From contig NZ_JAHCKL010000007.1 of NCBI RefSeq assembly GCF_026125785.1, forward strand, positions 124,001-188,000: a stretch of 64,000 nucleotides of DNA, read 5' to 3'. The notes beneath the pieces were generated by a model. It saw only the letters and a list, made by a program, of their open reading frames with translations. It was not told the DNA's origin and did no database searches. Below are positions 1-64,000 of the stretch, piece after piece. Numbering within the stretch: position 1 is the stretch's first letter; the number at the start of each line of letters is the position of its first letter. The DNA comes from Hydrogenophaga sp. (GTDB lineage Bacteria; Pseudomonadota; Gammaproteobacteria; Burkholderiales; Burkholderiaceae_C). The position numbers were made by a program, and so were the translations under genes.

Positions 1-1
1 G

Positions 2-1231
2 CCCGGTGCCGCCACGCCCAGCGGGCAGCCCATCACGCTGGGCGTGATGGGTGGCGGGCAACTCGGGCGCATGTTCGTGCAGGCCGCGCAGGCCATGGGC
101 TTCACCACCGCCGTGCTCGACCCCGACCCGGCCAGTCCGGCCGGCCTGATCAGCCACCACCACATCCGCACACCCTACGCCGACGAGCAAGGACTCGCGC
201 AGCTCGCCCAGCGCTGCGAGGCCATCACCACCGAATTCGAGAACGTCCCCGCGCAGGCCTTGACCACGCTGGCCGCGCAGCGCACGGTCGCGCCGTCGGC
301 CGCCTGCGTGGCGGTGGCGCAGGACCGGCTCAGGGAGAAGGCTCATTTCCTGCAGTGCGCGTCCACCAGCGGCGTGAGTCCGGCCCCGCACGCGGCCATC
401 ACCACCGATGCGCAACTCGCCGCCGTGCCAGACGACCTGCTGCCCGGCATTCTCAAGACCGTGCGCATGGGCTACGACGGCAAGGGGCAGGCCCGCGTGG
501 CCACACGCGCAGAACTGGCCGCTGCCTGGGATGCCATGGACAAGGTGCCCTGCGTGCTGGAGAAGCGCCTGCCCCTGCATGCCGAGTGCTCGGTCATCGT
601 GGCGCGCGGTGCCGACGGCCAGGTGGTGAGTTTCCCGGTGCAGAAAAACACCCACCGCGATGGCATCCTGGCGCTGACCGAGGTGCATGAGGGCACGCTG
701 GACCCGGCGCTGGCGCAGCGCGCGCAGGCCAGCACGGTGGCCATCGCCAGCCAGCTCCGGTACGTCGGCGTGCTCTGCGTCGAGTATTTCGTGGTGCAGG
801 CCCGCGATGGCACGCTCGACCTGGTCGTCAATGAAATGGCACCGCGCCCGCACAACAGCGGCCATTACACGCAGAACGCCTGCGACATATCCCAGTTCGA
901 GGCACAGGTGCGCGCCCTGGCCGGCCTGCCGCTGCCCACGCCACGCCAGCACAGCCCCGCCATCATGGTCAACCTGCTGGGCGATCTCTGGTTCGAGGCC
1001 AACGCGGTGCGCACTCAGCGCAGCGACCGGCCTGTGACGCCGCCCTGGGCCCAGGTGCTGGCGCTGCCGGGCACCCACCTGCACCTGTACGGCAAGCTCA
1101 ATGCACGCCCGGGCCGCAAGATGGGCCACCTCAACGTCACCGGCGCCAGCGTGGCGCAGGTGCGCGACACGGCGTCCCGCGCACTGGCACTGCTGGGCCT
1201 GGAAGGCCTGGCGGCTGGCGCGGCGCGCTGA
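2..1231 (+). CDS. purK: N5-carboxyaminoimidazole ribonucleotide synthase (PurK), 5' end cut by window
   Basis: ATP-dependent carboxylation of AIR to N5-CAIR in purine biosynthesis, cytoplasmic. The reading frame is open from the first complete codon, and the conserved start region (LGVMGGGQLGRMF) is preceded by about 14 in-frame codons with no start, so the true start lies left of the window. 409 residues are visible. ATP-grasp features include ILKTVRMGYDGKGQ, the VLEKRLPLHAECSVIV strand and the EMAPRPHNSGHYT segment that binds Mg-ATP. The GTG/ATG at 44/47 is internal, not a start. purE is the usual upstream partner but is not visible. The Sua5-type gene starts 19 bp downstream, so the two are probably co-transcribed. 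Family assignment is secure; only the N-terminus is missing. Confidence 0.96.
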   Translation, partial: PGAATPSGQPITLGVMGGGQLGRMFVQAAQAMGFTTAVLDPDPASPAGLISHHHIRTPYADEQGLAQLAQRCEAITTEFENVPAQALTTLAAQRTVAPSAACVAVAQDRLREKAHFLQCASTSGVSPAPHAAITTDAQLAAVPDDLLPGILKTVRMGYDGKGQARVATRAELAAAWDAMDKVPCVLEKRLPLHAECSVIVARGADGQVVSFPVQKNTHRDGILALTEVHEGTLDPALAQRAQASTVAIASQLRYVGVLCVEYFVVQARDGTLDLVVNEMAPRPHNSGHYTQNACDISQFEAQVRALAGLPLPTPRQHSPAIMVNLLGDLWFEANAVRTQRSDRPVTPPWAQVLALPGTHLHLYGKLNARPGRKMGHLNVTGASVAQVRDTASRALALLGLEGLAAGAAR

Positions 1232-1250
1232 GCAGAAACGACCCCGTTCC

Positions 1251-2249
1251 ATGCCGCTGCTGCTGCCTGCCGACGACCCCGCCGCCATCGACACCGCGGC
1301 GCGGCGGCTGGCAGCCGGGTCCCTGGTGGGCATGCCCACCGAGACCGTCTATGGCCTGGCGGCCGACGCCGACAACGCCACGGCGGTGCACCGCATCTTC
1401 GAGGCCAAGGGCCGGCCCAGTGACCACCCACTGATCGTGCACCTGGCCGCGGATGGCCGCACCGGCGTGGACCACTACGCCCGCGCGGTGCCGCCGTTCG
1501 CCACGGCATTGATGCGGGCCTTCTGGCCGGGACCGCTCACCCTGATCCTGCCGCGCCGTGAAGGCGTGGCCGCGGTGGCCGCCGGCGGCCAGGACTCCAT
1601 CGGCCTGCGCTGCCCATCCCATCCGGTGGCCCAGGCGCTGCTGAGCGTCGCGGCAAGCCACGGCGTCACCGGCATCGCCGCGCCCAGCGCCAACCGCTTC
1701 GGGCGCGTGAGCCCGACCACCGCGGCGCACGTGGCCGAGGAATTCGCCGCGCTGGCGGACGAGGACCTGCTCATCCTTGACGGCGGTGCCTGCCCGGTCG
1801 GCATCGAGTCCACCATCGTCGATGCCACGCGCGGGCAGCCGGTGCTGCTGCGTCCCGGCATGATCACCGTCGCCCAGCTAGAGGCGGCCTGCGGCCAGCC
1901 GGTGCGCGCGCGCGACGAGGCCGCGCCCCGCGCCTCGGGCACGCTCGAATCCCACTACGCGCCGCGCGCCAAGGTGCGGCTGATGGACGCGCCCGCCCTG
2001 CAGGCCGCGCTCGACGTGCTGGGCGCCGACGCGCGCCACATCGGCGTCTATGCGCGCAGTCCGCTCAAGGCGGCACGCGGTGTCGCGCTGCGCCGCATGC
2101 CCGACGATGCGGCGCGCAGCGCGCAGGAGCTTTTTGCCGTCCTGCGCGAGATCGACGCCAGCGGCGTGCGCCTGATCTGGGTGGAAACACCCCCTGCGGA
2201 CCCGGCCTGGGACGGCGTGCGCGACCGCCTGCAGCGCGCCGCCGCCTGA
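1251..2249 (+). CDS. sua5: L-threonylcarbamoyladenylate synthase, Sua5 type
   Basis: Makes threonylcarbamoyl-AMP from threonine, bicarbonate and ATP, the first step of the tRNA t6A37 modification. The 332-aa length indicates the two-domain Sua5 form rather than the short TsaC form. The YrdC-like domain (about residues 10-205) has GMPTETVYGLAADA, the KGRPSDHPLIVH loop and the SANRFGRVSPTTA segment. A linker (ASGTLESHYAPRAKV) leads to the C-terminal Sua5 domain. The start chosen is the ATG 19 bp after the purK stop; an upstream extension in this frame lies wholly inside purK. tsaB, a later component of the same pathway, lies about 3.2 kb downstream. High confidence. Confidence 0.95.
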   Translation: MPLLLPADDPAAIDTAARRLAAGSLVGMPTETVYGLAADADNATAVHRIFEAKGRPSDHPLIVHLAADGRTGVDHYARAVPPFATALMRAFWPGPLTLILPRREGVAAVAAGGQDSIGLRCPSHPVAQALLSVAASHGVTGIAAPSANRFGRVSPTTAAHVAEEFAALADEDLLILDGGACPVGIESTIVDATRGQPVLLRPGMITVAQLEAACGQPVRARDEAAPRASGTLESHYAPRAKVRLMDAPALQAALDVLGADARHIGVYARSPLKAARGVALRRMPDDAARSAQELFAVLREIDASGVRLIWVETPPADPAWDGVRDRLQRAAA

Positions 2250-2271
2250 CGCCCGCGCGCGCTGCCCCTCC

Positions 2272-3429
2272 CTACTTCCAGCCCTTGGCTTCCAGGGCCT
2301 GCACCACCAGGTTGCCCATCAATTCGTTGGTGCGTGGGGTGCCGTGGAAGTTGTCGGAGAAGACATAGGTCCGCCACCAGTCCGGCCCGGTCTCGCCCAC
2401 CGGTGGCGCGGCGCTGAGCGAAGCCGCGGTGCAAGTGGCGATGCTGTAGGTCGGCAGGCCCTGGCCGTCCACGCCCGTGGCGGGACAGGCTGGCGTGGTG
2501 GTGTTCGTCAGGCCGTAGGTGGCTGGCGTATCCAGCCATTTGTTGAATTCGGCGTAGAAGTCCACCACCGCCACGCGGCTGTTGCCGTTGAAGCGGGCCT
2601 TGAGCTGGGTGTTGAAGGCCACCACCCACTGGTTCACCACCGCCTTGACCTGTGCCGCCGCAGCCGGGCTGCTGGCCATGCTCACGCCCGCGAGCACGGC
2701 CAGGAAGCGCGGCGTGCGCGTGATGTCGGGCGCGGTGATCACGACGATGCGCTGCGCATCGCGGTTCAGCGCCTCCGTGGTGAGGGCGTCGGCCAGGGTG
2801 TTCGCCAGTTGGGTGGCGTAGGCCGCGCCCAAGGCCTCCAGCGAAGCAGCAGCCCCTATTTCAGCGGGGGTCAGCAACTCACCGGCCAGCGCCAGGAACG
2901 CGGCCCCGGCATCGCCGGCCGCGCCCAGGTAGGCGCCCGTGAGGTCGGCCAGGTCGTTGCCACCGCCGTCGGCCAGCAGCAGGTCCTCGGGGTTGTACAG
3001 CGGCTGCTGGGTGCGCAGGTCCTTGAGCTGCTGGACCACGGAAAAGGGCGTGGTGTCGTCTGCGGTACCCGAAGGGTTGATGCGGCCGCCGCCGACGCCG
3101 TAGCTGGTGCAGGCGGTCGCGCCCGCGTTGAGCACCACGGTGGAGGGGCCCGTCGCCTGGTAGCGCGGGCACAGGCCCGATACCGCCACGGCCGCGGCCA
3201 CCTGGTCGGTCCAGATCAGGCTGGGCGCCGCCACCGTGCCCTGCACGGTGAACTTGATGCCGAAGGTGCCGCTGTCGTTGAGGCTGTCGCCCACCACCTT
3301 CACCGAGGACGTCCGCGGCGGGGTTGGCGAGGGTGGGGTCGGCGAAGAGCTGTCATCGCCTCCGCCACAGGCCACCAGAACCACAGCAAGAGTCGCCATC
3401 AGAGGCGCCAGACGGGTACGGAACAGCAT
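2272..3429 (-). CDS. SGNH/GDSL-family esterase-like lipoprotein
   Basis: Predicted exported lipid-anchored hydrolase of 385 aa. The N-terminus is a lipoprotein signal with lipobox LVAC (Cys about residue 21) followed by GGGDDSSS and a Pro/Ser/Thr linker. SGNH blocks are visible: GDSLNDSGTFG (block I nucleophile Ser), the GGGND block near the middle, and SDNFHGTPRTN near the C-terminus carrying the Asp-x-x-His pair. The start is the ATG at 3429, preceded by GGAGAC; a longer in-frame start at 3492 would run through the palindrome just upstream and would hide the signal peptide. It is a single gene with its own promoter region. The substrate is unknown; a short-chain ester or polyester is plausible. 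Confidence 0.85.
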   Translation of the reverse strand: MLFRTRLAPLMATLAVVLVACGGGDDSSSPTPPSPTPPRTSSVKVVGDSLNDSGTFGIKFTVQGTVAAPSLIWTDQVAAAVAVSGLCPRYQATGPSTVVLNAGATACTSYGVGGGRINPSGTADDTTPFSVVQQLKDLRTQQPLYNPEDLLLADGGGNDLADLTGAYLGAAGDAGAAFLALAGELLTPAEIGAAASLEALGAAYATQLANTLADALTTEALNRDAQRIVVITAPDITRTPRFLAVLAGVSMASSPAAAAQVKAVVNQWVVAFNTQLKARFNGNSRVAVVDFYAEFNKWLDTPATYGLTNTTTPACPATGVDGQGLPTYSIATCTAASLSAAPPVGETGPDWWRTYVFSDNFHGTPRTNELMGNLVVQALEAKGWK

Positions 3430-3447
3430 GGTTTGTCTCCAGAGCAG

Positions 3448-3479
3448 GCTTTGAATCGAACGATCGTTCGATTCAAAGC
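3448..3479. promoter_or_regulatory. perfect 32-bp palindrome, candidate TetR-type operator
   Basis: The 16-bp arm GCTTTGAATCGAACGA is followed immediately by its exact reverse complement, centred between 3463 and 3464. It lies 19 bp upstream of the esterase start codon, where it would overlap the promoter or leader. Long perfect palindromes with a CGNNCG-type core are typical of TetR-family operators, but no regulator gene is adjacent, so the bound protein is inferred only. As RNA it could also form a stem next to the ribosome binding site. Confidence 0.6.
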
Positions 3480-3548
3480 TTAGACAGCCCACCCCGTCGC
3501 CCCTACAGGGTTAACCACGGGTGGAGACCGCCGTGGGTCGCGTGTGCG

Positions 3549-3821
3549 TCAGCGCCGGTCGTCCTTGCCGCCGTAGCGCAGCTTCATCACGAGGATGGTC
3601 AGGGCGAGCGCCAGCGTGATGGCATTGGCCACCACCACCGGCCAGGCCGCCAGGCTCAGGCCGTACAGGAGCCAGAGCGCCACGCCGAGCGTGAAGACGC
3701 TGTACATGCCCAGCGAGATGCCGCTCACATCGCGCGAGCGAAAAGTCAGCCAGGCCTGGGGAACGAAGCTCACGGTCGTGAGGAAGGCCGCCGCGAAGCC
3801 GATGAACTCGCTGGTCTGCAT
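3549..3821 (-). CDS. SemiSWEET-family small sugar transporter
   Basis: 90-aa membrane protein with three predicted helices. The first helix carries the PQ-loop signature (TVSFVPQAWLTFRSRDVSGIS), with Pro21-Gln22 as the hinge and the RD-SGIS segment typical of bacterial SemiSWEETs. A SemiSWEET acts as a homodimer that forms a six-helix sugar pore; the substrate cannot be read from sequence. The ATG lies 9 bp after the dacB stop on the same strand, so translation is probably coupled to dacB. The ribosome site before the start is weak. The charged C-terminus (KLRYGGKDDRR) fits a cytoplasmic tail. Confidence 0.88.
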   Translation of the reverse strand: MQTSEFIGFAAAFLTTVSFVPQAWLTFRSRDVSGISLGMYSVFTLGVALWLLYGLSLAAWPVVVANAITLALALTILVMKLRYGGKDDRR

Positions 3822-3830
3822 GTCCGGGGT

Positions 3831-5345
3831 TCAGTCCTGCTGGGCCGCTGCCCAGTCCAGCAGCGCGTCCAGGGCGGGCCGCGCGGCCGGCGCGTTGGGG
3901 TGGTTGATGAACCCCACCACCGCGTAGCGCGCGCCGTTGGCTGCCTGTACGTAGCCAGCGATGCCGGTGACGTCGCGCAGGGTGCCGGTCTTGATGAAGG
4001 CGTTGCCACGGGCCAGGCTGCCCGGGCTGCGCGACAGGCGCGACGCCGTGCCGTTGACACCCGCCACCGAGAGCGACTGCACGAACTGCGCCCCTTTGGG
4101 GTGCGTGGCGGCGTGGCGCAGCAGCGTGGCCAGCGCCTCGGGGGTGATGCGCTCGTCGCGCGAGAGACCGGAGCCGTTGTCCAGCACCGGCGCGGGCGTG
4201 CGCGGACCGAAGGTGCGCTGCCACCATTGCGCGAGCACTTCACGGGACCGCTCGAAACGGCCGGGCTGCGCTGGCTGCCACTGTCGGCTGGCGATGCTGC
4301 CTTCGGTGGCGTAGTTCACCGGCGGCAACTGGCCCAGTGTGAGGAACAGCTGCTGCGCCATCACGTTGTTGCTCCACTGGTTCACGTCCACGATGATCTC
4401 GGCCAGTGGCAGGGACGGTGCCTCGTACAGCAGTTGCGCACCCGGTGGCGTGAGTCCGCTGCGCACCCCGCCAGTGATGGCACCGCCCGCGGAGCGCCAC
4501 ATGCCCTCCAGCGCACGGGCGGCGTAGCTCGAAGGGTCCTGGTAGGCAACCGGCCACTTGAGTTCGCCGCAGCTCAGGGGATAGCGGCCCTCGAAGCGGA
4601 TGCTGTTGGCGTCGTCGAAGCGCGCCCGCAGGCCGCCGCGCCAGTCGCCACAGGCACCGCTGCGGGCCAGCGGCACGCTGGCGTCGATGGCCAGGCGGGC
4701 CATGGGCGGTTCGCTGAGCACCTGCGCCACGCCATTCACCGGGTCGGGCCGGAAAGTGAGGATGACCGACTTGAAGTTGACCAGCAGCGCATCCGGCGAG
4801 GCGTTGTAAGGACGCAGGGCCTCGCCGTCGAAGGCCCCGGGATCAATGGCCGGCAGCTCGAAGGCACTGTGGTCGAGCACCATGTCGCCCAGGATGACCT
4901 GCACGCCCAGGTCCTGCAGCTTGAAGAAGGCCTGCAGGATGCGCTCAAGCACCAGCTTGGGGTCGCCGCCGCCGCGCACGTACAGGTTGCCGCGCAACAC
5001 GCCGTTCTCGATGGAGCCGTCGGTCAGGAAGCGCGTGGCCCAGGTGAAGTCCGGCCCCAGCATGTCGATGGCCGCATAGGTGGTGACCAGCTTCATCACC
5101 GACGCTGGGTTGACCGGTACGTCGGCGCGGTAGCGCAGGCGGTCCTGGCCGCCCGGCTCCACCGGCACCACCAGCGCCGACAAGGCACTGGCCGGCACCT
5201 GCGCCCGCTGCAGCGCGGCCAGCACACCCGGCGGCAGGGAAGCCCCGCTGGCGCTGGCAGCCGTTTGCGCGCCAACGGGCAGGCCCCACGAGAAGGCCAG
5301 CAGACCAAGGAGCAGGGCAACGAAACGTACGAAAGCTTGGGGCAT
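3831..5345 (-). CDS. dacB: D-alanyl-D-alanine carboxypeptidase/endopeptidase (PBP4 family)
   Basis: Periplasmic class C low-molecular-weight penicillin-binding protein, 504 aa, trimming and cutting peptidoglycan cross-links. A signal peptide covers about residues 1-28 (LLLGLLAFSWGLPVGAQ). The three active-site motifs are present: SVMK (SxxK) in NPASVMKLVTTY, SNN (SxN) in QWSNNVMAQ, and KTG in AFIKTGTLRD. The large insert between SxxK and SxN is typical of PBP4. The start is the ATG at 5345, which gives a proper signal peptide; an upstream extension reaching 5699 lies antisense to tsaB. A -10-like CATAAT on the minus strand (5355-5360) lies 9 nt before the start. Divergent from tsaB. Confidence 0.95.
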   Translation of the reverse strand: MPQAFVRFVALLLGLLAFSWGLPVGAQTAASASGASLPPGVLAALQRAQVPASALSALVVPVEPGGQDRLRYRADVPVNPASVMKLVTTYAAIDMLGPDFTWATRFLTDGSIENGVLRGNLYVRGGGDPKLVLERILQAFFKLQDLGVQVILGDMVLDHSAFELPAIDPGAFDGEALRPYNASPDALLVNFKSVILTFRPDPVNGVAQVLSEPPMARLAIDASVPLARSGACGDWRGGLRARFDDANSIRFEGRYPLSCGELKWPVAYQDPSSYAARALEGMWRSAGGAITGGVRSGLTPPGAQLLYEAPSLPLAEIIVDVNQWSNNVMAQQLFLTLGQLPPVNYATEGSIASRQWQPAQPGRFERSREVLAQWWQRTFGPRTPAPVLDNGSGLSRDERITPEALATLLRHAATHPKGAQFVQSLSVAGVNGTASRLSRSPGSLARGNAFIKTGTLRDVTGIAGYVQAANGARYAVVGFINHPNAPAARPALDALLDWAAAQQD

Positions 5346-5451
5346 GGCTGTCCGATTATGGAACGCCTCGGCCAGCGGATGCTGCTGCCGCTGCGCCATT
5401 GAGGCGCGGGCGAGACAGGCCGCACGCCGCCACCGGCGCCAGAGGGTGGCC

Positions 5452-5457
5452 GATAAT
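5452..5457 (+). promoter_or_regulatory. -10-like hexamer directly before tsaB
   Basis: GATAAT ends 6 nt before the tsaB ATG at 5464, with no Shine-Dalgarno in between. If this is the -10, transcription would start at or next to the A of the ATG, giving a leaderless mRNA. No strong -35 is visible. The same spacing occurs before pyrF, chaN and uvrA in this window. Confidence 0.4.
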
Positions 5458-5463
5458 CCCCGG

Positions 5464-6225
5464 ATGCCCTTTTCCCGACTGCTTGCCATCGAAACCAGCA
5501 CCGACACGCTCTCGGTCGCCGTCGGCTCGGGTGAGGCCACCGGTCCCTGCTGGCAGCACACGGGGCCCGGTGGCGCACAGGCATCGGCCACGCTGCTGCC
5601 GCTGGTGCAAGCGCTGCTGGCCCAGGCCGGCTGGCCGCTCGCCAGCCTGGATGCGGTGGTCTTCGGCCGCGGTCCCGGTTCGTTCACCGGCCTGCGCACC
5701 GCCTGCGCCGTGGCCCAGGGACTGGCCTACGGCGCGCGCAGTCCGTCCGGCCTGCCGGTACTGCCCGTGGACACCCTGCTGGCGCTGGCCGAAGAGGCGC
5801 GCTGGACGCAGGCCGCGCAGGGTCTGCCGGCGGCAGACACGATCGTCGCTCTGCTCGATGCCCGCATGGGCGAGCTCTACGTGGCGCCCTATGCCCGGGA
5901 ATCGGACGGCCTGCGCGCCACCGCGCCTGTGCGCCTGTGCGCCCCGGCCGACCTGCCCGCCTACCTGGACGCCCATGTGCCCGCCGCGCACCGCGTGCTG
6001 CTGGCCGGCAACGCGCGCGCGGCCTATCCGGACGCGCTGGGCCGGCTTGCCAGCGACCACCTCGCCGTGCTGCCCACCGCCACGGCCTTGCTGCGGCTGG
6101 CGCAGCCCCTGCTGACCGCGGGTGCTGCGGTCGCCGCGCGCGACGCATGGCCCTTGTACGTGCGCGACAAGGTGGCGCTGACCACGGCCGAGCGGGAATC
6201 ACCGCGCGCGGAGGCCCGCCCGTGA
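5464..6225 (+). CDS. tsaB: tRNA threonylcarbamoyladenosine biosynthesis protein TsaB
   Basis: ASKHA-fold partner of TsaD/TsaE in t6A37 formation, 253 aa. The N-terminal LLAIETSTDTLSVAV strand and the FGRGPGSFTGLRTACA segment are diagnostic. The start is the ATG at 5464, where the family's conserved first strand begins; the longer upstream frame is the opposite strand of dacB. The gene overlaps rimI by 4 bp (GTGA) and is the first gene of the tsaB-rimI-udg operon, an arrangement common in betaproteobacteria. The promoter appears to give a leaderless message. High confidence. Confidence 0.95.
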   Translation: MPFSRLLAIETSTDTLSVAVGSGEATGPCWQHTGPGGAQASATLLPLVQALLAQAGWPLASLDAVVFGRGPGSFTGLRTACAVAQGLAYGARSPSGLPVLPVDTLLALAEEARWTQAAQGLPAADTIVALLDARMGELYVAPYARESDGLRATAPVRLCAPADLPAYLDAHVPAAHRVLLAGNARAAYPDALGRLASDHLAVLPTATALLRLAQPLLTAGAAVAARDAWPLYVRDKVALTTAERESPRAEARP

Positions 6226-6851
6226 ACAGCGGCTGGAGCACCCTGCCCGCGCCCGGCGACGCACTGCCCGCTTGGGCCAGCGGCCTGTGGCCAGGACCGG
6301 CGCTGCCGCTGCGGCCGGCCGCTGACGCGGCGACCCCTGCGGCGCAGCGCCGCGTGACCTTCACCCCCATGAAGGAAACCGACCTCGACGCGGTGCATGG
6401 GGTGGAGACGCGCGCCTACGCACACCCCTGGTCCCGCAAGCACTTCAAGGACTCTCTGCAGGCCGGTTACCCGGCGGTGATGCTGATGGGCGAAGCCTTG
6501 CCGCACGAACGCGAGCAGGCCCTGCGGCTGCTGGGCTACCTGGTGGCAATGCCTGGTGTGGACGAAGTCCACCTGCTCAACATCACCATCGCCCCGGAGC
6601 ACCAGCGCCAGGGCTGGGCGCGCTTCATGCTGGACGCCCTGGTGCTCTGGTCACGCGGCCAGAACGCGCAGTGGCTCTGGCTGGAGGTGCGTCAGGGCAA
6701 CACACCCGCGCGCCAACTCTATGAACGCTATGGGTTCCGCCAGGTCGGCCTGCGCAAGGCCTATTACCCCAACGGCCACTTCCAGCGCGAGGACGCGGTG
6801 GTCATGAGCCTGCGGCTGGACAACCCCGCTGGCGAGGGCTCCACGCCATGA
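6222..6851 (+). CDS. rimI: ribosomal-protein alanine N-acetyltransferase (RimI family)
   Basis: GNAT acetyltransferase of 209 aa, which in RimI modifies the N-terminal alanine of ribosomal protein S18. The GNAT core runs from about residue 47 (VTFTPMKETDLDAVHGVETRAYAHPW) to the C-terminus, with the acetyl-CoA loop in TIAPEHQRQGWARFML and the NTPARQLYERYGF motif. The start is GTG at 6222, overlapping the tsaB stop as GTGA. That gives a roughly 45-residue Pro/Ala-rich N-terminal extension not typical of E. coli RimI, and an internal start such as the ATG at 6370 cannot be excluded. It overlaps udg by ATGA, so all three genes are translationally coupled. Confidence 0.9.
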   Translation: MNSGWSTLPAPGDALPAWASGLWPGPALPLRPAADAATPAAQRRVTFTPMKETDLDAVHGVETRAYAHPWSRKHFKDSLQAGYPAVMLMGEALPHEREQALRLLGYLVAMPGVDEVHLLNITIAPEHQRQGWARFMLDALVLWSRGQNAQWLWLEVRQGNTPARQLYERYGFRQVGLRKAYYPNGHFQREDAVVMSLRLDNPAGEGSTP

Positions 6852-7684
6852 GCCAGGCCCCCGATACCTCCTTCGTGCCACGGCTGGACGCCCGCCAGCG
6901 CGCCATGCTCGCGGAAATGGGCGTGCGCGTATGGGCGCCCAGGACGCGACCCACCGGCGCCGCAGAGGCAACCTCCGAGCCGCCCGTGGCAGCGCCACGA
7001 CCCGCCCCCGCACCAGTCGCGGCCGCATCCCCACCAGCAGCCACCGGCCTGCCCGTGCCTGCAACGGTCATGGCGCAGCGCCCCGCGCGGGCCGGTGAAG
7101 TGCAGTCCATGGACTGGGCCACGCTGCGCGAGACGGTGGCCCAGTGCCAGGCCTGCGGGCTGTGCAAGAGCCGAAAGAACACGGTCTTCGGCGTGGGAGA
7201 CGAACAGGCCGACTGGATGATCGTCGGCGAAGCACCGGGTGAAAACGAAGACCTGCGTGGCGAACCTTTCGTGGGCGCGGCCGGCCAGTTGCTGGACAAC
7301 ATGCTGCTCGCCACCGGCCGCAGCCGCGATGGCCGCGGCGCGGAAGGCGCCTACATCGCCAACGTCCTCAAATGCCGCCCACCGGCCAACCGCAATCCGC
7401 AGCCCGAGGAAGTGGTGCAGTGCGAGCCCTACCTGGCACGCCAGGTCGCGCTGGTCAAGCCCCGCGTCATCGTGGCCATGGGCCGCTTCGCGGTGCAGTC
7501 GCTGCTCAAGACCACGGAACCCATAGGCCGGCTGCGCGGACGCGTGCACCGTTACGAAGGCGTGCCGGTGATCGTGAGCTACCACCCAGCCTACCTGCTG
7601 CGCACCCCTCTCGACAAGGGCAAGGCCTGGGCAGACCTCTGCCTGGCCATGCACGTCATGGAGCAACCGCCTGCGGGCGACTGA
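6848..7684 (+). CDS. udg: uracil-DNA glycosylase, family 4 (Fe-S cluster)
   Basis: Removes uracil from DNA in base excision repair, 278 aa. Residues 1-88 form an Ala/Pro-rich, low-complexity N-terminal extension; the catalytic domain follows. Four cysteines with family-4 spacing (C103, C106, C176, C192) should bind a 4Fe-4S cluster. The motif A region GEAPGENED and the C-terminal YHPAYLLR motif are intact. The start overlaps the rimI stop (ATGA). The N-terminal extension resembles that of related betaproteobacterial proteins and may be a flexible tether. High confidence for family. Confidence 0.94.
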   Translation: MSQAPDTSFVPRLDARQRAMLAEMGVRVWAPRTRPTGAAEATSEPPVAAPRPAPAPVAAASPPAATGLPVPATVMAQRPARAGEVQSMDWATLRETVAQCQACGLCKSRKNTVFGVGDEQADWMIVGEAPGENEDLRGEPFVGAAGQLLDNMLLATGRSRDGRGAEGAYIANVLKCRPPANRNPQPEEVVQCEPYLARQVALVKPRVIVAMGRFAVQSLLKTTEPIGRLRGRVHRYEGVPVIVSYHPAYLLRTPLDKGKAWADLCLAMHVMEQPPAGD

Positions 7685-7691
7685 AGGGGCC

Positions 7692-8117
7692 ATGTTCACC
7701 TACGTCTGCCTGGGCACCAACGACGCACCGCGTGCCGCCGCCTTCTACGACGCGGTGCTCGCACCGCTGGGCCTGCAGCGGGTGGACACCAGCGGCGAAC
7801 CCGACTGGGAAGGCTGGCATGGCTGGGGCACCTACGAAGACCAAGGCGCGCGTGAAGTCGCGCTCTGGCTGTGCCCGCCGTTCGATGGACGCGCCGCCAC
7901 CGTGGGCAACGGCACCATGGTGGCCTTGCGCGCCCGCAGCTGGAAAGCCGTGGACGCGTTCCATGCACAGGCGCTGGTGCATGGCGGACGCAGTGAAGGC
8001 GAGCCCGGCCTGCGGCCCCAGTACAACCCGGACTTCTACGCGGCCTACGTGCGCGATCCCGACGGTCACAAGCTGGCCGCGGTATGCAGGGGCTTCACGG
8101 CGCCGCAGGGCGCCTGA
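7692..8117 (+). CDS. VOC-superfamily (glyoxalase/bleomycin-resistance fold) protein
   Basis: 141-aa single VOC domain. It starts with the typical first strand (MFTYVCLGTNDAPRAAAFYDAVLAPLGL) and ends with the YVRDPDGHKLAAVCRG strand that carries a conserved metal-side region. Members are metal-dependent lyases, isomerases or dioxygenases, or binding proteins; the actual substrate is not readable here. It lies 7 bp after udg in the same direction, so it may be carried on the tsaB operon transcript. Fold assignment is secure, function open. Confidence 0.85.
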   Translation: MFTYVCLGTNDAPRAAAFYDAVLAPLGLQRVDTSGEPDWEGWHGWGTYEDQGAREVALWLCPPFDGRAATVGNGTMVALRARSWKAVDAFHAQALVHGGRSEGEPGLRPQYNPDFYAAYVRDPDGHKLAAVCRGFTAPQGA

Positions 8118-8192
8118 GACCTGTCCCGTTGTGCCGTGCGGGCTGCGCGCGCATGGACACCCTTCAGCGCAACCAGGCCGCCGGTACCGCGG

Positions 8193-9083
8193 TCAACCTG
8201 CGCTCACCGCACGCGACGGCCACAACACGGTGGCGATGGCGAACATGATCAGCGCCACGGCGGCCCAGTCCTGCCAGTGCAGCACCTCGCCCAGGAACAG
8301 CGCGCCGCTGAACACGCCCAGCACGGGAATGAACATCACCGAGAGGGTGGACGCGATCGGGGGCAGGTCGCGCGCCATCGACAACCAGACCACCTGCGCG
8401 AAGGCGAACACGCCCAGCGCGTTGTAGATCATCGCGGCCCATACCGATGGCGTCGGCCAGGCCCAGGCATCGCGCTCGAACACCGTCGCCAGCACCGTCA
8501 TCCACAGCGTGGTCAGCACGGTCATCCAGAAGGAAATGGTGAGCGTGGTCTGTGGCATGCGGGTGCGGCGCAGCAACTGCGTGCCCAATGCCCAGGTCGC
8601 CGCCGCCACGAGCATCATCAGCACCCCCAGCGGAGCGCCCGAGAGCTGAATGAACTCGTGCCACAACAACAGCACCACGCCCGTGGCGGCAGCCGCCACG
8701 CCGCCCCAGGCACGCCCGGCCAGCTTCTGGCCGAACCACCAGGCGCCGACGATGGCGGAGAACACTGGCATGGTGTAGCCCAGGATCGCGGAGCGGCCGC
8801 TGGACAGCGTGGGAATCGCCAGCATCACCAGGGTGTGCCAGGCCACCATGTTGAACACGGTCAGCATGCACAGCTCGGGCCAATGGGCGCGCTCGATGCG
8901 GAAAGGCACGCGTCGCCAGACCAGCACCAGCGCCAGCACCGGCAGGCCGATCCACATGCTGATGGTGCGGAAGGTCAGCGGCGGGTAGCCAGTCACGCCC
9001 ATCTTCATGATGGGCCAGTTGAGGCCCCAGACCAGCGTGAGAAGAATCAGAAGAATGAGCTGCCGGCGGGACAAGGTGTGCAT
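8193..9083 (-). CDS. EamA/DMT-superfamily transporter
   Basis: 296-aa inner-membrane protein with ten predicted helices formed by two EamA repeats. The N-terminal repeat begins LILLILLTLVWGLNWPIMKMGV, a typical EamA start, and the C-terminal repeat covers about residues 155-290. Relatives export amino acids or other metabolites; the substrate is not determined. The start is the ATG at 9083, placing the first helix at once; a longer frame reaching 9251 adds a basic, non-membrane segment and is disfavoured. Divergent from pyrF across a 196-bp gap. Confidence 0.88.
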   Translation of the reverse strand: MHTLSRRQLILLILLTLVWGLNWPIMKMGVTGYPPLTFRTISMWIGLPVLALVLVWRRVPFRIERAHWPELCMLTVFNMVAWHTLVMLAIPTLSSGRSAILGYTMPVFSAIVGAWWFGQKLAGRAWGGVAAAATGVVLLLWHEFIQLSGAPLGVLMMLVAAATWALGTQLLRRTRMPQTTLTISFWMTVLTTLWMTVLATVFERDAWAWPTPSVWAAMIYNALGVFAFAQVVWLSMARDLPPIASTLSVMFIPVLGVFSGALFLGEVLHWQDWAAVALIMFAIATVLWPSRAVSAG

Positions 9084-9267
9084 GGCCGAGATCTTAGGCG
9101 GGCATCGGACGACGCTCCGTCGAGCGCAGGACAAGTCCCCACGGGAAGCCGCCATCCGGTGTGAAGGCGCAAACCGCAGCGACAGCCGCAGCCATCGCGA
9201 GGATTTGCAACGCCGCCATGGGTGCGAAGGCGCGATGCCATGGGCAGTCATTTGCAGGGCACCACAC

Positions 9268-9273
9268 TAGAAT
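9268..9273 (+). promoter_or_regulatory. -10-like hexamer directly before pyrF
   Basis: TAGAAT ends 6 nt before the pyrF ATG (9280), and the intervening CCCGGC holds no Shine-Dalgarno. This fits a leaderless mRNA. The -35 region is not convincing. The rest of the 196-bp gap shows nothing else recognisable. Confidence 0.4.
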
Positions 9274-9279
9274 CCCGGC

Positions 9280-10119
9280 ATGACATTTCTCGACAAGCTG
9301 CGCAGCGCCGAGCGCCTGAACCGTTCCATGCTGTGCGTAGGGCTGGACCCCGATCCGGCCCGCTTTCCCGCCCACCTGCAAGGCGATGCCCGACGCATCT
9401 ACGACTTCTGCGCGGCCATTGTCGAGGCCACCGCAGACACCGCCCTGGCCTTCAAGCCGCAGATCGCCTACTTCGCGGCGCACCGCGCGGAAGACCAGCT
9501 CGAACGGCTCATGGCACACATGCGCAACGTGGCGCCACAGGTGCCGGTGATCCTCGATGCCAAGCGCGGCGACATCGGCAGCACCGCGCAGCAGTATGCG
9601 ATCGAGGCGTTCGAACGTTATGGCGCGGATGCGGTGACGCTTTCACCCTTCATGGGTTTCGACTCGGTACAACCTTATCTGCAGTACCACGGCAAGGGCG
9701 CCTTCCTGCTGTGCCGCACGTCCAACCCCGGCGGGGACGACCTGCAGAGCCAGCGCCTGGCGAGCGTGCCGGGGCAGCCGCTGCTGTACGAGCATGTGGC
9801 GAGCCTGGCGCAGGGTCCGTGGAACCTGAATGGCCAGTTGGGCCTCGTGGTCGGCGCCACCTACCCGACGGAGATCGAGCGCGTGCGATCGATCGCACCG
9901 CATCTGCCGCTGCTCATCCCGGGCGTCGGCGCGCAAGGCGGCGATGCAGCGGCCACCGTGAAGGCCGGGCTGCGCACGCAGGGCGCGGAGACCACCGGCC
10001 CGATCATCGTGAACTCGTCGCGCGCCATCCTCTACGCCTCCAATGGCACGGATTTCGCGGCCGCGGCGCGCGCCGCAGCGCTCCGCACGCGAGACGAACT
10101 GCAGGCCGCGCGCACCTGA
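9280..10119 (+). CDS. pyrF: orotidine 5'-phosphate decarboxylase, long (type 2) form
   Basis: Last step of UMP synthesis, converting OMP to UMP. At 279 aa it matches the longer bacterial group (TIGR02127-like) rather than the E. coli-size enzyme. The motif [15 protein letters not shown] carries the catalytic Lys/Asp network (family motif DxKxxDI), and [15 protein letters not shown] and [12 protein letters not shown] contribute to the phosphate site. The start ATG is preceded by a -10-like box with no Shine-Dalgarno. It appears monocistronic: a 155-bp gap with a separate promoter-like region precedes the next gene. Confidence 0.96.
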
Positions 10120-10274
10120 ATTTCGACCAGCGGCGCCCGCGCCGGACCAGGCGGCATGACCGTTCGGCGGTTGCCGCAGACGCGCCACACCGAGCTGTAA
10201 CCACATGAAAAGCGCCCCCGCCGTGGCGGGTGGTGCTGCCTACACTCGCGCTCGACGAACCGAGGAGGAACCCC

Positions 10275-12107
10275 ATGTCGGAGATCGAAGCGCCCCTGCG
10301 AAACCTGGATGAGACTTCCCCCGAGCAGGCCCCAGGCCCAGGCTTGGCCACCGTGGCCGCGGCTGCCGCCGCCGCGGCGGCGCTGGCGGCATGCGGTGGA
10401 GGTGGCGGCGGAGAAAGCGCGAACGAGCCGCCCGCCGTAGGCGTGGTGGATTTTTCTCTCGCCGGCTTCTCCTATGCCGCACCAGCGAGCGACGCGGAAG
10501 CCGCGCGCTTCCTCCAGCAGGCCCAGTTCTCCTCCACGCCCGAGGAGATCGCCGAACTGCGCAGCTCCACATACGCGCAATGGCTGGCCAACCAGTTCGT
10601 GCGCAACCAGAGCATGACGGGCTGGGACTGGCTGGAGAACCGGGGCTATGGGTCGGTGGACAGCAACAGCTACTTCTTCAACCACTATCCCGCCGACTTC
10701 ATGATCTGGAACCAGTTGCTCTATGGTCCGGACATGATGCGCAAGCGCATTGCGCTGGCACTCTCCGAGTTCTTCGTGAGCTCGCTCGCGTCGGCCGAGT
10801 TCACCTGGCGTGCGCACGCCTACGCGGACTGGTGGGACACACTCAAGCGCAACGCCTTCGGCAACTACCGCCAGTTGCTGGAAGACGTGACCCTGCATCC
10901 CGCGATGGGTTATTTCCTCAACACCAAGGGCAACCAGAAGGAGAACGTCTCCACCGGCCGTGTGCCGGACGAGAACTACGCGCGGGAGGTGATGCAGCTT
11001 TTCAGCCTGGGCGTGTACCAGCTCAACCTGGACGGCACCGTCAAGACCGATGGCAGCGGCAAGCCGCTGGAGACCTACACGCAGGACGACGTGACCAACC
11101 TGGCGCGCGTCTTCACGGGCTACGACTTCGACCGCTCCGACGGCGTGCGCCACACCGTGCCGGGGCAGACGTACACCATCGAGTCGCGCGAGTTCGCGCG
11201 CAAGCCCATGGCGCTCACCGCCAGCCGCCATTCCATGCTGGCGGCCACCTTCCTGGGCACCACCGTACCGGCCAACACGCAAGGCAAGGACGCCTTGCGC
11301 GTGGCCATGGACGCGCTGTTCAACCACCCCAACACGGCGCCCTTCTTCGCGCGCCAGATGATCCAGCGACTGGTCACCAGCGATCCCAGCCCGGCCTATG
11401 TGTCGCGCGTCGCGGCACGCTTCATCGACAACGGTGCCGGCGTGCGCGGCGACCTGCGCGCGGTCTGGGTGGCCATCCTGCTGGACGATGAGGCCCGTGG
11501 TGCGGCCAGCCTGGCAAGCACCACCTTTGGCAAGCTGCGCGAGCCCATGCTGCGCTTCATCCAGTGGGCGCGCACCTTCAACGTGGTGTCCAACGCGGGC
11601 AGCTGGAAGATCTTCGACCTGGGCAACCCGGCCACGCAGCTGGGCCAGAGCCCGTTGCGCGCGCCCTCGGTGTTCAACTTCTTCCGCCCCGGCTACGTGC
11701 CGCCGGGCACCGCACTCTCGGCCTCGGGTGCCACGGCCCCGGAGTTCCAGCTCGTCAACGAGTCCTCGGTGGGCGGCTACCTCAACTTCATGCAAGGCGT
11801 CATCGAGCGCGGCATCAACTGCCCCAACCCGGCGGTACCAGAGGCCGCGTGGACCAGCTACGCCTACGACGTCGTCGCCAACTACGCGCGCGAACTCTCC
11901 ATGGTGACCAATGCGAGCGCGCTGGTGAACCACCTGTCTCTGGTGCTGTGCGCGGGCCAGCTCTCCAGCGCGACCAGGCAGACCATGGTCACCGCGCTGG
12001 AAGCCACCACCGTGACCAGTGCGAGCACAGACACCCTCAAGAACCGCCGCGTGTGGGCCGCGATCCTGATGGTCATGGCCACGCCCGAATACCTGATCCA
12101 GAAGTAA
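10275..12107 (+). CDS. DUF1800 family exported protein
   Basis: 610-aa protein of the DUF1800 family, function unknown, almost always paired with a DUF1501 protein as here. The N-terminus has a short acidic stretch, then an Ala-rich hydrophobic run ending LAACGGGGGG, which resembles a lipobox with Cys followed by Gly-rich sequence. Conserved DUF1800 segments include ARFLQQAQFSSTPEE, the NHYPADFMIWNQLLYG region, PDENYAREVMQLFSLG and FARQMIQRLVTSDPSPAYV. The start is the ATG at 10275, preceded by a strong GAGGAGGA; the in-frame GTG at 10230 is upstream of that site. Followed after 13 bp by its partner. Probably a cell-envelope role. Confidence 0.88.
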   Translation: MSEIEAPLRNLDETSPEQAPGPGLATVAAAAAAAAALAACGGGGGGESANEPPAVGVVDFSLAGFSYAAPASDAEAARFLQQAQFSSTPEEIAELRSSTYAQWLANQFVRNQSMTGWDWLENRGYGSVDSNSYFFNHYPADFMIWNQLLYGPDMMRKRIALALSEFFVSSLASAEFTWRAHAYADWWDTLKRNAFGNYRQLLEDVTLHPAMGYFLNTKGNQKENVSTGRVPDENYAREVMQLFSLGVYQLNLDGTVKTDGSGKPLETYTQDDVTNLARVFTGYDFDRSDGVRHTVPGQTYTIESREFARKPMALTASRHSMLAATFLGTTVPANTQGKDALRVAMDALFNHPNTAPFFARQMIQRLVTSDPSPAYVSRVAARFIDNGAGVRGDLRAVWVAILLDDEARGAASLASTTFGKLREPMLRFIQWARTFNVVSNAGSWKIFDLGNPATQLGQSPLRAPSVFNFFRPGYVPPGTALSASGATAPEFQLVNESSVGGYLNFMQGVIERGINCPNPAVPEAAWTSYAYDVVANYARELSMVTNASALVNHLSLVLCAGQLSSATRQTMVTALEATTVTSASTDTLKNRRVWAAILMVMATPEYLIQK

Positions 12108-12120
12108 CAGGGACCACGCC

Positions 12121-13581
12121 ATGCACTTCATCCAGCCCGACAAGCACACGCGGCGCGCCTTCCTGCGCCGCGCCGGCCAGCTCGCCTTCACCGGCGCGGC
12201 CTTGCCCACCGCCCTGAACCTGGCCGCCATGGCCGATGCCGCCGCCTTCGACGCCACCGACTACAAGGCCCTGGTGTGCGTGTTTCTCTATGGCGGCAAC
12301 GACTACGCCAACACCGTCATCAACTACGACAACGCCAGCTACGACCAGTACAGCGCGGTGCGAGGCGGTGGCGCGGGGCGCACGGCGGGTGGCATCGCGC
12401 TGGCGCAGGCCGACCTCGCGGCGACCCTGCTCAACCCCGACACCCCACTGCCGGGTGGGCGCCAGTACGCACTGCACCCGGCCATGACCGGCCTGGCCGG
12501 CCTGTTCAACAGCGGCAACGCCGCCGTGCAACTCAATGTGGGGCCGCTGGTCGTCCCTCTCACGCGCCAGCAGTACCAGGGCAGCAACCGCACCCTCTAC
12601 CCGATCCCGCCCAAGCTGTTCTCACACAACGACCAGCAGTCGGTCTGGCAGTCCTCCCAGCCGGAAGGCGCCACCACCGGATGGGGTGGCCATATCGGCG
12701 ACCTCGCGCTGTCCTCCAACAGCAGCCGTGTGCTCACCTGCATCTCGGTCACCGGCAATACGGTCTTCCTCTCGGGCGACCAGGCCCTGTCCTACCAGGT
12801 CAGCACCAACGGCGCGGTGAAGATCAATGCGCTCAATGGCAACGTGTACGGCTCCTCGGCCGTGCGCGGCGCCATCACCCAGCTCGCGCTGCAGACCCGC
12901 TCTCACGTGCTGGAGAACGAGTACAACCTGGTGACCGCGCGCGCCGTGGGCGCCGAGAGCGCGATCTCATCGGCTCTGGCGGCCTACCCGGCCACCAACG
13001 CGGCCTTCAGCGCCTTTCCCACGGGCAACAACCTGGCGGACCAGCTCAAGCTGGTGGCGCGTCTGATCGCCGCACGCAACGAACTGGGCAACCACCGCCA
13101 GGTGTTCTTCGTCTCCATGGGTGGCTTTGACCTGCACGACAACCTGTTGAGCAACCAGGCCACGCTCATGGGCCGGCTGAGCGGCGCGCTCACGGCGTTT
13201 CACGCGTCCACCGTGGCACTCGGCGTGGCGAACCAGGTCACCGCGTTCACCGCGTCGGACTTCGGCCGCACGCTCACCTCCAACGGCGACGGTTCCGACC
13301 ATGGCTGGGGCAGCCACCACTTCATGGTGGGCGGTGCCGTGCAGGGCAAGGCCTTCTATGGCAAGGCGCCCCCGGTGAGCGTGGGCAACTCCACCACCGA
13401 TGCCAACGACCAGTGGCACGTCGGCCAGGGCCGCCTGCTGCCCAGCACGTCCGTGGACCAGTACGCCGGCACGCTGGCCACCTGGTTCGGTGTGCAGGGT
13501 GGCGAGATGGCCGGCATCCTGCCCAACCTGACGAACTTCAACAGCGCGGACTACCCGACCAACCTCGGCTTCATGGCGTAG
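12121..13581 (+). CDS. DUF1501 family protein, twin-arginine exported
   Basis: 486-aa protein whose N-terminus carries a Tat-like signal ([20 protein letters not shown]). The DUF1501 domain shows [19 protein letters not shown] near the start and [12 protein letters not shown] with [24 protein letters not shown] in the C-terminal half. This alkaline-phosphatase-like fold family has conserved Asp/His residues, though its activity is not established. It follows the DUF1800 gene by 13 bp and is surely co-transcribed; the pair is conserved in many Gram-negative bacteria. Confident family call, unknown function. Confidence 0.88.
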
Positions 13582-13651
13582 AGGCCCCGCACCGCGACGG
13601 CTGCGCGGCACACCGCTAAGATGGCCGGCCCCGCCTCTCTCAGGGACCGCC

Positions 13652-14356
13652 ATGATCGATCTGTACACCGCTGCCACGCCCAATGGACACAAGGTATCCA
13701 TCGCGCTGGAAGAGCTGGGCCTGCCCTACACGCTCAAGGTGCTCGACCTCACCGCGGGGGAGCAGCGCACGCCGGCCTTCCTGGCCATCAACCCCAACGG
13801 CCGCATCCCCGCGCTCATCGACCGCGCGGCCGAGGACTTCGTGGTGTTCGAGTCCGGTGCCTGCCTGATCTACCTGGCCGAGAAGACCGGCCGGCTCATG
13901 CCCACGGACGCCAGGGGCCGCTCACGCGTACTGCAGTGGCTGATGTTCCAGATGGGCGGCGTGGGACCGATGATGGGCCAGGCCAACGTGTTCTTCCGCT
14001 ACTTTCCGGAAAAGATCCCCGCCGCGATCGACCGCTACCAGGGGGAATGCAAGCGCCTGTTCCGTGTGCTGGACGGGCACCTGCGGGACCACGAGTACCT
14101 GGCGGGCGACTACTCCATCGCCGACATCGCCAACTGGGCCTGGGTGCGCACGCACCGCTGGTCCGGAGTGTCTATCGACGACCTGCCGCATCTGCGGCGC
14201 TGGCGCAATGCGATCCGCCAGCGTCCGGCGGTGCAGCGCGGCATCGAGCAACCGCCCGCCAAGGTGGACCTCGGGCGCGATGGGGACGAAGGCGCCGCGC
14301 GCTTTTCCCGCGAGGCCCTGAGCATGGTGGAGACCGGCAGGAGTCAGACACCATGA
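13652..14356 (+). CDS. glutathione S-transferase family protein (YfcG/Ure2-like)
   Basis: 234 aa with an N-terminal thioredoxin-fold GST domain ([31 protein letters not shown]), including the TxNGxKV segment of the YfcG/Ure2p-like group that uses Thr/Asn rather than Tyr. The [12 protein letters not shown] cis-Pro region and [16 protein letters not shown] follow; the C-terminal helical domain ends about residue 205. Likely a glutathione-dependent disulfide reductase or transferase; the substrate is unknown. A CAGGGA lies 5 nt upstream of the start and a -10-like TAAGAT about 30 nt upstream. The stop overlaps the start of a second GST. Confidence 0.9.
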
Positions 14357-14973
14357 AGCTCTACGTGGCACCTCGCGCGCCCAACCCGCGGCGCGTGCGC
14401 ATGTTCCTCGCCGAAAAAGGCATCCAGGATCTGGAACTGATCGACGTGGACCTCAATGCCCAGGCACACAAGGCCGATGCCTTCCGACGCAAGAGTCCGC
14501 TGGCGCGCATACCGGTGCTGGAGTTCGACGACGGGCGCGTGCTGAGCGAGACCCGCGCGATCTGCACCTGGTTCGAAGGCCATACGCCCGAACCCAACCT
14601 GATGGGCACGAACGCCGAGGAGCGCGCCTTCATCGAAATGGCCGACCGGCGCATGGAGTGGTACCTGATGCTGCCGCTGGCCAATGCGATCCGCCACACG
14701 CACCCAGGCCTGGCGCCGCTGGAGCAGCCGCAGATCGCCGCCTATGGCGAGTCGCAGCTCCCGAAGGCCCTGGAGACCGCCGCCTGGCTCGACGCCGAAC
14801 TGCAGCGCCAGCCCTGGGTGGCCGGCGAACGCTTCACCATCGCCGACATCACCGCCTTCTGCGCGCTGGAGTTCTCGCGCCTGCTGCGCTTCAAACCCGC
14901 CGAGGCGGGACTGCACGCGCTGCAGGCCTGGCGAGACCGCGTGGCGCAGCGGCCCAGCGCCCAGGTGTCCTGA
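14353..14973 (+). CDS. glutathione S-transferase family protein
   Basis: 206 aa, with a thioredoxin-fold half ([21 protein letters not shown]) whose catalytic-loop position reads APNPRRV, and [21 protein letters not shown] carrying the cis-Pro. The C-terminal helical domain contains [15 protein letters not shown], the conserved folding motif of GSTs. The ATG overlaps the previous GST stop (ATGA), so the two are coupled. They are only distantly similar, so this looks like an operon of paralogues rather than a recent duplication. Substrate unknown. The stop lies 1 bp from the 3' end of the convergent CYTH-CHAD gene. Confidence 0.9.
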
Positions 14974-14974
14974 G

Positions 14975-16549
14975 TCAGCCTTTGGGCAGGGCCGCGCGCT
15001 CCAGGGCACGCTCCATCGCCGGCAGCGACCGCAGGCCAAAATCCAGGCGGGCCTGCAGGCCGTCCTGCAGGCGGGCCACCACCTCACCCGACAAGGACGC
15101 CGGCACGCGCGCCAGCAGGCCCTGCGCGGTGCTCAGGTCGTTCAGGCCGCCGAGCAACTCCTGCGCCTGCGCCAGCAAAGCGGTGCTGCGGGCCATGCGC
15201 CCGGCAGGCAGCAGGCCGCCGAGGAATTCCTGCGCATAGCGCAGCTTCTTCAGTTCGATGCGCAACTGGTGCCGCCCCTCCGGCCCCTGCCGGCGCGCGG
15301 TGCGGGCCTCGCGCCGCAGCCGCGCATGCCGTTCGCGCAAGGCGTCGCCCGCCCAGGAGACCAGAACGCTGTCCCGCGTCGGCGCCGTGCCGCCGACCGG
15401 ATCGGCGGGAGGCAGGCGCCACACAGCGTGCATGAAGGCCAGCAACCTGAGCGCATGCGCGCTGCCGCTGAGCGTCTGCAAGGCGCGAAGCCCCGCCTCT
15501 CGGCGCTGCGACGCCACCCATTCGCCCAGAGCACTGGCTTCGGCCTGCAAGCCCGCTTCTGGCGCCAGCTCGGCCAGCAGGCCCGGCAGCCATTCGCCGG
15601 CGAACACGTCCCAGTCCCGCGCTTCGCCCAGTTGCCCGGCCACCTCCCGCCACTGCGCGGACCAGTACCCGACGAACCGGCCCGGCAGGTAGGGCGCGAA
15701 CAGGCGCAGGCCGGTGCGCAGGCGGCGCAAGGCCACCCGCGCCTGGTGCACGAATTCCGGATCGGGTAGGCCGCCCTCCAGCGGCGGCTGGCGCAGCCCC
15801 GCCGCATTGGCCTGCAGATGCGCCAGGCACGCGAACGCGGCGGCCCGCAGCGCCTGCACCGGGTGCATGCCGGCTTGCAGTTGCAGCGGCTGAGCCTTCA
15901 CCGGCTGCAGCCGCTCACCCATGAACAGGGCGTAGCCCCGTTCCGCCTTGCTGCGATCGGCCGGCAACAGCCGCAACCCCTGCTCCGACCGGCCTTGCGG
16001 CCCCAGGGCCAGCGTGTGCGCCAGGTCCAGCAGATCCCCGACCGGTCCCTCCAGCAGCTCCAGCTCCAGTTCCAGAATGGGCAGGCGATGGCCATCGCCC
16101 GCGCTGCCGGTGGCGATGACACCCTGGTCCAGCGCCAGCTCGACCCGCGCCGCCCCGTGCGTGAGCAGCCATGTGCGGCGGGTGAAGTCGGTGCGAAAGA
16201 CCGGCACGAGCTGCCAGGCCACCCGGCCCAGTTGCTCGGCCAAGGCACTGTCATCGACCAGCGAGGCGAAATCGAAGCGCCCAGGCCGGCTGGGCGCCTC
16301 CCACTCACCGCGCCGTGACAGCCCGCCCACCGAACTGCCCGCCGTCTTGACCGTCAGCAGCGTGCGCCGGCCCACGCGCCGCTCCCGCACCGCCAGGCGT
16401 TGCGCACGCAGGGCCAGTGCGGCGGTGTCGTAGTAGGTGTTGAGCAGGCGCGCACGCCGTGGCGCCTGCCCGGCCAGCAGAGGATGGGCCAGCAGGCGCG
16501 GCAGGTCGTCGGGGTGAAGTTCGAGCTTGAGTTCGGTTTCCTGGGCCAT
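14975..16549 (-). CDS. CYTH-CHAD domain protein
   Basis: 524 aa. The N-terminal CYTH domain opens with the diagnostic ETELKLELHP (ExExK) and continues with NTYYDTAALALRAQRLAVRERR; CYTH proteins hydrolyse triphosphates in a charged tunnel. The C-terminal CHAD domain (about residues 235-500) has the conserved VHQARVALRRLRTGLRLF and HQLRIELKKLRYAQEF histidine/basic motifs, known to bind inorganic polyphosphate. The combined architecture points to triphosphate or polyphosphate metabolism. The start is the ATG that places ETEL at residue 4; an in-frame ATG 54 bp upstream adds a basic tail and cannot be fully excluded. Convergent with the GST pair. Confidence 0.92.
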   Translation of the reverse strand: MAQETELKLELHPDDLPRLLAHPLLAGQAPRRARLLNTYYDTAALALRAQRLAVRERRVGRRTLLTVKTAGSSVGGLSRRGEWEAPSRPGRFDFASLVDDSALAEQLGRVAWQLVPVFRTDFTRRTWLLTHGAARVELALDQGVIATGSAGDGHRLPILELELELLEGPVGDLLDLAHTLALGPQGRSEQGLRLLPADRSKAERGYALFMGERLQPVKAQPLQLQAGMHPVQALRAAAFACLAHLQANAAGLRQPPLEGGLPDPEFVHQARVALRRLRTGLRLFAPYLPGRFVGYWSAQWREVAGQLGEARDWDVFAGEWLPGLLAELAPEAGLQAEASALGEWVASQRREAGLRALQTLSGSAHALRLLAFMHAVWRLPPADPVGGTAPTRDSVLVSWAGDALRERHARLRREARTARRQGPEGRHQLRIELKKLRYAQEFLGGLLPAGRMARSTALLAQAQELLGGLNDLSTAQGLLARVPASLSGEVVARLQDGLQARLDFGLRSLPAMERALERAALPKG

Positions 16550-16657
16550 GGAGGGGCGGCGCCATCGGTTGCGGCGCAATGGGTCGACGCGGGAGTCTGC
16601 CATTCATTCGAAAGCCGAACCACCTCACCCTTGTGACAGCGCTGGCCAACGCGGGCA

Positions 16658-16670
16658 TTACACCCTGTAA
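16658..16670. promoter_or_regulatory. short palindrome upstream of RcnB-like gene
   Basis: TTACACCCTGTAA is a perfect 5-bp-arm palindrome with a 3-nt centre, about 90 bp upstream of the 16761 gene and about 108 bp upstream of the divergent CYTH-CHAD start. It could be an operator for the exported-protein pair. The remaining 211-bp gap is C-rich and shows no clear sigma-70 promoter. Low confidence because short palindromes occur by chance. Confidence 0.25.
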
Positions 16671-16760
16671 CCAGCACCCTCCGAGGTCCTCCGAAAATCC
16701 CCAAAGCCGTGCACGGCCCAGCCCCTCCACCCCTCCACCCCTTCACGACGAACACGCCCC

Positions 16761-17303
16761 ATGTCCCGACTCCTGCCGCTTCCCTCGCTGCTGTTGACCC
16801 TCTTCCTCAGCCTGAGCGCAGGCACGGCCCTGGCCGGCAAGCCGGACTGGGAAGACAAACCCGGCAAGGGCCACAAGCACCGGCCCGAGGCCCGGCACGA
16901 CGACCGCTCCAGCCCACAACTCCGCCCCGACAGGCCGCGAGACCCACGCCGCGAGGCGGCGCCGCAGGTCAACATCCAGGTGCAGATCGGTGGCTACTTC
17001 GGTGAGCCGCAGCGTCGCGCGGCCTACGACTACTACGAACCACGCTTCAAGTCGGGCCACTGCCCGCCCGGGTTGGCCAAGAAGCACAACGGTTGCCTGC
17101 CCCCCGGCCATGCCAAGCGCTGGGAGATGGGCCGGCCGTTGCCGCGCGACGTCGTCTACTACCCCGTGCCCAGCGGCGTTTCGGTGCACCTGGGCGTGCC
17201 GCCTCCGGGCTACAAGTACGTGCGCGTGGCCGCGGACATCCTGCTCATCGCCGTCGGCACGGGCATGGTGATCGACGCGATCGAGGACCTGGGACGGCTC
17301 TAA
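16761..17303 (+). CDS. RcnB/CigR-like periplasmic protein
   Basis: 180-aa exported protein. A signal peptide (LLPLPSLLLTLFLSLSAGTALA) is followed by a highly charged, low-complexity region (about residues 27-75, many Asp/Arg/Pro/His). The C-terminal part has the PPGLAKKHNGCLPPGHAKRW segment and the VRVAADILLIAVGTGMVIDAI stretch characteristic of RcnB-family proteins, called CigR-like in some genera. RcnB itself affects nickel/cobalt homeostasis; CigR is an anti-virulence factor; neither role can be assumed here. The next gene starts 8 bp downstream. Confidence 0.75.
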   Translation: MSRLLPLPSLLLTLFLSLSAGTALAGKPDWEDKPGKGHKHRPEARHDDRSSPQLRPDRPRDPRREAAPQVNIQVQIGGYFGEPQRRAAYDYYEPRFKSGHCPPGLAKKHNGCLPPGHAKRWEMGRPLPRDVVYYPVPSGVSVHLGVPPPGYKYVRVAADILLIAVGTGMVIDAIEDLGRL

Positions 17304-17311
17304 CGCTTCGC

Positions 17312-18148
17312 ATGCGCACCTTCGTACGCCTGCTGTGCTGCCTACCCGCAGCTTCGCTTGCCCTGGTGGTGGGTGACCCTGCCATGGCACAGGACGAAAC
17401 CGTCAAGCTCGACGCCAGCCGCGACTACCTGATCGGGGCGTCCCTCACGTCCTCGGCGCCCATGCTGGGCAGCGACACCTCCCAGCGCCTGCGACTGAGG
17501 CCGATGTGGGCCTTCCAGCTCGGGCGCTTCCGTTTCGCCACGTCGGGCGCCAGTGCGTTGCTGACACAAGGCCGCCAGACAGTCGACACGGGTGTGAGCA
17601 CGGTGGTGGCGGGCAGCGACCGCTGGTCGCTGAGCACGTCGCTGCAACTGGATGAAGGCCGTTCGTGGGACGGCGATCGCATGTTCCAGGGCTTGCCCGA
17701 CGTGCGCGCCACGCTGCGTGGCCGACTGGCCGCCAACATCGCGCTGGGCAAACGCTGGAGCGCGTCGCTGCGCGGTTCACAGGATCTGCTGGGGCGAGAG
17801 GGTGGCCTGCGCATCGACAGCGGCCTGAACTACCGCTACCCCGTCTCTTCGCAGACGCACTGGGATTTGGCACTGGGTGCGGGTTGGGCCAACGGCACCT
17901 TCCAGCGAACCTTCTACGGCATCGCGCCCGATGCGGCCGCGGCCACCGGCCTGCCCATCCATCAACCCGGCTCCGGCTGGGACAACACCTCGCTGAGCTG
18001 GCGGCTCACCTCCGCGCTGAACCGCCACTGGGTGATGTACGGCGGCGTGAGCGTCTTGCAACTGCAGGGGGCGGCCGCCAGCAGCCCGCTGACGGGCCGG
18101 CGGACAGCGTACGGTGCGACGGTGGGACTGGCGTACCGGAATGACTAG
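17312..18148 (+). CDS. MipA/OmpV-like outer-membrane protein
   Basis: 278 aa with a signal peptide (CLPAASLALVVGDPAMAQ) and repeated amphipathic beta-strands (for example FRFATSGASALL, TSLQLDEGRSW, SLSWRLTSALN, GATVGLAYRND) ending in a terminal aromatic-type strand, consistent with a beta-barrel of the MipA/OmpV family. MipA scaffolds peptidoglycan enzymes in E. coli, but many homologues are simple porin-like proteins. It lies 8 bp after the RcnB-like gene in the same direction, so both are likely one envelope operon. Its stop codon is immediately followed by the tandem repeat array. Confidence 0.7.
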   Translation: MRTFVRLLCCLPAASLALVVGDPAMAQDETVKLDASRDYLIGASLTSSAPMLGSDTSQRLRLRPMWAFQLGRFRFATSGASALLTQGRQTVDTGVSTVVAGSDRWSLSTSLQLDEGRSWDGDRMFQGLPDVRATLRGRLAANIALGKRWSASLRGSQDLLGREGGLRIDSGLNYRYPVSSQTHWDLALGAGWANGTFQRTFYGIAPDAAAATGLPIHQPGSGWDNTSLSWRLTSALNRHWVMYGGVSVLQLQGAAASSPLTGRRTAYGATVGLAYRND

Positions 18149-18149
18149 A

Positions 18150-18449
18150 AGGCCCCCACGCTCCACCGCTGCGCGGGTCGCTGCCCCCCGAGGGGGCTGA
18201 CCCCGCCTTGGGAGCGGCCCGGCGGCGGGGTCCATGGCCCCCCACGCTCCACCGCTTCGCGGGTCGCTGCCCTCCGAGGGGGCTGACCCCGCCTTGGGAG
18301 CGGCCCGGCGGCGGGGTCTGTGGCCCCCACGCTCCGCCGCTGCGCGGGTCGCTGCCCCCCGAGGGGGCTGACCCCGCCTTGGGGCGGCCCGGCGGCGGGG
18401 TCCGTGGCCCCCACGCTCCACCGCTTCGCGGGTCGCTGCCCCCCCGCTC
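18150..18449. repeat. GC-rich tandem repeat array, 84-86 bp unit, about 3.5 copies
   Basis: Copies begin at 18150, 18236, 18322 and 18406 (each with GGCCCCCACGCTCC or a one-base variant); the fourth is cut short at about 18449. Each unit contains a CCCCCGAGGGGG-type hairpin and a second inverted repeat (GACCCCGCC with GGCGGGGTC). The array fills essentially the whole 315-bp gap between the converging MipA-like gene and uvrA, with no gene in it. The same unit recurs in opposite orientation at 36902-37042 and 45083-45431. It may act as a transcription barrier or nucleoid-protein site. Confidence 0.85.
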
Positions 18450-18463
18450 CGGGTGGGTGGCTT

Positions 18464-21517
<3,054 letters not shown>

Positions 21518-21523
21518 CCCGAC

Positions 21524-21529
21524 ATGATA
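21524..21529 (-). promoter_or_regulatory. -10-like hexamer directly before uvrA
   Basis: On the minus strand TATCAT ends 6 nt (GTCGGG) before the TTG start codon at 21517. This supports both the TTG start and a leaderless or near-leaderless message. There is no Shine-Dalgarno and no obvious -35. Confidence 0.35.
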
Positions 21530-21632
21530 AGGCGGCGGGCCACGCCATGCCAGGCACGTCTTTGCGGCGAATCAAGGGGAACTGTCGCCATCGCGGACAA
21601 TAGGCGTCTTTGCCGATGACCCATCGCCCGCC

Positions 21633-22877
21633 TTGTCCTCCCTGCAGCCCGCCGCCTCACAGCCAGCCGCCCCGCTGACCGACGCCACCCAGATGACGCC
21701 CGAAGAGCGCCGCTCCAGCGCAGCGCTCGCGGCCATCTATGCGCTGCGCATGCTCGGGCTGTTCCTGGTGCTGCCGGTCTTCGCGCTGCAGGCGCGCCAC
21801 TACCCCGGTGGCGACGATCCTGCGCTGGTGGGCCTGGCCATGGGCGTCTACGGCCTCACGCAGGCCTTCCTGCAGATCCCCATGGGCATGGCCTCGGACC
21901 GGCTGGGGCGCAAGCCGGTCATCCTTGCCGGCCTGGCCATCTTCGTGCTGGGCAGCGCGCTGGCTGCCTGGGCACCCACGCTGCACTGGCTGGTGGCCGG
22001 CCGGGCGCTCCAGGGCGCGGGCGCCATCTCGGCGGCGGTCACCGCGCTGCTGGCCGATCTCACGCGCGATCAGGTGCGCACCAAGTCGATGGCGCTGGTC
22101 GGCATCAGCATCGCGCTCATGTTCGCGCTCTCGCTGGTGCTGGCCCCGGTGCTGGCGGCCCGCATCGGCCTGTCCGGCCTGTTCGCGCTCACCGCCGTGC
22201 TGGCGCTGGCGGGCATGGCCGTGGTGGCCTGGGTCGTGCCGCCCGAGCCGCCACTCCCGGCCGTGGCCGCGCGTGGTGGCCTGCGCGAAGTCCTGGGCCA
22301 TGCCGAACTGCTGCGCGTGAACCTGGGCGTCTTCGTGCTGCATGCGGTGCAGATCGCGATGTGGATGGCAGTGCCCGCCCTGCTGGTGCAGGCGGGCGTG
22401 GCCAATGCCGACCACTGGCAGGTCTACCTGCCGGCGGTGGTGGCCTCTCTGCTGATCATGGGCGGCGTGCTGTTCCGCCTGGAACGCATGGGCCATTTCA
22501 AGGCGGTCTACCTGGGTTCCATCGCGCTCGTGGTGCTGGTGCAGATCGGGTTCCTGCTGGTGCAGGACTCGGCCTCGCTCTGGCCCGTGGCCGTGCTGCT
22601 GTGCCTCTACTTCGTGGGCTTCAACACGCAGGAGGCCAGCCAGCCCAGCCTGGTCTCGCGCCTGGCGGCACCGCGCCAGCGCGGCGCGGCTCTGGGCGTG
22701 CAGAACACGCTGATGTCGCTGGGCATCTTCGTGGGCGGCAGCGTGGGGGGCCTCATCGCGCGGCAATGGGGCAGCACGGGCATCTTCACCGCCAGCGCCA
22801 CGCTCATGCTGTTGTGGCTGGTGCTGGCGTGGCCCATGAAGGCCCCGCCAGCCGCCGGGTCAGCCTCGCGGCACTGA
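21633..22877 (+). CDS. major facilitator superfamily transporter (YajR-like, short form)
   Basis: 414 aa with twelve predicted helices. Motif A is clear (MASDRLGRKPVILAGL) and the second half ends FNTQEASQPSLVSRLAAP, typical of the YajR/DHA1 drug-proton antiporter group, but there is no C-terminal YAM domain. The start is taken as TTG at 21633; the ATG at 21693 (MTPEERRSSAALAAIY) is an equally reasonable start because it directly precedes the conserved first helix. The gene is divergent from uvrA, and its last 18 bp overlap the 3' end of the convergent ClC gene. Substrate unknown. Confidence 0.88.
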   Translation: MSSLQPAASQPAAPLTDATQMTPEERRSSAALAAIYALRMLGLFLVLPVFALQARHYPGGDDPALVGLAMGVYGLTQAFLQIPMGMASDRLGRKPVILAGLAIFVLGSALAAWAPTLHWLVAGRALQGAGAISAAVTALLADLTRDQVRTKSMALVGISIALMFALSLVLAPVLAARIGLSGLFALTAVLALAGMAVVAWVVPPEPPLPAVAARGGLREVLGHAELLRVNLGVFVLHAVQIAMWMAVPALLVQAGVANADHWQVYLPAVVASLLIMGGVLFRLERMGHFKAVYLGSIALVVLVQIGFLLVQDSASLWPVAVLLCLYFVGFNTQEASQPSLVSRLAAPRQRGAALGVQNTLMSLGIFVGGSVGGLIARQWGSTGIFTASATLMLLWLVLAWPMKAPPAAGSASRH

Positions 22878-24242
22878 GGCGGCGGAAGGATCGGCCGGCG
22901 GACTGGCGGCAGGCGGCTCGCGCAGCGAACGCATCATGAGGGTCGACATGGTGCTGTAGAGCGGTCGGCTGATCATGCGCGACACCAGACTGGACAGCAG
23001 CGCGCAGGCCATCAGGCTGAGCACCATGCCATGGCCGTCGGTCATCTCCATGACGATGATCATGGCGGTGATCGGCGTCTGCGTGACAGCGGCCAGGAAG
23101 CCGCACATACCCAGCGCGATCAGCGCCGCGCCATGCGGCGAGCTCAGCAGCCAGGCCACGTCCGCGCCCAGGCCCGCACCGATCGACAGGCTGGGCCCGA
23201 AGATGCCCCCAGGCACACCGGTCCATGCCGACAGCCAGGACGCGATGAACTTCAGGCCGGTGAACAGCAGCGGCTGGTGCACGCTGGCGACATCGGCCGA
23301 ATGGTCCAGCAAGGCCTTGGTGTGTTCATGGCCCACCCCCACGGTCTGCCCCTGGCTCACCACGGCAATCACGGCCACGGCCAGGCCGCACAGCGCGGCG
23401 AACGCCACCGGACGTTTGCGGCGGTAGGCACAGAAGCGGTCCGGCAGGCCAGTGAACGAGGCCAGCATCAGGCGCGAGAGCAGGCCACCCAGCAGGCCGC
23501 AACCGATCGCCACCAGGGCTCCCGGCAGCAGCAGTGCCCACCACGACACCGCCTCCACCCGCACACGGCCAAAGTAGGACAGGTTGCCAAACGCCGAGAC
23601 AGCCACGAGGCCGGCGATCACGATGGCCGCGAGCATCAGGCCGCTGCTGCGGTCGAGCAGGCGGCGCGAGAGCTCTTCGATGGCAAACACGATGCCGCCC
23701 AGCGGGGTGTTGAAGGCTGCGGCGATACCGGCGGCGCCACCCGCCACGATGAGTTCCCGGTCGCTGATGCCCGAGGCGGGCGACAGCCAGCGCCGCGCGT
23801 GCAGCATGATCCCCGCAGCCACCTGGACCGAAGGGCCCTGCCTGCCAATCGACAGTCCGGCCAGCAGACCGCCGGACACCGCCAGGATCTTGGCCACGCT
23901 CAGGCGCAGCGAAACGAAGCGCGAACGCTCGCGCAGGGGTGTGGCCGGGTCCAGCGCGGTCAGCACCTGCGGCACGCCGGAACCCACGGCACCCGGTGCC
24001 CAGCGCCGCACCGCCCAGACCACCAGCGCGGTCAGCGCCGGCGTCCAGAGCAGCGGCGCCCACCACCACTGGCCACGCATCCGGCCATACACATCCAGGG
24101 CCGCATCGGCCAACAGGGTGAACGCCACCACGGCAAGACCGGTGAGCACCGCGTAGGCGATGACGATGGCACGGTCGATCCACTGGCGCGCGCCGCCCAT
24201 CTCGTCGCGCAGGTTCTGCAGGAAATCCGGTTCACCCTTCAT
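22860..24242 (-). CDS. ClC-family chloride channel/antiporter-like protein
   Basis: 460-aa membrane protein with ClC anion-selectivity elements: GSGVPQ (residues 87-92), the GRxGP segment, and GGIFGPSLSIGAG near the C-terminus. The position equivalent to the gating glutamate (Glu148 of E. coli ClcA, in GREGP) is Gln135 here (SIGRQGPSVQ). The cytoplasmic-side glutamate region is present (GIVFAIEELSRR). Loss of the gating Glu uncouples protons in studied ClCs, so this member may not be a 2Cl/H antiporter. There is no CBS domain. On the minus strand TACACT ends 8 nt before the ATG, a near-leaderless layout. Divergent from ssb. Confidence 0.9.
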   Translation of the reverse strand: MKGEPDFLQNLRDEMGGARQWIDRAIVIAYAVLTGLAVVAFTLLADAALDVYGRMRGQWWWAPLLWTPALTALVVWAVRRWAPGAVGSGVPQVLTALDPATPLRERSRFVSLRLSVAKILAVSGGLLAGLSIGRQGPSVQVAAGIMLHARRWLSPASGISDRELIVAGGAAGIAAAFNTPLGGIVFAIEELSRRLLDRSSGLMLAAIVIAGLVAVSAFGNLSYFGRVRVEAVSWWALLLPGALVAIGCGLLGGLLSRLMLASFTGLPDRFCAYRRKRPVAFAALCGLAVAVIAVVSQGQTVGVGHEHTKALLDHSADVASVHQPLLFTGLKFIASWLSAWTGVPGGIFGPSLSIGAGLGADVAWLLSSPHGAALIALGMCGFLAAVTQTPITAMIIVMEMTDGHGMVLSLMACALLSSLVSRMISRPLYSTMSTLMMRSLREPPAASPPADPSAASVPRG

Positions 24243-24353
24243 GGCCGGTCAGTGTAAGGGCGCGTCCGGGGCGAACCCGCAGTTGCGGCACAATGACAGG
24301 TCATCTTGCGGCCGCGCCCACGAGGGTTGCCGCCTCCACCTCAGGACACCACC

Positions 24354-24854
24354 ATGGCATCAGTCAACAAAGTCATCCTCGTCGGCAACTGCGGCCGCGA
24401 CCCCGAAATCCGCTACCTGCCCTCGGGCCAGGCCGTGGCCAACGTCAGCGTGGCCACCTCCAGCCGGCGCAAGGACCGCAACAGCGGCGAGATGATCGAG
24501 GACACCCAGTGGCACCGCGTCACGTTCTACGACCGCCTGGCCGAGATCGCTGGCGAGTACGTGAAGAAGGGCCGCCCGATCTACGTCGAAGGCCGCCTGA
24601 AGTACGGCAAGTACACCGGCCAGGACGGCATTGAGAAGAACACGGTGGACATCATCGCCACCGAGCTGCAGTTGCTCGGCGGCCGTGAAGGCATGGGCGG
24701 AGGTGGCGAAGAAGGCGGCGGTGGCGGCGGCGGCTACGCCCGTCCGGCGGCCGCACCGCGCGCGCCCGCGGCCGCACCGCGCCAGGCCCCGGCGGCCGCC
24801 CCTGCACGCCAGTCCAGCGGTTTCGACGACATGGACGACGACATCCCGTTCTGA
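24354..24854 (+). CDS. ssb: single-stranded DNA-binding protein
   Basis: 166 aa. The OB-fold domain (residues 1 to about 110) starts [20 protein letters not shown] and includes [22 protein letters not shown] Gly-rich then Ala/Pro-rich disordered linker follows, and the protein ends in the acidic tip DDMDDDIPF that recruits replication and repair partners. The start is the ATG at 24354, which matches the family N-terminus; an in-frame upstream start at 24306 would add 16 residues. A -10-like CACAAT lies about 60 bp upstream. It is closed by a clear Rho-independent terminator. uvrA, an MFS gene and ssb commonly sit together in this family. Confidence 0.97.
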
Positions 24855-24883
24855 ACACAGCCAACCCACACGTACAGACGCCC

Positions 24884-24915
24884 GGCCCGGGGCCTTCATG
24901 GCCCCGGGCCTTTTT
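24884..24915 (+). terminator. Rho-independent terminator after ssb
   Basis: An 11-bp GC stem (GGCCCGGGGCC, 24884-24894, with its complement at 24900-24910), a TTCAT loop and a T5 tract at 24911-24915, 29 bp after the ssb stop. Textbook intrinsic terminator. Confidence 0.93.
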
Positions 24916-24962
24916 CATGGTGGCGAGCCCGCCGCACGCGCGGCAGGCGAAACCGGGCGACC

Positions 24963-25010
24963 GGGGAAATTTTTTCCCGAACATGGGGAAAAACAGAAAA
25001 CAGATTCCCC
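24963..25010 (+). promoter_or_regulatory. A/T-rich region with mutually exclusive hairpins
   Basis: In an otherwise GC-rich gap (24916-25107) this block holds GGGAAA/TTTCCC (24964-24969 with 24973-24978), TTTTTCCC/GGGAAAAA (24971-24978 with 24986-24993) and GGGGAA/TTCCCC (24985-24990 with 25005-25010). The second pairing excludes the other two. This resembles an attenuator-like switch about 100 bp before the cysteine desulfurase gene, but no known riboswitch or leader peptide was recognised. Function is inference. Confidence 0.35.
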
Positions 25011-25107
25011 CTGGAGCGCCCATTCATGGGCAAAAGGGACAGGGCTTGCCCTGGGTGGCCCGCAGAATCTGCGGCACCGCACCGTCGCCTCGCAAGAGCC
25101 CGCACCC

Positions 25108-26679
25108 ATGGACATCTACCTCGACGCCAACGCCACCACCCCGGTGTTGCCCCAAGCCCAGGCCGCCGCGCTCGCGGCCATGAACGACTGCTTCGGCAAC
25201 CCCAGCAGCACCCACACCAGCGGCCTGCGGGCCCGCGCCCTGCTGGAACGGGTGCGCGCCGACGCACGCCGCGTGCTGGGGGCGCCCACCGGACAACTGC
25301 TGTTCACCAGCGGCGCCACGGAAGGCATCCACACGGCGGTGCTGTCGGCACTCTGTGATCTGCGCGAACAGCGCGCCCGCGGCGCGCAGCGCGGCCAGGC
25401 CTCGCTGCTGCTCCACGGCGCCACCGAGCACAAGGCGGTACCTGCCGCCCTGGCGCACTGGAACCGGATCCTGGGGCTGGGCCTGGTGCTGAAAGCCATA
25501 CCCGTCGGGCCGGATGGCCACCACGATCTGGACTGGCTGCGCCGCCATGCGCCCGAGGCGGCGCTGGTCTGCACCATGGCCGCCAACAACGAGACCGGCG
25601 TGGTCAGCGACCTCGACGGCATTTCGGCGGCGCTCGCGGACAGCCGGCCCCTCTGGCTGGTGGACGGTGTACAGGCGCTGGGCAAGCTGCCCCTGCGGCT
25701 GCTCGAACGGGGCATCGACTACGCGCCGTTCTCTGGCCACAAGCTGTACGCCCCCAAGGGCGTGGGCATGCTGTATGTGCGCGAGGGCGCGCCTTTCACC
25801 CCTTTGCTGACAGGTGGCGACCAGGAAGGCGCGCTGCGCGCGGGCACGGAAAACATGAGCGGCATCGCGGCCCTCGGCGCGGTGCTGGAGGCGCTGGAAG
25901 ATGGCCAGACCTTCCAGGCTCCCACCGCCCTGCGAGACCGCCGCGAGCGCCTGATCGCGGCCCTGCGGGAAGCGTTTCCCGCGCTGGTGCTCAACGCGCC
26001 GGTCGAACACGGCCTGCCGACCACCCTCAACTTCGCCGTGCCGGGACTGGCCTCCAAACAACTGCTGGATCTTTTTGACGCTGCCGGCATGCGCGTGAGC
26101 GCAGGCTCGGCCTGCGGCGCGGCCAAGGCCCAGCCCAGCGAGGTGCTTCTGGCCATGGGCCTCTCGGAGTGGCAGGCCGCGTCAGCGGTGCGTCTGTCCA
26201 TTGGCGCCGCCGATCCCGCGAGCGCCATCGACGAGGCCTGTGCCCGCATACGCGCCTGCGGCGACGCGCTGCGCGCCGGCGGCGCGGCCAGCGCATCACC
26301 CGAGCGTTCGTTGCAGGCGGCGAGGCCGTTGGCCGACAACGTGGGGCTGAATGCCGCGCAGGTGCAGGCGCTGATGCGCGCCTCGCCCAGGCCCTTGCTG
26401 GTGGACGTGCGCGAGGCCAGCGAACAGGCCGTGTCCGGCGAGGCGGTCCTGGGGCCGGGGTTCGACTGCACGCGCGCGCCCTTGTCGGCCTTGTCCAGCC
26501 ACCTTCCGGACTGGCTCGGACTGCCGGTCGATGTACCGGTGCTGTTCTTCTGCCGCAGTGGCAACCGCAGCGCCCAGGCCGCGCGGGCGCTGCGCGACCT
26601 GGGCCGCGAGCAGGCCTGGAGCCTGGAAGGTGGCCTGGCGCTGTGGCCGGTGCACGCAGCGACGCGTGCACCGGACTGA
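25108..26679 (+). CDS. cysteine desulfurase-like aminotransferase (class V) fused to rhodanese
   Basis: 523 aa. Residues 1 to about 390 are a class V PLP enzyme of the NifS/IscS type: MDIYLDANATTPVLPQA, FTSGATEGIHTAV, MAANNETGVVSDL, the PLP lysine at about 212 in FSGHKLYAPKG, and the mobile-loop cysteine at about 336 in SAGSACGAAKAQPSEVL. Residues about 410-523 form a rhodanese domain with LLVDVREASEQAV and a catalytic loop CRSGNRS (Cys about 482). The natural inference is that persulfide made by the desulfurase is passed directly to the rhodanese cysteine. No iscU, tusA or thiI is adjacent. The start is the ATG giving the conserved N-terminus. Confidence 0.9.
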   Translation: MDIYLDANATTPVLPQAQAAALAAMNDCFGNPSSTHTSGLRARALLERVRADARRVLGAPTGQLLFTSGATEGIHTAVLSALCDLREQRARGAQRGQASLLLHGATEHKAVPAALAHWNRILGLGLVLKAIPVGPDGHHDLDWLRRHAPEAALVCTMAANNETGVVSDLDGISAALADSRPLWLVDGVQALGKLPLRLLERGIDYAPFSGHKLYAPKGVGMLYVREGAPFTPLLTGGDQEGALRAGTENMSGIAALGAVLEALEDGQTFQAPTALRDRRERLIAALREAFPALVLNAPVEHGLPTTLNFAVPGLASKQLLDLFDAAGMRVSAGSACGAAKAQPSEVLLAMGLSEWQAASAVRLSIGAADPASAIDEACARIRACGDALRAGGAASASPERSLQAARPLADNVGLNAAQVQALMRASPRPLLVDVREASEQAVSGEAVLGPGFDCTRAPLSALSSHLPDWLGLPVDVPVLFFCRSGNRSAQAARALRDLGREQAWSLEGGLALWPVHAATRAPD

Positions 26680-26687
26680 GGCCGCCG

Positions 26688-28646
26688 TCAGGCCAGAAGC
26701 GCCCCGACCCGCTGGTGCAGCAGTTCGGGCGACACCGCAGCCGGGGCCAGCGGGGTCCCCACATTGAGGCCGACACGGTTGAAGAAACCGCGCCGGAACG
26801 GCCGCACCATGGCCACCCGCTCGCCGTTGCGTTCCTCGACCCGGCTGAAGTAGGAGCCCCAGAGGTTGGTCAGGCCCATGGGAATCACCGGCGGCTGCAG
26901 GCCTTCGCGCGCAGCGAGCTCCAGGATCTTCATCACACCGCCCTTGAAAGGCTGCAACTGGCCGTCGCGCGTGATGCCTCCTTCAGGAAAGATGGCCAGC
27001 AGCTCTCCCTCTCGCAGGGCGGCGGCGGCAGCAGCGAACGCCGCCTCGTAGGCCGCCGGGTCTTCCTTCTGCGGCGCGATGGGAATGGCCTTGGCCAGAC
27101 GGAACAGCCAGCCCAGCAGCGGCACACGGAAGATGCGGTGGTCCATCACGAACCGGATCGGCCGCGGGCTTGCGGCCATCAGCAACACGGCATCGACAAA
27201 GCTGACATGGTTGCAGACGATCACGGCCGCTCCCTCGGTGGGAATGTGCGCGTCGCCACTTACACGGAAGCGGTACACCAGCCGCGACGCCACCCAGGCC
27301 ACGAAGCGCAGCAGGTATTCGGGCACCAGCATGAAGATGTAGAACGCCACCACCGCGTTGGCCAGTCCGACCAGCAGGAACATCTGCGGGATGGTGAAAC
27401 CGGCGTGCAGCAAGGCGCCGGCGATCACGGCGCTGGCGATCATGAACAGCGCGTTGAGGATGTTGTTGGCGGCGATGATGCGCGCGCGGTGCGTAGGTTG
27501 GCTGCGCATCTGGATCAGCGCGTACATCGGCACGCTGTAGAGGCCGGCGAACAGGCTGAGCAGGGTCAGATCGGCCAGCACGCGCCAGTGGCCCGGCACC
27601 GCGAGGAACTCCGCCACGCCCAGCGTGGCCGATGGCGGCAGGCCACGCGCGGCGAAGTACAGGTCGATGGAAAACACGCTCATGCCGATGGCGCCCAGCG
27701 GCACCAGGCCGATTTCCACGTGACGCCGTGAAAGCACCTCGCACAGCAGGGAGCCGGTGCCGATGCCCACCGAGAACACGATCAGCAGCAGCGAGGCCAC
27801 CTGCTCGTTGCCGTGCAGCACCTCCTTGGCAAAGCTGGGGAACTGGCTGAGGAACACCGCGCCGAAGAACCACATCCAGCTGATGCCCAGCACCGAGCGG
27901 AACACCACCGTGTTGCCATGCGCCAGCCGCAGATTGCGCCAGGTCTCGGTCACCGGGTTCCAGTTGATCTTCAGCCCGGGATCGGTGGCCGGTGTCGCCG
28001 GCACGTAGTGCGCCGTGAGCCGGCCCAGCAACGCCAGCGCCACGCAGCTGAGGCCCACATGGTGCGCTCCGATCTCCGGCACGGCGATGATCAGACCGCC
28101 GGCCAGGTTGCCCAGCAGGATGGCGACGAAGGTCCCCATCTCCACCATGCCGTTGCCGCCGGTGAGCTCGCGTTCGCCCAGGTGGTGAGGCAGGTAGGCG
28201 AACTTCACCGGACCGAACAGGGTGGAGTGCAGGCCCATCAGAAAGGTGCAGAGCAGCAGCAGGGGGATCTGCGCGGTGAAGAACGCCCAGGCCGCCAAGG
28301 CCATGATCAGGATTTCCAGGCGCTTGACGAACACAATCAGCGTCCGCTTGTCGTACTTGTCCGCAAGCTGGCCACTGGTGGCCGAGAACAGCAGAAACGG
28401 CAGGATGAAGAGCGCCCCGATCACCAGGCCAGCCAGCGCCGGAGGCAGCCAGCCCACCTGCAACTGGTAGGTCACCATGACGGTGAAGGCGAACTTGAAC
28501 AGGTTGTCGTTCGCGGCACCGAGGAACTGCGTCCAGAAAAACGGTGCGAAACGGCGCTGGCGCAGCAGGCTGAACTGCCCTCCCTGGTGGACCGCATGGT
28601 CGGCGGGCACCGCCGCCGGATCAGGGGTGGTTGCGGATGTGGACAT
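26688..28646 (-). CDS. MFS transporter fused to PlsC-type acyltransferase (LplT-Aas like)
   Basis: 652 aa. The N-terminal two-thirds (about residues 20-420) is a twelve-helix MFS domain similar to the lysophospholipid flippase LplT (GAANDNLFKFAFTVMVTYQ; SGQLADKYDKRTLIVFVKRLE). The C-terminus is a PlsC acyltransferase with NHVSFVDAV (HX4D), PIRFVMDHRIFRVP, and FPEGGITRDGQLQPFKGG. By analogy with the E. coli lplT-aas pair it should import lysophospholipids and re-acylate them, but there is no AMP-binding acyl-ACP synthetase domain at the C-terminus. The start ATG has a strong GAAGGAGGA site. Convergent with the desulfurase gene, 8 bp apart. Confidence 0.9.
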   Translation of the reverse strand: MSTSATTPDPAAVPADHAVHQGGQFSLLRQRRFAPFFWTQFLGAANDNLFKFAFTVMVTYQLQVGWLPPALAGLVIGALFILPFLLFSATSGQLADKYDKRTLIVFVKRLEILIMALAAWAFFTAQIPLLLLCTFLMGLHSTLFGPVKFAYLPHHLGERELTGGNGMVEMGTFVAILLGNLAGGLIIAVPEIGAHHVGLSCVALALLGRLTAHYVPATPATDPGLKINWNPVTETWRNLRLAHGNTVVFRSVLGISWMWFFGAVFLSQFPSFAKEVLHGNEQVASLLLIVFSVGIGTGSLLCEVLSRRHVEIGLVPLGAIGMSVFSIDLYFAARGLPPSATLGVAEFLAVPGHWRVLADLTLLSLFAGLYSVPMYALIQMRSQPTHRARIIAANNILNALFMIASAVIAGALLHAGFTIPQMFLLVGLANAVVAFYIFMLVPEYLLRFVAWVASRLVYRFRVSGDAHIPTEGAAVIVCNHVSFVDAVLLMAASPRPIRFVMDHRIFRVPLLGWLFRLAKAIPIAPQKEDPAAYEAAFAAAAAALREGELLAIFPEGGITRDGQLQPFKGGVMKILELAAREGLQPPVIPMGLTNLWGSYFSRVEERNGERVAMVRPFRRGFFNRVGLNVGTPLAPAAVSPELLHQRVGALLA

Positions 28647-28657
28647 GGTCTCCTCCT

Positions 28658-29527
28658 TCAGGACGCAGTGGTATTGGAATGTCTGCTCGCTGCCGCACGG
28701 CGTGCCGTCGGCGCATTCTGCCCGAGACGCACCGCTCGCAGCGCGGCGATCACTGGCCATGCGGCCGCTGCCGCGCACAGGTGTTTGAGCGTGTGTCCCG
28801 AGACCAGGCCTCCGGTGAACTGGAAAACGCCCTCGTCGGCCATTTCCAGCAGCTTGGCCAGTGCATACAAGGCCAGCACCCATCCCAGACGCACCCCCAG
28901 CGCGCCGGCCACGGGCGGCTGCAGGGCCGCCCAGCCGATAAGCACCATGCCACCGAACTGCACCACCACCCAGGGCAGCACATGGCCGTGGCTGAACGGA
29001 AGCACGGCGGAAGCCAATGCGGTGAGCAGCGCCAGACACAGCGCCTGCGAGGCCAGCGAAGGGCTCGCCCGCTCGGCGACCGCCAGCGAGAGTGCGCCGG
29101 CAAAGGTCACGGCCATGCCCGCACGGTCGATCACCAGTCCCAGCGGGTCGGGTTGCAGGTGGTACCAGGCCGAGCCCAGGGCCGTGAGCACCAGGCCACC
29201 GAAGAACACCAGCAGCGCCTGCCAGGTATCGACCGCGACGTGCCGGCGCCCGAGCACCCACAGCCCCAGCACGCCGGCCGCCGCCAGCGGCAGGTTGCTG
29301 AGCACGTCCATGGCGTTGGGCAGGCCGAGAAAGCTGCGCGCATCCACGAACGGATGCCCGTGGGCGTAAAGGGTGGCGTGGCCGTGCGGGTGCACCGCCA
29401 GGCCCAGCCAGGACAACAAGGCAGGTCCGGCCAACAGCGCCAGCAGCCAGAGTCCGAGCCAGCCCAGGCCCAGCGTGCGCATGCGGGAGACAGCCAGGGT
29501 GCGAGAGGGAACGGAAGGGGTGGGCAC
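28658..29527 (-). CDS. CREST-type integral membrane hydrolase (alkaline-phytoceramidase-like)
   Basis: About 289-aa membrane protein with seven or eight predicted helices. The segments GSAWYHLQPDPLGLVIDRAG and SGHTLKHLCAAAAAW carry the spaced Ser/His/Asp/His residues expected of CREST-superfamily metal-dependent amidases such as alkaline ceramidases. The start is set at GTG 29527 because AGGAG lies 7 nt before it; an ATG at 29482 (MRTLGLGWLG) gives the same membrane part. It ends 11 bp before the MFS-PlsC gene on the same strand, so the two probably form an operon for lipid handling. Divergent from an HTH regulator. The enzymatic role is an inference from motif pattern. Confidence 0.7.
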   Translation of the reverse strand: MPTPSVPSRTLAVSRMRTLGLGWLGLWLLALLAGPALLSWLGLAVHPHGHATLYAHGHPFVDARSFLGLPNAMDVLSNLPLAAAGVLGLWVLGRRHVAVDTWQALLVFFGGLVLTALGSAWYHLQPDPLGLVIDRAGMAVTFAGALSLAVAERASPSLASQALCLALLTALASAVLPFSHGHVLPWVVVQFGGMVLIGWAALQPPVAGALGVRLGWVLALYALAKLLEMADEGVFQFTGGLVSGHTLKHLCAAAAAWPVIAALRAVRLGQNAPTARRAAASRHSNTTAS

Positions 29528-29623
29528 GGCGTTGCTCCTGTTGGAAATGGAAGGCGCAGTGTGCGAGCCAGCCTCGCCAGGAAGCATCGCTTTCCGATAC
29601 AGTGCAAACGACACGTTCAACAG

Positions 29624-29640
29624 GTATCGAATTTCAATAC
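29624..29640. promoter_or_regulatory. near-perfect palindrome in divergent regulator/lipid-gene gap
   Basis: GTATCGAATTTCAATAC reads as its own reverse complement except at one symmetric pair and the central base. It ends 12 bp before the HTH regulator ATG. A second partial half-site (CGATAC) is found at 29595-29600. A likely autoregulatory operator also able to control the divergent CREST/MFS-PlsC genes; inference from position and symmetry. Confidence 0.45.
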
Positions 29641-29652
29641 CCATTCACCGCC

Positions 29653-30384
29653 ATGAGCACCACCACCGACCTCGTGCATGCCATCAAGAAAGAACTCAAG
29701 GCCGCCCAGATGACGTACGCCGATCTCGCGCGCGCCATGGACATGGCGGAGTCCAGCGTCAAGCGCATGCTGGCCAAGGGCGACATGTCGCTCTCGCGCG
29801 TGGACGCGATCTGCCGTGCGCTCAAGCTGGACTTCGCGGACCTGTCGCGCCGCGTCGCCGACGCCCAGCCCCTGCTGCGCGAAATGACCCAGGAGCAGGA
29901 GCGCGCCGTGGTGGCCGACAAGAAGCTGCTGCTGGTGGCCATCTGCGTTCTCAGCCAGTGGACGGTGGAGCAGATCACCTCCACGTACCGGGTCAGCGAG
30001 GCCGAGTGCGTGAAGTGCCTGGCACAGCTGGACCGCATCGGCATCATCGAATTGCGCCCGCTCAACCGGTACCGCCTCAAGCTGGCCAAGACCTTCCGCT
30101 GGCGTCCGCATGGGCCGGTGATGAACTACTTTCGGGACAACGTGGTGCTGGACTATTTCTCGGGCGGCTTCGACCGTGCCGGGGAAGGCCTGATGCTGGT
30201 GCATGGCTCGGTCAGCCGCACCCTCGCCCCCATGTTCCTCGAACGCCTGCAACGCGTGGCGCTGGACTTTGCCCAGCAACACCAGACGGACCAGAAACTG
30301 GCCGAGCGCGACCGCGAGGGCTACACCCTGGTGCTGGCGATGCGCAGTTGGGAGTTCGAGGCCTTCAGCCAGCTCAGGCGCTGA
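29653..30384 (+). CDS. XRE-type helix-turn-helix transcriptional regulator with C-terminal domain
   Basis: 243 aa. The N-terminal Cro/CI-like HTH (residues about 8-65) contains LKAAQMTYADLARAMDMAESSVKRMLAKGDMSLSRVDAICRALKLD. The middle (about 85-150) looks like a second winged-helix-like segment (KKLLLVAICVLSQWTVEQITSTYRVSEAECVKCLAQLDRIGII). The C-terminus has no recognised ligand domain. The start ATG at 29653 places the HTH normally; an upstream in-frame start at 29602 would read through the palindrome. Divergent from membrane-lipid genes, which are its likely targets together with itself. Confidence 0.85.
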   Translation: MSTTTDLVHAIKKELKAAQMTYADLARAMDMAESSVKRMLAKGDMSLSRVDAICRALKLDFADLSRRVADAQPLLREMTQEQERAVVADKKLLLVAICVLSQWTVEQITSTYRVSEAECVKCLAQLDRIGIIELRPLNRYRLKLAKTFRWRPHGPVMNYFRDNVVLDYFSGGFDRAGEGLMLVHGSVSRTLAPMFLERLQRVALDFAQQHQTDQKLAERDREGYTLVLAMRSWEFEAFSQLRR

Positions 30385-30451
30385 GGGGTTCCCCCTGCCC
30401 CGGCCGGTGGCCGGCGCTGGCATGATGGCGGACTTTCCCACGAACGACGTC

Positions 30452-31174
30452 ATGACCGACTCCCCTCTCCCGAACACCGACAGCGCGCCACCTGCCAGGC
30501 CCGCGCGCCACGCCGGCCGCCGCCGCAATCCGCAGGCCGGACAGGCCACACGACAGGTGCATCCCGCGCCACAGCGCCAGCAGCCCCATCCGGTGCTGGA
30601 GCAGCTCGCGCAGCTCTACCCGGCCTTGTTCGGGGAAACACCCCGCCCCCTCAAGCGCGGCATCTTCCAGGACCTGCTCGACGCCCGGCCTGACCTGCTG
30701 GAAAGCGAGAGCCTCAAGGCGGCGCTGGCGCTGCACACGCGCTCCACGCGCTACCTGAGCGTGGTGGCATCGGGCCAGCAGCGCCACGACCTCGCCGGCC
30801 AGCCGGTGGAGGCGCTCACGCCCGAGCAGGTGCACCATGCGCTGATCGAGGTGTTCCGCCGTCGCCAGAACCGCTCCCCCGAGGACCTGCGCCCCAAGCT
30901 GCGCCAGCGCATCGCCCAGGCGTTCGAGGCCTCGGGCCTGGGACAGGAAGCCTACGCCGCCGCAACGCGCAGCCGCGACGAAAGCGTCAACGAACTCACC
31001 CGCGAGGCCCTGGCCGAAGCCTCGTCCCGGGCCGCGCGCGACGAGGCCTTGCTGCGCGCCTTCGAGGCCGGCGGCCAGCCGATCGAAAGCTTCGCGGCCG
31101 CCTATGGCATGGGACTGCCCGACACCCAGCGCACCCTGCAGCGCGCCCGCGTGCGGCGCAACGCCCGGCCCTGA
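30452..31174 (+). CDS. proQ: ProQ/FinO-family RNA-binding protein
   Basis: About 240 aa. A basic, Pro/Arg/Gln-rich N-terminal tail (residues 1 to about 45) leads into the ProQ/FinO domain (about 48-140): VLEQLAQLYPALFGETPRPLKRGIFQDLLDARPD, then LKAALALHTRSTRYLSVVASGQQRHDLAGQPVEALT, the hallmark LxxHTRSxxYL surface. The C-terminus is acidic/helical with two predicted helices. ProQ proteins bind structured sRNA and mRNA 3' ends. The start is uncertain among ATGs at 30422, 30425 and 30452; 30452 gives the compact N-terminus. The following MFS gene starts 3 bp after the stop. Confidence 0.88.
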   Translation: MTDSPLPNTDSAPPARPARHAGRRRNPQAGQATRQVHPAPQRQQPHPVLEQLAQLYPALFGETPRPLKRGIFQDLLDARPDLLESESLKAALALHTRSTRYLSVVASGQQRHDLAGQPVEALTPEQVHHALIEVFRRRQNRSPEDLRPKLRQRIAQAFEASGLGQEAYAAATRSRDESVNELTREALAEASSRAARDEALLRAFEAGGQPIESFAAAYGMGLPDTQRTLQRARVRRNARP

Positions 31175-31177
31175 GCC

Positions 31178-32446
31178 GTGACCGCGCCGCATCCCGACAT
31201 CGAATCCCGCTACGCCTGGTGGCGGCTGATGGCGTCCCTGGCGCTCATGACGCTGGGCGGTTCGGGCATGTACGCGGTGACCGTGGCGCTGCCCGCCATA
31301 CAGGCAGATTTCGGCATCGACCGCGCCAGCGCGTCGTTCCCTTACACGGTCACCATGATCGGCTTCGGCGTGGGCGGCATTCTCATGGGCCGGCTATCGG
31401 ACCGCCATGGGGTGATGGCGCCGGTGCTGGTGGGCGCGGTCTGCCTGGGCCTGGGCTTCATCGCGGCGGCGGCATCCTCCAGCCTCTGGCAATTCAGCCT
31501 GGCGCAGGGCCTGCTGATCGGCCTGCTCGGCACCTCAGGCTCGTTCTCGCCCCTGGTGGCGGACACCTCGCGCTGGTTCACCCGCCGGCGCGGCATTGCG
31601 CTGGCCATCTGCATGAGCGGCAACTACACCGCCGGCGCGCTCTGGCCGCCCGTGCTGCAGTACTTCATCACGCACGGCGGCTGGCGCCATGCCTTCACCG
31701 TGGTGGGCGTGGTCTGCCTGCTGGCCATGCTGCCGCTGGCTCTCATGCTGCGACGGCGGCCGCCGCCACTGGCGGATGCGCAACCCGCGCCCGCCGGCGG
31801 TCCTGTGCGCGTGCCCGGGGTTTCGCTGGAGCGGCCACTGGGCCTGTCGCCTGGCACCGTGCAGACCCTGCTGTGCGTGGCCGGGGTCGCCTGCTGCGTG
31901 GCCATGTCCATGCCGCAGGTGCACATCGTGGCCTACTGCACCGACCTGGGTTTTGGCGCGGCGCGCGGCGCGGAGATGCTGTCGGTGATGCTGGGCATGG
32001 GCATCGCCAGCCGGCTCGTCTCGGGCTGGATATCGGACCGCATCGGCGGGTTGCGCACCCTGCTGCTGGGGTCGGTGCTGCAGGGCGTGGCACTGCTGCT
32101 GTTCCTGCCCTTCGATGGCCTCGTGCCGCTGTACCTGATCTCGGGCCTGTTTGGCCTGTTCCAGGGCGGCATCGTGCCCAGCTATGCGCTGATCATCCGC
32201 GAGCATTTCGCCCCGGCGCAGGCCGGCGTGCGCACGGGCACGGTGCTCATGGCCACGCTCTTTGGCATGGCGCTGGGGGGCTGGATGTCGGGTGCGATCT
32301 TCGACCTGACCGGCTCCTACCATGCAGCCTTCGTCAACGGCATCGGCTTCAACCTGCTCAACATCGGGATCGTGCTGTTCCTGCTGAACCGGGCACGCGC
32401 CAGCGGCCAGGGTCCCGGCGCGCTCAGGCCGGCGCCGGCAGCGTGA
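31178..32446 (+). CDS. MFS transporter, oxalate/formate-antiporter-like
   Basis: 422 aa with twelve predicted helices. It starts at GTG 31178, 3 bp after the proQ stop, so it is probably coupled. Motif A is seen as GRLSDRHGVMAP and again in the second half (WISDRIGGLRTLLLG). Two central features (SRWFTRRRGIALAICMSGNYTAGALWPP) resemble the OFA/monocarboxylate porter group. The C-terminal cytoplasmic tail is Ala/Gly/Pro rich. Substrate unknown, likely a small carboxylate. Its last 23 bp overlap the convergent FIST gene. Confidence 0.86.
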   Translation: MTAPHPDIESRYAWWRLMASLALMTLGGSGMYAVTVALPAIQADFGIDRASASFPYTVTMIGFGVGGILMGRLSDRHGVMAPVLVGAVCLGLGFIAAAASSSLWQFSLAQGLLIGLLGTSGSFSPLVADTSRWFTRRRGIALAICMSGNYTAGALWPPVLQYFITHGGWRHAFTVVGVVCLLAMLPLALMLRRRPPPLADAQPAPAGGPVRVPGVSLERPLGLSPGTVQTLLCVAGVACCVAMSMPQVHIVAYCTDLGFGAARGAEMLSVMLGMGIASRLVSGWISDRIGGLRTLLLGSVLQGVALLLFLPFDGLVPLYLISGLFGLFQGGIVPSYALIIREHFAPAQAGVRTGTVLMATLFGMALGGWMSGAIFDLTGSYHAAFVNGIGFNLLNIGIVLFLLNRARASGQGPGALRPAPAA

Positions 32447-33734
32447 ACACGGTGAGCACGCCGGTGTAGCCATAGAGCCGGTGGTGGGCGATCTCGCCAC
32501 CCGCGAAGAAGCCCACCAGCGGCACGTCGCCCAGCGCGCGGCGCACCGTCTGCAGTTCGGCGCTCGGACTGCCGAAATGCGGCCCCCCGCGGCCCGCACA
32601 GCTGACATACACCGCCCCCGCCATGCGCCGCGCGGGATGCGGCAGCGCGTCGGGCCCCGGGCTGGCCAGCGCGGTGGCCGTGCTCAGCCCCAGCTCCTCC
32701 GGCTCAAGTTCCTCGCGCACCTCGGCACAGACCCGCACCAGGTCGGCCCGCGCCGCCTGCGGATGGCGTTCGCAGAACGCCAGGCGGGTGCCCGTCGGCA
32801 CCGCACCGGCGATCGCGATGCCGCGCCGTGTGGGGTCCAGCCCGATGATGTGGCGCACCAGCACGTCGGCGCCAAACTGGCCGCGCATGCGCGAGGCCTG
32901 GTTGCCCGAGTCACGGGCATCGACATCGATCGGCAGCGTCAATCCCACCAGGGTGGCGCGCAGCCGCTGCATGGCCACTTCGGGCTGCTCCAGCGCGATC
33001 TGGCGTTCGCGCAGCAGCACCTCCAGCGCGGGCTCACCGTCCAGCTCAAGCACCAGGTTGCCTTCTGCCGCCGTGACCACCCGCTCGGGGCCCACAGGCT
33101 GCGCGCCCTGGGTGACGCGCGAGACCAGGCCGACGCCGGCCCCGAACGCCACCCCGCTGAGCCCACCCCGGACCACCCCGCCCGCGGCGCCTTGCCCGCT
33201 GAGATTGCCGGCGCTGCCGAGCGCGAACTGCACGCTCTCGCCACGGCTGCCCACCAGGCCGCCGAACACGTAGCCGCTGCGCGTGCGCTCGGCCACCTCG
33301 GCGATCAGTTCCGCCAGTTCCGGCGTATGGCCATCGGCGTGCACCAGGGCGGTATGCGCCTCGAAGCCGCCCGATCCGGTGTCGCGTCCGCTGGCCGAAA
33401 GCGGGGCCACGCCGCTGAACACGCGGTACTGGTCCGGACTCAGGTCGCACAGCATCACGCTCATCGCCGGCTCGTCGAAATACTCCACATTGCTGGCCGA
33501 CACGCCCACACCCACCGTGCCGGCCCAGTCCGTCACCTCGGGCAACTCAGCGCCCAGGTACTCCAGGATGGCCCTTGCCTCGTTGGCGTAGTGATCGGTG
33601 ATGTAGAGCAGACCCAACGAAGGCGCGTTGGCGAAATCGGGCTGGGCCATCTGTGCGCGCAACTGGGCCAGCACCAGGGCGGCGGCCATGCGCCACTGCG
33701 GGTGGGTGGCATGGGCGGAGGGAAACAGTCTCAT
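32424..33734 (-). CDS. FIST domain sensory protein
   Basis: 436 aa with FIST_N (about residues 40-235; LGLLYITDHYANEARAILEYLGAELPEV, WAGTVGVGVSASNVEYFDEPAMSVMLC) and FIST_C (about 250-415; FCERHPQAARADLVRVCAEV, VYVSCAGRGGPHFG, PLVGFFAGGEIAH). FIST proteins are proposed small-ligand (amino-acid) sensors that feed signalling pathways. There is no kinase or cyclase domain on this protein and no obvious signalling partner next to it. It ends overlapping the MFS gene and lies 10 bp downstream of phaM on the same strand, so it may be co-transcribed with phaM. Confidence 0.9.
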   Translation of the reverse strand: MRLFPSAHATHPQWRMAAALVLAQLRAQMAQPDFANAPSLGLLYITDHYANEARAILEYLGAELPEVTDWAGTVGVGVSASNVEYFDEPAMSVMLCDLSPDQYRVFSGVAPLSASGRDTGSGGFEAHTALVHADGHTPELAELIAEVAERTRSGYVFGGLVGSRGESVQFALGSAGNLSGQGAAGGVVRGGLSGVAFGAGVGLVSRVTQGAQPVGPERVVTAAEGNLVLELDGEPALEVLLRERQIALEQPEVAMQRLRATLVGLTLPIDVDARDSGNQASRMRGQFGADVLVRHIIGLDPTRRGIAIAGAVPTGTRLAFCERHPQAARADLVRVCAEVREELEPEELGLSTATALASPGPDALPHPARRMAGAVYVSCAGRGGPHFGSPSAELQTVRRALGDVPLVGFFAGGEIAHHRLYGYTGVLTVFTLPAPA

Positions 33735-33744
33735 GGTGTGCGGG

Positions 33745-34554
33745 TCAGCGTCCCCGTGTCTTGGTCGCGGCGCGCTTCTTTGGTGCGGCCTTGCGCGGAG
33801 CGGTCTTGGCGGCGCGCGCGACGGTGTCGGTGAGGTTGCGCGTGACCTTGCCAGCCATGCCGGTGGCGGCCTTCACGGCCTGCCCCGTCAGCCCACTGGC
33901 GACCTGCCGCGTGGTGTCCAGCGCCGACTGCTTGGCGGCGTCCTTCATCGCGTTGGTGGCGATCTGCTGGAACTGCTGCGACAAAGCGCCCCACCACTGG
34001 ACCGGATCGATGACGCCACCAGCCGCCGGCGCGGCGCTGGCGGTCTTGGACTTCACCGCTGCCTTGGGCTTGCGCCGGGCGGGTGCGCGGCCGGACGGCG
34101 CCTTCGCAGGCTCACCGTAGGTGCGGGGCGGAATCTCCAACCCCGGAAACTGGGCCGGCGCGGATGCGGCGGGCGCCGCCGCCGCGCCGGTGAGACCGGA
34201 CAGGGTGTCGGCCGCCTTGATCTTGAGCGCATTGGCCACGTCGCCCATGCTGAAGTTCATGGACTTGAGCGTGGACAGCGTCATCTTCTGCACCTCCAGC
34301 GCCTGGATGGTGGCGCCCAGCGCTTTGGTGTTCTGGTCCAGCCAGTAGTGCACCGCCTTGAGTTCCTCGATGCGCTTTTCCAGGTCTTCGACATTGAAGG
34401 TCGGCGCGACCCAATGGCCGAGGTTGGGCAACTGCGGAATGTTCTGGCTGATGCCCTGCACCACGCCGCCCGCGGCCTGGCCGGCGAGGTTCTGCAGAAA
34501 GTCGAAGCCGGGGACGAACTTGCCGAAACCGCTGGTGCTGGAGGCGTCGCTCAT
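33745..34554 (-). CDS. phaM: PhaM-type polyhydroxyalkanoate granule regulatory protein
   Basis: 269 aa. The N-terminal half (FGKFVPGFDFLQNLAGQ; LGHWVAPTFNVEDLEKRIEELKAVHYWLDQN; ALEVQKMTLSTL) matches the phasin-like PhaM region that binds PHA synthase and granules. The C-terminus is Ala/Lys/Arg-rich (APRKAAPKKRAATKTRGR), a histone-like tail that in Ralstonia eutropha PhaM attaches granules to DNA. The start ATG has AGGAG 8 nt upstream; an upstream in-frame start is ignored. It follows a crotonase-type gene by 34 bp and precedes a FIST gene, suggesting a PHA/acyl-CoA operon. Confidence 0.85.
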   Translation of the reverse strand: MSDASSTSGFGKFVPGFDFLQNLAGQAAGGVVQGISQNIPQLPNLGHWVAPTFNVEDLEKRIEELKAVHYWLDQNTKALGATIQALEVQKMTLSTLKSMNFSMGDVANALKIKAADTLSGLTGAAAAPAASAPAQFPGLEIPPRTYGEPAKAPSGRAPARRKPKAAVKSKTASAAPAAGGVIDPVQWWGALSQQFQQIATNAMKDAAKQSALDTTRQVASGLTGQAVKAATGMAGKVTRNLTDTVARAAKTAPRKAAPKKRAATKTRGR

Positions 34555-34588
34555 GGGGATCTCCTGTCGTGCCGAGGTGGCCGTGGGT

Positions 34589-35428
34589 TCAGGTGTCCGC
34601 GCCGTAGCGGGGAGCACGGCGCTCACGCAAGGATGCCACACCTTCGCGCACGTCGGGGCCGGCAAAGCCCATGAATTCAAGGGCCAGCGAGGTATCGAAA
34701 GCCGGCCCGGCCTGGCGCAGCCAGTTGTTCAGCGCGTACTTGGTCCAGCGCAGCGCCGTCGCGCTGCCACTGGCCAGCCGATCGGCCACCTCGTAGGCCT
34801 TGTCGAGCAAGGCCGCATCGTCCACCGCGAGCGAGACCAGGCCGATGCGCTCGGCCTCTTCCCCACTGATGGGGTCGCACAGCATGAGGTAGTACTTGGC
34901 CTTGGCCAGCCCGCACAGCAGCGGCCAGACGATGGCCGCGTGGTCGCCCGCGGCCACGCCCAGGCGGGTGTGGCCATCGACGATGCGAGCGGACTTCGCC
35001 GCTATGGAGATATCGGCCAGCAGGCCCGCCACCAGCCCGGCGCCCACCGCCGGCCCGTGCATGGCGCTGACGATGGGTTTGTCGCAATTGATGACGTTGT
35101 AGACCAGGTCGCGCGCCTCTTTCCATACCCGGGTGCGCACGTCGAAATCCGTTGCCATGTCCTGTACCAGCGCCAGGTCGCCGCCCCCGGAAAACCCCAT
35201 GCCGCTGCCGCGCAGCACGGCCGCGCGCACACTGTCGTCGCGCCCCACATCGCGCCAGATCTCGCAAAGCTCCCAATGGCCTTCATGGCCCGCCGTCGGC
35301 AGCTTGCCATTGCCACCCGGGCCGTCGGCGCGCATGCGAATGTCCAGCACCGAAGGCACACCGCCCACCGGCGGCCCCCGGCGGGTGATCTCCAGGGTCT
35401 GGTAGCGGCTGTAATCCAGGGGCGTCAT
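34589..35428 (-). CDS. crotonase-fold enoyl-CoA hydratase/isomerase-like protein
   Basis: 279 aa crotonase fold: oxyanion-hole segments [16 protein letters not shown] and [22 protein letters not shown] are intact. Aligned to classical hydratase the two catalytic glutamates are absent: the first position reads Val (GAGLVAG) and the second lies in [19 protein letters not shown] with His/Asp instead. It is therefore unlikely to be a simple 2-enoyl-CoA hydratase and may catalyse another acyl-CoA reaction. The start ATG has a GAGGAGA site. Upstream of phaM on the same strand. A FNR-type box lies 85 bp upstream, between it and the divergent DksA-like gene. Confidence 0.86.
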
Positions 35429-35512
35429 GCGGGTCTCCTCGGAATGTTCGAAGGTGTTGAAGGCGGGGGCTATCGACCGTCCGTCCAGCGGCCGACCGTT
35501 CGTCCATTGTGC

Positions 35513-35526
35513 TTGACGTGGGTCAA
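35513..35526. promoter_or_regulatory. perfect FNR/ANR-type box
   Basis: TTGACGTGGGTCAA matches the ANR/FNR-type consensus TTGAC-N4-GTCAA exactly, and the symmetry extends to 9-bp arms (GTGCTTGAC at 35509-35517, GTCAAGCAC at 35522-35530). If it sits at -41.5, transcription on the plus strand would start near 35561, with a -10-like CAAGAT at 35549-35554, 19 bp before the DksA-like ATG. No matching -10 is seen toward the minus strand. Suggests oxygen-controlled expression of the DksA-like operon. Confidence 0.75.
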
Positions 35527-35579
35527 GCACACCCGGCACCGAGAGGCGCAAGATGCTTCACGACACCCAGGAGATGACC

Positions 35580-35954
35580 ATGACCGCCTCGATATCCGAC
35601 ACCTTCAAGGCACAGCTCGAAGCGCAGCGTGCCCAGGCACTGGCGCAGTTGCAGGCCCAGCGCGGCGGCACCTTGAGCCGCGCCGAATCGGCCGCCGACG
35701 CGCTGGCTCAGGCCAGCGACGATCAGGCCACAGCCGCCACCGAACGCGGCCTGGCCTTCACCCTGGAAGAGCGGGAGTCGGCCGAGCTGGTCGCCATCGA
35801 CGACGCGCTGCGCCGCATTGCCGACGGCAGCTATGGCCTGTGCGTGAGCTGCGGCGCCTCCATCCCGGCCGCGCGCCTGCACGCCAACCCGGTCGCCCTG
35901 CGTTGCGTGAACTGCCAGGATGCCCTCGAACACGGCACCCCCAGCCGCGCCTGA
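35580..35954 (+). CDS. DksA/TraR-family zinc-finger protein
   Basis: 124 aa. An N-terminal coiled-coil region (residues about 8-85, with heptad-like Leu/Ala/Gln) is followed by a C4 zinc finger: CVSCGASIPAARLHANPVALRCVNCQ, all four cysteines present, and an acidic loop area (ADALAQASDDQ). DksA-like factors act on RNA polymerase with ppGpp. It is shorter than canonical DksA and belongs to the TraR-like small group. The start is the ATG at 35580, with AGGAG 8 nt upstream; an in-frame ATG at 35553 is less likely. A perfect FNR-type box lies upstream, suggesting low-oxygen induction together with the next gene. Confidence 0.88.
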   Translation: MTASISDTFKAQLEAQRAQALAQLQAQRGGTLSRAESAADALAQASDDQATAATERGLAFTLEERESAELVAIDDALRRIADGSYGLCVSCGASIPAARLHANPVALRCVNCQDALEHGTPSRA

Positions 35955-35994
35955 GATGCTGAACCTTCCCCCGGACCTTTCTCGGAGCCTGCCC

Positions 35995-36372
35995 ATGACC
36001 ACCTTCCACGCCGTCGTCTGGATCGACCACAGCGAAGCCCACGTCCTGCTGTTCGACCGCGAGCATGTTGAGGCGCAGCGCATCAAGGCACGCAGCCACC
36101 ACACGCCCAAGCACGGCAACCCCGGTACCGACAACGCGTACTACGAACAGGTGGCGCATGCGCTGCAAGGCGTCGCGGAAGTGTTGATCACCGGGCCGGC
36201 GAACGCCAAACTGGAGTTCCGCGCGTTCTGCCGCCAGCACCACCGCGCCATCGACCAAGCCGTGGTCGATGTGGTCAACAGCGACCACCCGACCGATGCC
36301 CAGCTCGTGGCCATGGCGCGCCGCTATTTCCTGCGCTTCGACCAGACCACGGCCGACCCCTCGCAGCGCTGA
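35995..36372 (+). CDS. small 'translational machinery protein'-type protein (eRF1-domain-like)
   Basis: 125 aa, starting MTTFHAVVWIDHSEAHVLLFD, with an RNase H-like beta-strand pattern and the ITGPANAKLEFRAFCRQHH segment similar to the middle (eRF1 domain 2-like) fold of archaeal and eukaryotic release factors. Related proteins in Burkholderiales are annotated as translational machinery proteins; no GGQ motif is present, so it is not a release factor. The start ATG is weakly supported by CGGAGCC upstream. It is 40 bp after the DksA-like gene and likely co-transcribed, thus probably under the same FNR-type box. Confidence 0.72.
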   Translation: MTTFHAVVWIDHSEAHVLLFDREHVEAQRIKARSHHTPKHGNPGTDNAYYEQVAHALQGVAEVLITGPANAKLEFRAFCRQHHRAIDQAVVDVVNSDHPTDAQLVAMARRYFLRFDQTTADPSQR

Positions 36373-36391
36373 GGCGGCTATGCTCGGGGCC

Positions 36392-36823
36392 ATGAACCCG
36401 ACCCTGAGCACACGCAGCCTCTTTCACTTCGCTTTCCACGTCACCGATCTGGACGAGGCGCGCCGCTTCTACGGTGGCGTGCTGGGTTGCCACGAAGGCC
36501 GCAGCACCAGCACCTGGGTGGATTTCGACTTCTTCAGCCACCAGATATCGCTGCACCTGGGCGAACCCTTCAAGACCTCGCGCACCGGGCAGGTGGGCGA
36601 CAAGCTGGTGCCCATGCCGCATTTCGGCCTGGTTCTGCTGCTGCCCGAATGGAAGGCCCTGGCCACCCGCCTGCAGGACGCCGGCGTGGACTTCGTCCTG
36701 CCACCGCAGGCGCGCTTCGAAGGCCAGCCCGGCGAGCAGTGGACCATGTTCTTCTGCGACCCGTTCGGCAACCCGATCGAGGTGAAGGGGTTCGCTTCAC
36801 TCGACCAGATCTACGCGGTCTGA
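36392..36823 (+). CDS. VOC-superfamily protein (glyoxalase-like)
   Basis: 143-aa VOC domain (FHFAFHVTDLDEARRFYGGVLGCHEGRS, then MFFCDPFGNPIEVKGFASLDQIY). The N-terminal His and the C-terminal Glu of EVKGF match metal-ligand positions in this superfamily, so a metal-dependent activity is plausible. A -10-like TATGCT lies 7 nt before the ATG, another near-leaderless layout, so it may have its own promoter despite being 19 bp after the previous gene. Substrate unknown. Confidence 0.86.
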   Translation: MNPTLSTRSLFHFAFHVTDLDEARRFYGGVLGCHEGRSTSTWVDFDFFSHQISLHLGEPFKTSRTGQVGDKLVPMPHFGLVLLLPEWKALATRLQDAGVDFVLPPQARFEGQPGEQWTMFFCDPFGNPIEVKGFASLDQIYAV

Positions 36824-36842
36824 GCACACCCCCATCCCGGCA

Positions 36843-36871
36843 AGCCCTTCGACAGGCTCAGGGCGAACGGA
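36843..36871. repeat. short dispersed intergenic repeat (REP-like)
   Basis: AGCCCTTCGACAGGCTCAGG and the next nine bases (GCGAACGGA) match a short intergenic motif I recall as widespread and multi-copy in many proteobacterial genomes. It directly follows the VOC gene's stop region and precedes a larger GC-rich repeat. Copy number cannot be judged from this window. Confidence 0.55.
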
Positions 36872-36901
36872 GAGGGTTTCACGCCGACACCGGATACACC
36901 C

Positions 36902-37042
36902 CGGCCGCTCCCAAGGCGGGGTCAGCAGCGACCTGCGCAGCAGCGGAGCGTGGGGGCGCAACCCGATCCGCCGCCGGGCCGCCCCAAGGCGGATCAGCCC
37001 CCCCGGGGGGCAGCGACCTGCGCAGCAGCGGAGCGTGGGGGC
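36902..37042. repeat. GC-rich repeat, two degenerate copies, extending into FAH gene
   Basis: Same 84-bp unit as at 18150 and 45083, here in the 45083 orientation. Copy one (36902-36957) lacks the CCCCC/GGGGG hairpin; copy two (about 36962-37042) is complete (CCCCCCCGGGGGG present). The right half overlaps the 3' end of the fumarylacetoacetate hydrolase gene on the minus strand, providing its last codons and its TGA. The 170-bp gap between the convergent VOC gene and FAH contains nothing else recognisable. Confidence 0.8.
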
Positions 37043-38037
37043 GCGATCTTCTGGTCGATCGCACCAAAGAGGCTCTGGCCATCCTTGCCCTTCATCTCGA
37101 TGCGGATGGTGTCACCGTACTTCATGAACGCGGTGGAGGGTTTGCCATCCAGGATGGTCTCGATCGCCCGCTTCTCGGCGATGCAGCTGTAGCCCTTGGG
37201 CCATTCCTTGCGGCCGTCGATCTCGACGCCCTTGTTGCTCACCGTCCCACTGCCCACGATGGAGCCCGCTCGCACGTTGCGTGTCTTGCCGATGTGGGCA
37301 ATGAGTTGGCCAAAGTGAAACGTCATCTCGGGGCCGGCCTCGCACATGCCCACCTTGCGGCCGTTCCATGTGGACTGCAGGGTCAGGTGCACGCGGCCAC
37401 CCTGCCAGGCGTCACCCAGTTCGTCGGGCGTGATCGCCACCGGGCTGAACGCCGTGGCCGGCTTGCTCTGGAAGAAGCCAAAGCCCTTGGCCAGCTCGGC
37501 CGGAATCAGGTTGCGCAGTGAGACGTCGTTGGCCAGCATGAGCAGGCGGATGCCATCCAACGCCTGTTCCGGCGTGGTCCCCATCGGCACGTCACCGGTG
37601 ATGACCGCGATCTCCGCCTCGAAGTCGATGCCGAAGTCCTCGCTGGGGCAGACCACGTCGTCGCACGGGCCGATGAAGTCGTCGCTGCCGCCCTGGTACA
37701 TCAGCGGGTCGGTGTAGAAGGAATGCGGCACCTCGCTGTCGCGTGCGGCGCGCACCAGCTCCACGTGGTTGATGTAGGCCGAGCCATCGGCCCACTGGTA
37801 GGCGCGTGGCAGCGGCGCCATGCACTGCGCCGGGTCGAACGGGAAGGCGTGGCGCGCCTTGCCCTGGTTGAGGGTCACATACAGATCCTGCAACTGCGGG
37901 CTGATGAAGTTCCAGTCGTCCAGCGCCTGCTGCAGCTTGTGCGCGATGCCGGTCGCATAATGCGCCGTGCTCAGGTCGCGGGAAACCACCACCAGTTGTC
38001 CGTCGCGCGAGCCGTCTTTGTAAGTGGCGAGTTTCAT
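36994..38037 (-). CDS. fumarylacetoacetate hydrolase family protein
   Basis: 347 aa, cytoplasmic FAH fold. The active-site region is intact: DFEAEIAVITGDVP (metal Glu), MLANDVSLRNLIPAE, GFGFFQSKPATAFSPVAITPDEL, and GSGTVSNKGVEIDGRKEWPKGYSCIAEKR. It is close to the bacterial fumarylacetoacetases of tyrosine/homogentisate breakdown, but a related acylpyruvase activity is possible. The start ATG has GGAG 9 nt upstream. The last 16 residues (APPRSAAAQVAAPRGG) and the stop are encoded by the GC-rich repeat, replacing whatever native end existed. Divergent from an IclR-family regulator with a shared palindromic operator region. Confidence 0.9.
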   Translation of the reverse strand: MKLATYKDGSRDGQLVVVSRDLSTAHYATGIAHKLQQALDDWNFISPQLQDLYVTLNQGKARHAFPFDPAQCMAPLPRAYQWADGSAYINHVELVRAARDSEVPHSFYTDPLMYQGGSDDFIGPCDDVVCPSEDFGIDFEAEIAVITGDVPMGTTPEQALDGIRLLMLANDVSLRNLIPAELAKGFGFFQSKPATAFSPVAITPDELGDAWQGGRVHLTLQSTWNGRKVGMCEAGPEMTFHFGQLIAHIGKTRNVRAGSIVGSGTVSNKGVEIDGRKEWPKGYSCIAEKRAIETILDGKPSTAFMKYGDTIRIEMKGKDGQSLFGAIDQKIAPPRSAAAQVAAPRGG

Positions 38038-38113
38038 GTGCAAGTCTCCTGCTGCCGTGGGTTGGATGGAAAGCATTCTGCCCCCGGGGGGAGGGCCATG
38101 CGCGGCTCACCAT

Positions 38114-38145
38114 TACGGATAGTGAAACCGGTTAACCTATGCGTA
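38114..38145. promoter_or_regulatory. inverted repeat in FAH-IclR divergent region
   Basis: A 32-bp imperfect palindrome centred at 38129.5: outer arms TACGGATAG and CTATGCGTA (8 of 9 matching) and a concentric inner AACCGGTT. It lies between the divergent FAH (38037) and IclR-type (38224) genes, where an IclR-family regulator would normally bind. Binding is inferred from symmetry and position only. Confidence 0.5.
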
Positions 38146-38223
38146 AATCCGGATTCTAGACCATTGCCGGCATCAGGAACCTGAACAGCCGTCCACCGTC
38201 CAACCCCTGTGCTTCACGCCACC

Positions 38224-39117
38224 ATGCCCACCCGCCCCCGCGACACCGGAACCCCCCGCTCTCCCGCACCCGATGCCAGCGAGCGCGACGACGCCGAACC
38301 GTTGCGCGCGGGCATCCAGTCGGTCGAGGTCGGGTTCGAGTTGCTGGACGCGCTCTCCCAAGCCACTGGTGCACTGATGCTGCGCGACCTGGCCGCCGCC
38401 GCCGGCATGAGCGCGGCCAAGGCGCACCGCTACCTGGTGAGCTTCCAGCGCATGGGTCTGGTCATGCAGGACCCGCTCAGTACCCGTTACGACCTGGGTC
38501 CCGCCGCCCTGCGCCTGGGGCTGGCGAGCCTGTCGCGCATCGACGCGGTGCGGCTGGCCCGTGCGCGCATCGACACCCTGCTCACGGAAACCGGGCACAC
38601 GCTGGCCATAGCGGTCTGGGGCAACCAGGGGCCGACCATGGTGCACTGGGTCGAAGCACCCCAGTCGGTGCCCGTGACGCTGCGCCTGGGCGACGTGATG
38701 CCACTGCTCACCTCGGCCACGGGCCGCTGCTTTGCCGCCTTCATGGGCGACAAGGAACGCGACATGCAGCGCATGGCGCCCATGATCCGCAACGAGCTCG
38801 CCCAGGTGAAGAACCTGCCCCGCACCGGTCTGCCGCTGGTCGACGTGCCGCAGACGCCGCAGGAAGTCCAGGCGGTGCTGGACGAAACCCGCCGCCGTGG
38901 CCTGGCCCGCGTGGTGCACAGCCTGCTGCCCGGAGTCGGCGGCTTCTGTGCCCCGGTATTCGACGCCCAGGGCCGCCTGGCACTGGGCCTGGTGGTGCTG
39001 GGCTCGGTCGCCACCCTGGACACCGATTGGGACGGCGCCACCGCCACCGCCCTGCTGCGCTGCGCCCACCAACTGAGCGCCGACCTGGGCCATTCCGCCA
39101 CGGCGCCGCCCGCCTGA
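38224..39117 (+). CDS. IclR-family transcriptional regulator
   Basis: 297 aa. A roughly 35-residue basic/Pro-rich N-terminal tail precedes the winged HTH (about 38-95: VGFELLDALSQATGALMLRDLAAAAGMSAAKAHRYLVSFQRMGLV). The C-terminal effector domain (about 110-290) includes AIAVWGNQGPTMVHWVEAP, LTSATGRCFAAFM and VVHSLLPGVGGFCAPVFDAQG. The start is ATG 38224; a GTG at 38209 adds five residues. It is divergent from the FAH gene, so it likely controls aromatic/tyrosine catabolism. The following DUF3108 gene begins one base after the stop. Confidence 0.9.
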   Translation: MPTRPRDTGTPRSPAPDASERDDAEPLRAGIQSVEVGFELLDALSQATGALMLRDLAAAAGMSAAKAHRYLVSFQRMGLVMQDPLSTRYDLGPAALRLGLASLSRIDAVRLARARIDTLLTETGHTLAIAVWGNQGPTMVHWVEAPQSVPVTLRLGDVMPLLTSATGRCFAAFMGDKERDMQRMAPMIRNELAQVKNLPRTGLPLVDVPQTPQEVQAVLDETRRRGLARVVHSLLPGVGGFCAPVFDAQGRLALGLVVLGSVATLDTDWDGATATALLRCAHQLSADLGHSATAPPA

Positions 39118-39118
39118 C

Positions 39119-40303
39119 GTGACCACCGCGCCCAGCCCCACCCCTCTCCTGAAGCCGCGCCGCTCCACAGTGCTGGGCCTGGGGGCGGTCGTGCTGCTCG
39201 CGCATCTGGTGCTGTTGAACGGCGGCCTGCCAGACCTGTCGGCCGCACCGGCGTCCACGCCTCCCCCTGTGCAACCGGCCCTTGCGCCAACCGCCACCAC
39301 CCACGGCGCCACGGCGCCCGCACCGGTACCGGTCGCGCGCGTCAGCACCGTGCGTTGGATCAGTCCGCGGCCGGTAGTGGCGCAGGCGCCCGAGCCTGTG
39401 CCCCTTGCGGTAGCGGCCAGGCCGTCCTCCCCACGCAAGCCGGCCACGCCCACCCGTCCGGCGGCAAGCGCCGAGCTGGCGCCTCCGGCACCAGCGTGGG
39501 CAGAGCCCGCACCGTCTGAAACCGAGGCCCAGCCAGAGCCAGCCGTTGTAGCGGCGGCGGCCGTCGAAGCCCCGCCGTCACCGCCCACCAGCGATGCGCT
39601 CCCGACAACAGCCATGGCCTCGGCGGCACCCCACACCGCCGGTCCAGCGGGTCCCGCGCTGCCACCCTCCCTTCCTCCACCTTCGGCCCGGCTGCAGTTC
39701 GAGGTCCGGGGATCGGTGCGTGGCAACCCCTACCACGCCAGCGGTACGCTGGACTGGCAGCATGGCCAGAGCCGGTACGACGCGCGCATGGAGGTGCGGA
39801 TCTTCCTGCTGGGCAGCCGGGTGCAGACCAGCAGCGGCCAGGTGGGTCCAGAAGGGCTGCTGCCCGAACGCTTTGCCGACAAGGCGCGCAGCGAGCGCGC
39901 GGCGCACTTCGAACGCGACCAGCACCGCATCCGCTTCAGCTCCAATGCACCGCAGGCGGAGCTGCAACCGGGCGCCCAGGACCGGCTGAGCCTGTTCTTT
40001 CAGATCGCCGGGCTGCTGCACGCCAGGCCACAGGCCTACGCCGCCGGGCAGGTCATCGAGATGCAAGTCGCGGGCACAGGGGATGCGGAAACATGGCGTT
40101 TCCAGGTGGGAGAGGAGAGCACGCTGAGCCTGCCCGCGGGCGAACTGCGGGCCCGGCATGTCGTTCGCCTGCCGCGCAAGGAGTTCGACAGCACGGTGGA
40201 AATGTGGCTGGCACCGAGCCTGAACCACCTGCCCGTGCGCCTGCGCGTGACACAGCCCAACGGCGACACGGCGGACCAGCAACTCAGCGAGATGCCGGGT
40301 TGA
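39119..40303 (+). CDS. DUF3108 domain protein with long Pro/Ala linker
   Basis: 394 aa. A membrane anchor (STVLGLGAVVLLAHLVLLNGG) near the N-terminus is followed by about 140 residues of Ala/Pro-rich low-complexity sequence (TonB-like spanning region). The C-terminal DUF3108 domain (about 190-394) contains YDARMEVRIFLLGSRVQTSSGQVGPEGLLPERFADK and the LPAGELRARHVVRLPRKEFDSTVEMWLAP strand. Likely periplasmic, crossing the envelope; the function is not established. It starts at GTG 39119, right after the IclR stop, so the two genes are translationally linked although functionally different. Confidence 0.83.
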   Translation: MTTAPSPTPLLKPRRSTVLGLGAVVLLAHLVLLNGGLPDLSAAPASTPPPVQPALAPTATTHGATAPAPVPVARVSTVRWISPRPVVAQAPEPVPLAVAARPSSPRKPATPTRPAASAELAPPAPAWAEPAPSETEAQPEPAVVAAAAVEAPPSPPTSDALPTTAMASAAPHTAGPAGPALPPSLPPPSARLQFEVRGSVRGNPYHASGTLDWQHGQSRYDARMEVRIFLLGSRVQTSSGQVGPEGLLPERFADKARSERAAHFERDQHRIRFSSNAPQAELQPGAQDRLSLFFQIAGLLHARPQAYAAGQVIEMQVAGTGDAETWRFQVGEESTLSLPAGELRARHVVRLPRKEFDSTVEMWLAPSLNHLPVRLRVTQPNGDTADQQLSEMPG

Positions 40304-40464
40304 GCACCCGGCCCGCGTCCGCGCTTTGTGCCGAAAAAGACACGCCTCTTGAAGTCCAGCGCCCCGCAACCATGTAAAGCTCGTTCCCGTTCTCATTCCA
40401 GCGGGGTTTTGCCGATATAAGTTCATCAGGAACGCAGGTTTTTGTTTTCAAGGATATTTCAGTC

Positions 40465-40749
40465 ATGAACATGCTCTACGACTCGGAAGCCTTCGCTGTG
40501 GTCCACATCCTTGCCAACGCCCCCGCCGAGGGCGAAGACAAGGCGGCCGACGGCCCGCAGATTCCACGCCACGGTTTCGAGATCGTGGACAAGCGCACGG
40601 GCAAAGAGGTCTACCTCGACGGCTCCTGGGCCGAGATGTTCCAGTTGCAGATCACCGCCTGGCAGCAGAACACGCCCTCGCAGGAAGAGGTGGAAGACAC
40701 GCTGGAAGGCTATGCCACGCTGGCGCAGATGCCGGTGGTCATGCATTGA
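40465..40749 (+). CDS. DUF3567 small protein
   Basis: 94 aa, acidic, conserved in Burkholderiales: MNMLYDSEAFAVVHILAN, then HGFEIVDKRTGKEVYLDGSWAEMFQLQITAWQQNTPSQEEVEDTLEGY. The role is unknown. The 161-bp upstream gap is unusually AT-rich for this window and contains candidate -10 elements (GATATAAG near 40414), so it likely has a strong promoter. A weak GGA lies upstream of the start. It ends at a good intrinsic terminator shared with the convergent AbrB-type gene. Confidence 0.85.
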   Translation: MNMLYDSEAFAVVHILANAPAEGEDKAADGPQIPRHGFEIVDKRTGKEVYLDGSWAEMFQLQITAWQQNTPSQEEVEDTLEGYATLAQMPVVMH

Positions 40750-40783
40750 GCAGTCTGCGGACGAGACGCTCTCCCCCCGCCAC

Positions 40784-40812
40784 AGCCCGGACCATGCCGG
40801 GCTTTTCTTTTT
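40784..40812. terminator. intrinsic terminator after DUF3567 gene
   Basis: Stem AGCCCGG (40784-40790) with CCGGGCT (40797-40803), loop ACCATG, followed by TTTTCTTTTT. It serves the plus-strand DUF3567 gene and reaches the stop codon of the convergent AbrB-type gene. Confidence 0.9.
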
Positions 40813-41896
40813 ATGCCTTGCGGTAGCGCCAGCGGTAGAAGGGTTCGGCCAGGATCAGCACCGCGACCAGGCGGCAGACCTGGAAGGCGGTGACCACGGG
40901 CACGCCCAGTTGCAGCACCTTGGCGGTGATGGACATTTCGGCGATGCCGCCCGGCGAGGTGCCCAGCACCAGGGTGGCAACGTGCAGGCCGGTGAGCCGG
41001 GACATCAGCCAGGCGAAGCCGGCGCACAAGGCCATCATGCAGAAGCTGCCCAGCGCCACCGAGGCCAGCCAGCGGGGTGCCGTATGGACGAAAGCCGGCG
41101 TGAAACGCACGCCCAGGCTCACCCCGATGACGAGTTGCGCCGCGTTGGACAGGCCCTGCGGCACAGCCGACAAGTTCACGCCCAAGAGCGTCAGCACCAT
41201 GGTCACCACCAGCGCCCCCATGAACCAGGGGTTGGCCCGGCCCAGGCGCTGCATCGCCAGCGCGCCCAGCAAGGTCAGGCCGGCCAGCAGCGCGAGGCCC
41301 GCAGGCTGCACGTCACGGATGGCGGGAGGCAGCGTGTCCAGGCCGCGCATGCCCCAGAACTGCATCGCAAAGGGAATGGTCACCGTCACCAGCAGCACGC
41401 GCAGGCTGTGTGCGGCGGCCACGAGATCGGTGCGCGCACCGGCACGCTCGGCGATCAAGGTCATCTCCGAGGCCCCACCGATGGCGCTGGCGAAATAGGT
41501 GGTGCTGCGCAACTGACCTGCTGGCAAGGCCGCGAGGTGGCCGGCGTGCAGGCGGGCCAGCCAGGCACCAAACACCAGGCCCAGCGCCAGCGCCCAGGCA
41601 ATGCCCAGGCCGATGGCCCACCACAGGCTGGCCACCAAGCGCCCGACCTCGGGCGTGAAATACAGCCCCAGCGCCACGCCAATCACCCATTGCCCCGCGT
41701 TGCGCAGCGGCGTCCAGCTCTCGGTCGGCGCCCCCGCCATGGACGACACCGAGGTCGCCAGCAGCGGGCCGATCATCCAGGGTATGGGCGTGTGCAACCA
41801 GACGCACAACAACGCGGCGGCCAAGGCAAGAAACAGGGTCAGCAACACGCGCGGCCAGGACGCTGGCCGCCACGCGGATGAAAACGGCGCAGGCAT
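40811..41896 (-). CDS. AbrB-type membrane protein (ammonia monooxygenase-regulator/transport family)
   Basis: 361 aa with ten or so predicted helices in two similar halves, each carrying the AbrB duplication signature (PWMIGPLLATSVSS; NPWFMGALVVTMVLT; LGTSPGGIAEMSITAKVLQLGVPVVTAFQVCRLVAVL). This pfam05145 family was first named AbrB in an ammonia monooxygenase context, but is now usually viewed as a small-molecule membrane transporter; the substrate is unknown. It is single, with its own promoter region between it and divergent chaN (35-bp gap). Confidence 0.86.
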   Translation of the reverse strand: MPAPFSSAWRPASWPRVLLTLFLALAAALLCVWLHTPIPWMIGPLLATSVSSMAGAPTESWTPLRNAGQWVIGVALGLYFTPEVGRLVASLWWAIGLGIAWALALGLVFGAWLARLHAGHLAALPAGQLRSTTYFASAIGGASEMTLIAERAGARTDLVAAAHSLRVLLVTVTIPFAMQFWGMRGLDTLPPAIRDVQPAGLALLAGLTLLGALAMQRLGRANPWFMGALVVTMVLTLLGVNLSAVPQGLSNAAQLVIGVSLGVRFTPAFVHTAPRWLASVALGSFCMMALCAGFAWLMSRLTGLHVATLVLGTSPGGIAEMSITAKVLQLGVPVVTAFQVCRLVAVLILAEPFYRWRYRKA

Positions 41897-41919
41897 TCGG
41901 ATTCGGCTGGGACGGGCGA

Positions 41920-41925
41920 TAGTAT
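41920..41925 (+). promoter_or_regulatory. -10-like hexamer directly before chaN
   Basis: TAGTAT ends 6 nt before the ChaN ATG (41932) with no Shine-Dalgarno in the spacer, matching the leaderless layout at tsaB, pyrF and uvrA. Confidence 0.4.
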
Positions 41926-41931
41926 CCTCGC

Positions 41932-42741
41932 ATGCGCTTTCAAACTGCTGTCTCCCTGGTCATGGCCGCCGGCCTGCTGGTCGCCTGTGCCCAGAAACCC
42001 CTGCCACCCTCGGTGCCCGCCTTGCTGGCGCAGGTGCTGCCGACCCCGGTGCTGCTGCTGGGCGAGCAGCATGACGCCTCCGAGCACCAGGCGCTGCAGC
42101 GCGACGTGGTGCTGGCTCTGGCGCAGCGCGGCCAGTTGCAGGCACTGGTGATGGAGATGGCCGAGCAAGGCCGCAGCACCCAGGGTCTGCCGCGCGATGC
42201 GGATGAGGCGCGCGTGCGCGAGGCCCTGGGCTGGACGGACCAGAGCGGCTGGCCCTGGCCGGTGTATGGCCCTGTGGTGATGGCCGCGGTGCGGCAGGGC
42301 GTTCCGGTCTTCGGTGGCAACCTGCCGCGCGCGCGCATGCGCGATGCGATGCGCGATGCAACGCTGGATGGGCGGGTGGCCGACCGTGTGCTGCGGCAGC
42401 AGCAGGATGGCATCCGCGACAGCCACTGCGGCCTGCTGCCTGAGACCCAGATCGCGCCGATGACGCGCATCCAGCTCGCACGGGACCAGGCCATGGCGCA
42501 GACCGTGGTGCAGGCGCTGGCCCCCGGCAAGACGGTCGTTCTGGTGGCGGGCAATGGCCATGTGCGCCGCGACCTGGGGGTGCCCCTGCACCTGCCGCCG
42601 GGGCAGGACTACCGTGTGGTGATGGCCCAGGCGGGCGACAACGCCGTGGCCGGACAACCGAACGATGCGGTCTGGCGCACCCCGCCGCTGCCCGCGCGCG
42701 ACCACTGCGCCGAACTGCGCCAGAGCATGCCGGCCCGCTGA
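41932..42741 (+). CDS. ChaN-family heme-binding lipoprotein
   Basis: 269 aa. Lipoprotein signal with lipobox LVAC (Cys about residue 19). The ChaN core includes VLLLGEQHDASEHQALQRDVVL (the LGExHD motif), the GQLQALVMEMAEQ strand, and VVLVAGNGHVRRDLGVPLHL near the C-terminus. ChaN dimers bind cofacial hemes and function in iron/heme uptake in Campylobacter. No heme transport genes are adjacent. It is convergent with the transaminase gene, 9 bp apart. Confidence 0.87.
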   Translation: MRFQTAVSLVMAAGLLVACAQKPLPPSVPALLAQVLPTPVLLLGEQHDASEHQALQRDVVLALAQRGQLQALVMEMAEQGRSTQGLPRDADEARVREALGWTDQSGWPWPVYGPVVMAAVRQGVPVFGGNLPRARMRDAMRDATLDGRVADRVLRQQQDGIRDSHCGLLPETQIAPMTRIQLARDQAMAQTVVQALAPGKTVVLVAGNGHVRRDLGVPLHLPPGQDYRVVMAQAGDNAVAGQPNDAVWRTPPLPARDHCAELRQSMPAR

Positions 42742-42750
42742 GGCGCGCGG

Positions 42751-44091
42751 TCAGGCCACGCGCTTGATGGCGTCGGCCAGGGTGCCGACCATGGTCTCGA
42801 TCTGGCCGCGCTCGACGATGAAGGGCGGCGCAAACACCAGGTTGTCGCCAGCGTTGCGCACCAGCACGCCGCGGTGGAAACAGTCCAGGAACACGTCGTA
42901 GGCGCGCTTGCCGGGCAGGCCCGGCAGGGACGCCAGCTCCACGGCGGCGGCCAGGCCGTAGCTGCGGATGCCGATCACGTTGGGCAGCCCCTTGAGCGCC
43001 GCATGCATGGCGTCACCCAGCACCGGCGCCATCTGGCCCGCGCGCTCGAACAGCTGCTCCTCGCGGAACAGGTCCAGCGTGGCGATGGTGGCGGCGCAGG
43101 CCACCGGATGGCCGGAGTAGGTGTAGCCATGGAAGAACTCGATGGCGTGTTCGGGAGCGGAACCGTGCGCCCCCATCATGGCGTCGTAGATGCGGTCGCT
43201 GCACACGACGCCGCCCAGCGGAATCACGCCGTTGGTGACGGCCTTGGCGAAGTTGAGCATGTCCGGCTGCACGCCGTAGTGGTCGGCGGCGAAGGCCGTG
43301 CCCAGGCGGCCGAAGCCGGTGATGACTTCATCGAAGATCAGCAGGATGCCGTGCCGGTCGCAGATCTCGCGCAACCGCTTCAGGTAGCCCTGGGGCGGCA
43401 CGTACCAGCCGGCGCTGCCGGCCACCGGCTCGACGATCACGGCGGCCACGTTGCTGGGGTCGTGCAGCGGCAGGATGCGGTTCTCCAGTTCGAGCAGCGG
43501 ATCCTCGGTCCAGACCGGCTCCGTGTTGTGCACGTAGGCATGGTTGACCGGGTCGTGGATGAACCGCAGATGGTCCACGCGCGGCAGCAGCGCGGCGCCG
43601 TACACCTTGCGGTTGGCCGGAATGCCGCCCACGCTCATGCCGCCAAAACCGACCCCGTGGTAGCCGCGCTCGCGACCGATGAAGATATTGCGATGGCCCT
43701 CGCCGCGCGCGCGGTGGTAGGCCAGCGCCACCTTCATCGAGGTGTCCGCCGCCTCCGAGCCGGAGTTGCAGAACAGCACCTTGTTCAGGTCGCCCGGCGC
43801 CATCGCGGCGATCATTTCCGCCGCCCTGAAGGCCTTGTCGTTGCTGGCGTTGAACGCGGTGGAATAGTCCAGCGTGTCGAGCTGGCGCTTGATCGCTTCG
43901 TTGATGGGCTTGCGGTTGTGGCCCGCGCCCACGCACCACAGGCTGGAGATGCCATCGATCACCTGGCGCCCGTCGTGGGTGGTGAAGTGCATGCCGTCGG
44001 CCGCCACGAAAACGCGCGGGTCCTTGTGGAAAGCACGGTTGGGGGTGAAGGGCAACCACTGGTTGTCCATGCGCAGGTCGTTGTAGGCCAT
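42751..44091 (-). CDS. omega-amino acid:pyruvate aminotransferase (class III)
   Basis: 446 aa PLP enzyme of fold type I. It starts MAYNDLRMDNQWLPFTPNRAFHKDPR, which matches the beta-alanine/omega-amino-acid:pyruvate transaminases. Key features are FCNSGSEAADTSMKVALAYHR, IVEPVAGSAGWYVPPQGY, LLIFDEVITGFGRLG (PLP Asp) and LNFAKAVTNGVIPLGGV (PLP Lys). Probable role: transamination of beta-alanine or other omega-amines with pyruvate; GABA or taurine are alternatives. The start ATG has GAGGAG 11 nt upstream; the longer in-frame start at 44166 is disfavoured. Divergent from purU. Confidence 0.9.
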   Translation of the reverse strand: MAYNDLRMDNQWLPFTPNRAFHKDPRVFVAADGMHFTTHDGRQVIDGISSLWCVGAGHNRKPINEAIKRQLDTLDYSTAFNASNDKAFRAAEMIAAMAPGDLNKVLFCNSGSEAADTSMKVALAYHRARGEGHRNIFIGRERGYHGVGFGGMSVGGIPANRKVYGAALLPRVDHLRFIHDPVNHAYVHNTEPVWTEDPLLELENRILPLHDPSNVAAVIVEPVAGSAGWYVPPQGYLKRLREICDRHGILLIFDEVITGFGRLGTAFAADHYGVQPDMLNFAKAVTNGVIPLGGVVCSDRIYDAMMGAHGSAPEHAIEFFHGYTYSGHPVACAATIATLDLFREEQLFERAGQMAPVLGDAMHAALKGLPNVIGIRSYGLAAAVELASLPGLPGKRAYDVFLDCFHRGVLVRNAGDNLVFAPPFIVERGQIETMVGTLADAIKRVA

Positions 44092-44219
44092 GGCGGGAAG
44101 TCTCCTCACACAAAAGTTTTCAGTCCGCGGATTGTGGCACCGGCGAAGACGCGCGCATGGCGCCACTGCGCGCGTTCGCGCCAGGGCCAGGGAAGCTCTG
44201 CTGCGACAATGCGCAGGTC

Positions 44220-45068
44220 ATGCAAAACACCTACGTCCTCACCCTCTCCTGCCAGGATCGCCCCGGCATCGTGCACGCCGTCTCCGGATTCCTGTTCGAG
44301 AACGGCGGCAACATCGAGGAAGCCGCGCAGTACAACGACCCCGACACCGGCCTTTTCTTCATGCGGGTGCAATTCGCCTGCGACCGGTTGCCGCAGGACG
44401 AACTGCGCCAGCGGCTGGAAGGCTTTGCCGCGCCCTTCGGCATGCGCCTGAGCCTGCACCCGCTGGCCGAGCCGATGCGCACCGTGCTCTTCGTGAGCAA
44501 GGAAGGCCACTGCCTCAACGACCTGCTGTTCCGCTGGAAGAGCGGCCTGCTGCCACTGGATATCCGGGCCATCGTGAGCAACCACCGCGACTTCTACCAG
44601 CTCGCCGCCAGCTACAACGTGCCCTTCCACCACATCCCGGTGACCGCGGCAACCAAGGACCAGGCCGAAGCGCGCCAACTGGAGATCATCCGCGGCGAAA
44701 GCGCCGAACTGGTGGTGCTGGCGCGCTACATGCAGATCCTGAGCAATGAGCTCTGCCGCGAACTCTCCGGCCGGGCCATCAACATCCACCACAGCTTCCT
44801 GCCCAGCTTCAAGGGCGCCAAGCCGTACTACCAGGCACACGACCGGGGCGTGAAGCTGATCGGCGCCACCGCCCACTACGTGACCGCCGACCTGGACGAA
44901 GGTCCGATCATCGAGCAGGACGTGGCCCGCGTGGACCACACCGACACCGTGGAAGACCTCACCGCACTCGGCCGCGACACCGAAAGCCAGGTCCTGGCCC
45001 GCGCCGTGAAGTGGCATGGCGAACACCGCGTGCTGCTCAACGGCCACAAGACCGTGGTGTTCAAGTGA
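44220..45068 (+). CDS. purU: formyltetrahydrofolate deformylase
   Basis: 282 aa. The N-terminal ACT domain (TLSCQDRPGIVHAVSGFLFENGGNIEEAAQY) senses Met/Gly ratio in E. coli PurU. The C-terminal formyltransferase-like catalytic domain has HRDFYQLAASYNVPFHHIPVT, ARYMQILSNELCRELSGRAINIHHSFLPSFKGAKPY (His/Asp catalytic area) and IGATAHYVTADLDEGPIIEQDV. It releases formate from 10-formyl-THF to balance one-carbon pools and feed PurT-type reactions. The start is ATG 44220; a -10-like GACAAT ends 9 nt before it. A tandem repeat array follows directly. Confidence 0.95.
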   Translation: MQNTYVLTLSCQDRPGIVHAVSGFLFENGGNIEEAAQYNDPDTGLFFMRVQFACDRLPQDELRQRLEGFAAPFGMRLSLHPLAEPMRTVLFVSKEGHCLNDLLFRWKSGLLPLDIRAIVSNHRDFYQLAASYNVPFHHIPVTAATKDQAEARQLEIIRGESAELVVLARYMQILSNELCRELSGRAINIHHSFLPSFKGAKPYYQAHDRGVKLIGATAHYVTADLDEGPIIEQDVARVDHTDTVEDLTALGRDTESQVLARAVKWHGEHRVLLNGHKTVVFK

Positions 45069-45082
45069 TACAACGCCCCGGA

Positions 45083-45431
45083 CAGCGGCGCAGCGCGGGG
45101 ACCACCCCCGGGCCGCCCCAAGGCAAGGTCAGCCCCCTCGGGAGGCAGCGACCCGCGCAGCGGTGGAGCGTGGGGGCCACCGACCCCGCCGCAGGGCCGC
45201 CCCAAGGTGGGGTCAGCCCCCTCGGGAGGCAGCGACCCGCGCAGCGGCGGAGCGTGGGGGCCACCGACCCCGCCGCCGGGCCGCCCCAAGGCGGGGTCAG
45301 CCCCCTCGGGGGGCAGCGACCCGCGCAGCGGTGGAGCGTGGGGGCCACCGACCCCGCCGCAGGGCCGCCCCAAGGCGGGGTCAGCCCCCTCGGGAGGCAG
45401 CGACCCGCGCAGCGGTGGAGCGTGGGGGCAA
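45083..45431. repeat. GC-rich tandem repeat array, 84-bp unit, four copies
   Basis: The landmark GAGCGTGGGGG recurs at 45166, 45250, 45334 and 45418, exactly 84 bp apart; the first copy starts near 45083 and is the most diverged. The unit is the reverse complement of the one at 18150 and has the same internal hairpins (GACCCCGCC...GGCGGGGTC; CCCCCTCGGGGG-type). It fills the 364-bp gap between purU and the LysR gene with no other content. Because 84 is a multiple of three and the unit has almost no stop codons, long 28-residue-repeat frames run through it that are not genes. Confidence 0.88.
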
Positions 45432-45432
45432 C

Positions 45433-46299
45433 ATGACCCGGATTCCTCCCATCCAGTGCCTGCTCACCTTCGAGGCCCTGGCACGGCTGCGCAGCGTCAC
45501 GCTGACCGGGGAGGAACTCAACGTCACACCCAGCGCGGTCAGCCACCGGGTGCGCCAGCTCGAGCAGATCCTGGGCTCCAAGCTGTTCGGCCGCGCCGAT
45601 TTTTCCCTCACCACCGCTGGCAGCGAGTACCTGGCCCATGTGCGCGAGGGCCTGGCCAGCCTGCAGCGTTTTCCCGGCGAGGGCGCCGCGCCCGGGCGGC
45701 GCAAGCTGCGGCTGGCCGTTACGCCCACCTTCGCGCGCTCCGTGCTGCTGCCTCGCCTCAAGCAGTTCAATGAGGCCTACCCCGAAATCGACCTCACGCT
45801 GCAGGTGAGCATTCCGCTGCTGGACGTGGTGGCCGAAGACGCCGACCTGATGGTGCGCTTTGGCACCGGTCGCTACGCCGACGTGGAGCACCTGTGCCTG
45901 ATGAAGGACGACGTGACGCCACTGGCTTCACCGGCCTTCGCGCGCGAGCAGGGTCCGTTCGAAAGCGCACGGGACCTGGAAGGCGTGCCGCTGCTGCGCA
46001 GCCCGCTGGATCCCTGGCGCACCTGGTTCGCCGCCCACGACCTGGACTGGCCCGAGCCTACGGAAGGCTCGCAGTTCAACGACGTGGGGCTGATGTGCGA
46101 CGGCGCGGCGGCGGGCATGGGTGTGGCCCTGGCGCGCCTCAAGCTGGCCGCGCCCTGGCTGGAGAACGGATCCCTGGTGCCGCTGTACGAGCGGCGTGTA
46201 CCCAGCCCGCACGCCCACTACCTCTGCTGGCGCACCGGCACCATGGACCGTTGGGAGTGCGCGGAATTTGCGGAGTGGCTGCGGCACAGCGTGGGCTGA
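45433..46299 (+). CDS. LysR-family transcriptional regulator (GcvA-like)
   Basis: 288 aa. The N-terminal winged HTH (MTRIPPIQCLLTFEALARLRSVTLTGEELNVTPSAVSHRVRQLEQILGSKLF) is typical of LysR/GcvA; the effector domain covers about 90-285 (LRLAVTPTFARSVLLPRLKQFNEAYPEIDLTLQ). The ATG lies 1-2 nt after the repeat array, and only repeat sequence (GTGGGGGCAAC) occupies the ribosome-binding position. The frame stays open for 139 codons through the repeats, so automated start calls could be wrong. It precedes the sulfonate-type ABC cluster by 120 bp and may regulate it. Confidence 0.9.
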   Translation: MTRIPPIQCLLTFEALARLRSVTLTGEELNVTPSAVSHRVRQLEQILGSKLFGRADFSLTTAGSEYLAHVREGLASLQRFPGEGAAPGRRKLRLAVTPTFARSVLLPRLKQFNEAYPEIDLTLQVSIPLLDVVAEDADLMVRFGTGRYADVEHLCLMKDDVTPLASPAFAREQGPFESARDLEGVPLLRSPLDPWRTWFAAHDLDWPEPTEGSQFNDVGLMCDGAAAGMGVALARLKLAAPWLENGSLVPLYERRVPSPHAHYLCWRTGTMDRWECAEFAEWLRHSVG

Positions 46300-46390
46300 A
46301 CCCGTGCGGCATTGCCGGACCACCTCAGGCGATTTCCGCCTAAGGATATGACGAAACATTGATTCCCTCCGCGTGCGTTGGCGCGAAGAA

Positions 46391-46413
46391 TCCAGGGCTT
46401 TCTTCTCCCTGGA
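46391..46413 (+). promoter_or_regulatory. stem-loop before ABC permease start
   Basis: TCCAGGG (46391-46397) pairs with CCCTGGA (46407-46413), ending 6 nt before the permease ATG and covering the only purine-rich region that could bind the ribosome. It could limit initiation. Upstream AAGGATATGACGAAACATTG contains no identifiable regulator motif. Low confidence for function. Confidence 0.3.
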
Positions 46414-46419
46414 CTTCTC

Positions 46420-47289
46420 ATGAGCGACATCGCTGCACGCTACCCGGCTGCCGCTTCCGGCGACCCGCCTCCCTCACCCCACCAGCCCGCACGCACGGCC
46501 CATCCCGTGCTGCCGAACATCCGTCGCGACGCCTGGCTGCCCTGGATCGTGCCCGCCGCGACGCTGCTGGCTTGGCATCTGCTGTCCATCACGGGAGCCC
46601 TCTCGGCCTCGGTCATGCCGGGGCCCACCCACGTGCTCGCGGCGGCGCTGGAGCTGTGGCGCAACGGCACGCTGTTCAACGACATCCTGGTCAGCCTGCG
46701 CCGCGTCTTCCTGGGCTTCGCGCTCGGGTCCGCGACCGGGCTGGTGCTGGGGTTCATCGTGGGACTGTCCACGCTGGCGCGCGGTCTCCTGGACCGTTCG
46801 ATCCAGATGGTGCGCACCATTCCCCACCTCGCGCTGGTGCCGCTGATGATCCTCTGGTTCGGCATCGGCGAAGAGCCCCGCGTGCTGCTGGTGGCGCTGG
46901 GCACGCTGTTCCCGGTCTACCTCAACACCATGGCCGGCATCCGCAACGTCGACCCCAAGCTGATCGAGCTGGGCCAGTCCTACGGCCTGGGCCGGCGCGA
47001 ACTCATCACCTCCGTGGTGTTGCCGGGCGCGCTGCAGCCGATCCTGGTTGGCGTTCGCTACGCGCTGGGCGTGGCCTGGCTGACCCTGGTGGTGGGTGAA
47101 ACCATCGCCTCGCGCGACGGCATTGGCTACCTGGTGCAGAACGCACGCGAGCTGCTGCGCATCGACATCATCGTGCTGGCCATCCTGCTGTACGCGCTGG
47201 CGGGCTGGCTGGCCGACTTCATCACGCGCAAGATCGAGGCCCGGGTGCTGCGCTGGCACCCGGCCTACCAGCCGGGGCAGGAACGATGA
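46420..47289 (+). CDS. sulfonate/nitrate/taurine-type ABC transporter permease (SsuC-like)
   Basis: 289 aa with a roughly 40-residue Pro-rich cytoplasmic tail, then six predicted helices. The BPD permease EAA-type loop is seen in LIELGQSYGLGRRELITSVVLPGALQPILVGVRYALGVAW, which docks on the ATPase. Closest to SsuC/TauC-like permeases. It starts at ATG 46420 and overlaps the ATPase gene by 4 bp. With the ATPase, binding protein and flavin monooxygenase it forms a sulfur-compound (alkanesulfonate-like) uptake and desulfurisation cluster; the actual substrate is undetermined. Confidence 0.88.
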   Translation: MSDIAARYPAAASGDPPPSPHQPARTAHPVLPNIRRDAWLPWIVPAATLLAWHLLSITGALSASVMPGPTHVLAAALELWRNGTLFNDILVSLRRVFLGFALGSATGLVLGFIVGLSTLARGLLDRSIQMVRTIPHLALVPLMILWFGIGEEPRVLLVALGTLFPVYLNTMAGIRNVDPKLIELGQSYGLGRRELITSVVLPGALQPILVGVRYALGVAWLTLVVGETIASRDGIGYLVQNARELLRIDIIVLAILLYALAGWLADFITRKIEARVLRWHPAYQPGQER

Positions 47290-48002
47290 GCGGCGCGGCG
47301 CTCACGCTGACGCAGGTGTCCCGGTCGTTCGGCGACCGCACCGTGCTGCACGCCATCGACCTGCAGGTTCCTGCTGGCCAGTTCGTCTCCCTCATCGGCG
47401 CCAGCGGCGTGGGCAAGTCCACGCTGCTGCGCCTCCTGGCCAGGCTGGACCAGCCCACCACCGGCCGCATCGAGGTGGGCGACGGCCCCCGGCCCGCCGA
47501 GACGCGCATCATGTTCCAGGAAGACCGCCTGATGCCCTGGCGCACCGTGCTGCGCAACGTGACGCTCGGCCTGAGTGGGCGCGACGACGATGCCCGCAGG
47601 CTGCTGGCCTCGGTGGGCCTGGCGGGGCGCGAAGGCGAGTACCCGCTCGTGCTGTCGGGCGGCCAGCGCCAGCGCGCCGCGCTGGCGCGCGCACTGATTC
47701 ACCAGCCCGAGTTGCTGCTGCTGGACGAGCCTTTCGGCGCGCTCGATGCGATCACCCGCGCCTCCATGCAGTTGCTGCTGCTGCAGTTGCTGGCGGCCCA
47801 GCCGCGCACGGTGGTGCTGGTCACGCACGACGTGGAGGAAGCGCTGCTGCTGTCCGACCGCGTGCTGGTCATGCGCGACGGGCGCATCGCACGCGACCTG
47901 GTGGTCGAGCAACCGCGGCCGCGCCACCGCGGTGACGCCCGGCTCGCGGCCCTGAAGGAGGAACTGCTCGACGACCTGCTGGCCGCCGAAACGCCCAACT
48001 GA
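47286..48002 (+). CDS. ABC transporter ATP-binding protein (SsuB-like)
   Basis: 238 aa. Walker A GASGVGKST, Q-loop in TRIMFQEDRLMPW, signature LSGGQRQRAALARAL, Walker B ELLLLDEPFGALD, and switch His in VLVTHDVEEALLLSD are all complete. The size and RLMPWRTVLRNV segment match nitrate/sulfonate/taurine ATPases. It overlaps the permease by ATGA and is followed after 66 bp by the substrate-binding protein. Energises import of the cluster's sulfur compound. Confidence 0.92.
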   Translation: MSGAALTLTQVSRSFGDRTVLHAIDLQVPAGQFVSLIGASGVGKSTLLRLLARLDQPTTGRIEVGDGPRPAETRIMFQEDRLMPWRTVLRNVTLGLSGRDDDARRLLASVGLAGREGEYPLVLSGGQRQRAALARALIHQPELLLLDEPFGALDAITRASMQLLLLQLLAAQPRTVVLVTHDVEEALLLSDRVLVMRDGRIARDLVVEQPRPRHRGDARLAALKEELLDDLLAAETPN

Positions 48003-48068
48003 CCGCCAGTCGCCCTCCCTATCTCATCCTGTTTTCTTTCTCTCTCTTCTCTGCCCAAAGGACACCTC

Positions 48069-49130
48069 ATGTCGACACGCGAACCCCTGCTCATCAACCG
48101 CCGCCGCGCCCTCCAGACGGGCGCGGGCCTGGCCCTGGCCGGCACCGGCCTGCCGACGCTGGCGCAAACCGGTGCGCTGCCCCAACTGACGGTGGCCATC
48201 ATCGGCGACGGCCGCACCGGCATCTGGGCCACGCTGCGCGCTGGCGAAAACAGCCAGCGCGTGGAATCCCGGCTGGGCACCAAAGTGGCGTTCCAGCCCG
48301 GCTTCACGGCTTCGCTGCCGGTGATGGAGGCGATCAAGGCGGCCGGCGTGGACTTCACTTTCGCCACCGCCACCGCGGTGGTCAACGCTGCTGGCGCCGG
48401 CGTGCCCATCGTGCCGCTGGCCGCCTTCCCGCTGCCCGGCAACACCGTGGATCTCCTGGTCAAGGCGGATTCGCACATCCGGTCCGCCGCCGACCTCAAG
48501 GGCAAACGCATCGCCCACCAGAACGGCACCACCGGCACCTACAGCCTCATCAAGTACCTGGAGAGCGGCGGCCTGCGCCTGTCTGATGTGCAGGCCGTGA
48601 GCCTGTCCGGCGCCGATGCGTACACCGCCTTCGCCCAGGGCAGCGTGGACGCATGGATCCATTGGCAGCACGCCGCCTCGCTGGCCCAGGCCCGCCTGGG
48701 GGACCGGGTGCGCACCCTGCCCAACGTCAAGACCTACGACTACGCCTTCTACGTCGCCCGGGCCGACGTCGCCGAGAAGCACCCGCAGACGGTGGCTCGC
48801 CTGGTGCGGGTCATCCGCGACACGCAGGCGGCCATCAACAAGGACCCGGCCGGCACCGTGGCGCTGTGGGCCTCGCAGGGCGGCTTCGCGCCCGACAGCC
48901 TGGAACGCAAGGTGTTCGAGAAGCTGATCGCCGACCGGCGTTTGTCCGAGTCGACGGCCACCGGCCTCAAACCCGTGGACGAAGCCGCCGCGGCTTCCAC
49001 CCAGGATCTGGCCGACAACTTCAACGCCCTGGGCGTGCTGCCGCGCCGCATCGACGTGCGCAGCTTTCTCCTGGACAGCCGTTTCGACGCCATCAAGCGC
49101 GTGGTGGCCAACGAACTCGCGCAGGCATGA
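48069..49130 (+). CDS. ABC substrate-binding protein, aliphatic-sulfonate type
   Basis: 353 aa periplasmic binding protein. The N-terminus has a Tat-like RRR signal (NRRRALQTGAGLALAGTGLPTLA). The mature part is SsuA/TauA-like (LTVAIIGDGRTGIWATLRAGEN; FPLPGNTVDLLVKADSHIRSAADLKGKRIAHQNGTTGTYSLIKYLES; GSVDAWIHWQHAASLAQ). Mutual spacing with the permease and ATPase supports one operon. Its stop overlaps the start of the downstream monooxygenase reading frame (ATGA). Confidence 0.9.
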   Translation: MSTREPLLINRRRALQTGAGLALAGTGLPTLAQTGALPQLTVAIIGDGRTGIWATLRAGENSQRVESRLGTKVAFQPGFTASLPVMEAIKAAGVDFTFATATAVVNAAGAGVPIVPLAAFPLPGNTVDLLVKADSHIRSAADLKGKRIAHQNGTTGTYSLIKYLESGGLRLSDVQAVSLSGADAYTAFAQGSVDAWIHWQHAASLAQARLGDRVRTLPNVKTYDYAFYVARADVAEKHPQTVARLVRVIRDTQAAINKDPAGTVALWASQGGFAPDSLERKVFEKLIADRRLSESTATGLKPVDEAAAASTQDLADNFNALGVLPRRIDVRSFLLDSRFDAIKRVVANELAQA

Positions 49131-50512
49131 CCATGACACACGCCAACACCTCGGGCCAGATGCACCTGGCCGCTTTCATCACCGCCGGCCCCGGCCGCCC
49201 GGGCGGCTGGCGCTACCCGGCCTCCGAGTCGCGCTGGCTGGACCTCGACTAATACAAGAGCATTGCCCGCACGCTGGAGCAGGGGCTGTTCGACATGGCC
49301 TTCTTCGCCGACATCCTGGCCGTGCCCGACCGCTTCCAGAACAGCAACGACAGCCAGTTGCGCTACGGCGCACTGGGCTCCCTGCGGCTGGACCCCGTCG
49401 TGGTGCTCACCGCCATGGCCGCGGTCACGCAGCACCTGGGCTTGACCTCGACTCGCTCCACGAGCCACTACCAGCCCTTCGAGGTCGCGCGCTCCTTGGC
49501 CACGCTCGACCACCTGAGCGCAGGGCGCGCCGGGTGGAACGTGGTCACCTCGTTCCAGGACGCCGAGTCCCGCAATTTCTCGCGCCGCGAGCAGATTCCG
49601 CGCGAGAAACGCTACGACCGCGCCGATGAGTTTCTCGAGGTCGTGCACCAGCTCTGGGACAGCTGGGAGGATGACGCCCTGCGTTTCGACCGTGCGGCGC
49701 CCTTGTTCGCCGAACCGGCCAAGGTGCACCACATCGACCACGAAGGCGAGTGGTTCAGCGTGCGCGGCCCGCTGAACGTGCCGCGTCCACCGCAGGGCTA
49801 CCCCGTCATCGTGCAGGCGGGCGCCTCGGACCGGGGACGCGACTTCGCCGCCCAGTGGGCCGATGTGATCTTCGTCAGCCACGACTCGCTCGAAAGCGCC
49901 AAGGACTTCTACAGCGAGATGAAGGCACGCGTGCGTAAGAAGGGGCGGGATCCGGCCAGCCTGAAGATCCTGCCGGCGGCCACCCCGCTGGTGGGCGAGA
50001 CGCAGGCACTGGCCGAAGAGAAGAACCGCCTGCTGCAAAGCCTGATCGACCCTGTGGCCGGCCTGTCCACCTTGTCGTACCACCTCGACGTGGACCTGGG
50101 GCAGTACCCCCTGGACTCGGCGCTGCCGGACATCAACGTGCCCGGCGTGAAAGGGCACTACGACGAGGTGCGCGAAGCCACCGACCGCGACAAGCTCACC
50201 TTGCGTGAACTGGGCCGGCGCTATGGCAGCCGCTACGAAGGTGACCTGGTGGGCACGCCGGAGCATGTGGCCGACGGGCTGGAGCGCTGGTTCCGCGAGG
50301 GCGCGGCCGACGGCTTCATGATCGCCGCGCCCTACCAGCCCGGTGGGTTCGAGGAATTCGTCCGCCTGGTCGTGCCCGAGCTGCAGAAGCGCGGCCTCTT
50401 CCGCACCGCATACAGCGGGCAGAGCCTGCGCGACCACCTGGGCCTGGAGCGCCCCGCCCACGGTGCCTGGCGCGAACGGGCCACGCCCCGCGTCGACCGG
50501 AAAGCCGCATGA
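49127..50512 (+). pseudogene. LLM-class FMN-dependent monooxygenase (NtaA/DmoA/SnaA type), interrupted by in-frame TAA
   Basis: The intact frame would encode about 460 aa of a flavin-dependent monooxygenase that cleaves C-S or related bonds. Codon 42 (49250-49252) is TAA, inside the conserved block read as SRWLDLD-stop-YKSIARTLEQGLFD; family members have an aromatic/polar residue here, so a single TAC-to-TAA-type change is the simplest cause. The frame resumes without shift and continues to 50512 with all expected motifs (NVVTSFQDAESRNF, PVIVQAGASDRGRDFAA, DVIFVSHDSLESAK, VGTPEHVADGLERWFREGAADGF). Restart at ATG 49295 would lose the first barrel strand. A nonsense mutation is more likely than an error, but reads should be checked. 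Confidence 0.9.
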
Positions 50513-51009
50513 GCACCCGCCCAACTACCCCGAAAACGGCGCGCGCCACCACCCGCCAGGGCACAGCAATCAAGACCGGCCGCGCGGCGAAAGCGCCAGG
50601 CGAAATCGTCGGCATCCAGGCCGGCACCACCGCGCTGACCGGTCGCTTCATCGTCAGCGCGGGCACGAACCCCTTTGTCTCCGACACACGGGTCAGCGCC
50701 GGCGGGCCGGGCGAGGCGGTGCAGGCGGGCCAGTTGCTGCTGGCCAGCCTGGCCTCGTGCGGGCTGGGCCTGATCCAGGGCCGCGCCGCGGAACTGGGCC
50801 TGCCCCTGGGCAACGCGGTGGTGGAAGCCGCGTTCCAGCGGCATGCGACGGACAAGACCCGCTACGCCTGGATCCGCCTCGCCTTCCGACTCGAAGGCGT
50901 GACGGCCAGCCAAGCCCGCAAGCTGCTCGCGCACTTCACCGGCCACTGCCCGATCTACAACACGCTGCGGCGCGGCGGCACCGTGCAGGCCTCTGCCGAA
51001 CCCGCCTGA
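50509..51009 (+). CDS. OsmC/Ohr-family protein
   Basis: 166 aa. A basic N-terminal tail (about 30 residues) precedes the OsmC fold: NPFVSDTRVSAGGPGEAVQAGQLLLASLASCGLGLIQG and the second cysteine region LLAHFTGHCPIYNTLRRGG; the paired redox cysteines of OsmC/Ohr proteins are present. Such proteins reduce organic peroxides and are commonly found in sulfonate clusters of Burkholderiales. The ATG overlaps the monooxygenase stop, so its translation may be reduced if the upstream nonsense codon causes early termination. It ends the sulfur operon. Confidence 0.85.
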   Translation: MSTRPTTPKTARATTRQGTAIKTGRAAKAPGEIVGIQAGTTALTGRFIVSAGTNPFVSDTRVSAGGPGEAVQAGQLLLASLASCGLGLIQGRAAELGLPLGNAVVEAAFQRHATDKTRYAWIRLAFRLEGVTASQARKLLAHFTGHCPIYNTLRRGGTVQASAEPA

Positions 51010-51114
51010 GGGCAGCGACACCCCGCCACAGCGTGGGCCGATTCCAACAGCCCCGCAAAAAGCACGAACAAAGCGTTACATTCTTCGACACCCCGTACCG
51101 GAGGGGGGTAAGAA

Positions 51115-51678
51115 ATGACGCGATTGTGGCGATGGCTGCCCTGGGTGGCCCTGGTGATGCTGAGCGGCTGCGCGGCCACGGGCCCGCGCTTCGCCGAGGT
51201 GCAGGGCGGGTTCCCGGACCTGCGGCCCGGCTACGGGCGACTGCTGGTGTACCGCACCGGCATCGTCGGTGCCGCCGTGCAGCCCGACGTGCGGCTCAAC
51301 GGCGAAGTGGTGGGCAAGTCTCTGCCCGACGGCTTCTTCTTCGTGGACCGGGCCGCCGGACGCTACCGCGTCTCGATGCGCACCGAAGTGGAAACGGCGC
51401 TGGACGTGGAGCTGAGCGACGGCGCCACGGTCTATGTGCAATCGGGCATCACGCTCGGGCTGTTCGTCGGCCAGCCCCGGCTGACGCTGGAGACCGCCGG
51501 TTCGGCGCTGCCCCAGCTCGGCGGGCTGGCCTACACCGGGTCCGTGCCGCTGGTCCCCGGCCGTTCGGTTCCTCGCGCCAACGATGCCACGCCCACCGGC
51601 CCCAGCCCGGCCCCGCGCGCCACGCCCACCGGGGTGACGCTGGACGACCTCGGCGGGCTGATGCGCCCCGCCCGCTGA
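51115..51678 (+). CDS. DUF2846-type lipoprotein
   Basis: 187 aa. Lipoprotein signal with lipobox LSGC (Cys about residue 19) and a beta-rich DUF2846-like domain (GRLLVYRTGIVGAAVQPDVRLNGEVVGKSLPDGFFFVDRAAGRYRV), then a Pro/Thr-rich tail. Function unknown; probably outer-membrane anchored. A strong GGAGGGGGG site precedes the ATG, and a TACATT -10-like box lies about 38 bp upstream. The following protease starts 11 bp after the stop, so an envelope operon is likely. Confidence 0.8.
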   Translation: MTRLWRWLPWVALVMLSGCAATGPRFAEVQGGFPDLRPGYGRLLVYRTGIVGAAVQPDVRLNGEVVGKSLPDGFFFVDRAAGRYRVSMRTEVETALDVELSDGATVYVQSGITLGLFVGQPRLTLETAGSALPQLGGLAYTGSVPLVPGRSVPRANDATPTGPSPAPRATPTGVTLDDLGGLMRPAR

Positions 51679-51689
51679 AAGGAATGCCC

Positions 51690-52955
51690 ATGCTTCGCAC
51701 CTTGCCCGCCGCTGGCGGCCTCGTCTGCCTCCTGGCCAGCCAGGCGGCTCTCGCCCAGACGGCCGGAGCCGCTGCGCTCGCACCCGAGGTGCTCTTCGAG
51801 CGCGTCGCCCCCAGCATCTGGGTGGTGCGCACCTACGACGACGCTGGCCGCCCGGTGGCCAGCGGCAGCGCGGTGGTGATCGGGCCCGGCAGCCTGGTCA
51901 CCAACTGCCACGTGCTCACGCGGTCGAAGAAAGTGGCGGTGGCGCGCGAGAACGTGACCTACGGCGCCACGCTCGAACACCCCGATGCCGAACGCGACCT
52001 GTGCCAGCTCAAGGTGGCCAACTTCAACGCCCCGGCCGTGACCGTGGCACCGGCGGACAGCCTCAAGGTCGGCTCGCGCGTCTACGCCATCGGCAATCCG
52101 CGTGGCCTGGAGACCACCATCAGCGACGGCCTGCTCTCGGGCATACGCCGCAGCGAGAACAACGACTTCACCGCGCTGCAGATCACCGTGCCCATCTCGG
52201 CCGGCTCCAGCGGAGGCGGCCTGTTCGACGCCCAGGGTCGCCTGATCGGCATCACGACCTTCTACATCAAGGAAGGCCAGAACCTGAACTTCGCCTTGCC
52301 GGCGTCCTGGATCGCCGAGGTGCCGGAGCGGGCACAGGCAGCGGTCGCCAAGCACCGCGAACGCCATGCGGCCAGTACCGTGGTAACGGCCGCGGCAGCT
52401 CCCACGGCCACCGGAGACAGGGTCTTCGAGTACGCCCTGCGCGACCGCAACACCGGTGTCTCGCAACCGGTGGTGTACCGGCTGGACCGCATCGACGGCG
52501 ACAACCGCATCTACAACCAGGGCAGCCGCGTGGAGAACGCCAATGGCGAGATCATCAAGCGCGGCGCCCCGATCGGCGGCGAATACGACATGGCCATGCC
52601 ACCGGGCGGCTGGGTCAGCCGCCCACCGGAGCGAGGTGCCACCTGGCAACTGCGCTACGAGCAGACCGGGCAGGAAATGCGCCTGATCCGCATGGACCTG
52701 ACCGCGAGGGTCCTGGACGAGTCCACCCTGCGGATAGGCAACCGCGATGTGTCGGTGGTGCGCGTGAACTTCACCGGGCACACCTACCGCGGCTTCAGCT
52801 ACCTGATGTCGTCCGGCAAGTACGAGGCCAACGCCTGGTACGCGCCCGAACTCGGGCGCGTGGTGCGCTTCGACGCCCGCTCGCGCGGCGGCAACGGATC
52901 GACCTACTTCATGGTCGACGAGAGCCTGGACCTGGTCGGCATCCGCGCCGAGTGA
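51690..52955 (+). CDS. trypsin-like serine protease (S1C/HtrA-like catalytic domain)
   Basis: 421 aa with a signal peptide (AAGGLVCLLASQAALAQ). The catalytic triad motifs are visible: NCHVL (His), DAERDLCQLKV (Asp), PISAGSSGGGLFD (Ser). The C-terminal roughly 180 residues are not a recognised PDZ; they form a beta-rich domain (YALRDRNTGVSQPVVYRLDRIDGDNRIYNQG; WQLRYEQTGQEMRLIRMDLTARVLDES). Likely periplasmic. The second of two ATGs (51690) is chosen because AAAGGA is correctly spaced for it; the ATG at 51684 is too close. It probably acts with the preceding lipoprotein. Confidence 0.87.
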   Translation: MLRTLPAAGGLVCLLASQAALAQTAGAAALAPEVLFERVAPSIWVVRTYDDAGRPVASGSAVVIGPGSLVTNCHVLTRSKKVAVARENVTYGATLEHPDAERDLCQLKVANFNAPAVTVAPADSLKVGSRVYAIGNPRGLETTISDGLLSGIRRSENNDFTALQITVPISAGSSGGGLFDAQGRLIGITTFYIKEGQNLNFALPASWIAEVPERAQAAVAKHRERHAASTVVTAAAAPTATGDRVFEYALRDRNTGVSQPVVYRLDRIDGDNRIYNQGSRVENANGEIIKRGAPIGGEYDMAMPPGGWVSRPPERGATWQLRYEQTGQEMRLIRMDLTARVLDESTLRIGNRDVSVVRVNFTGHTYRGFSYLMSSGKYEANAWYAPELGRVVRFDARSRGGNGSTYFMVDESLDLVGIRAE

Positions 52956-52973
52956 GGGCGCCGCGCGCCCTCA
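52953..52973. terminator. hairpin at convergent protease/hsp20 junction
   Basis: A perfect 9-bp stem (TGAGGGCGC with GCGCCCTCA, 3-nt loop) starts on the protease TGA itself, in the 24-bp gap before the hsp20 stop. There is no T-tract on either strand, so it may be a Rho-assisted or mRNA-stabilising element. Confidence 0.5.
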
Positions 52974-52979
52974 CGCCAT

Positions 52980-53402
52980 TCACTCGATCACCAGGCGCTG
53001 GCCGGCCGACACGGCCTTCTTCGGCAGCGTCAGGTGCAGGACCCCGTTCTCGTACCTGGCTCGCGCGGCGCTGTTGTCGATGTCCTGCGGAAGCTGGAAG
53101 CTGCGGGTGACGGCACCGTAGAAGCGCTCGCTGCGCAGCACCTTCTCGCCCTCGGTCTGGCGGTCCTGCTGGCGCACCTCGGCGCGCAGCGTAACCACGT
53201 CACCGTCGATGGTCACATGGATGTCGTCGCGAGACACGCCAGGCACTTCGGCGTCCACAGCATAGGCTTCCGGGGTTTCCTTGACGTCGATGCGGATCTG
53301 CTGGGGAAGCGCGTCGCCGTGCAGCGGCTTGACATAGAAACCGGGCGCGACGTCCTTGAAGAAATCGTCGAGGAAACCACGGCGGGCGATCAGACTGTTC
53401 AT
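52980..53402 (-). CDS. Hsp20/alpha-crystallin small heat-shock protein
   Basis: 140 aa. The alpha-crystallin domain (about residues 40-135) contains IRIDVKETPEAYAVDAEVPGVSRDDIHVTIDGDVVTLRAEV and the C-terminal strand ARYENGVLHLTLPKKAV; an IXI-like tail (RLVIE) is present. ATP-independent holdase that binds unfolded proteins. The start ATG has AAGGAG 8 nt upstream; a longer in-frame start at 53492 would read through the heat-shock promoter-like region. A sigma-32-like promoter is visible about 60-90 bp upstream. Convergent with the protease gene. Confidence 0.94.
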   Translation of the reverse strand: MNSLIARRGFLDDFFKDVAPGFYVKPLHGDALPQQIRIDVKETPEAYAVDAEVPGVSRDDIHVTIDGDVVTLRAEVRQQDRQTEGEKVLRSERFYGAVTRSFQLPQDIDNSAARARYENGVLHLTLPKKAVSAGQRLVIE

Positions 53403-53466
53403 GGTGATGACTCCTTGGCTGGTGGGTAACAACGGCGCCGGTGGCGCCTCTCTCTGTGCACCGAAG

Positions 53467-53493
53467 CTGAAGGTCGGTGGCGGCGATTTCAAG
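53467..53493 (-). promoter_or_regulatory. candidate sigma-32 (heat-shock) promoter of hsp20
   Basis: On the minus strand CTTGAAA (53487-53493) equals the sigma-32 -35 core, and CCTTCAG (53467-53473) follows after 13 bp as a weak -10. Predicted start near 53460, leaving a roughly 57-nt leader that contains GGCGCC-rich hairpins but no recognised thermometer. Confidence 0.55.
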
Positions 53494-53586
53494 AGGTCGC
53501 CGACCGGTGGCGAACGCCGGCATCACAAAGCGCTGCAAGATTCTTCATGCACGGACCACGGGCCCTGGCCTACACTGATTCCGACC

Positions 53587-55089
53587 ATGAACGCACCGAC
53601 CACCTCCGCCGAATCCTCCCCGGTGCAGCGCGCCGCTCGCCAGGCCGATGTCGTGCGGGCCCTGCTGGCCGCCCTGCCCGCGCACGCGCTGCTGTGGCAG
53701 GCGGAGGACACCGTGCCCTACGAATGCGATGGCCTCACCGCCTACCGCGAACGCCCCCTGGTGGTGGCGCTGCCCGAGACCGAAGCGCAGGTGGCCGCCG
53801 TGCTGAAGATCTGCCACGGGCTGGACGTGCCCGTGGTGGCGCGCGGCGCGGGCACCGGGCTCTCGGGCGGGGCCATGCCGCACGCCTGGGGCGTGACGCT
53901 GTCGCTGGCCCGGTTCAACCGCATCCTGCAGATCGACCCGCTTGCCCGCACAGCGGTGGTGCAGGCCGGGGTGCGCAACCTCGCCATCTCGGAGGCGGCG
54001 GCGCCGCATGGCCTCTACTACGCGCCGGACCCCAGCAGCCAGATCGCCTGCACCATTGGCGGCAACGTGGCCGAGAACTCCGGCGGCGTGCACTGCCTGA
54101 AGTACGGACTGACGCTGCACAACGTGCTCGCGGTACGCGGCTTCACGGTGGAAGGCGAACCGGTGACCTTCGGCGGCGAAGCGCTGGATGCCCCGGGACT
54201 GGACCTGCTGCCCCTGGTCATTGGCAGCGAGGGCATGCTGGCCGTGACCACCGAGGTGACCGTGCGGCTGGTGCCGCGCCCGCAACTGGCGCGCTGCATC
54301 ATGGCCAGCTTCGACGACATCCGCAAGGCGGGCGACGCGGTGGCCGCGGTGATTGCCGCCGGCATCATCCCGGCCGGCCTGGAGATGATGGACAAGCCCA
54401 TGACCGCCGCCGTGGAAGATTTCGTTCACGCAGGCTACGACCTGGACGCCGAAGCCATCCTCCTGTGCGAGAGCGACGGCACCCCTGAGGAGGTGGAGGA
54501 AGAGATCGGCCGCATGAGCGCGGTGCTGCGCGGCTGCGGCGCCACCGCGATCGCGGTCAGCCGCGACGAGGCGGAGCGCCTGCGCTTCTGGAGCGGGCGC
54601 AAGAACGCCTTCCCCGCCAGCGGGCGCATCAGCCCGGACTACATGTGCATGGACTCCACCATTCCGCGCAAACGGCTGGCCGACATCCTGATCGCCATCG
54701 CGCGCATGGAAAAAACGTATGGGTTGCGCTGCGCCAATGTGTTCCATGCGGGCGACGGCAACCTGCACCCGCTGATCCTGTTCGACGCGAACGACCCCGA
54801 CCAGTTGCGGCGCTGCGAGCGCTTTGGGGCCGACATCCTGGAGACCAGCGTGGCCATGGGCGGCACCGTCACGGGCGAGCATGGCGTAGGGGTGGAGAAG
54901 CTCAACAGCATGTGCGTCCAGTTCTCGGCCGAGGAGAACGCGCAGATGTTCGGTGTGAAACGAGCCTTTGATACCAAAGGTCTACTCAATCCAGGCAAGG
55001 TCATTCCCACGCTGCAACGTTGTGCTGAATACGGCCGCATGCTGGTGCGCGCGGGCACCATTTCGCATCCGGAACTGCCCCGGTTCTGA
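53587..55089 (+). CDS. glcD: FAD-linked oxidase, GlcD (glycolate/D-lactate oxidase) family
   Basis: 500 aa. The FAD-binding PCMH domain (about 55-235) contains PVVARGAGTGLSGGAMPHAWGVTLSLARFNRI, CTIGGNVAENSGGVHCLKYGLT and PLVIGSEGMLAVTTEVTVRLV. The C-terminal FAD-oxidase domain has NVFHAGDGNLHPLILFD and GGTVTGEHGVGVEKLNSM, the substrate and flavin loops. This matches GlcD of glycolate oxidase. The usual partners glcE and glcF are not next to it, so the complex is encoded elsewhere or this is a related D-2-hydroxyacid oxidase. TACACT ends 10 nt before the ATG, a near-leaderless promoter layout. Confidence 0.88.
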   Translation: MNAPTTSAESSPVQRAARQADVVRALLAALPAHALLWQAEDTVPYECDGLTAYRERPLVVALPETEAQVAAVLKICHGLDVPVVARGAGTGLSGGAMPHAWGVTLSLARFNRILQIDPLARTAVVQAGVRNLAISEAAAPHGLYYAPDPSSQIACTIGGNVAENSGGVHCLKYGLTLHNVLAVRGFTVEGEPVTFGGEALDAPGLDLLPLVIGSEGMLAVTTEVTVRLVPRPQLARCIMASFDDIRKAGDAVAAVIAAGIIPAGLEMMDKPMTAAVEDFVHAGYDLDAEAILLCESDGTPEEVEEEIGRMSAVLRGCGATAIAVSRDEAERLRFWSGRKNAFPASGRISPDYMCMDSTIPRKRLADILIAIARMEKTYGLRCANVFHAGDGNLHPLILFDANDPDQLRRCERFGADILETSVAMGGTVTGEHGVGVEKLNSMCVQFSAEENAQMFGVKRAFDTKGLLNPGKVIPTLQRCAEYGRMLVRAGTISHPELPRF

Positions 55090-55140
55090 CTGTCAAATAT
55101 CACGCTTGCCCCACAAGGCCCTGGGGTAAAGTCGAGTGCG

Positions 55141-58100
55141 ATGAGTGCGCCGCTTCCCTCGCAAGACCGACGTCTGGATTCGCACAGGCCCGAGAACGCG
55201 GCACTGGAGCGCGAGCGTGCCTTGCTGCTGGAACTGGAGACGCTGCGCGCGGAAAACGAGCACCTGCGCCGCAGCTATGCGGAGCAGTTGGGCGGGCAGG
55301 TCGCTTCGCGCGACCACCGCGTCGACGGCCGTCGCGCGGCTTTGCCTCTGCCACTGGAAATCACGCTGGATGCCGCTGCCGCGCCGTCTCCGCGCAGCGC
55401 ACAGATCGAGTACGAGGCTCTGTTCTCGGCGCTCGCCAGCGTGTTCCCGATCGGCGTCTTCCGCGTTGACCAGGCGGGCATGCTCACCCACGTCAACGAG
55501 CAGTTGCAGCAGATCTTCGCGCTCGACAGAGAAGATTTTCCCAACTTCGGCTGGCTCGGCCGGGTACACCCGGAAGATCTCGAACGCGTCCAGCAGCATT
55601 GGGTGCAGGCCATTTCGCGTGCCGAGAGCATGAGCGTGGAGTTCCGCCTGGTCAGGCCGGGCGACGAGGTGCTCCACGTGCTGGTGCGCAACGCGCCCTT
55701 GCACGATGCCCAGGGCGTCGTCACCGGTCAACTCGGCTTCGTACAGGACATCACGCCGCTGCGCACACTGGAGGCCGATGCCCGCATCAAGGACGAGCTC
55801 AACCGACAGATCATCGCCAGCAGCCCCGACTGCACCAAGGTGCTGGACCTGCAGGGCCGTGTGGTGCAGATGACCGCACAGGGGTGTCGCCTGGTCGAGG
55901 TCGACGACTTCGACCAGGTCCGCCTGAGCGACTGGTCCACCTGGTGGCCAGAGGACGGCGCGGTCCTGGCGTGCGAAGCGATCGACGGCGCGCGCGATGG
56001 CCAGAGCGCGCGCTTCGTGGCCTACGGCAAGACCTTCAAGGGCACGCCCAAGTGGTGGGACACCATGGTCACGCCGATCTGCGACTCGCAAGGCAAGCCG
56101 GTGATGCTGCTGGCGGTCTCCCGCGACATCACCGCGCTGCACCAGCAGCAGGAAGAGATCCAGCACTTCAACAGCGAACTGGAACAGCGTGTGCGTGAAC
56201 GCACCGACGAACTGGCCGAAGCGAAGGAGCGCATCGCCCTGGCCCTGCGCGACGCTCAGACCATCTACAACCAGGCTCCCTGCGGCTACCACTCGGTGGA
56301 CGCCAACGGCGTCTTCGTGCTCATGAACCGCACCGAGCTGGACTGGCTCGGCTACGAGCGCGAGGACGTGATCGGCCGGCTGAGTTTCCGCGATCTCTTC
56401 GATGCGCCCAATGTCAAGGTGTCGGAAGAACGGCTGCAGCGGCTCATGCGCGAAGGCCGGCTCGAACCGATCGAGCTGAGCATGCGGCGCCGCGACGGCA
56501 GCTCCTTCCTGGCCCTGATCAGCAGCACCGCCGTGTTCGACCGGCACGGCCGTTTCGTGCGCAGCAACAGCACGGTCATCGACATCACCGAGCGCAAGGC
56601 GGCCGAAAATGCCCTCGCGGCACAGCGCAATTTCCTGCAGGCCATCACCAACAGTGTGCCGGTGCAGCTCGCTTTCTTCGACCGCGACCTGATCTGCCGC
56701 TTTGCCAATGCCAGCTACGCGCGCTGGGTGGAGGGCGACACCAACCGGCTGTTGGGCCGCCACCTGAGCGAGATCGCCCGGCCCCAGGACTTCGAGAACG
56801 CACGCGCACGGCTGGCCGCGGCCCTGCTGGGCGATATCCAGCGCTTCGAAGGCGAACGCGCCTTCCCCGATGGCCACCGCTTCTACGCCAGCATCGAATA
56901 CACACCCTACTGGCAAGACGGCCAGGTGCAGGGCATCCTGATCCAGATGATCGACATTTCGGAGCGCAAAGCCTCCGAGGACCGGATCTACCAGGCCAAC
57001 CTGCAACTCAACGACGCGCTGCAGCAGGCCCAGGCGCTCTACAACCAGGCGCCCTGTGGCTACCACTCTCTCAATGCCGAGGGCGTGTACGTGTCCATCA
57101 ACGACACCGAACTGGAGTGGCTGGGCTACTCCCGCGAGGAAATCGTTGGGCGCAAGCACTTCCGCGATTTCATGTTGCCCAGCCAGACCAACCTGCTGGA
57201 CAGCCGCATGCAGAAGATCCTGATGGACGACGCGCTCGACGCCGCCGAATACGAGCTGCGCCGCCGCGATGGCAGCACCTTCCACGTGCTGCTGTCCTCG
57301 TCCGCCGTGCGCGATGCGCAGGGCCGCTTTCTGCGCAGCAACACCACCGTGGTGGACATCACCCGGCGCAAGGCAGCAGAGACCGCATTGCGCGACAACC
57401 AGCGCTTCCTGCAGACCATCACCGACCATGTGCCGGGCCTGATCGCGTACCTCGATGCCAATCTGGTGCTGCGCTTTGCCAACGCCGAGCACCAGCGCGT
57501 CTTCGGCCTGGACCCCGGGCAGATCGTCGGACGCCACGCGAGCGAGAGCCTGCTGCCCGAGGCCTGGGCCGAAGCCCGTCCGCGCATGGAGGCCGCGCTG
57601 GCCGGACAGGCCCAGCACTTCGAGACCTGGCGTCCGACAGTCGATGGCAGCGACATCTACATGAGCGTGACCTACCTGCCCGACCTCAGCGAAGGCGTGG
57701 TGAAAGGCCTGTTCCTGCAGATGATCGACATCACCGAGCGCAAACGCATCGAGGAACGCGTCATCCACCTCAATGAGGAACTGGAGCAGCGCATCAGCGA
57801 GCGCTCGACCGAACTCCTAGAGAGCGAACGGCGTTTCCGCCTGATGGTGGACAACCTGCGCGACTACTGCATCTTCTTCATGGATGCCGACGGGGTCATC
57901 ACCGACTGGACCGACAGCGCGCAGCGCATGGACGGCTACCCGCCGACCCAGATGGTCGGCCGCCACTACGGCGTGCTGTTCGATCCCGAGAACCCGGAGC
58001 ACGGCAGGATCAGCGCCAACCAGATGCTGCGCCTGGCCGCCTCCCGCGGGCAACACGAGCTGCACAACTGGCATACGCGCAAGGACGGCACGCAATACTG

Positions 58101-59001
58101 GTCGCACTCGGTGCTGATCGCCCTGCGAGACGACAGCGGCGAACTGCGCGGTTTCGCCAAGATCAACCGCGACATGACCGAGGCCAAGCGGCTCGACGAC
58201 CTGATGCGCAACATCAACGACGAGCTGGAAAACCGCGTGGTCGAGCGCACCGAACAGTTGCTCGCCGCCAACAAGGACCTCGAATCCTTCTCGTATTCGG
58301 TCTCTCACGACCTGCGGTCGCCGCTGCGGCACATCTCCAGTTTCGTCAGTCTGCTGGAAGAACACCTGGGTGGCCAATGCGATGAAGTCAGCGCACGCTA
58401 TCTCAGCACCATAGGCAATTCAGCGCGGCACATGAGCCAGCTCATCGATGGCCTGCTGGCGTTCTCGCGCCTGGGCCGCTCCGCGGTCAACCTCACGCCG
58501 GTGGACTTCACGCTGTTGGTGGACGCCGTGGTGGGCCAGCTCAGCCACGACACCGAAGGCCGCGTGGTCGACTGGGTGGTCGCTCCCGACCTGCCCGTGG
58601 TGCAGGGCGATGCCCTGTTGCTGCGCGAAGTCTGGGCCAACCTGTTGGGCAATGCCTACAAATACACCCGCCCGCGCGAGCGTGCCCGCATCGAGGTCGG
58701 CTGGAGCGTCGACCCCGTAGTGGGTTACACCTTCTTTGTCCGTGACAACGGTGTGGGTTTTGACACAAAATACGCCCAGAAGCTTTTCGGCGTGTTCCAG
58801 CGCCTGCACCGCGCTTCCGAGTTCGAAGGCACTGGCATAGGTCTTGCACTCACACGCCGCATCATCGAGCGGCATGGAGGCAGCATCTGGGCCGAAAGCC
58901 AACTCGGCGAAGGCAGCACCTTCTACTTCTCGATCCCGTTCGAAGGCCCCTTCGGGTTCGAGGCTCCCGTTGACTCCATGCCGGCCGCCCTGGAATCATG
59001 A
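55141..59001 (+). CDS. multi-PAS sensor histidine kinase
   Basis: 1286 aa, no transmembrane helix seen, so likely soluble. After a coiled coil (about 19-50) come seven PAS domains (approximate starts 91, 220, 374, 497, 631, 755, 898), then HisKA with the phospho-His at about 1056 (SYSVSHDLRSPLRHISSF) and HATPase (N box LLGNAYKYTRPRE, G1 VRDNGVGFD, G2 GTGIGLALTRRIIERHGG). PAS3-4 and PAS5-6 are near copies of each other, indicating tandem duplication. It overlaps the response regulator by ATGA. A TAAAGT box lies 8 nt before the start. The signal is unknown; redox, light or small-molecule sensing is possible. Confidence 0.93.
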   Translation: MSAPLPSQDRRLDSHRPENAALERERALLLELETLRAENEHLRRSYAEQLGGQVASRDHRVDGRRAALPLPLEITLDAAAAPSPRSAQIEYEALFSALASVFPIGVFRVDQAGMLTHVNEQLQQIFALDREDFPNFGWLGRVHPEDLERVQQHWVQAISRAESMSVEFRLVRPGDEVLHVLVRNAPLHDAQGVVTGQLGFVQDITPLRTLEADARIKDELNRQIIASSPDCTKVLDLQGRVVQMTAQGCRLVEVDDFDQVRLSDWSTWWPEDGAVLACEAIDGARDGQSARFVAYGKTFKGTPKWWDTMVTPICDSQGKPVMLLAVSRDITALHQQQEEIQHFNSELEQRVRERTDELAEAKERIALALRDAQTIYNQAPCGYHSVDANGVFVLMNRTELDWLGYEREDVIGRLSFRDLFDAPNVKVSEERLQRLMREGRLEPIELSMRRRDGSSFLALISSTAVFDRHGRFVRSNSTVIDITERKAAENALAAQRNFLQAITNSVPVQLAFFDRDLICRFANASYARWVEGDTNRLLGRHLSEIARPQDFENARARLAAALLGDIQRFEGERAFPDGHRFYASIEYTPYWQDGQVQGILIQMIDISERKASEDRIYQANLQLNDALQQAQALYNQAPCGYHSLNAEGVYVSINDTELEWLGYSREEIVGRKHFRDFMLPSQTNLLDSRMQKILMDDALDAAEYELRRRDGSTFHVLLSSSAVRDAQGRFLRSNTTVVDITRRKAAETALRDNQRFLQTITDHVPGLIAYLDANLVLRFANAEHQRVFGLDPGQIVGRHASESLLPEAWAEARPRMEAALAGQAQHFETWRPTVDGSDIYMSVTYLPDLSEGVVKGLFLQMIDITERKRIEERVIHLNEELEQRISERSTELLESERRFRLMVDNLRDYCIFFMDADGVITDWTDSAQRMDGYPPTQMVGRHYGVLFDPENPEHGRISANQMLRLAASRGQHELHNWHTRKDGTQYWSHSVLIALRDDSGELRGFAKINRDMTEAKRLDDLMRNINDELENRVVERTEQLLAANKDLESFSYSVSHDLRSPLRHISSFVSLLEEHLGGQCDEVSARYLSTIGNSARHMSQLIDGLLAFSRLGRSAVNLTPVDFTLLVDAVVGQLSHDTEGRVVDWVVAPDLPVVQGDALLLREVWANLLGNAYKYTRPRERARIEVGWSVDPVVGYTFFVRDNGVGFDTKYAQKLFGVFQRLHRASEFEGTGIGLALTRRIIERHGGSIWAESQLGEGSTFYFSIPFEGPFGFEAPVDSMPAALES

Positions 59002-59483
59002 CCAAAAATGCCGATGCCATCCTGCTCGTCGAGGACAACCCCGACGACGCCGAACTGACCAAGCTGGCGCTGGCCCGCCATGGGCTCGACGGCCGCGTGA
59101 CGCATGTCTCCGACGGCATGCAGGCGCTGGACTACCTGCACCGGCGCAACAGCTTCATGAACCGCTCGGGCAGCAACCCCATGCTGGTGCTGCTGGACCT
59201 GAAAATGCCTCTGCTGGACGGCATCGGGGTGCTCAAGGAGATCAAGGGCTCGGAGAACCTGCACCACATCCCGGTGGTGGTCCTGACCTCGTCGACCGAG
59301 CCCAGCGACCTGCTGCGGGCCTATGACGCTGGCACCAACGCCTACATCGCCAAGCCGACCGAGTTCTCGCAGTTCCTGAGTGCGATGAAACACGTCTGCG
59401 AGTTCTGGATCAACATCAACCAGACCGCGCCGCAGTTGCCCGGCGCGGGCGTCCGCACCACCGGCTTTGGCGACCTGATCTGA
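58998..59483 (+). CDS. receiver-only response regulator (Rcp1-like)
   Basis: 161 aa single REC domain. Acidic pocket E12/D13 in LLVEDNPDDAELT, phospho-acceptor D67 in VLLDLKMPLLDG, conserved Thr/Ser (LTSST, about 97-100) and Lys119 in YIAKP. The roughly 40-residue C-terminal extension has no output domain. The LLDLKMP motif and overlap with a PAS kinase match the cyanobacterial phytochrome partner Rcp1 type. Translational overlap (ATGA) with the kinase indicates a cognate pair, with output through another protein, perhaps the neighbouring GGDEF-EAL protein. Confidence 0.93.
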   Translation: MTKNADAILLVEDNPDDAELTKLALARHGLDGRVTHVSDGMQALDYLHRRNSFMNRSGSNPMLVLLDLKMPLLDGIGVLKEIKGSENLHHIPVVVLTSSTEPSDLLRAYDAGTNAYIAKPTEFSQFLSAMKHVCEFWININQTAPQLPGAGVRTTGFGDLI

Positions 59484-59512
59484 GCAGCGCGTCCAGACAC
59501 GTCAAAAAGCAC

Positions 59513-59534
59513 AACGGCGCCTGAGGGCGCCGTT
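59513..59534. terminator. hairpin between response regulator and convergent small gene
   Basis: A perfect 9-bp stem AACGGCGCC/GGCGCCGTT with a TGAG loop. On the minus strand it is followed 4 nt later by a T5 tract, so it likely terminates the small convergent gene at 59558. Plus-strand efficiency is uncertain. Confidence 0.65.
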
Positions 59535-59557
59535 GGTACGAGAAGCGGGAAAGCCGC

Positions 59558-59860
59558 TCAATAGATGTCGGAGTCCGCCCACTGCGAAGAAGGCCCTTCG
59601 CCTGCGGTCACTGGCATGTCCAGGTTGAGCACGAAGACCACCTCGCCGCCGAAGCGGCCCACGCCCAGGCTCTTCATCAGCACCTGTTCCTGCTCGGGCC
59701 GCTCCATGCGCAGGAAACAGATGGCCTGTTTGGTCCCTTCGTGCATGGCTGTCAGGATGTCCAACCGCGTGATGCGCCCAAACTCGCTGCAGAGCTGGTG
59801 CAGCGCGGATTTCAGACTGGAAACGTCGCTGTATTGCCTGAGTTCGGCGAGTGTGCTCAC
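59558..59860 (-). CDS. small conserved-type protein with RRM-like (beta-alpha-beta) pattern
   Basis: 100 aa, starting at GTG 59860 with GGAGGGA about 8 nt upstream, a good initiation context. The middle reads SLKSALHQLCSEFGRITRLDILTA, a helix-turn-strand like the first half of an RNA-recognition motif (xEFGxIxxLxI), then KQAICFLRMERPEQEQVLMKSLGVGRFGGEVVFVLNL, like the RNP1 strand-helix-strand half. The first RRM strand is short or missing. The C-terminus is acidic. It sits between two signalling genes. RNA binding is inference; function unknown. Confidence 0.7.
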   Translation of the reverse strand: MSTLAELRQYSDVSSLKSALHQLCSEFGRITRLDILTAMHEGTKQAICFLRMERPEQEQVLMKSLGVGRFGGEVVFVLNLDMPVTAGEGPSSQWADSDIY

Positions 59861-60092
59861 AATGAACTCCCTCCAGTTGCGAGTCGGTCAAATGGAAAGC
59901 GTGGGGGCGGGTGGCGCCAGAGACTGACGAGCACCAATGGTAAACCAAAGGCAACAAAATCTAACAACAAGGTAACAAATAATCGGCGTGCCTGGCCCTC
60001 ACGTGCGGTACTTCACGCCTGGCAAGACCGTGGCGGGTGTCCCTGGCGTGATGTGCTCGGTATGCTCGGCCGACCCCTTCACCGCAACATCG

Positions 60093-63035
60093 ATGGCAGC
60101 CACCCCCGACCACCTCACACCCGCCCCGCCCGCCGAGCGCGCGGCACCGCAGCCGATGAGCAGCCCTCGGGTCGAGTTCGACCGAGTCGCCGAACTGGCC
60201 ACTCACCTCGCGGGTGGTGTGGGTGCGCTGCTGATTGACGTCGGGCACGAGCGGCATGAGATCCGCGGCACGCACGGCATGCCCCAGGCAACGGCAGAGG
60301 CCTTGCTGGAGGCCTGTGCCACCCTGCTGGACGAGCCGGCCACGCCCGGCTGGCAGGCCCTCCGAACGCCCGGCCATGCCTGGCGCAGCGCCCGCTGGTG
60401 GCCGCTGCCGCCAGCCGGTGGTCTCACGCCGGTCCAGGCGGGTCTGCTGCTGCTGGACACCGCTACCCGACCGCCCAAGGAGAGCGCCTCCCCCGAGCTT
60501 CACACGCTGGCCAGCCACGCTGCGGACGTGCTGGCGCTCTCGCGCCGGCACGACCAGATCGAGCAATACAACGCGAACATGCTGCGCGAGAGCGAAAGCC
60601 GGCTGAACCTCACCGAGCACACCGCCGGCGCGGGCAGTTGGTCCTTGCAACTGGCCACCCGCGAGGTCGTCCACTCCGATGAGTTCGCCACTATACTGGG
60701 CCTGGGTGATCTCGAGCGCGTCAGGGACCTGGAGTCGATGGTGCAACGCTATGCGCCGGAATGGCGCAGCGGCATCCGCCAACGCCTGGACCGCTGCGCG
60801 CAGAGCGGCGAACCCTTTGACGAAGAAATCCAGATCGTGGTCGAAGGCAGCGGTCCCAAATGGGTGCGCACCGTGGGCACCGCCGTGCGCCGCGCCGATG
60901 GGGAGATCGTGCGCATCCAGGGCGCGATCCAGGACATCTCCGCGCAAAAACAGGCCCAGCAGGACACGCTGCGCCTGGCCATGCGGCTGACCACCACGCT
61001 GGCCAGCATCACGGAGGCCTTTGTCACGCTGGACCGCCAGTGCTGCTTCACTTACCTGAACCAGGAGAGCGAACGCCTGTTGCAGAAGACCACTGGCGAA
61101 CTGCTCGGCCTGGAGGTCTGGCAAGGCTTCAGTCCCGGTCTGGCACAGCGCCTCAAGGAACAGCTCTCGCGGTCGCTGAACACCAACCGCAGGGTCGAGC
61201 TGGAGGACTACTTTCCCACCTTGGGCAAGTGGCTGGAGGTGCGGGCCTATCCCTTTGCAGAAGGCTTGGCGGTGTACTTCCGCGACGTGACGGAGCGCCG
61301 CCGCTCGCAGGAACAGCTCATGCTGCTGGAGACCAGCGTCTCGCGCCTCAACGACATCGTCGTGATCGCCGAGACCAGCGCCACGGGCCAGCAGGAGCCC
61401 AACATCGTTTTCGTCAACGACGCCTTCGAGCAGCACACCGGCTATTCGCGGGCCGAAGTGCTGGGGCAGACGCCCCAGATGCTGCTCGAACTCGACCCCA
61501 GCATCAGCAAGCTGCAGGAGCTGGTGCGCGGCCTGCAGAACCGGCGCCAGGCCCGCACCGAACTGATGATCCGCCGCAAGAACGGCGCCATGTTCTGGGT
61601 GGAACTTGAAGTGGTCTCGGTGCAGGCCTCCGCCGAGGAAGTGACGCACTGGGTGGCGGTGGGCCGCGACATCACGCAACGCAAGACCGCAGAGGACATG
61701 ATCCGCCACCTGGCGTTCTACGACGCGCTCACCGACCTGCCCAACCGGCAACTGCTGCTGGACCGCCTGCAGCAGGTGCTGGCCGCCAGCTCACGCTCGG
61801 GCCAGCACGGTGCGCTGATGTTCATCGACCTGGACAACTTCAAGATCCTCAACGACACGCTGGGGCACCACATGGGCGACCAGTTGCTGCAGAAGGTGGC
61901 CCAGCGCCTGACCAAGAGCGTGCGCAAGACCGACATGGTGGCCCGGCTCGGTGGCGACGAGTTCGTGATCATGGTCGACGACCTGAGCACCGACCCGGAG
62001 GCGGCCGCGTTCAAGGCCCGTGCGCTGGCCGACAAGGTGCTCAACACCTTGCGCGAGCCCTTCCAGCTCACTGGCGGCCACCAGCATCACGCCACGCCCA
62101 GCATCGGCGTGACACCCTTCAACGGTCAGCAGAGCGACGTGGGTGAGTTGCTCAAGCAGGCCGACCTCGCCATGTACCAGGCCAAGTCCATGGGCCGCAA
62201 CACGGTCTGCTTCTTTGACCCCGACATGCAGGCGTCGATGATCGCGAACGCCACCGTCAGCTCGGACCTGCGCGTGGCCCTGCGCGAGAAACAGTTCGTG
62301 GTGTACTACCAGCCACAGGTCGACCGGGTCGGTGTGATCACCGGCGTGGAGGCGCTGGTGCGCTGGCAGCACCCGGAGCGCGGCTTCATGCGGCCGGCCG
62401 AGTTCATCCCCGTGGCGGAAGACACCGGCCTGATCCTGCCCCTGGGCCAGTGGGTGCTGGAGACCGCCTGCGAACAACTGGCCGCCTGGGCCGACCGCCC
62501 GCAGACGGCCAACCTGAGCATCGCGGTGAACGTGAGCGTGCGCCAGTTCCGCCACCCCGACTTCGTCGACATGGTGATGGCGGCCATCCAGCGCACCGGC
62601 ATCCGGCCGCACCGGCTCAAGCTGGAGCTCACCGAAAGCCTGCTGGCCGACCGCATGGAGATCACCATCGAGAAGATGGGCATGCTCAAGGCCCTGGGCG
62701 TGACGCTGTCGCTCGACGACTTTGGCGTGGGCTACTCCTCGCTCTCCGTGCTCAAGCGCCTGCCACTGGACCAGCTCAAGATCGACAAGGGCTTCGTGGC
62801 CGACGTGCTCACCGACCCCAACGACGCCGCGATCTCGCGCGCCATCATCGCGCTGGCCCAGAGCCTGAGCCTGCAGGTGGTGGCCGAGGGCGTGGAAACG
62901 CAGGAGCAGCGCGACTTCCTGGCCTACCAGGGCTGCGACCAGTTCCAGGGCCACCTGTTCGCCAAGCCACTGCCGATCGAAGCGCTGGACGCGTTGCTGC
63001 AAAACCCCACCGCCGGCATGCTGGTCATGAGCTGA
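60093..63035 (+). CDS. PAS-GGDEF-EAL cyclic-di-GMP protein
   Basis: About 980 aa, no transmembrane helix seen. A weakly conserved N-terminal segment (possibly a degenerate GAF) is followed by PAS domains near 176, 300 and 416, a GGDEF domain with intact GGDEF at about 620-624 (ARLGGDEFVIM), and an EAL domain with EAL at 753-755 (GVEALVRWQHPERGF) and DDFGVGYSS loop 6. Both cyclase and phosphodiesterase motifs are intact, so the net activity is undecided. The start is uncertain: ATG 60093 is taken, but a GTG at 59988 and an ATG at 60156 are in frame, and none has a good Shine-Dalgarno. The adjacent kinase/receiver pair may control it. Confidence 0.9.
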   Translation: MAATPDHLTPAPPAERAAPQPMSSPRVEFDRVAELATHLAGGVGALLIDVGHERHEIRGTHGMPQATAEALLEACATLLDEPATPGWQALRTPGHAWRSARWWPLPPAGGLTPVQAGLLLLDTATRPPKESASPELHTLASHAADVLALSRRHDQIEQYNANMLRESESRLNLTEHTAGAGSWSLQLATREVVHSDEFATILGLGDLERVRDLESMVQRYAPEWRSGIRQRLDRCAQSGEPFDEEIQIVVEGSGPKWVRTVGTAVRRADGEIVRIQGAIQDISAQKQAQQDTLRLAMRLTTTLASITEAFVTLDRQCCFTYLNQESERLLQKTTGELLGLEVWQGFSPGLAQRLKEQLSRSLNTNRRVELEDYFPTLGKWLEVRAYPFAEGLAVYFRDVTERRRSQEQLMLLETSVSRLNDIVVIAETSATGQQEPNIVFVNDAFEQHTGYSRAEVLGQTPQMLLELDPSISKLQELVRGLQNRRQARTELMIRRKNGAMFWVELEVVSVQASAEEVTHWVAVGRDITQRKTAEDMIRHLAFYDALTDLPNRQLLLDRLQQVLAASSRSGQHGALMFIDLDNFKILNDTLGHHMGDQLLQKVAQRLTKSVRKTDMVARLGGDEFVIMVDDLSTDPEAAAFKARALADKVLNTLREPFQLTGGHQHHATPSIGVTPFNGQQSDVGELLKQADLAMYQAKSMGRNTVCFFDPDMQASMIANATVSSDLRVALREKQFVVYYQPQVDRVGVITGVEALVRWQHPERGFMRPAEFIPVAEDTGLILPLGQWVLETACEQLAAWADRPQTANLSIAVNVSVRQFRHPDFVDMVMAAIQRTGIRPHRLKLELTESLLADRMEITIEKMGMLKALGVTLSLDDFGVGYSSLSVLKRLPLDQLKIDKGFVADVLTDPNDAAISRAIIALAQSLSLQVVAEGVETQEQRDFLAYQGCDQFQGHLFAKPLPIEALDALLQNPTAGMLVMS

Positions 63036-63045
63036 AGGCTCCACC

Positions 63046-63237
63046 CTGCGCCGCTGCGCGGCTTCCCCCCTCTGTGGCGCGCCTTCGGCGCTTCGAGGGG
63101 GGACGATGCCTTGGGCCGGCAGAGCCGGACCCTTGGCATCTCTGGATTTGGGCGCCTCGCTTCGCTCGCTGGGGTGTCTCGTGCCTGCGGCCGGACTTTC
63201 GGCATCTCTGGGCCTGGACGCCTCTCGCCTCGCTGGC
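63046..63237. repeat. GC-rich intergenic repeat, divergent relative with internal direct repeat
   Basis: Between the convergent GGDEF-EAL and glutamine synthetase genes. The left part shares the layout of the 84-bp family (GCTCC, CGCTGCGCGG, CCCCCCTC...GAGGGGGG hairpin, GCCTTGGG) with an insertion of CTTCGGCGC. The right part contains two roughly 50-bp direct copies starting GCCGGA at 63124 and 63190. No gene is present in this 204-bp gap. Confidence 0.6.
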
Positions 63238-63239
63238 GG

Positions 63240-64000
63240 CTATACGTGCAGCAGCAGGAACCGGCGCTCCCAGGGGCTGATCACGTCAAAGTACTCGCGG
63301 TACTCGGTTTCCTTGATCGCGCTGTAGGTCTGGATGAAGTGCTCGCCGAAGAGGTCGACCAAGGGTCGGCAGGCCATGAGTTTTTCGACCGCTTCGTCGA
63401 GGTGGCGTGGCAACTGGTGGGGTTGTTCGTAGGCGCTGCCTTTGAGCGGTTCGCTGGGCTGGATGGCGTGCTTCATGCCCAGGTAGCCGCAGGCCAGGCT
63501 GGCGGCAATGGCGAGGTAGGGGTTCACGTCGACGCCGGCGAGGCGGTTCTCCACGCGGCGCGCCTGCGGGTCGGAGTGCGGCACGCGAAGGCCGCAGGTG
63601 CGGTTGTCGTATCCCCAACTCAGGTTGATCGGCGCGGACGTGAAACGCGAGAGCCGGCGGTAGGAGTTCACGTAGGGAGCGAAGAAGGCCGTGGCCGCAG
63701 GCAGGTAGGTCTGCAGTCCACCGATGTAGTGAAAGAAGGCCGCCGAGGGCTCGCCGTCGGGGCGGCTGAAGATGTTCTGTCCATCCTGTATACCCACCAC
63801 GCTCTGGTGCACGTGCATGGCGCTGCCTGGCTGGCCCTGCATGGGCTTGGCCATGAAGGTGGCGTACATCTGGTGGCGAATGGCCACCTCGCGGATGGTG
63901 CGTTTGAACAGGAACACCTGGTCGGCCAGCGGCAGTGGGTCGCCGTGGTCCAGGTTGATCTCCATCTGCGCGGTGCCCATTTCGTGGATCAGCGTATCGA
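63240..64000 (-). CDS. glutamine synthetase family protein (PuuA-like), 5' end beyond window
   Basis: C-terminal 253 residues of a GS-fold enzyme; the frame is still open at 64000, so the N-terminus is outside. Visible motifs are EMGTAQMEINLDHGDPLPLADQ (metal-binding), AKPMQGQPGSAMHVHQSVV, NRTCGLRVPHSDPQARRVENRLAGVDVNPYLAIAASLACGY (ATP/ammonia and substrate region). The IHEMGTAQMEIN and FMAKPMQGQPGSAMH segments resemble gamma-glutamylputrescine synthetase PuuA more than classical GlnA, so polyamine breakdown is a likely role. The upstream genes needed to confirm this are not visible. Its stop abuts the intergenic repeat. Confidence 0.88.
   Translation of the reverse strand, partial: DTLIHEMGTAQMEINLDHGDPLPLADQVFLFKRTIREVAIRHQMYATFMAKPMQGQPGSAMHVHQSVVGIQDGQNIFSRPDGEPSAAFFHYIGGLQTYLPAATAFFAPYVNSYRRLSRFTSAPINLSWGYDNRTCGLRVPHSDPQARRVENRLAGVDVNPYLAIAASLACGYLGMKHAIQPSEPLKGSAYEQPHQLPRHLDEAVEKLMACRPLVDLFGEHFIQTYSAIKETEYREYFDVISPWERRFLLLHV

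Follow-up and report, generated by a model that had tools for sequence, protein, structure and literature searches.

A probable recent nonsense mutation in an NtaA/DmoA-family monooxygenase gene of an SsuABC-like import operon in Hydrogenophaga sp.

Among enzymes of solved structure, the dibenzothiophene sulfone monooxygenase DszA/BdsA (PDB 5tlc, 5xkc and 5xkd) is the best relative of the gene described here (E 7.7e-119, chain residues 40-451). In BdsA, Phe12 and His20 were placed in the substrate site by docking, and activity fell by about 80% in the variant F12A and by >90% in H20F (PMC5819316). The gene lies in a window of 64,000 nucleotides of Hydrogenophaga sp. (the whole stretch of DNA analysed, from contig NZ_JAHCKL010000007.1), and its frame contains an in-frame stop. 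The part after this stop covers positions 31-422 of the 422 of profile TIGR03860 (NtaA/DmoA-family FMN-dependent monooxygenases; E 9.5e-156) and passes the cut-off of 279.7 bits. A sequence-only reading of the window had called it an NtaA/DmoA-type gene that is well kept apart from its stop, and the profile score agrees with this. The gene does not qualify as SsuD by score: it reached 46.9 bits with the alkanesulfonate monooxygenase profile TIGR03565, whose cut-off is 518.2.

The monooxygenase gene is preceded by three transport genes and followed by an OsmC-like gene (Table 1). The permease, ATPase, binding-protein and OsmC frames are unbroken, and each covers most of its best profile, so the earlier description of the genes on both sides as intact holds. 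All three transport proteins scored below the cut-offs of the SsuA, SsuB and SsuC profiles and were taken as related to these proteins, not as equivalogs. The stop codon of the binding-protein gene and the start codon of the monooxygenase overlap, and judging from this arrangement the translation of both genes is probably coupled. The monooxygenase is the only oxygenase gene recognised in the operon, whose putative substrate is probably an organosulfur compound. Promoter and terminator scans of positions 45900-51150 found none, and a literature search on the combination of sulfonates and OsmC found nothing to the point.

Table 1. Features of the import operon and of the interrupted monooxygenase frame (window coordinates)
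Feature	Coordinates	Strand	Evidence
ABC transporter permease, SsuC-like	46378..47289	+	PRK11365 SsuC, 276.6 bits, below cut-off 347; start possibly internal to the listed ORF
ABC transporter ATP-binding protein, SsuB-like	47286..48002	+	PRK11247, 284 bits, below cut-off 395
Substrate-binding protein, SsuA/NMT1-like, uninterrupted	48069..49130	+	SsuA_fam, 147.3 bits, below cut-off 163.5; PF09084
First 41 codons of NtaA/DmoA-family monooxygenase (strand 1 and the stretch leading to helix 1)	49127..49249	+	Frame, alignment, L024 model; start overlaps binding-protein gene stop
In-frame TAA, codon 42	49250..49252	+	Frame translation; PF00296 match across the stop
Possible restart: AGGGG and, nine bases later, ATG 49295	49281..49297	+	Anti-Shine-Dalgarno duplex, -5.7 kcal/mol; putative
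Remainder of monooxygenase frame, 419 codons and TGA	49253..50512	+	TIGR03860, 518.8 bits
OsmC-like protein, uninterrupted	50509..51009	+	PF02566, 42.5 bits

As the sequence-only reading had it, the monooxygenase frame opens with the ATG at 49127-49129, meets the TAA at codon 42 and stays open after it. Of the 461 codon positions that precede the final stop, the last 419 run without a further stop to the TGA at 50510-50512. The codons upstream of the TAA belong to the same gene, since their product (HLAAFITAGP...W) can be aligned to the N-terminal end of the relatives. A PF00296 search of the host's own genome gave a single match at this place, which bridges the stop and carries "1 TAA" inside. 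Third-position GC is similar on both sides of the TAA, 0.951 upstream and 0.900 downstream, and the 41-residue piece before the stop, when searched alone against profiles, gave no family match. A recognisable gene thus carries an inactivating change, as would a pseudogene, and because of the TAA it does not offer the complete uninterrupted frame, strand 1 included, of a TIGR03860 enzyme. Further decay, which a pseudogene may also show, was not found: the 419 codons hold no other stop, and the host retains 43 of the 44 columns fully conserved among 86 relatives and 82 of the 85 conserved at 95%. Its three misses fall inside the relatives' own spread (0 to 9 each by leave-one-out, n = 86), so there is no sign of decay besides the stop. 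An undecayed remainder of this kind is consistent with a recent event, with an error at the stop or with a product that still matters.

The 86 relatives comprised four from the host genus, 80 loci of named genomes, one from another genus of the same family (G082) and one from the order sample (G842). They were picked by search rank and not randomly, the 80 loci being the best 80 of at least 594 in a scan of the collection; for two of these (L018 and L029) the best match was another copy within the same locus, away from the match place, and this copy was used. The monooxygenase of Neobacillus pocheonensis (L012) has an in-frame stop of its own near the N-terminus, seven codons before the column of the host stop and about 5 kb into the locus. 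Its stops were masked for the alignment, and it was kept in the residue counts and excluded from the upstream-frame and codon counts. When the homologues were aligned across codon 42, as had been advised, a sense residue was found at the stop column in all 86 (His 36, Tyr 28, Phe 11, Leu 5, Ala 3, Gln 1, Asp 1 and Glu 1). The three closest of the aligned relatives (G082, L014 and L024), of which G082 is the nearest with 58.4% over the alignment, have Tyr there, and the proposed origin of the TAA from a Tyr codon is therefore plausible. At the column of Met 49295 the residues were Ala 31, Met 24, Ser 16, Leu 14 and Cys 1. In each of the 85 relatives that carry no stop themselves, the open frame extends 30 codons or more to the upstream side of the stop column, with an ATG, GTG or TTG 25-60 codons before that column. 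On these grounds ATG 49295 was rejected as the start of the family, and the objection that homologues might begin at its equivalent is not borne out by their frames.

Close relatives of the monooxygenase and of the binding protein are rare in the samples searched. In the genus, the monooxygenase was matched at E<=1e-100 in five of 67 genomes, the host and four others with 45-49% identity. In the wider searches, where at most four or five candidates were scored per genome, matches came from 2 of 399 genomes of the family sample (E<=1e-120; the host and G082), 2 of 399 of the order sample (E<=1e-125; the host and G842) and 1 of 369 of the class sample (E<=1e-135; the host alone). The binding protein, searched with the same limit on candidates, matched at E<=1e-50 in two of the 399 family genomes, again the host and G082, and at that threshold no plasmid record matched it. 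Since 620 of 72,556 plasmid records matched the monooxygenase at E<=1e-80, all with <60% identity, the enzyme family itself is common and the rarity applies to close relatives of the host monooxygenase. This rarity fits a dispensable accessory operon.

G082, the only genome of its genus, is the one genome of the family sample besides the host in which a relative of the operon was found. From a reading of its ORFs, permease, ATPase, binding protein and monooxygenase stand in the same order as in the host, and the monooxygenases are 60% and the binding proteins 46% identical. The G082 monooxygenase is an open frame of 510 codons whereas that of the host is interrupted, and the G082 binding protein has an in-frame TGA at 9748-9750 of locus L103 (contig C24 at 18747). 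In contrast to the host with its OsmC gene, no OsmC-like ORF of at least 150 amino acids was found in the approximately 1.5 kb after the G082 monooxygenase. A scan of 88 kb of contig C24 for in-frame stops, made with the host's codon table, flagged five sites, two of which read as mid-gene, the one in the binding protein and one other. The latter is a TGA at 87806 (L121) in what appears by reading to be a PQQ-dependent dehydrogenase. With two mid-gene stops in 88 kb, G082 could itself be a genome in decay or one prone to errors, and little weight should be put on its parallel with the host.

Four explanations of the stop were weighed. We consider it probable that the TAA makes a recent, isolated nonsense allele that inactivates the monooxygenase; an error in the consensus comes next and is rather unlikely, followed at a distinctly lower level by a working restart product and then by readthrough. 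The consensus error is the main rival. In that case the organism would have an intact gene, and the TAA would be confined to the assembly, a draft of 46 contigs and 93.84% completeness. A lone stop in a preserved gene is what such an error would look like, and the conserved columns are retained as they would be in a working copy. However, the stop is internal to a contig of 199 kb and outside tandem repeats, and it has no counterpart among the in-frame stops of the sampled genome. These were collected by a codon-usage scan for in-frame stops only, with at least 35 open coding-like codons required on each side, over 599,270 of 4,167,306 bases (14%). The scan flagged 36 stops, 11 on contig C44 (199,270 bases) and, in 200 kb each of C1 and C34, 17 and 8 respectively. 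Read by eye from the translations, 35 were junctions between separate genes, with less certainty at two (C44 83539, whose stop is followed by a piece of 44 residues that was not recognised, and C1 179097), and 49250 was the sole mid-gene site. A consensus full of nonsense errors is therefore unlikely, as is wholesale decay, and general decay of the genome was rejected on the same count. As to the tandem repeats, the window has two arrays of a GC-rich unit of 84-86 bases, at 18151-18444 (3.5 copies) and 45110-45429 (3.8 copies), whose units look by eye like mutual reverse complements.

The sequence-only reading had also raised an N-truncated protein made from ATG 49295. Restart there is mechanically plausible: the codon lies only 42 bases past the stop, and its AGGGG gives the strongest anti-Shine-Dalgarno pairing of the 10 listed start codons that lie in frame between 49127 and 49442, so that some truncated protein could be made. 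That this protein would be a functional enzyme is very improbable, since part of the barrel should be absent from it. A structure was predicted for the relative L024 from an alignment of 20 relatives (mean pLDDT 83.3, pTM 0.86; pLDDT <50 at residues 1-4 and 18-30); in it, residues 9-15 form strand 1, residues 38-50 a long helix and residues 55-59 strand 2. In this model the stop column is residue 40, close to the start of the helix, and Met 49295 is residue 55, the first of strand 2. The predicted product would thus begin at strand 2, without strand 1 and helix 38-50, and without seven columns invariant in the 20 relatives (L10, F13, W26, R27, Y41, E49 and D54), all of them before the restart point. 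A useful truncated protein is weakened as a proposal by these absences, and also by the farther upstream frames and possible starts of the 85 uninterrupted relatives. On the BdsA chain the restart corresponds to residue 54 and the stop falls immediately ahead of residue 40, and Phe12 and His20, the residues assigned to the substrate site, precede the restart point (PMC5819316). A literature search on translation restart in bacteria found nothing to the point. Readthrough of the stop, often enough to give some full-length enzyme, has even less to recommend it. The codon is TAA, generally the least leaky stop. A survey calls TGA leaky and argues that genes of prokaryotes with in-frame stops often show purifying selection, and that readthrough of these stops may occur (PMC7918605). 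In the present alignment no relative has a stop at this column (0/86), although conservation would be expected of a programmed readthrough site. TAA ends 9 of 115 scored coding segments on the contig, or 9 of 116 when the scan was repeated (the count may include 49250), so it acts as a stop in this host. Another meaning of TAA was rejected for the same reason. A local RNA structure for recoding was likewise rejected, as the fold was weaker than that of shuffles (z-score +1.65), and no tRNA genes were found in the window. The most doubtful proposal of all makes the stop a switch: coupled translation would end at codon 42, restart at 49295 would give a shortened flavoprotein with a changed role, and the operon would be decaying piecemeal across lineages, by its enzyme here and by its binding protein in G082.

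A paralogous monooxygenase was sought in the host, as the sequence-only reading had advised, and one distant gene of the NtaA/DmoA family turned up. The PF00296 search of the genome gave three luciferase-family genes, the interrupted one at 49127, one on contig C16 and one on C1. The C16 gene passes the TIGR03860 cut-off (340.6 bits), is only 33% identical to the interrupted monooxygenase and adjoins an ABC ATPase that by reading resembles the siderophore-uptake type; the C1 gene is of the MsnO8 type, and all three stay below the SsuD cut-off. The host also has two TauD-family genes, one flavin reductase and two PAPS-reductase-family genes. The C16 gene and the TauD-family genes may leave the host other routes of desulfonation. 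Other sulfur sources are therefore likely, and loss of the monooxygenase would be tolerable.

We thus favour, with good though incomplete confidence, a recent and isolated nonsense mutation at codon 42 that would have inactivated the NtaA/DmoA-family flavin monooxygenase of an SsuABC-like import operon. Most likely the codon is real in the organism, the enzyme is lost and the event is recent. Ribosomes starting at 49127 would stop after 41 residues, and at most a low level of restart would follow at ATG 49295, its product being without the first strand and the first long helix and most probably non-working. The loss would probably be tolerated because the host keeps the PAPS-reductase-family genes of sulfate assimilation. 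If this nonsense allele is real, the strain is predicted to import an organosulfur compound that its own operon no longer breaks down, and annotators should not credit the genome with the monooxygenase activity. A literature search on nonsense pseudogenes and sulfonates in metagenome-assembled genomes found none. Apart from these consequences, such an allele, recent and in a rare accessory operon, would be nothing unusual. Compared with the described systems, the gene differs from DszA/BdsA in its surroundings, as it stands beside an SsuABC-like importer and OsmC, and no adjoining dsz partner genes were recognised by inspection. Within the NtaA/DmoA family its codons before the stop align with the N-terminal segment of the relatives, whereas its frame is broken by a TAA at codon 42.
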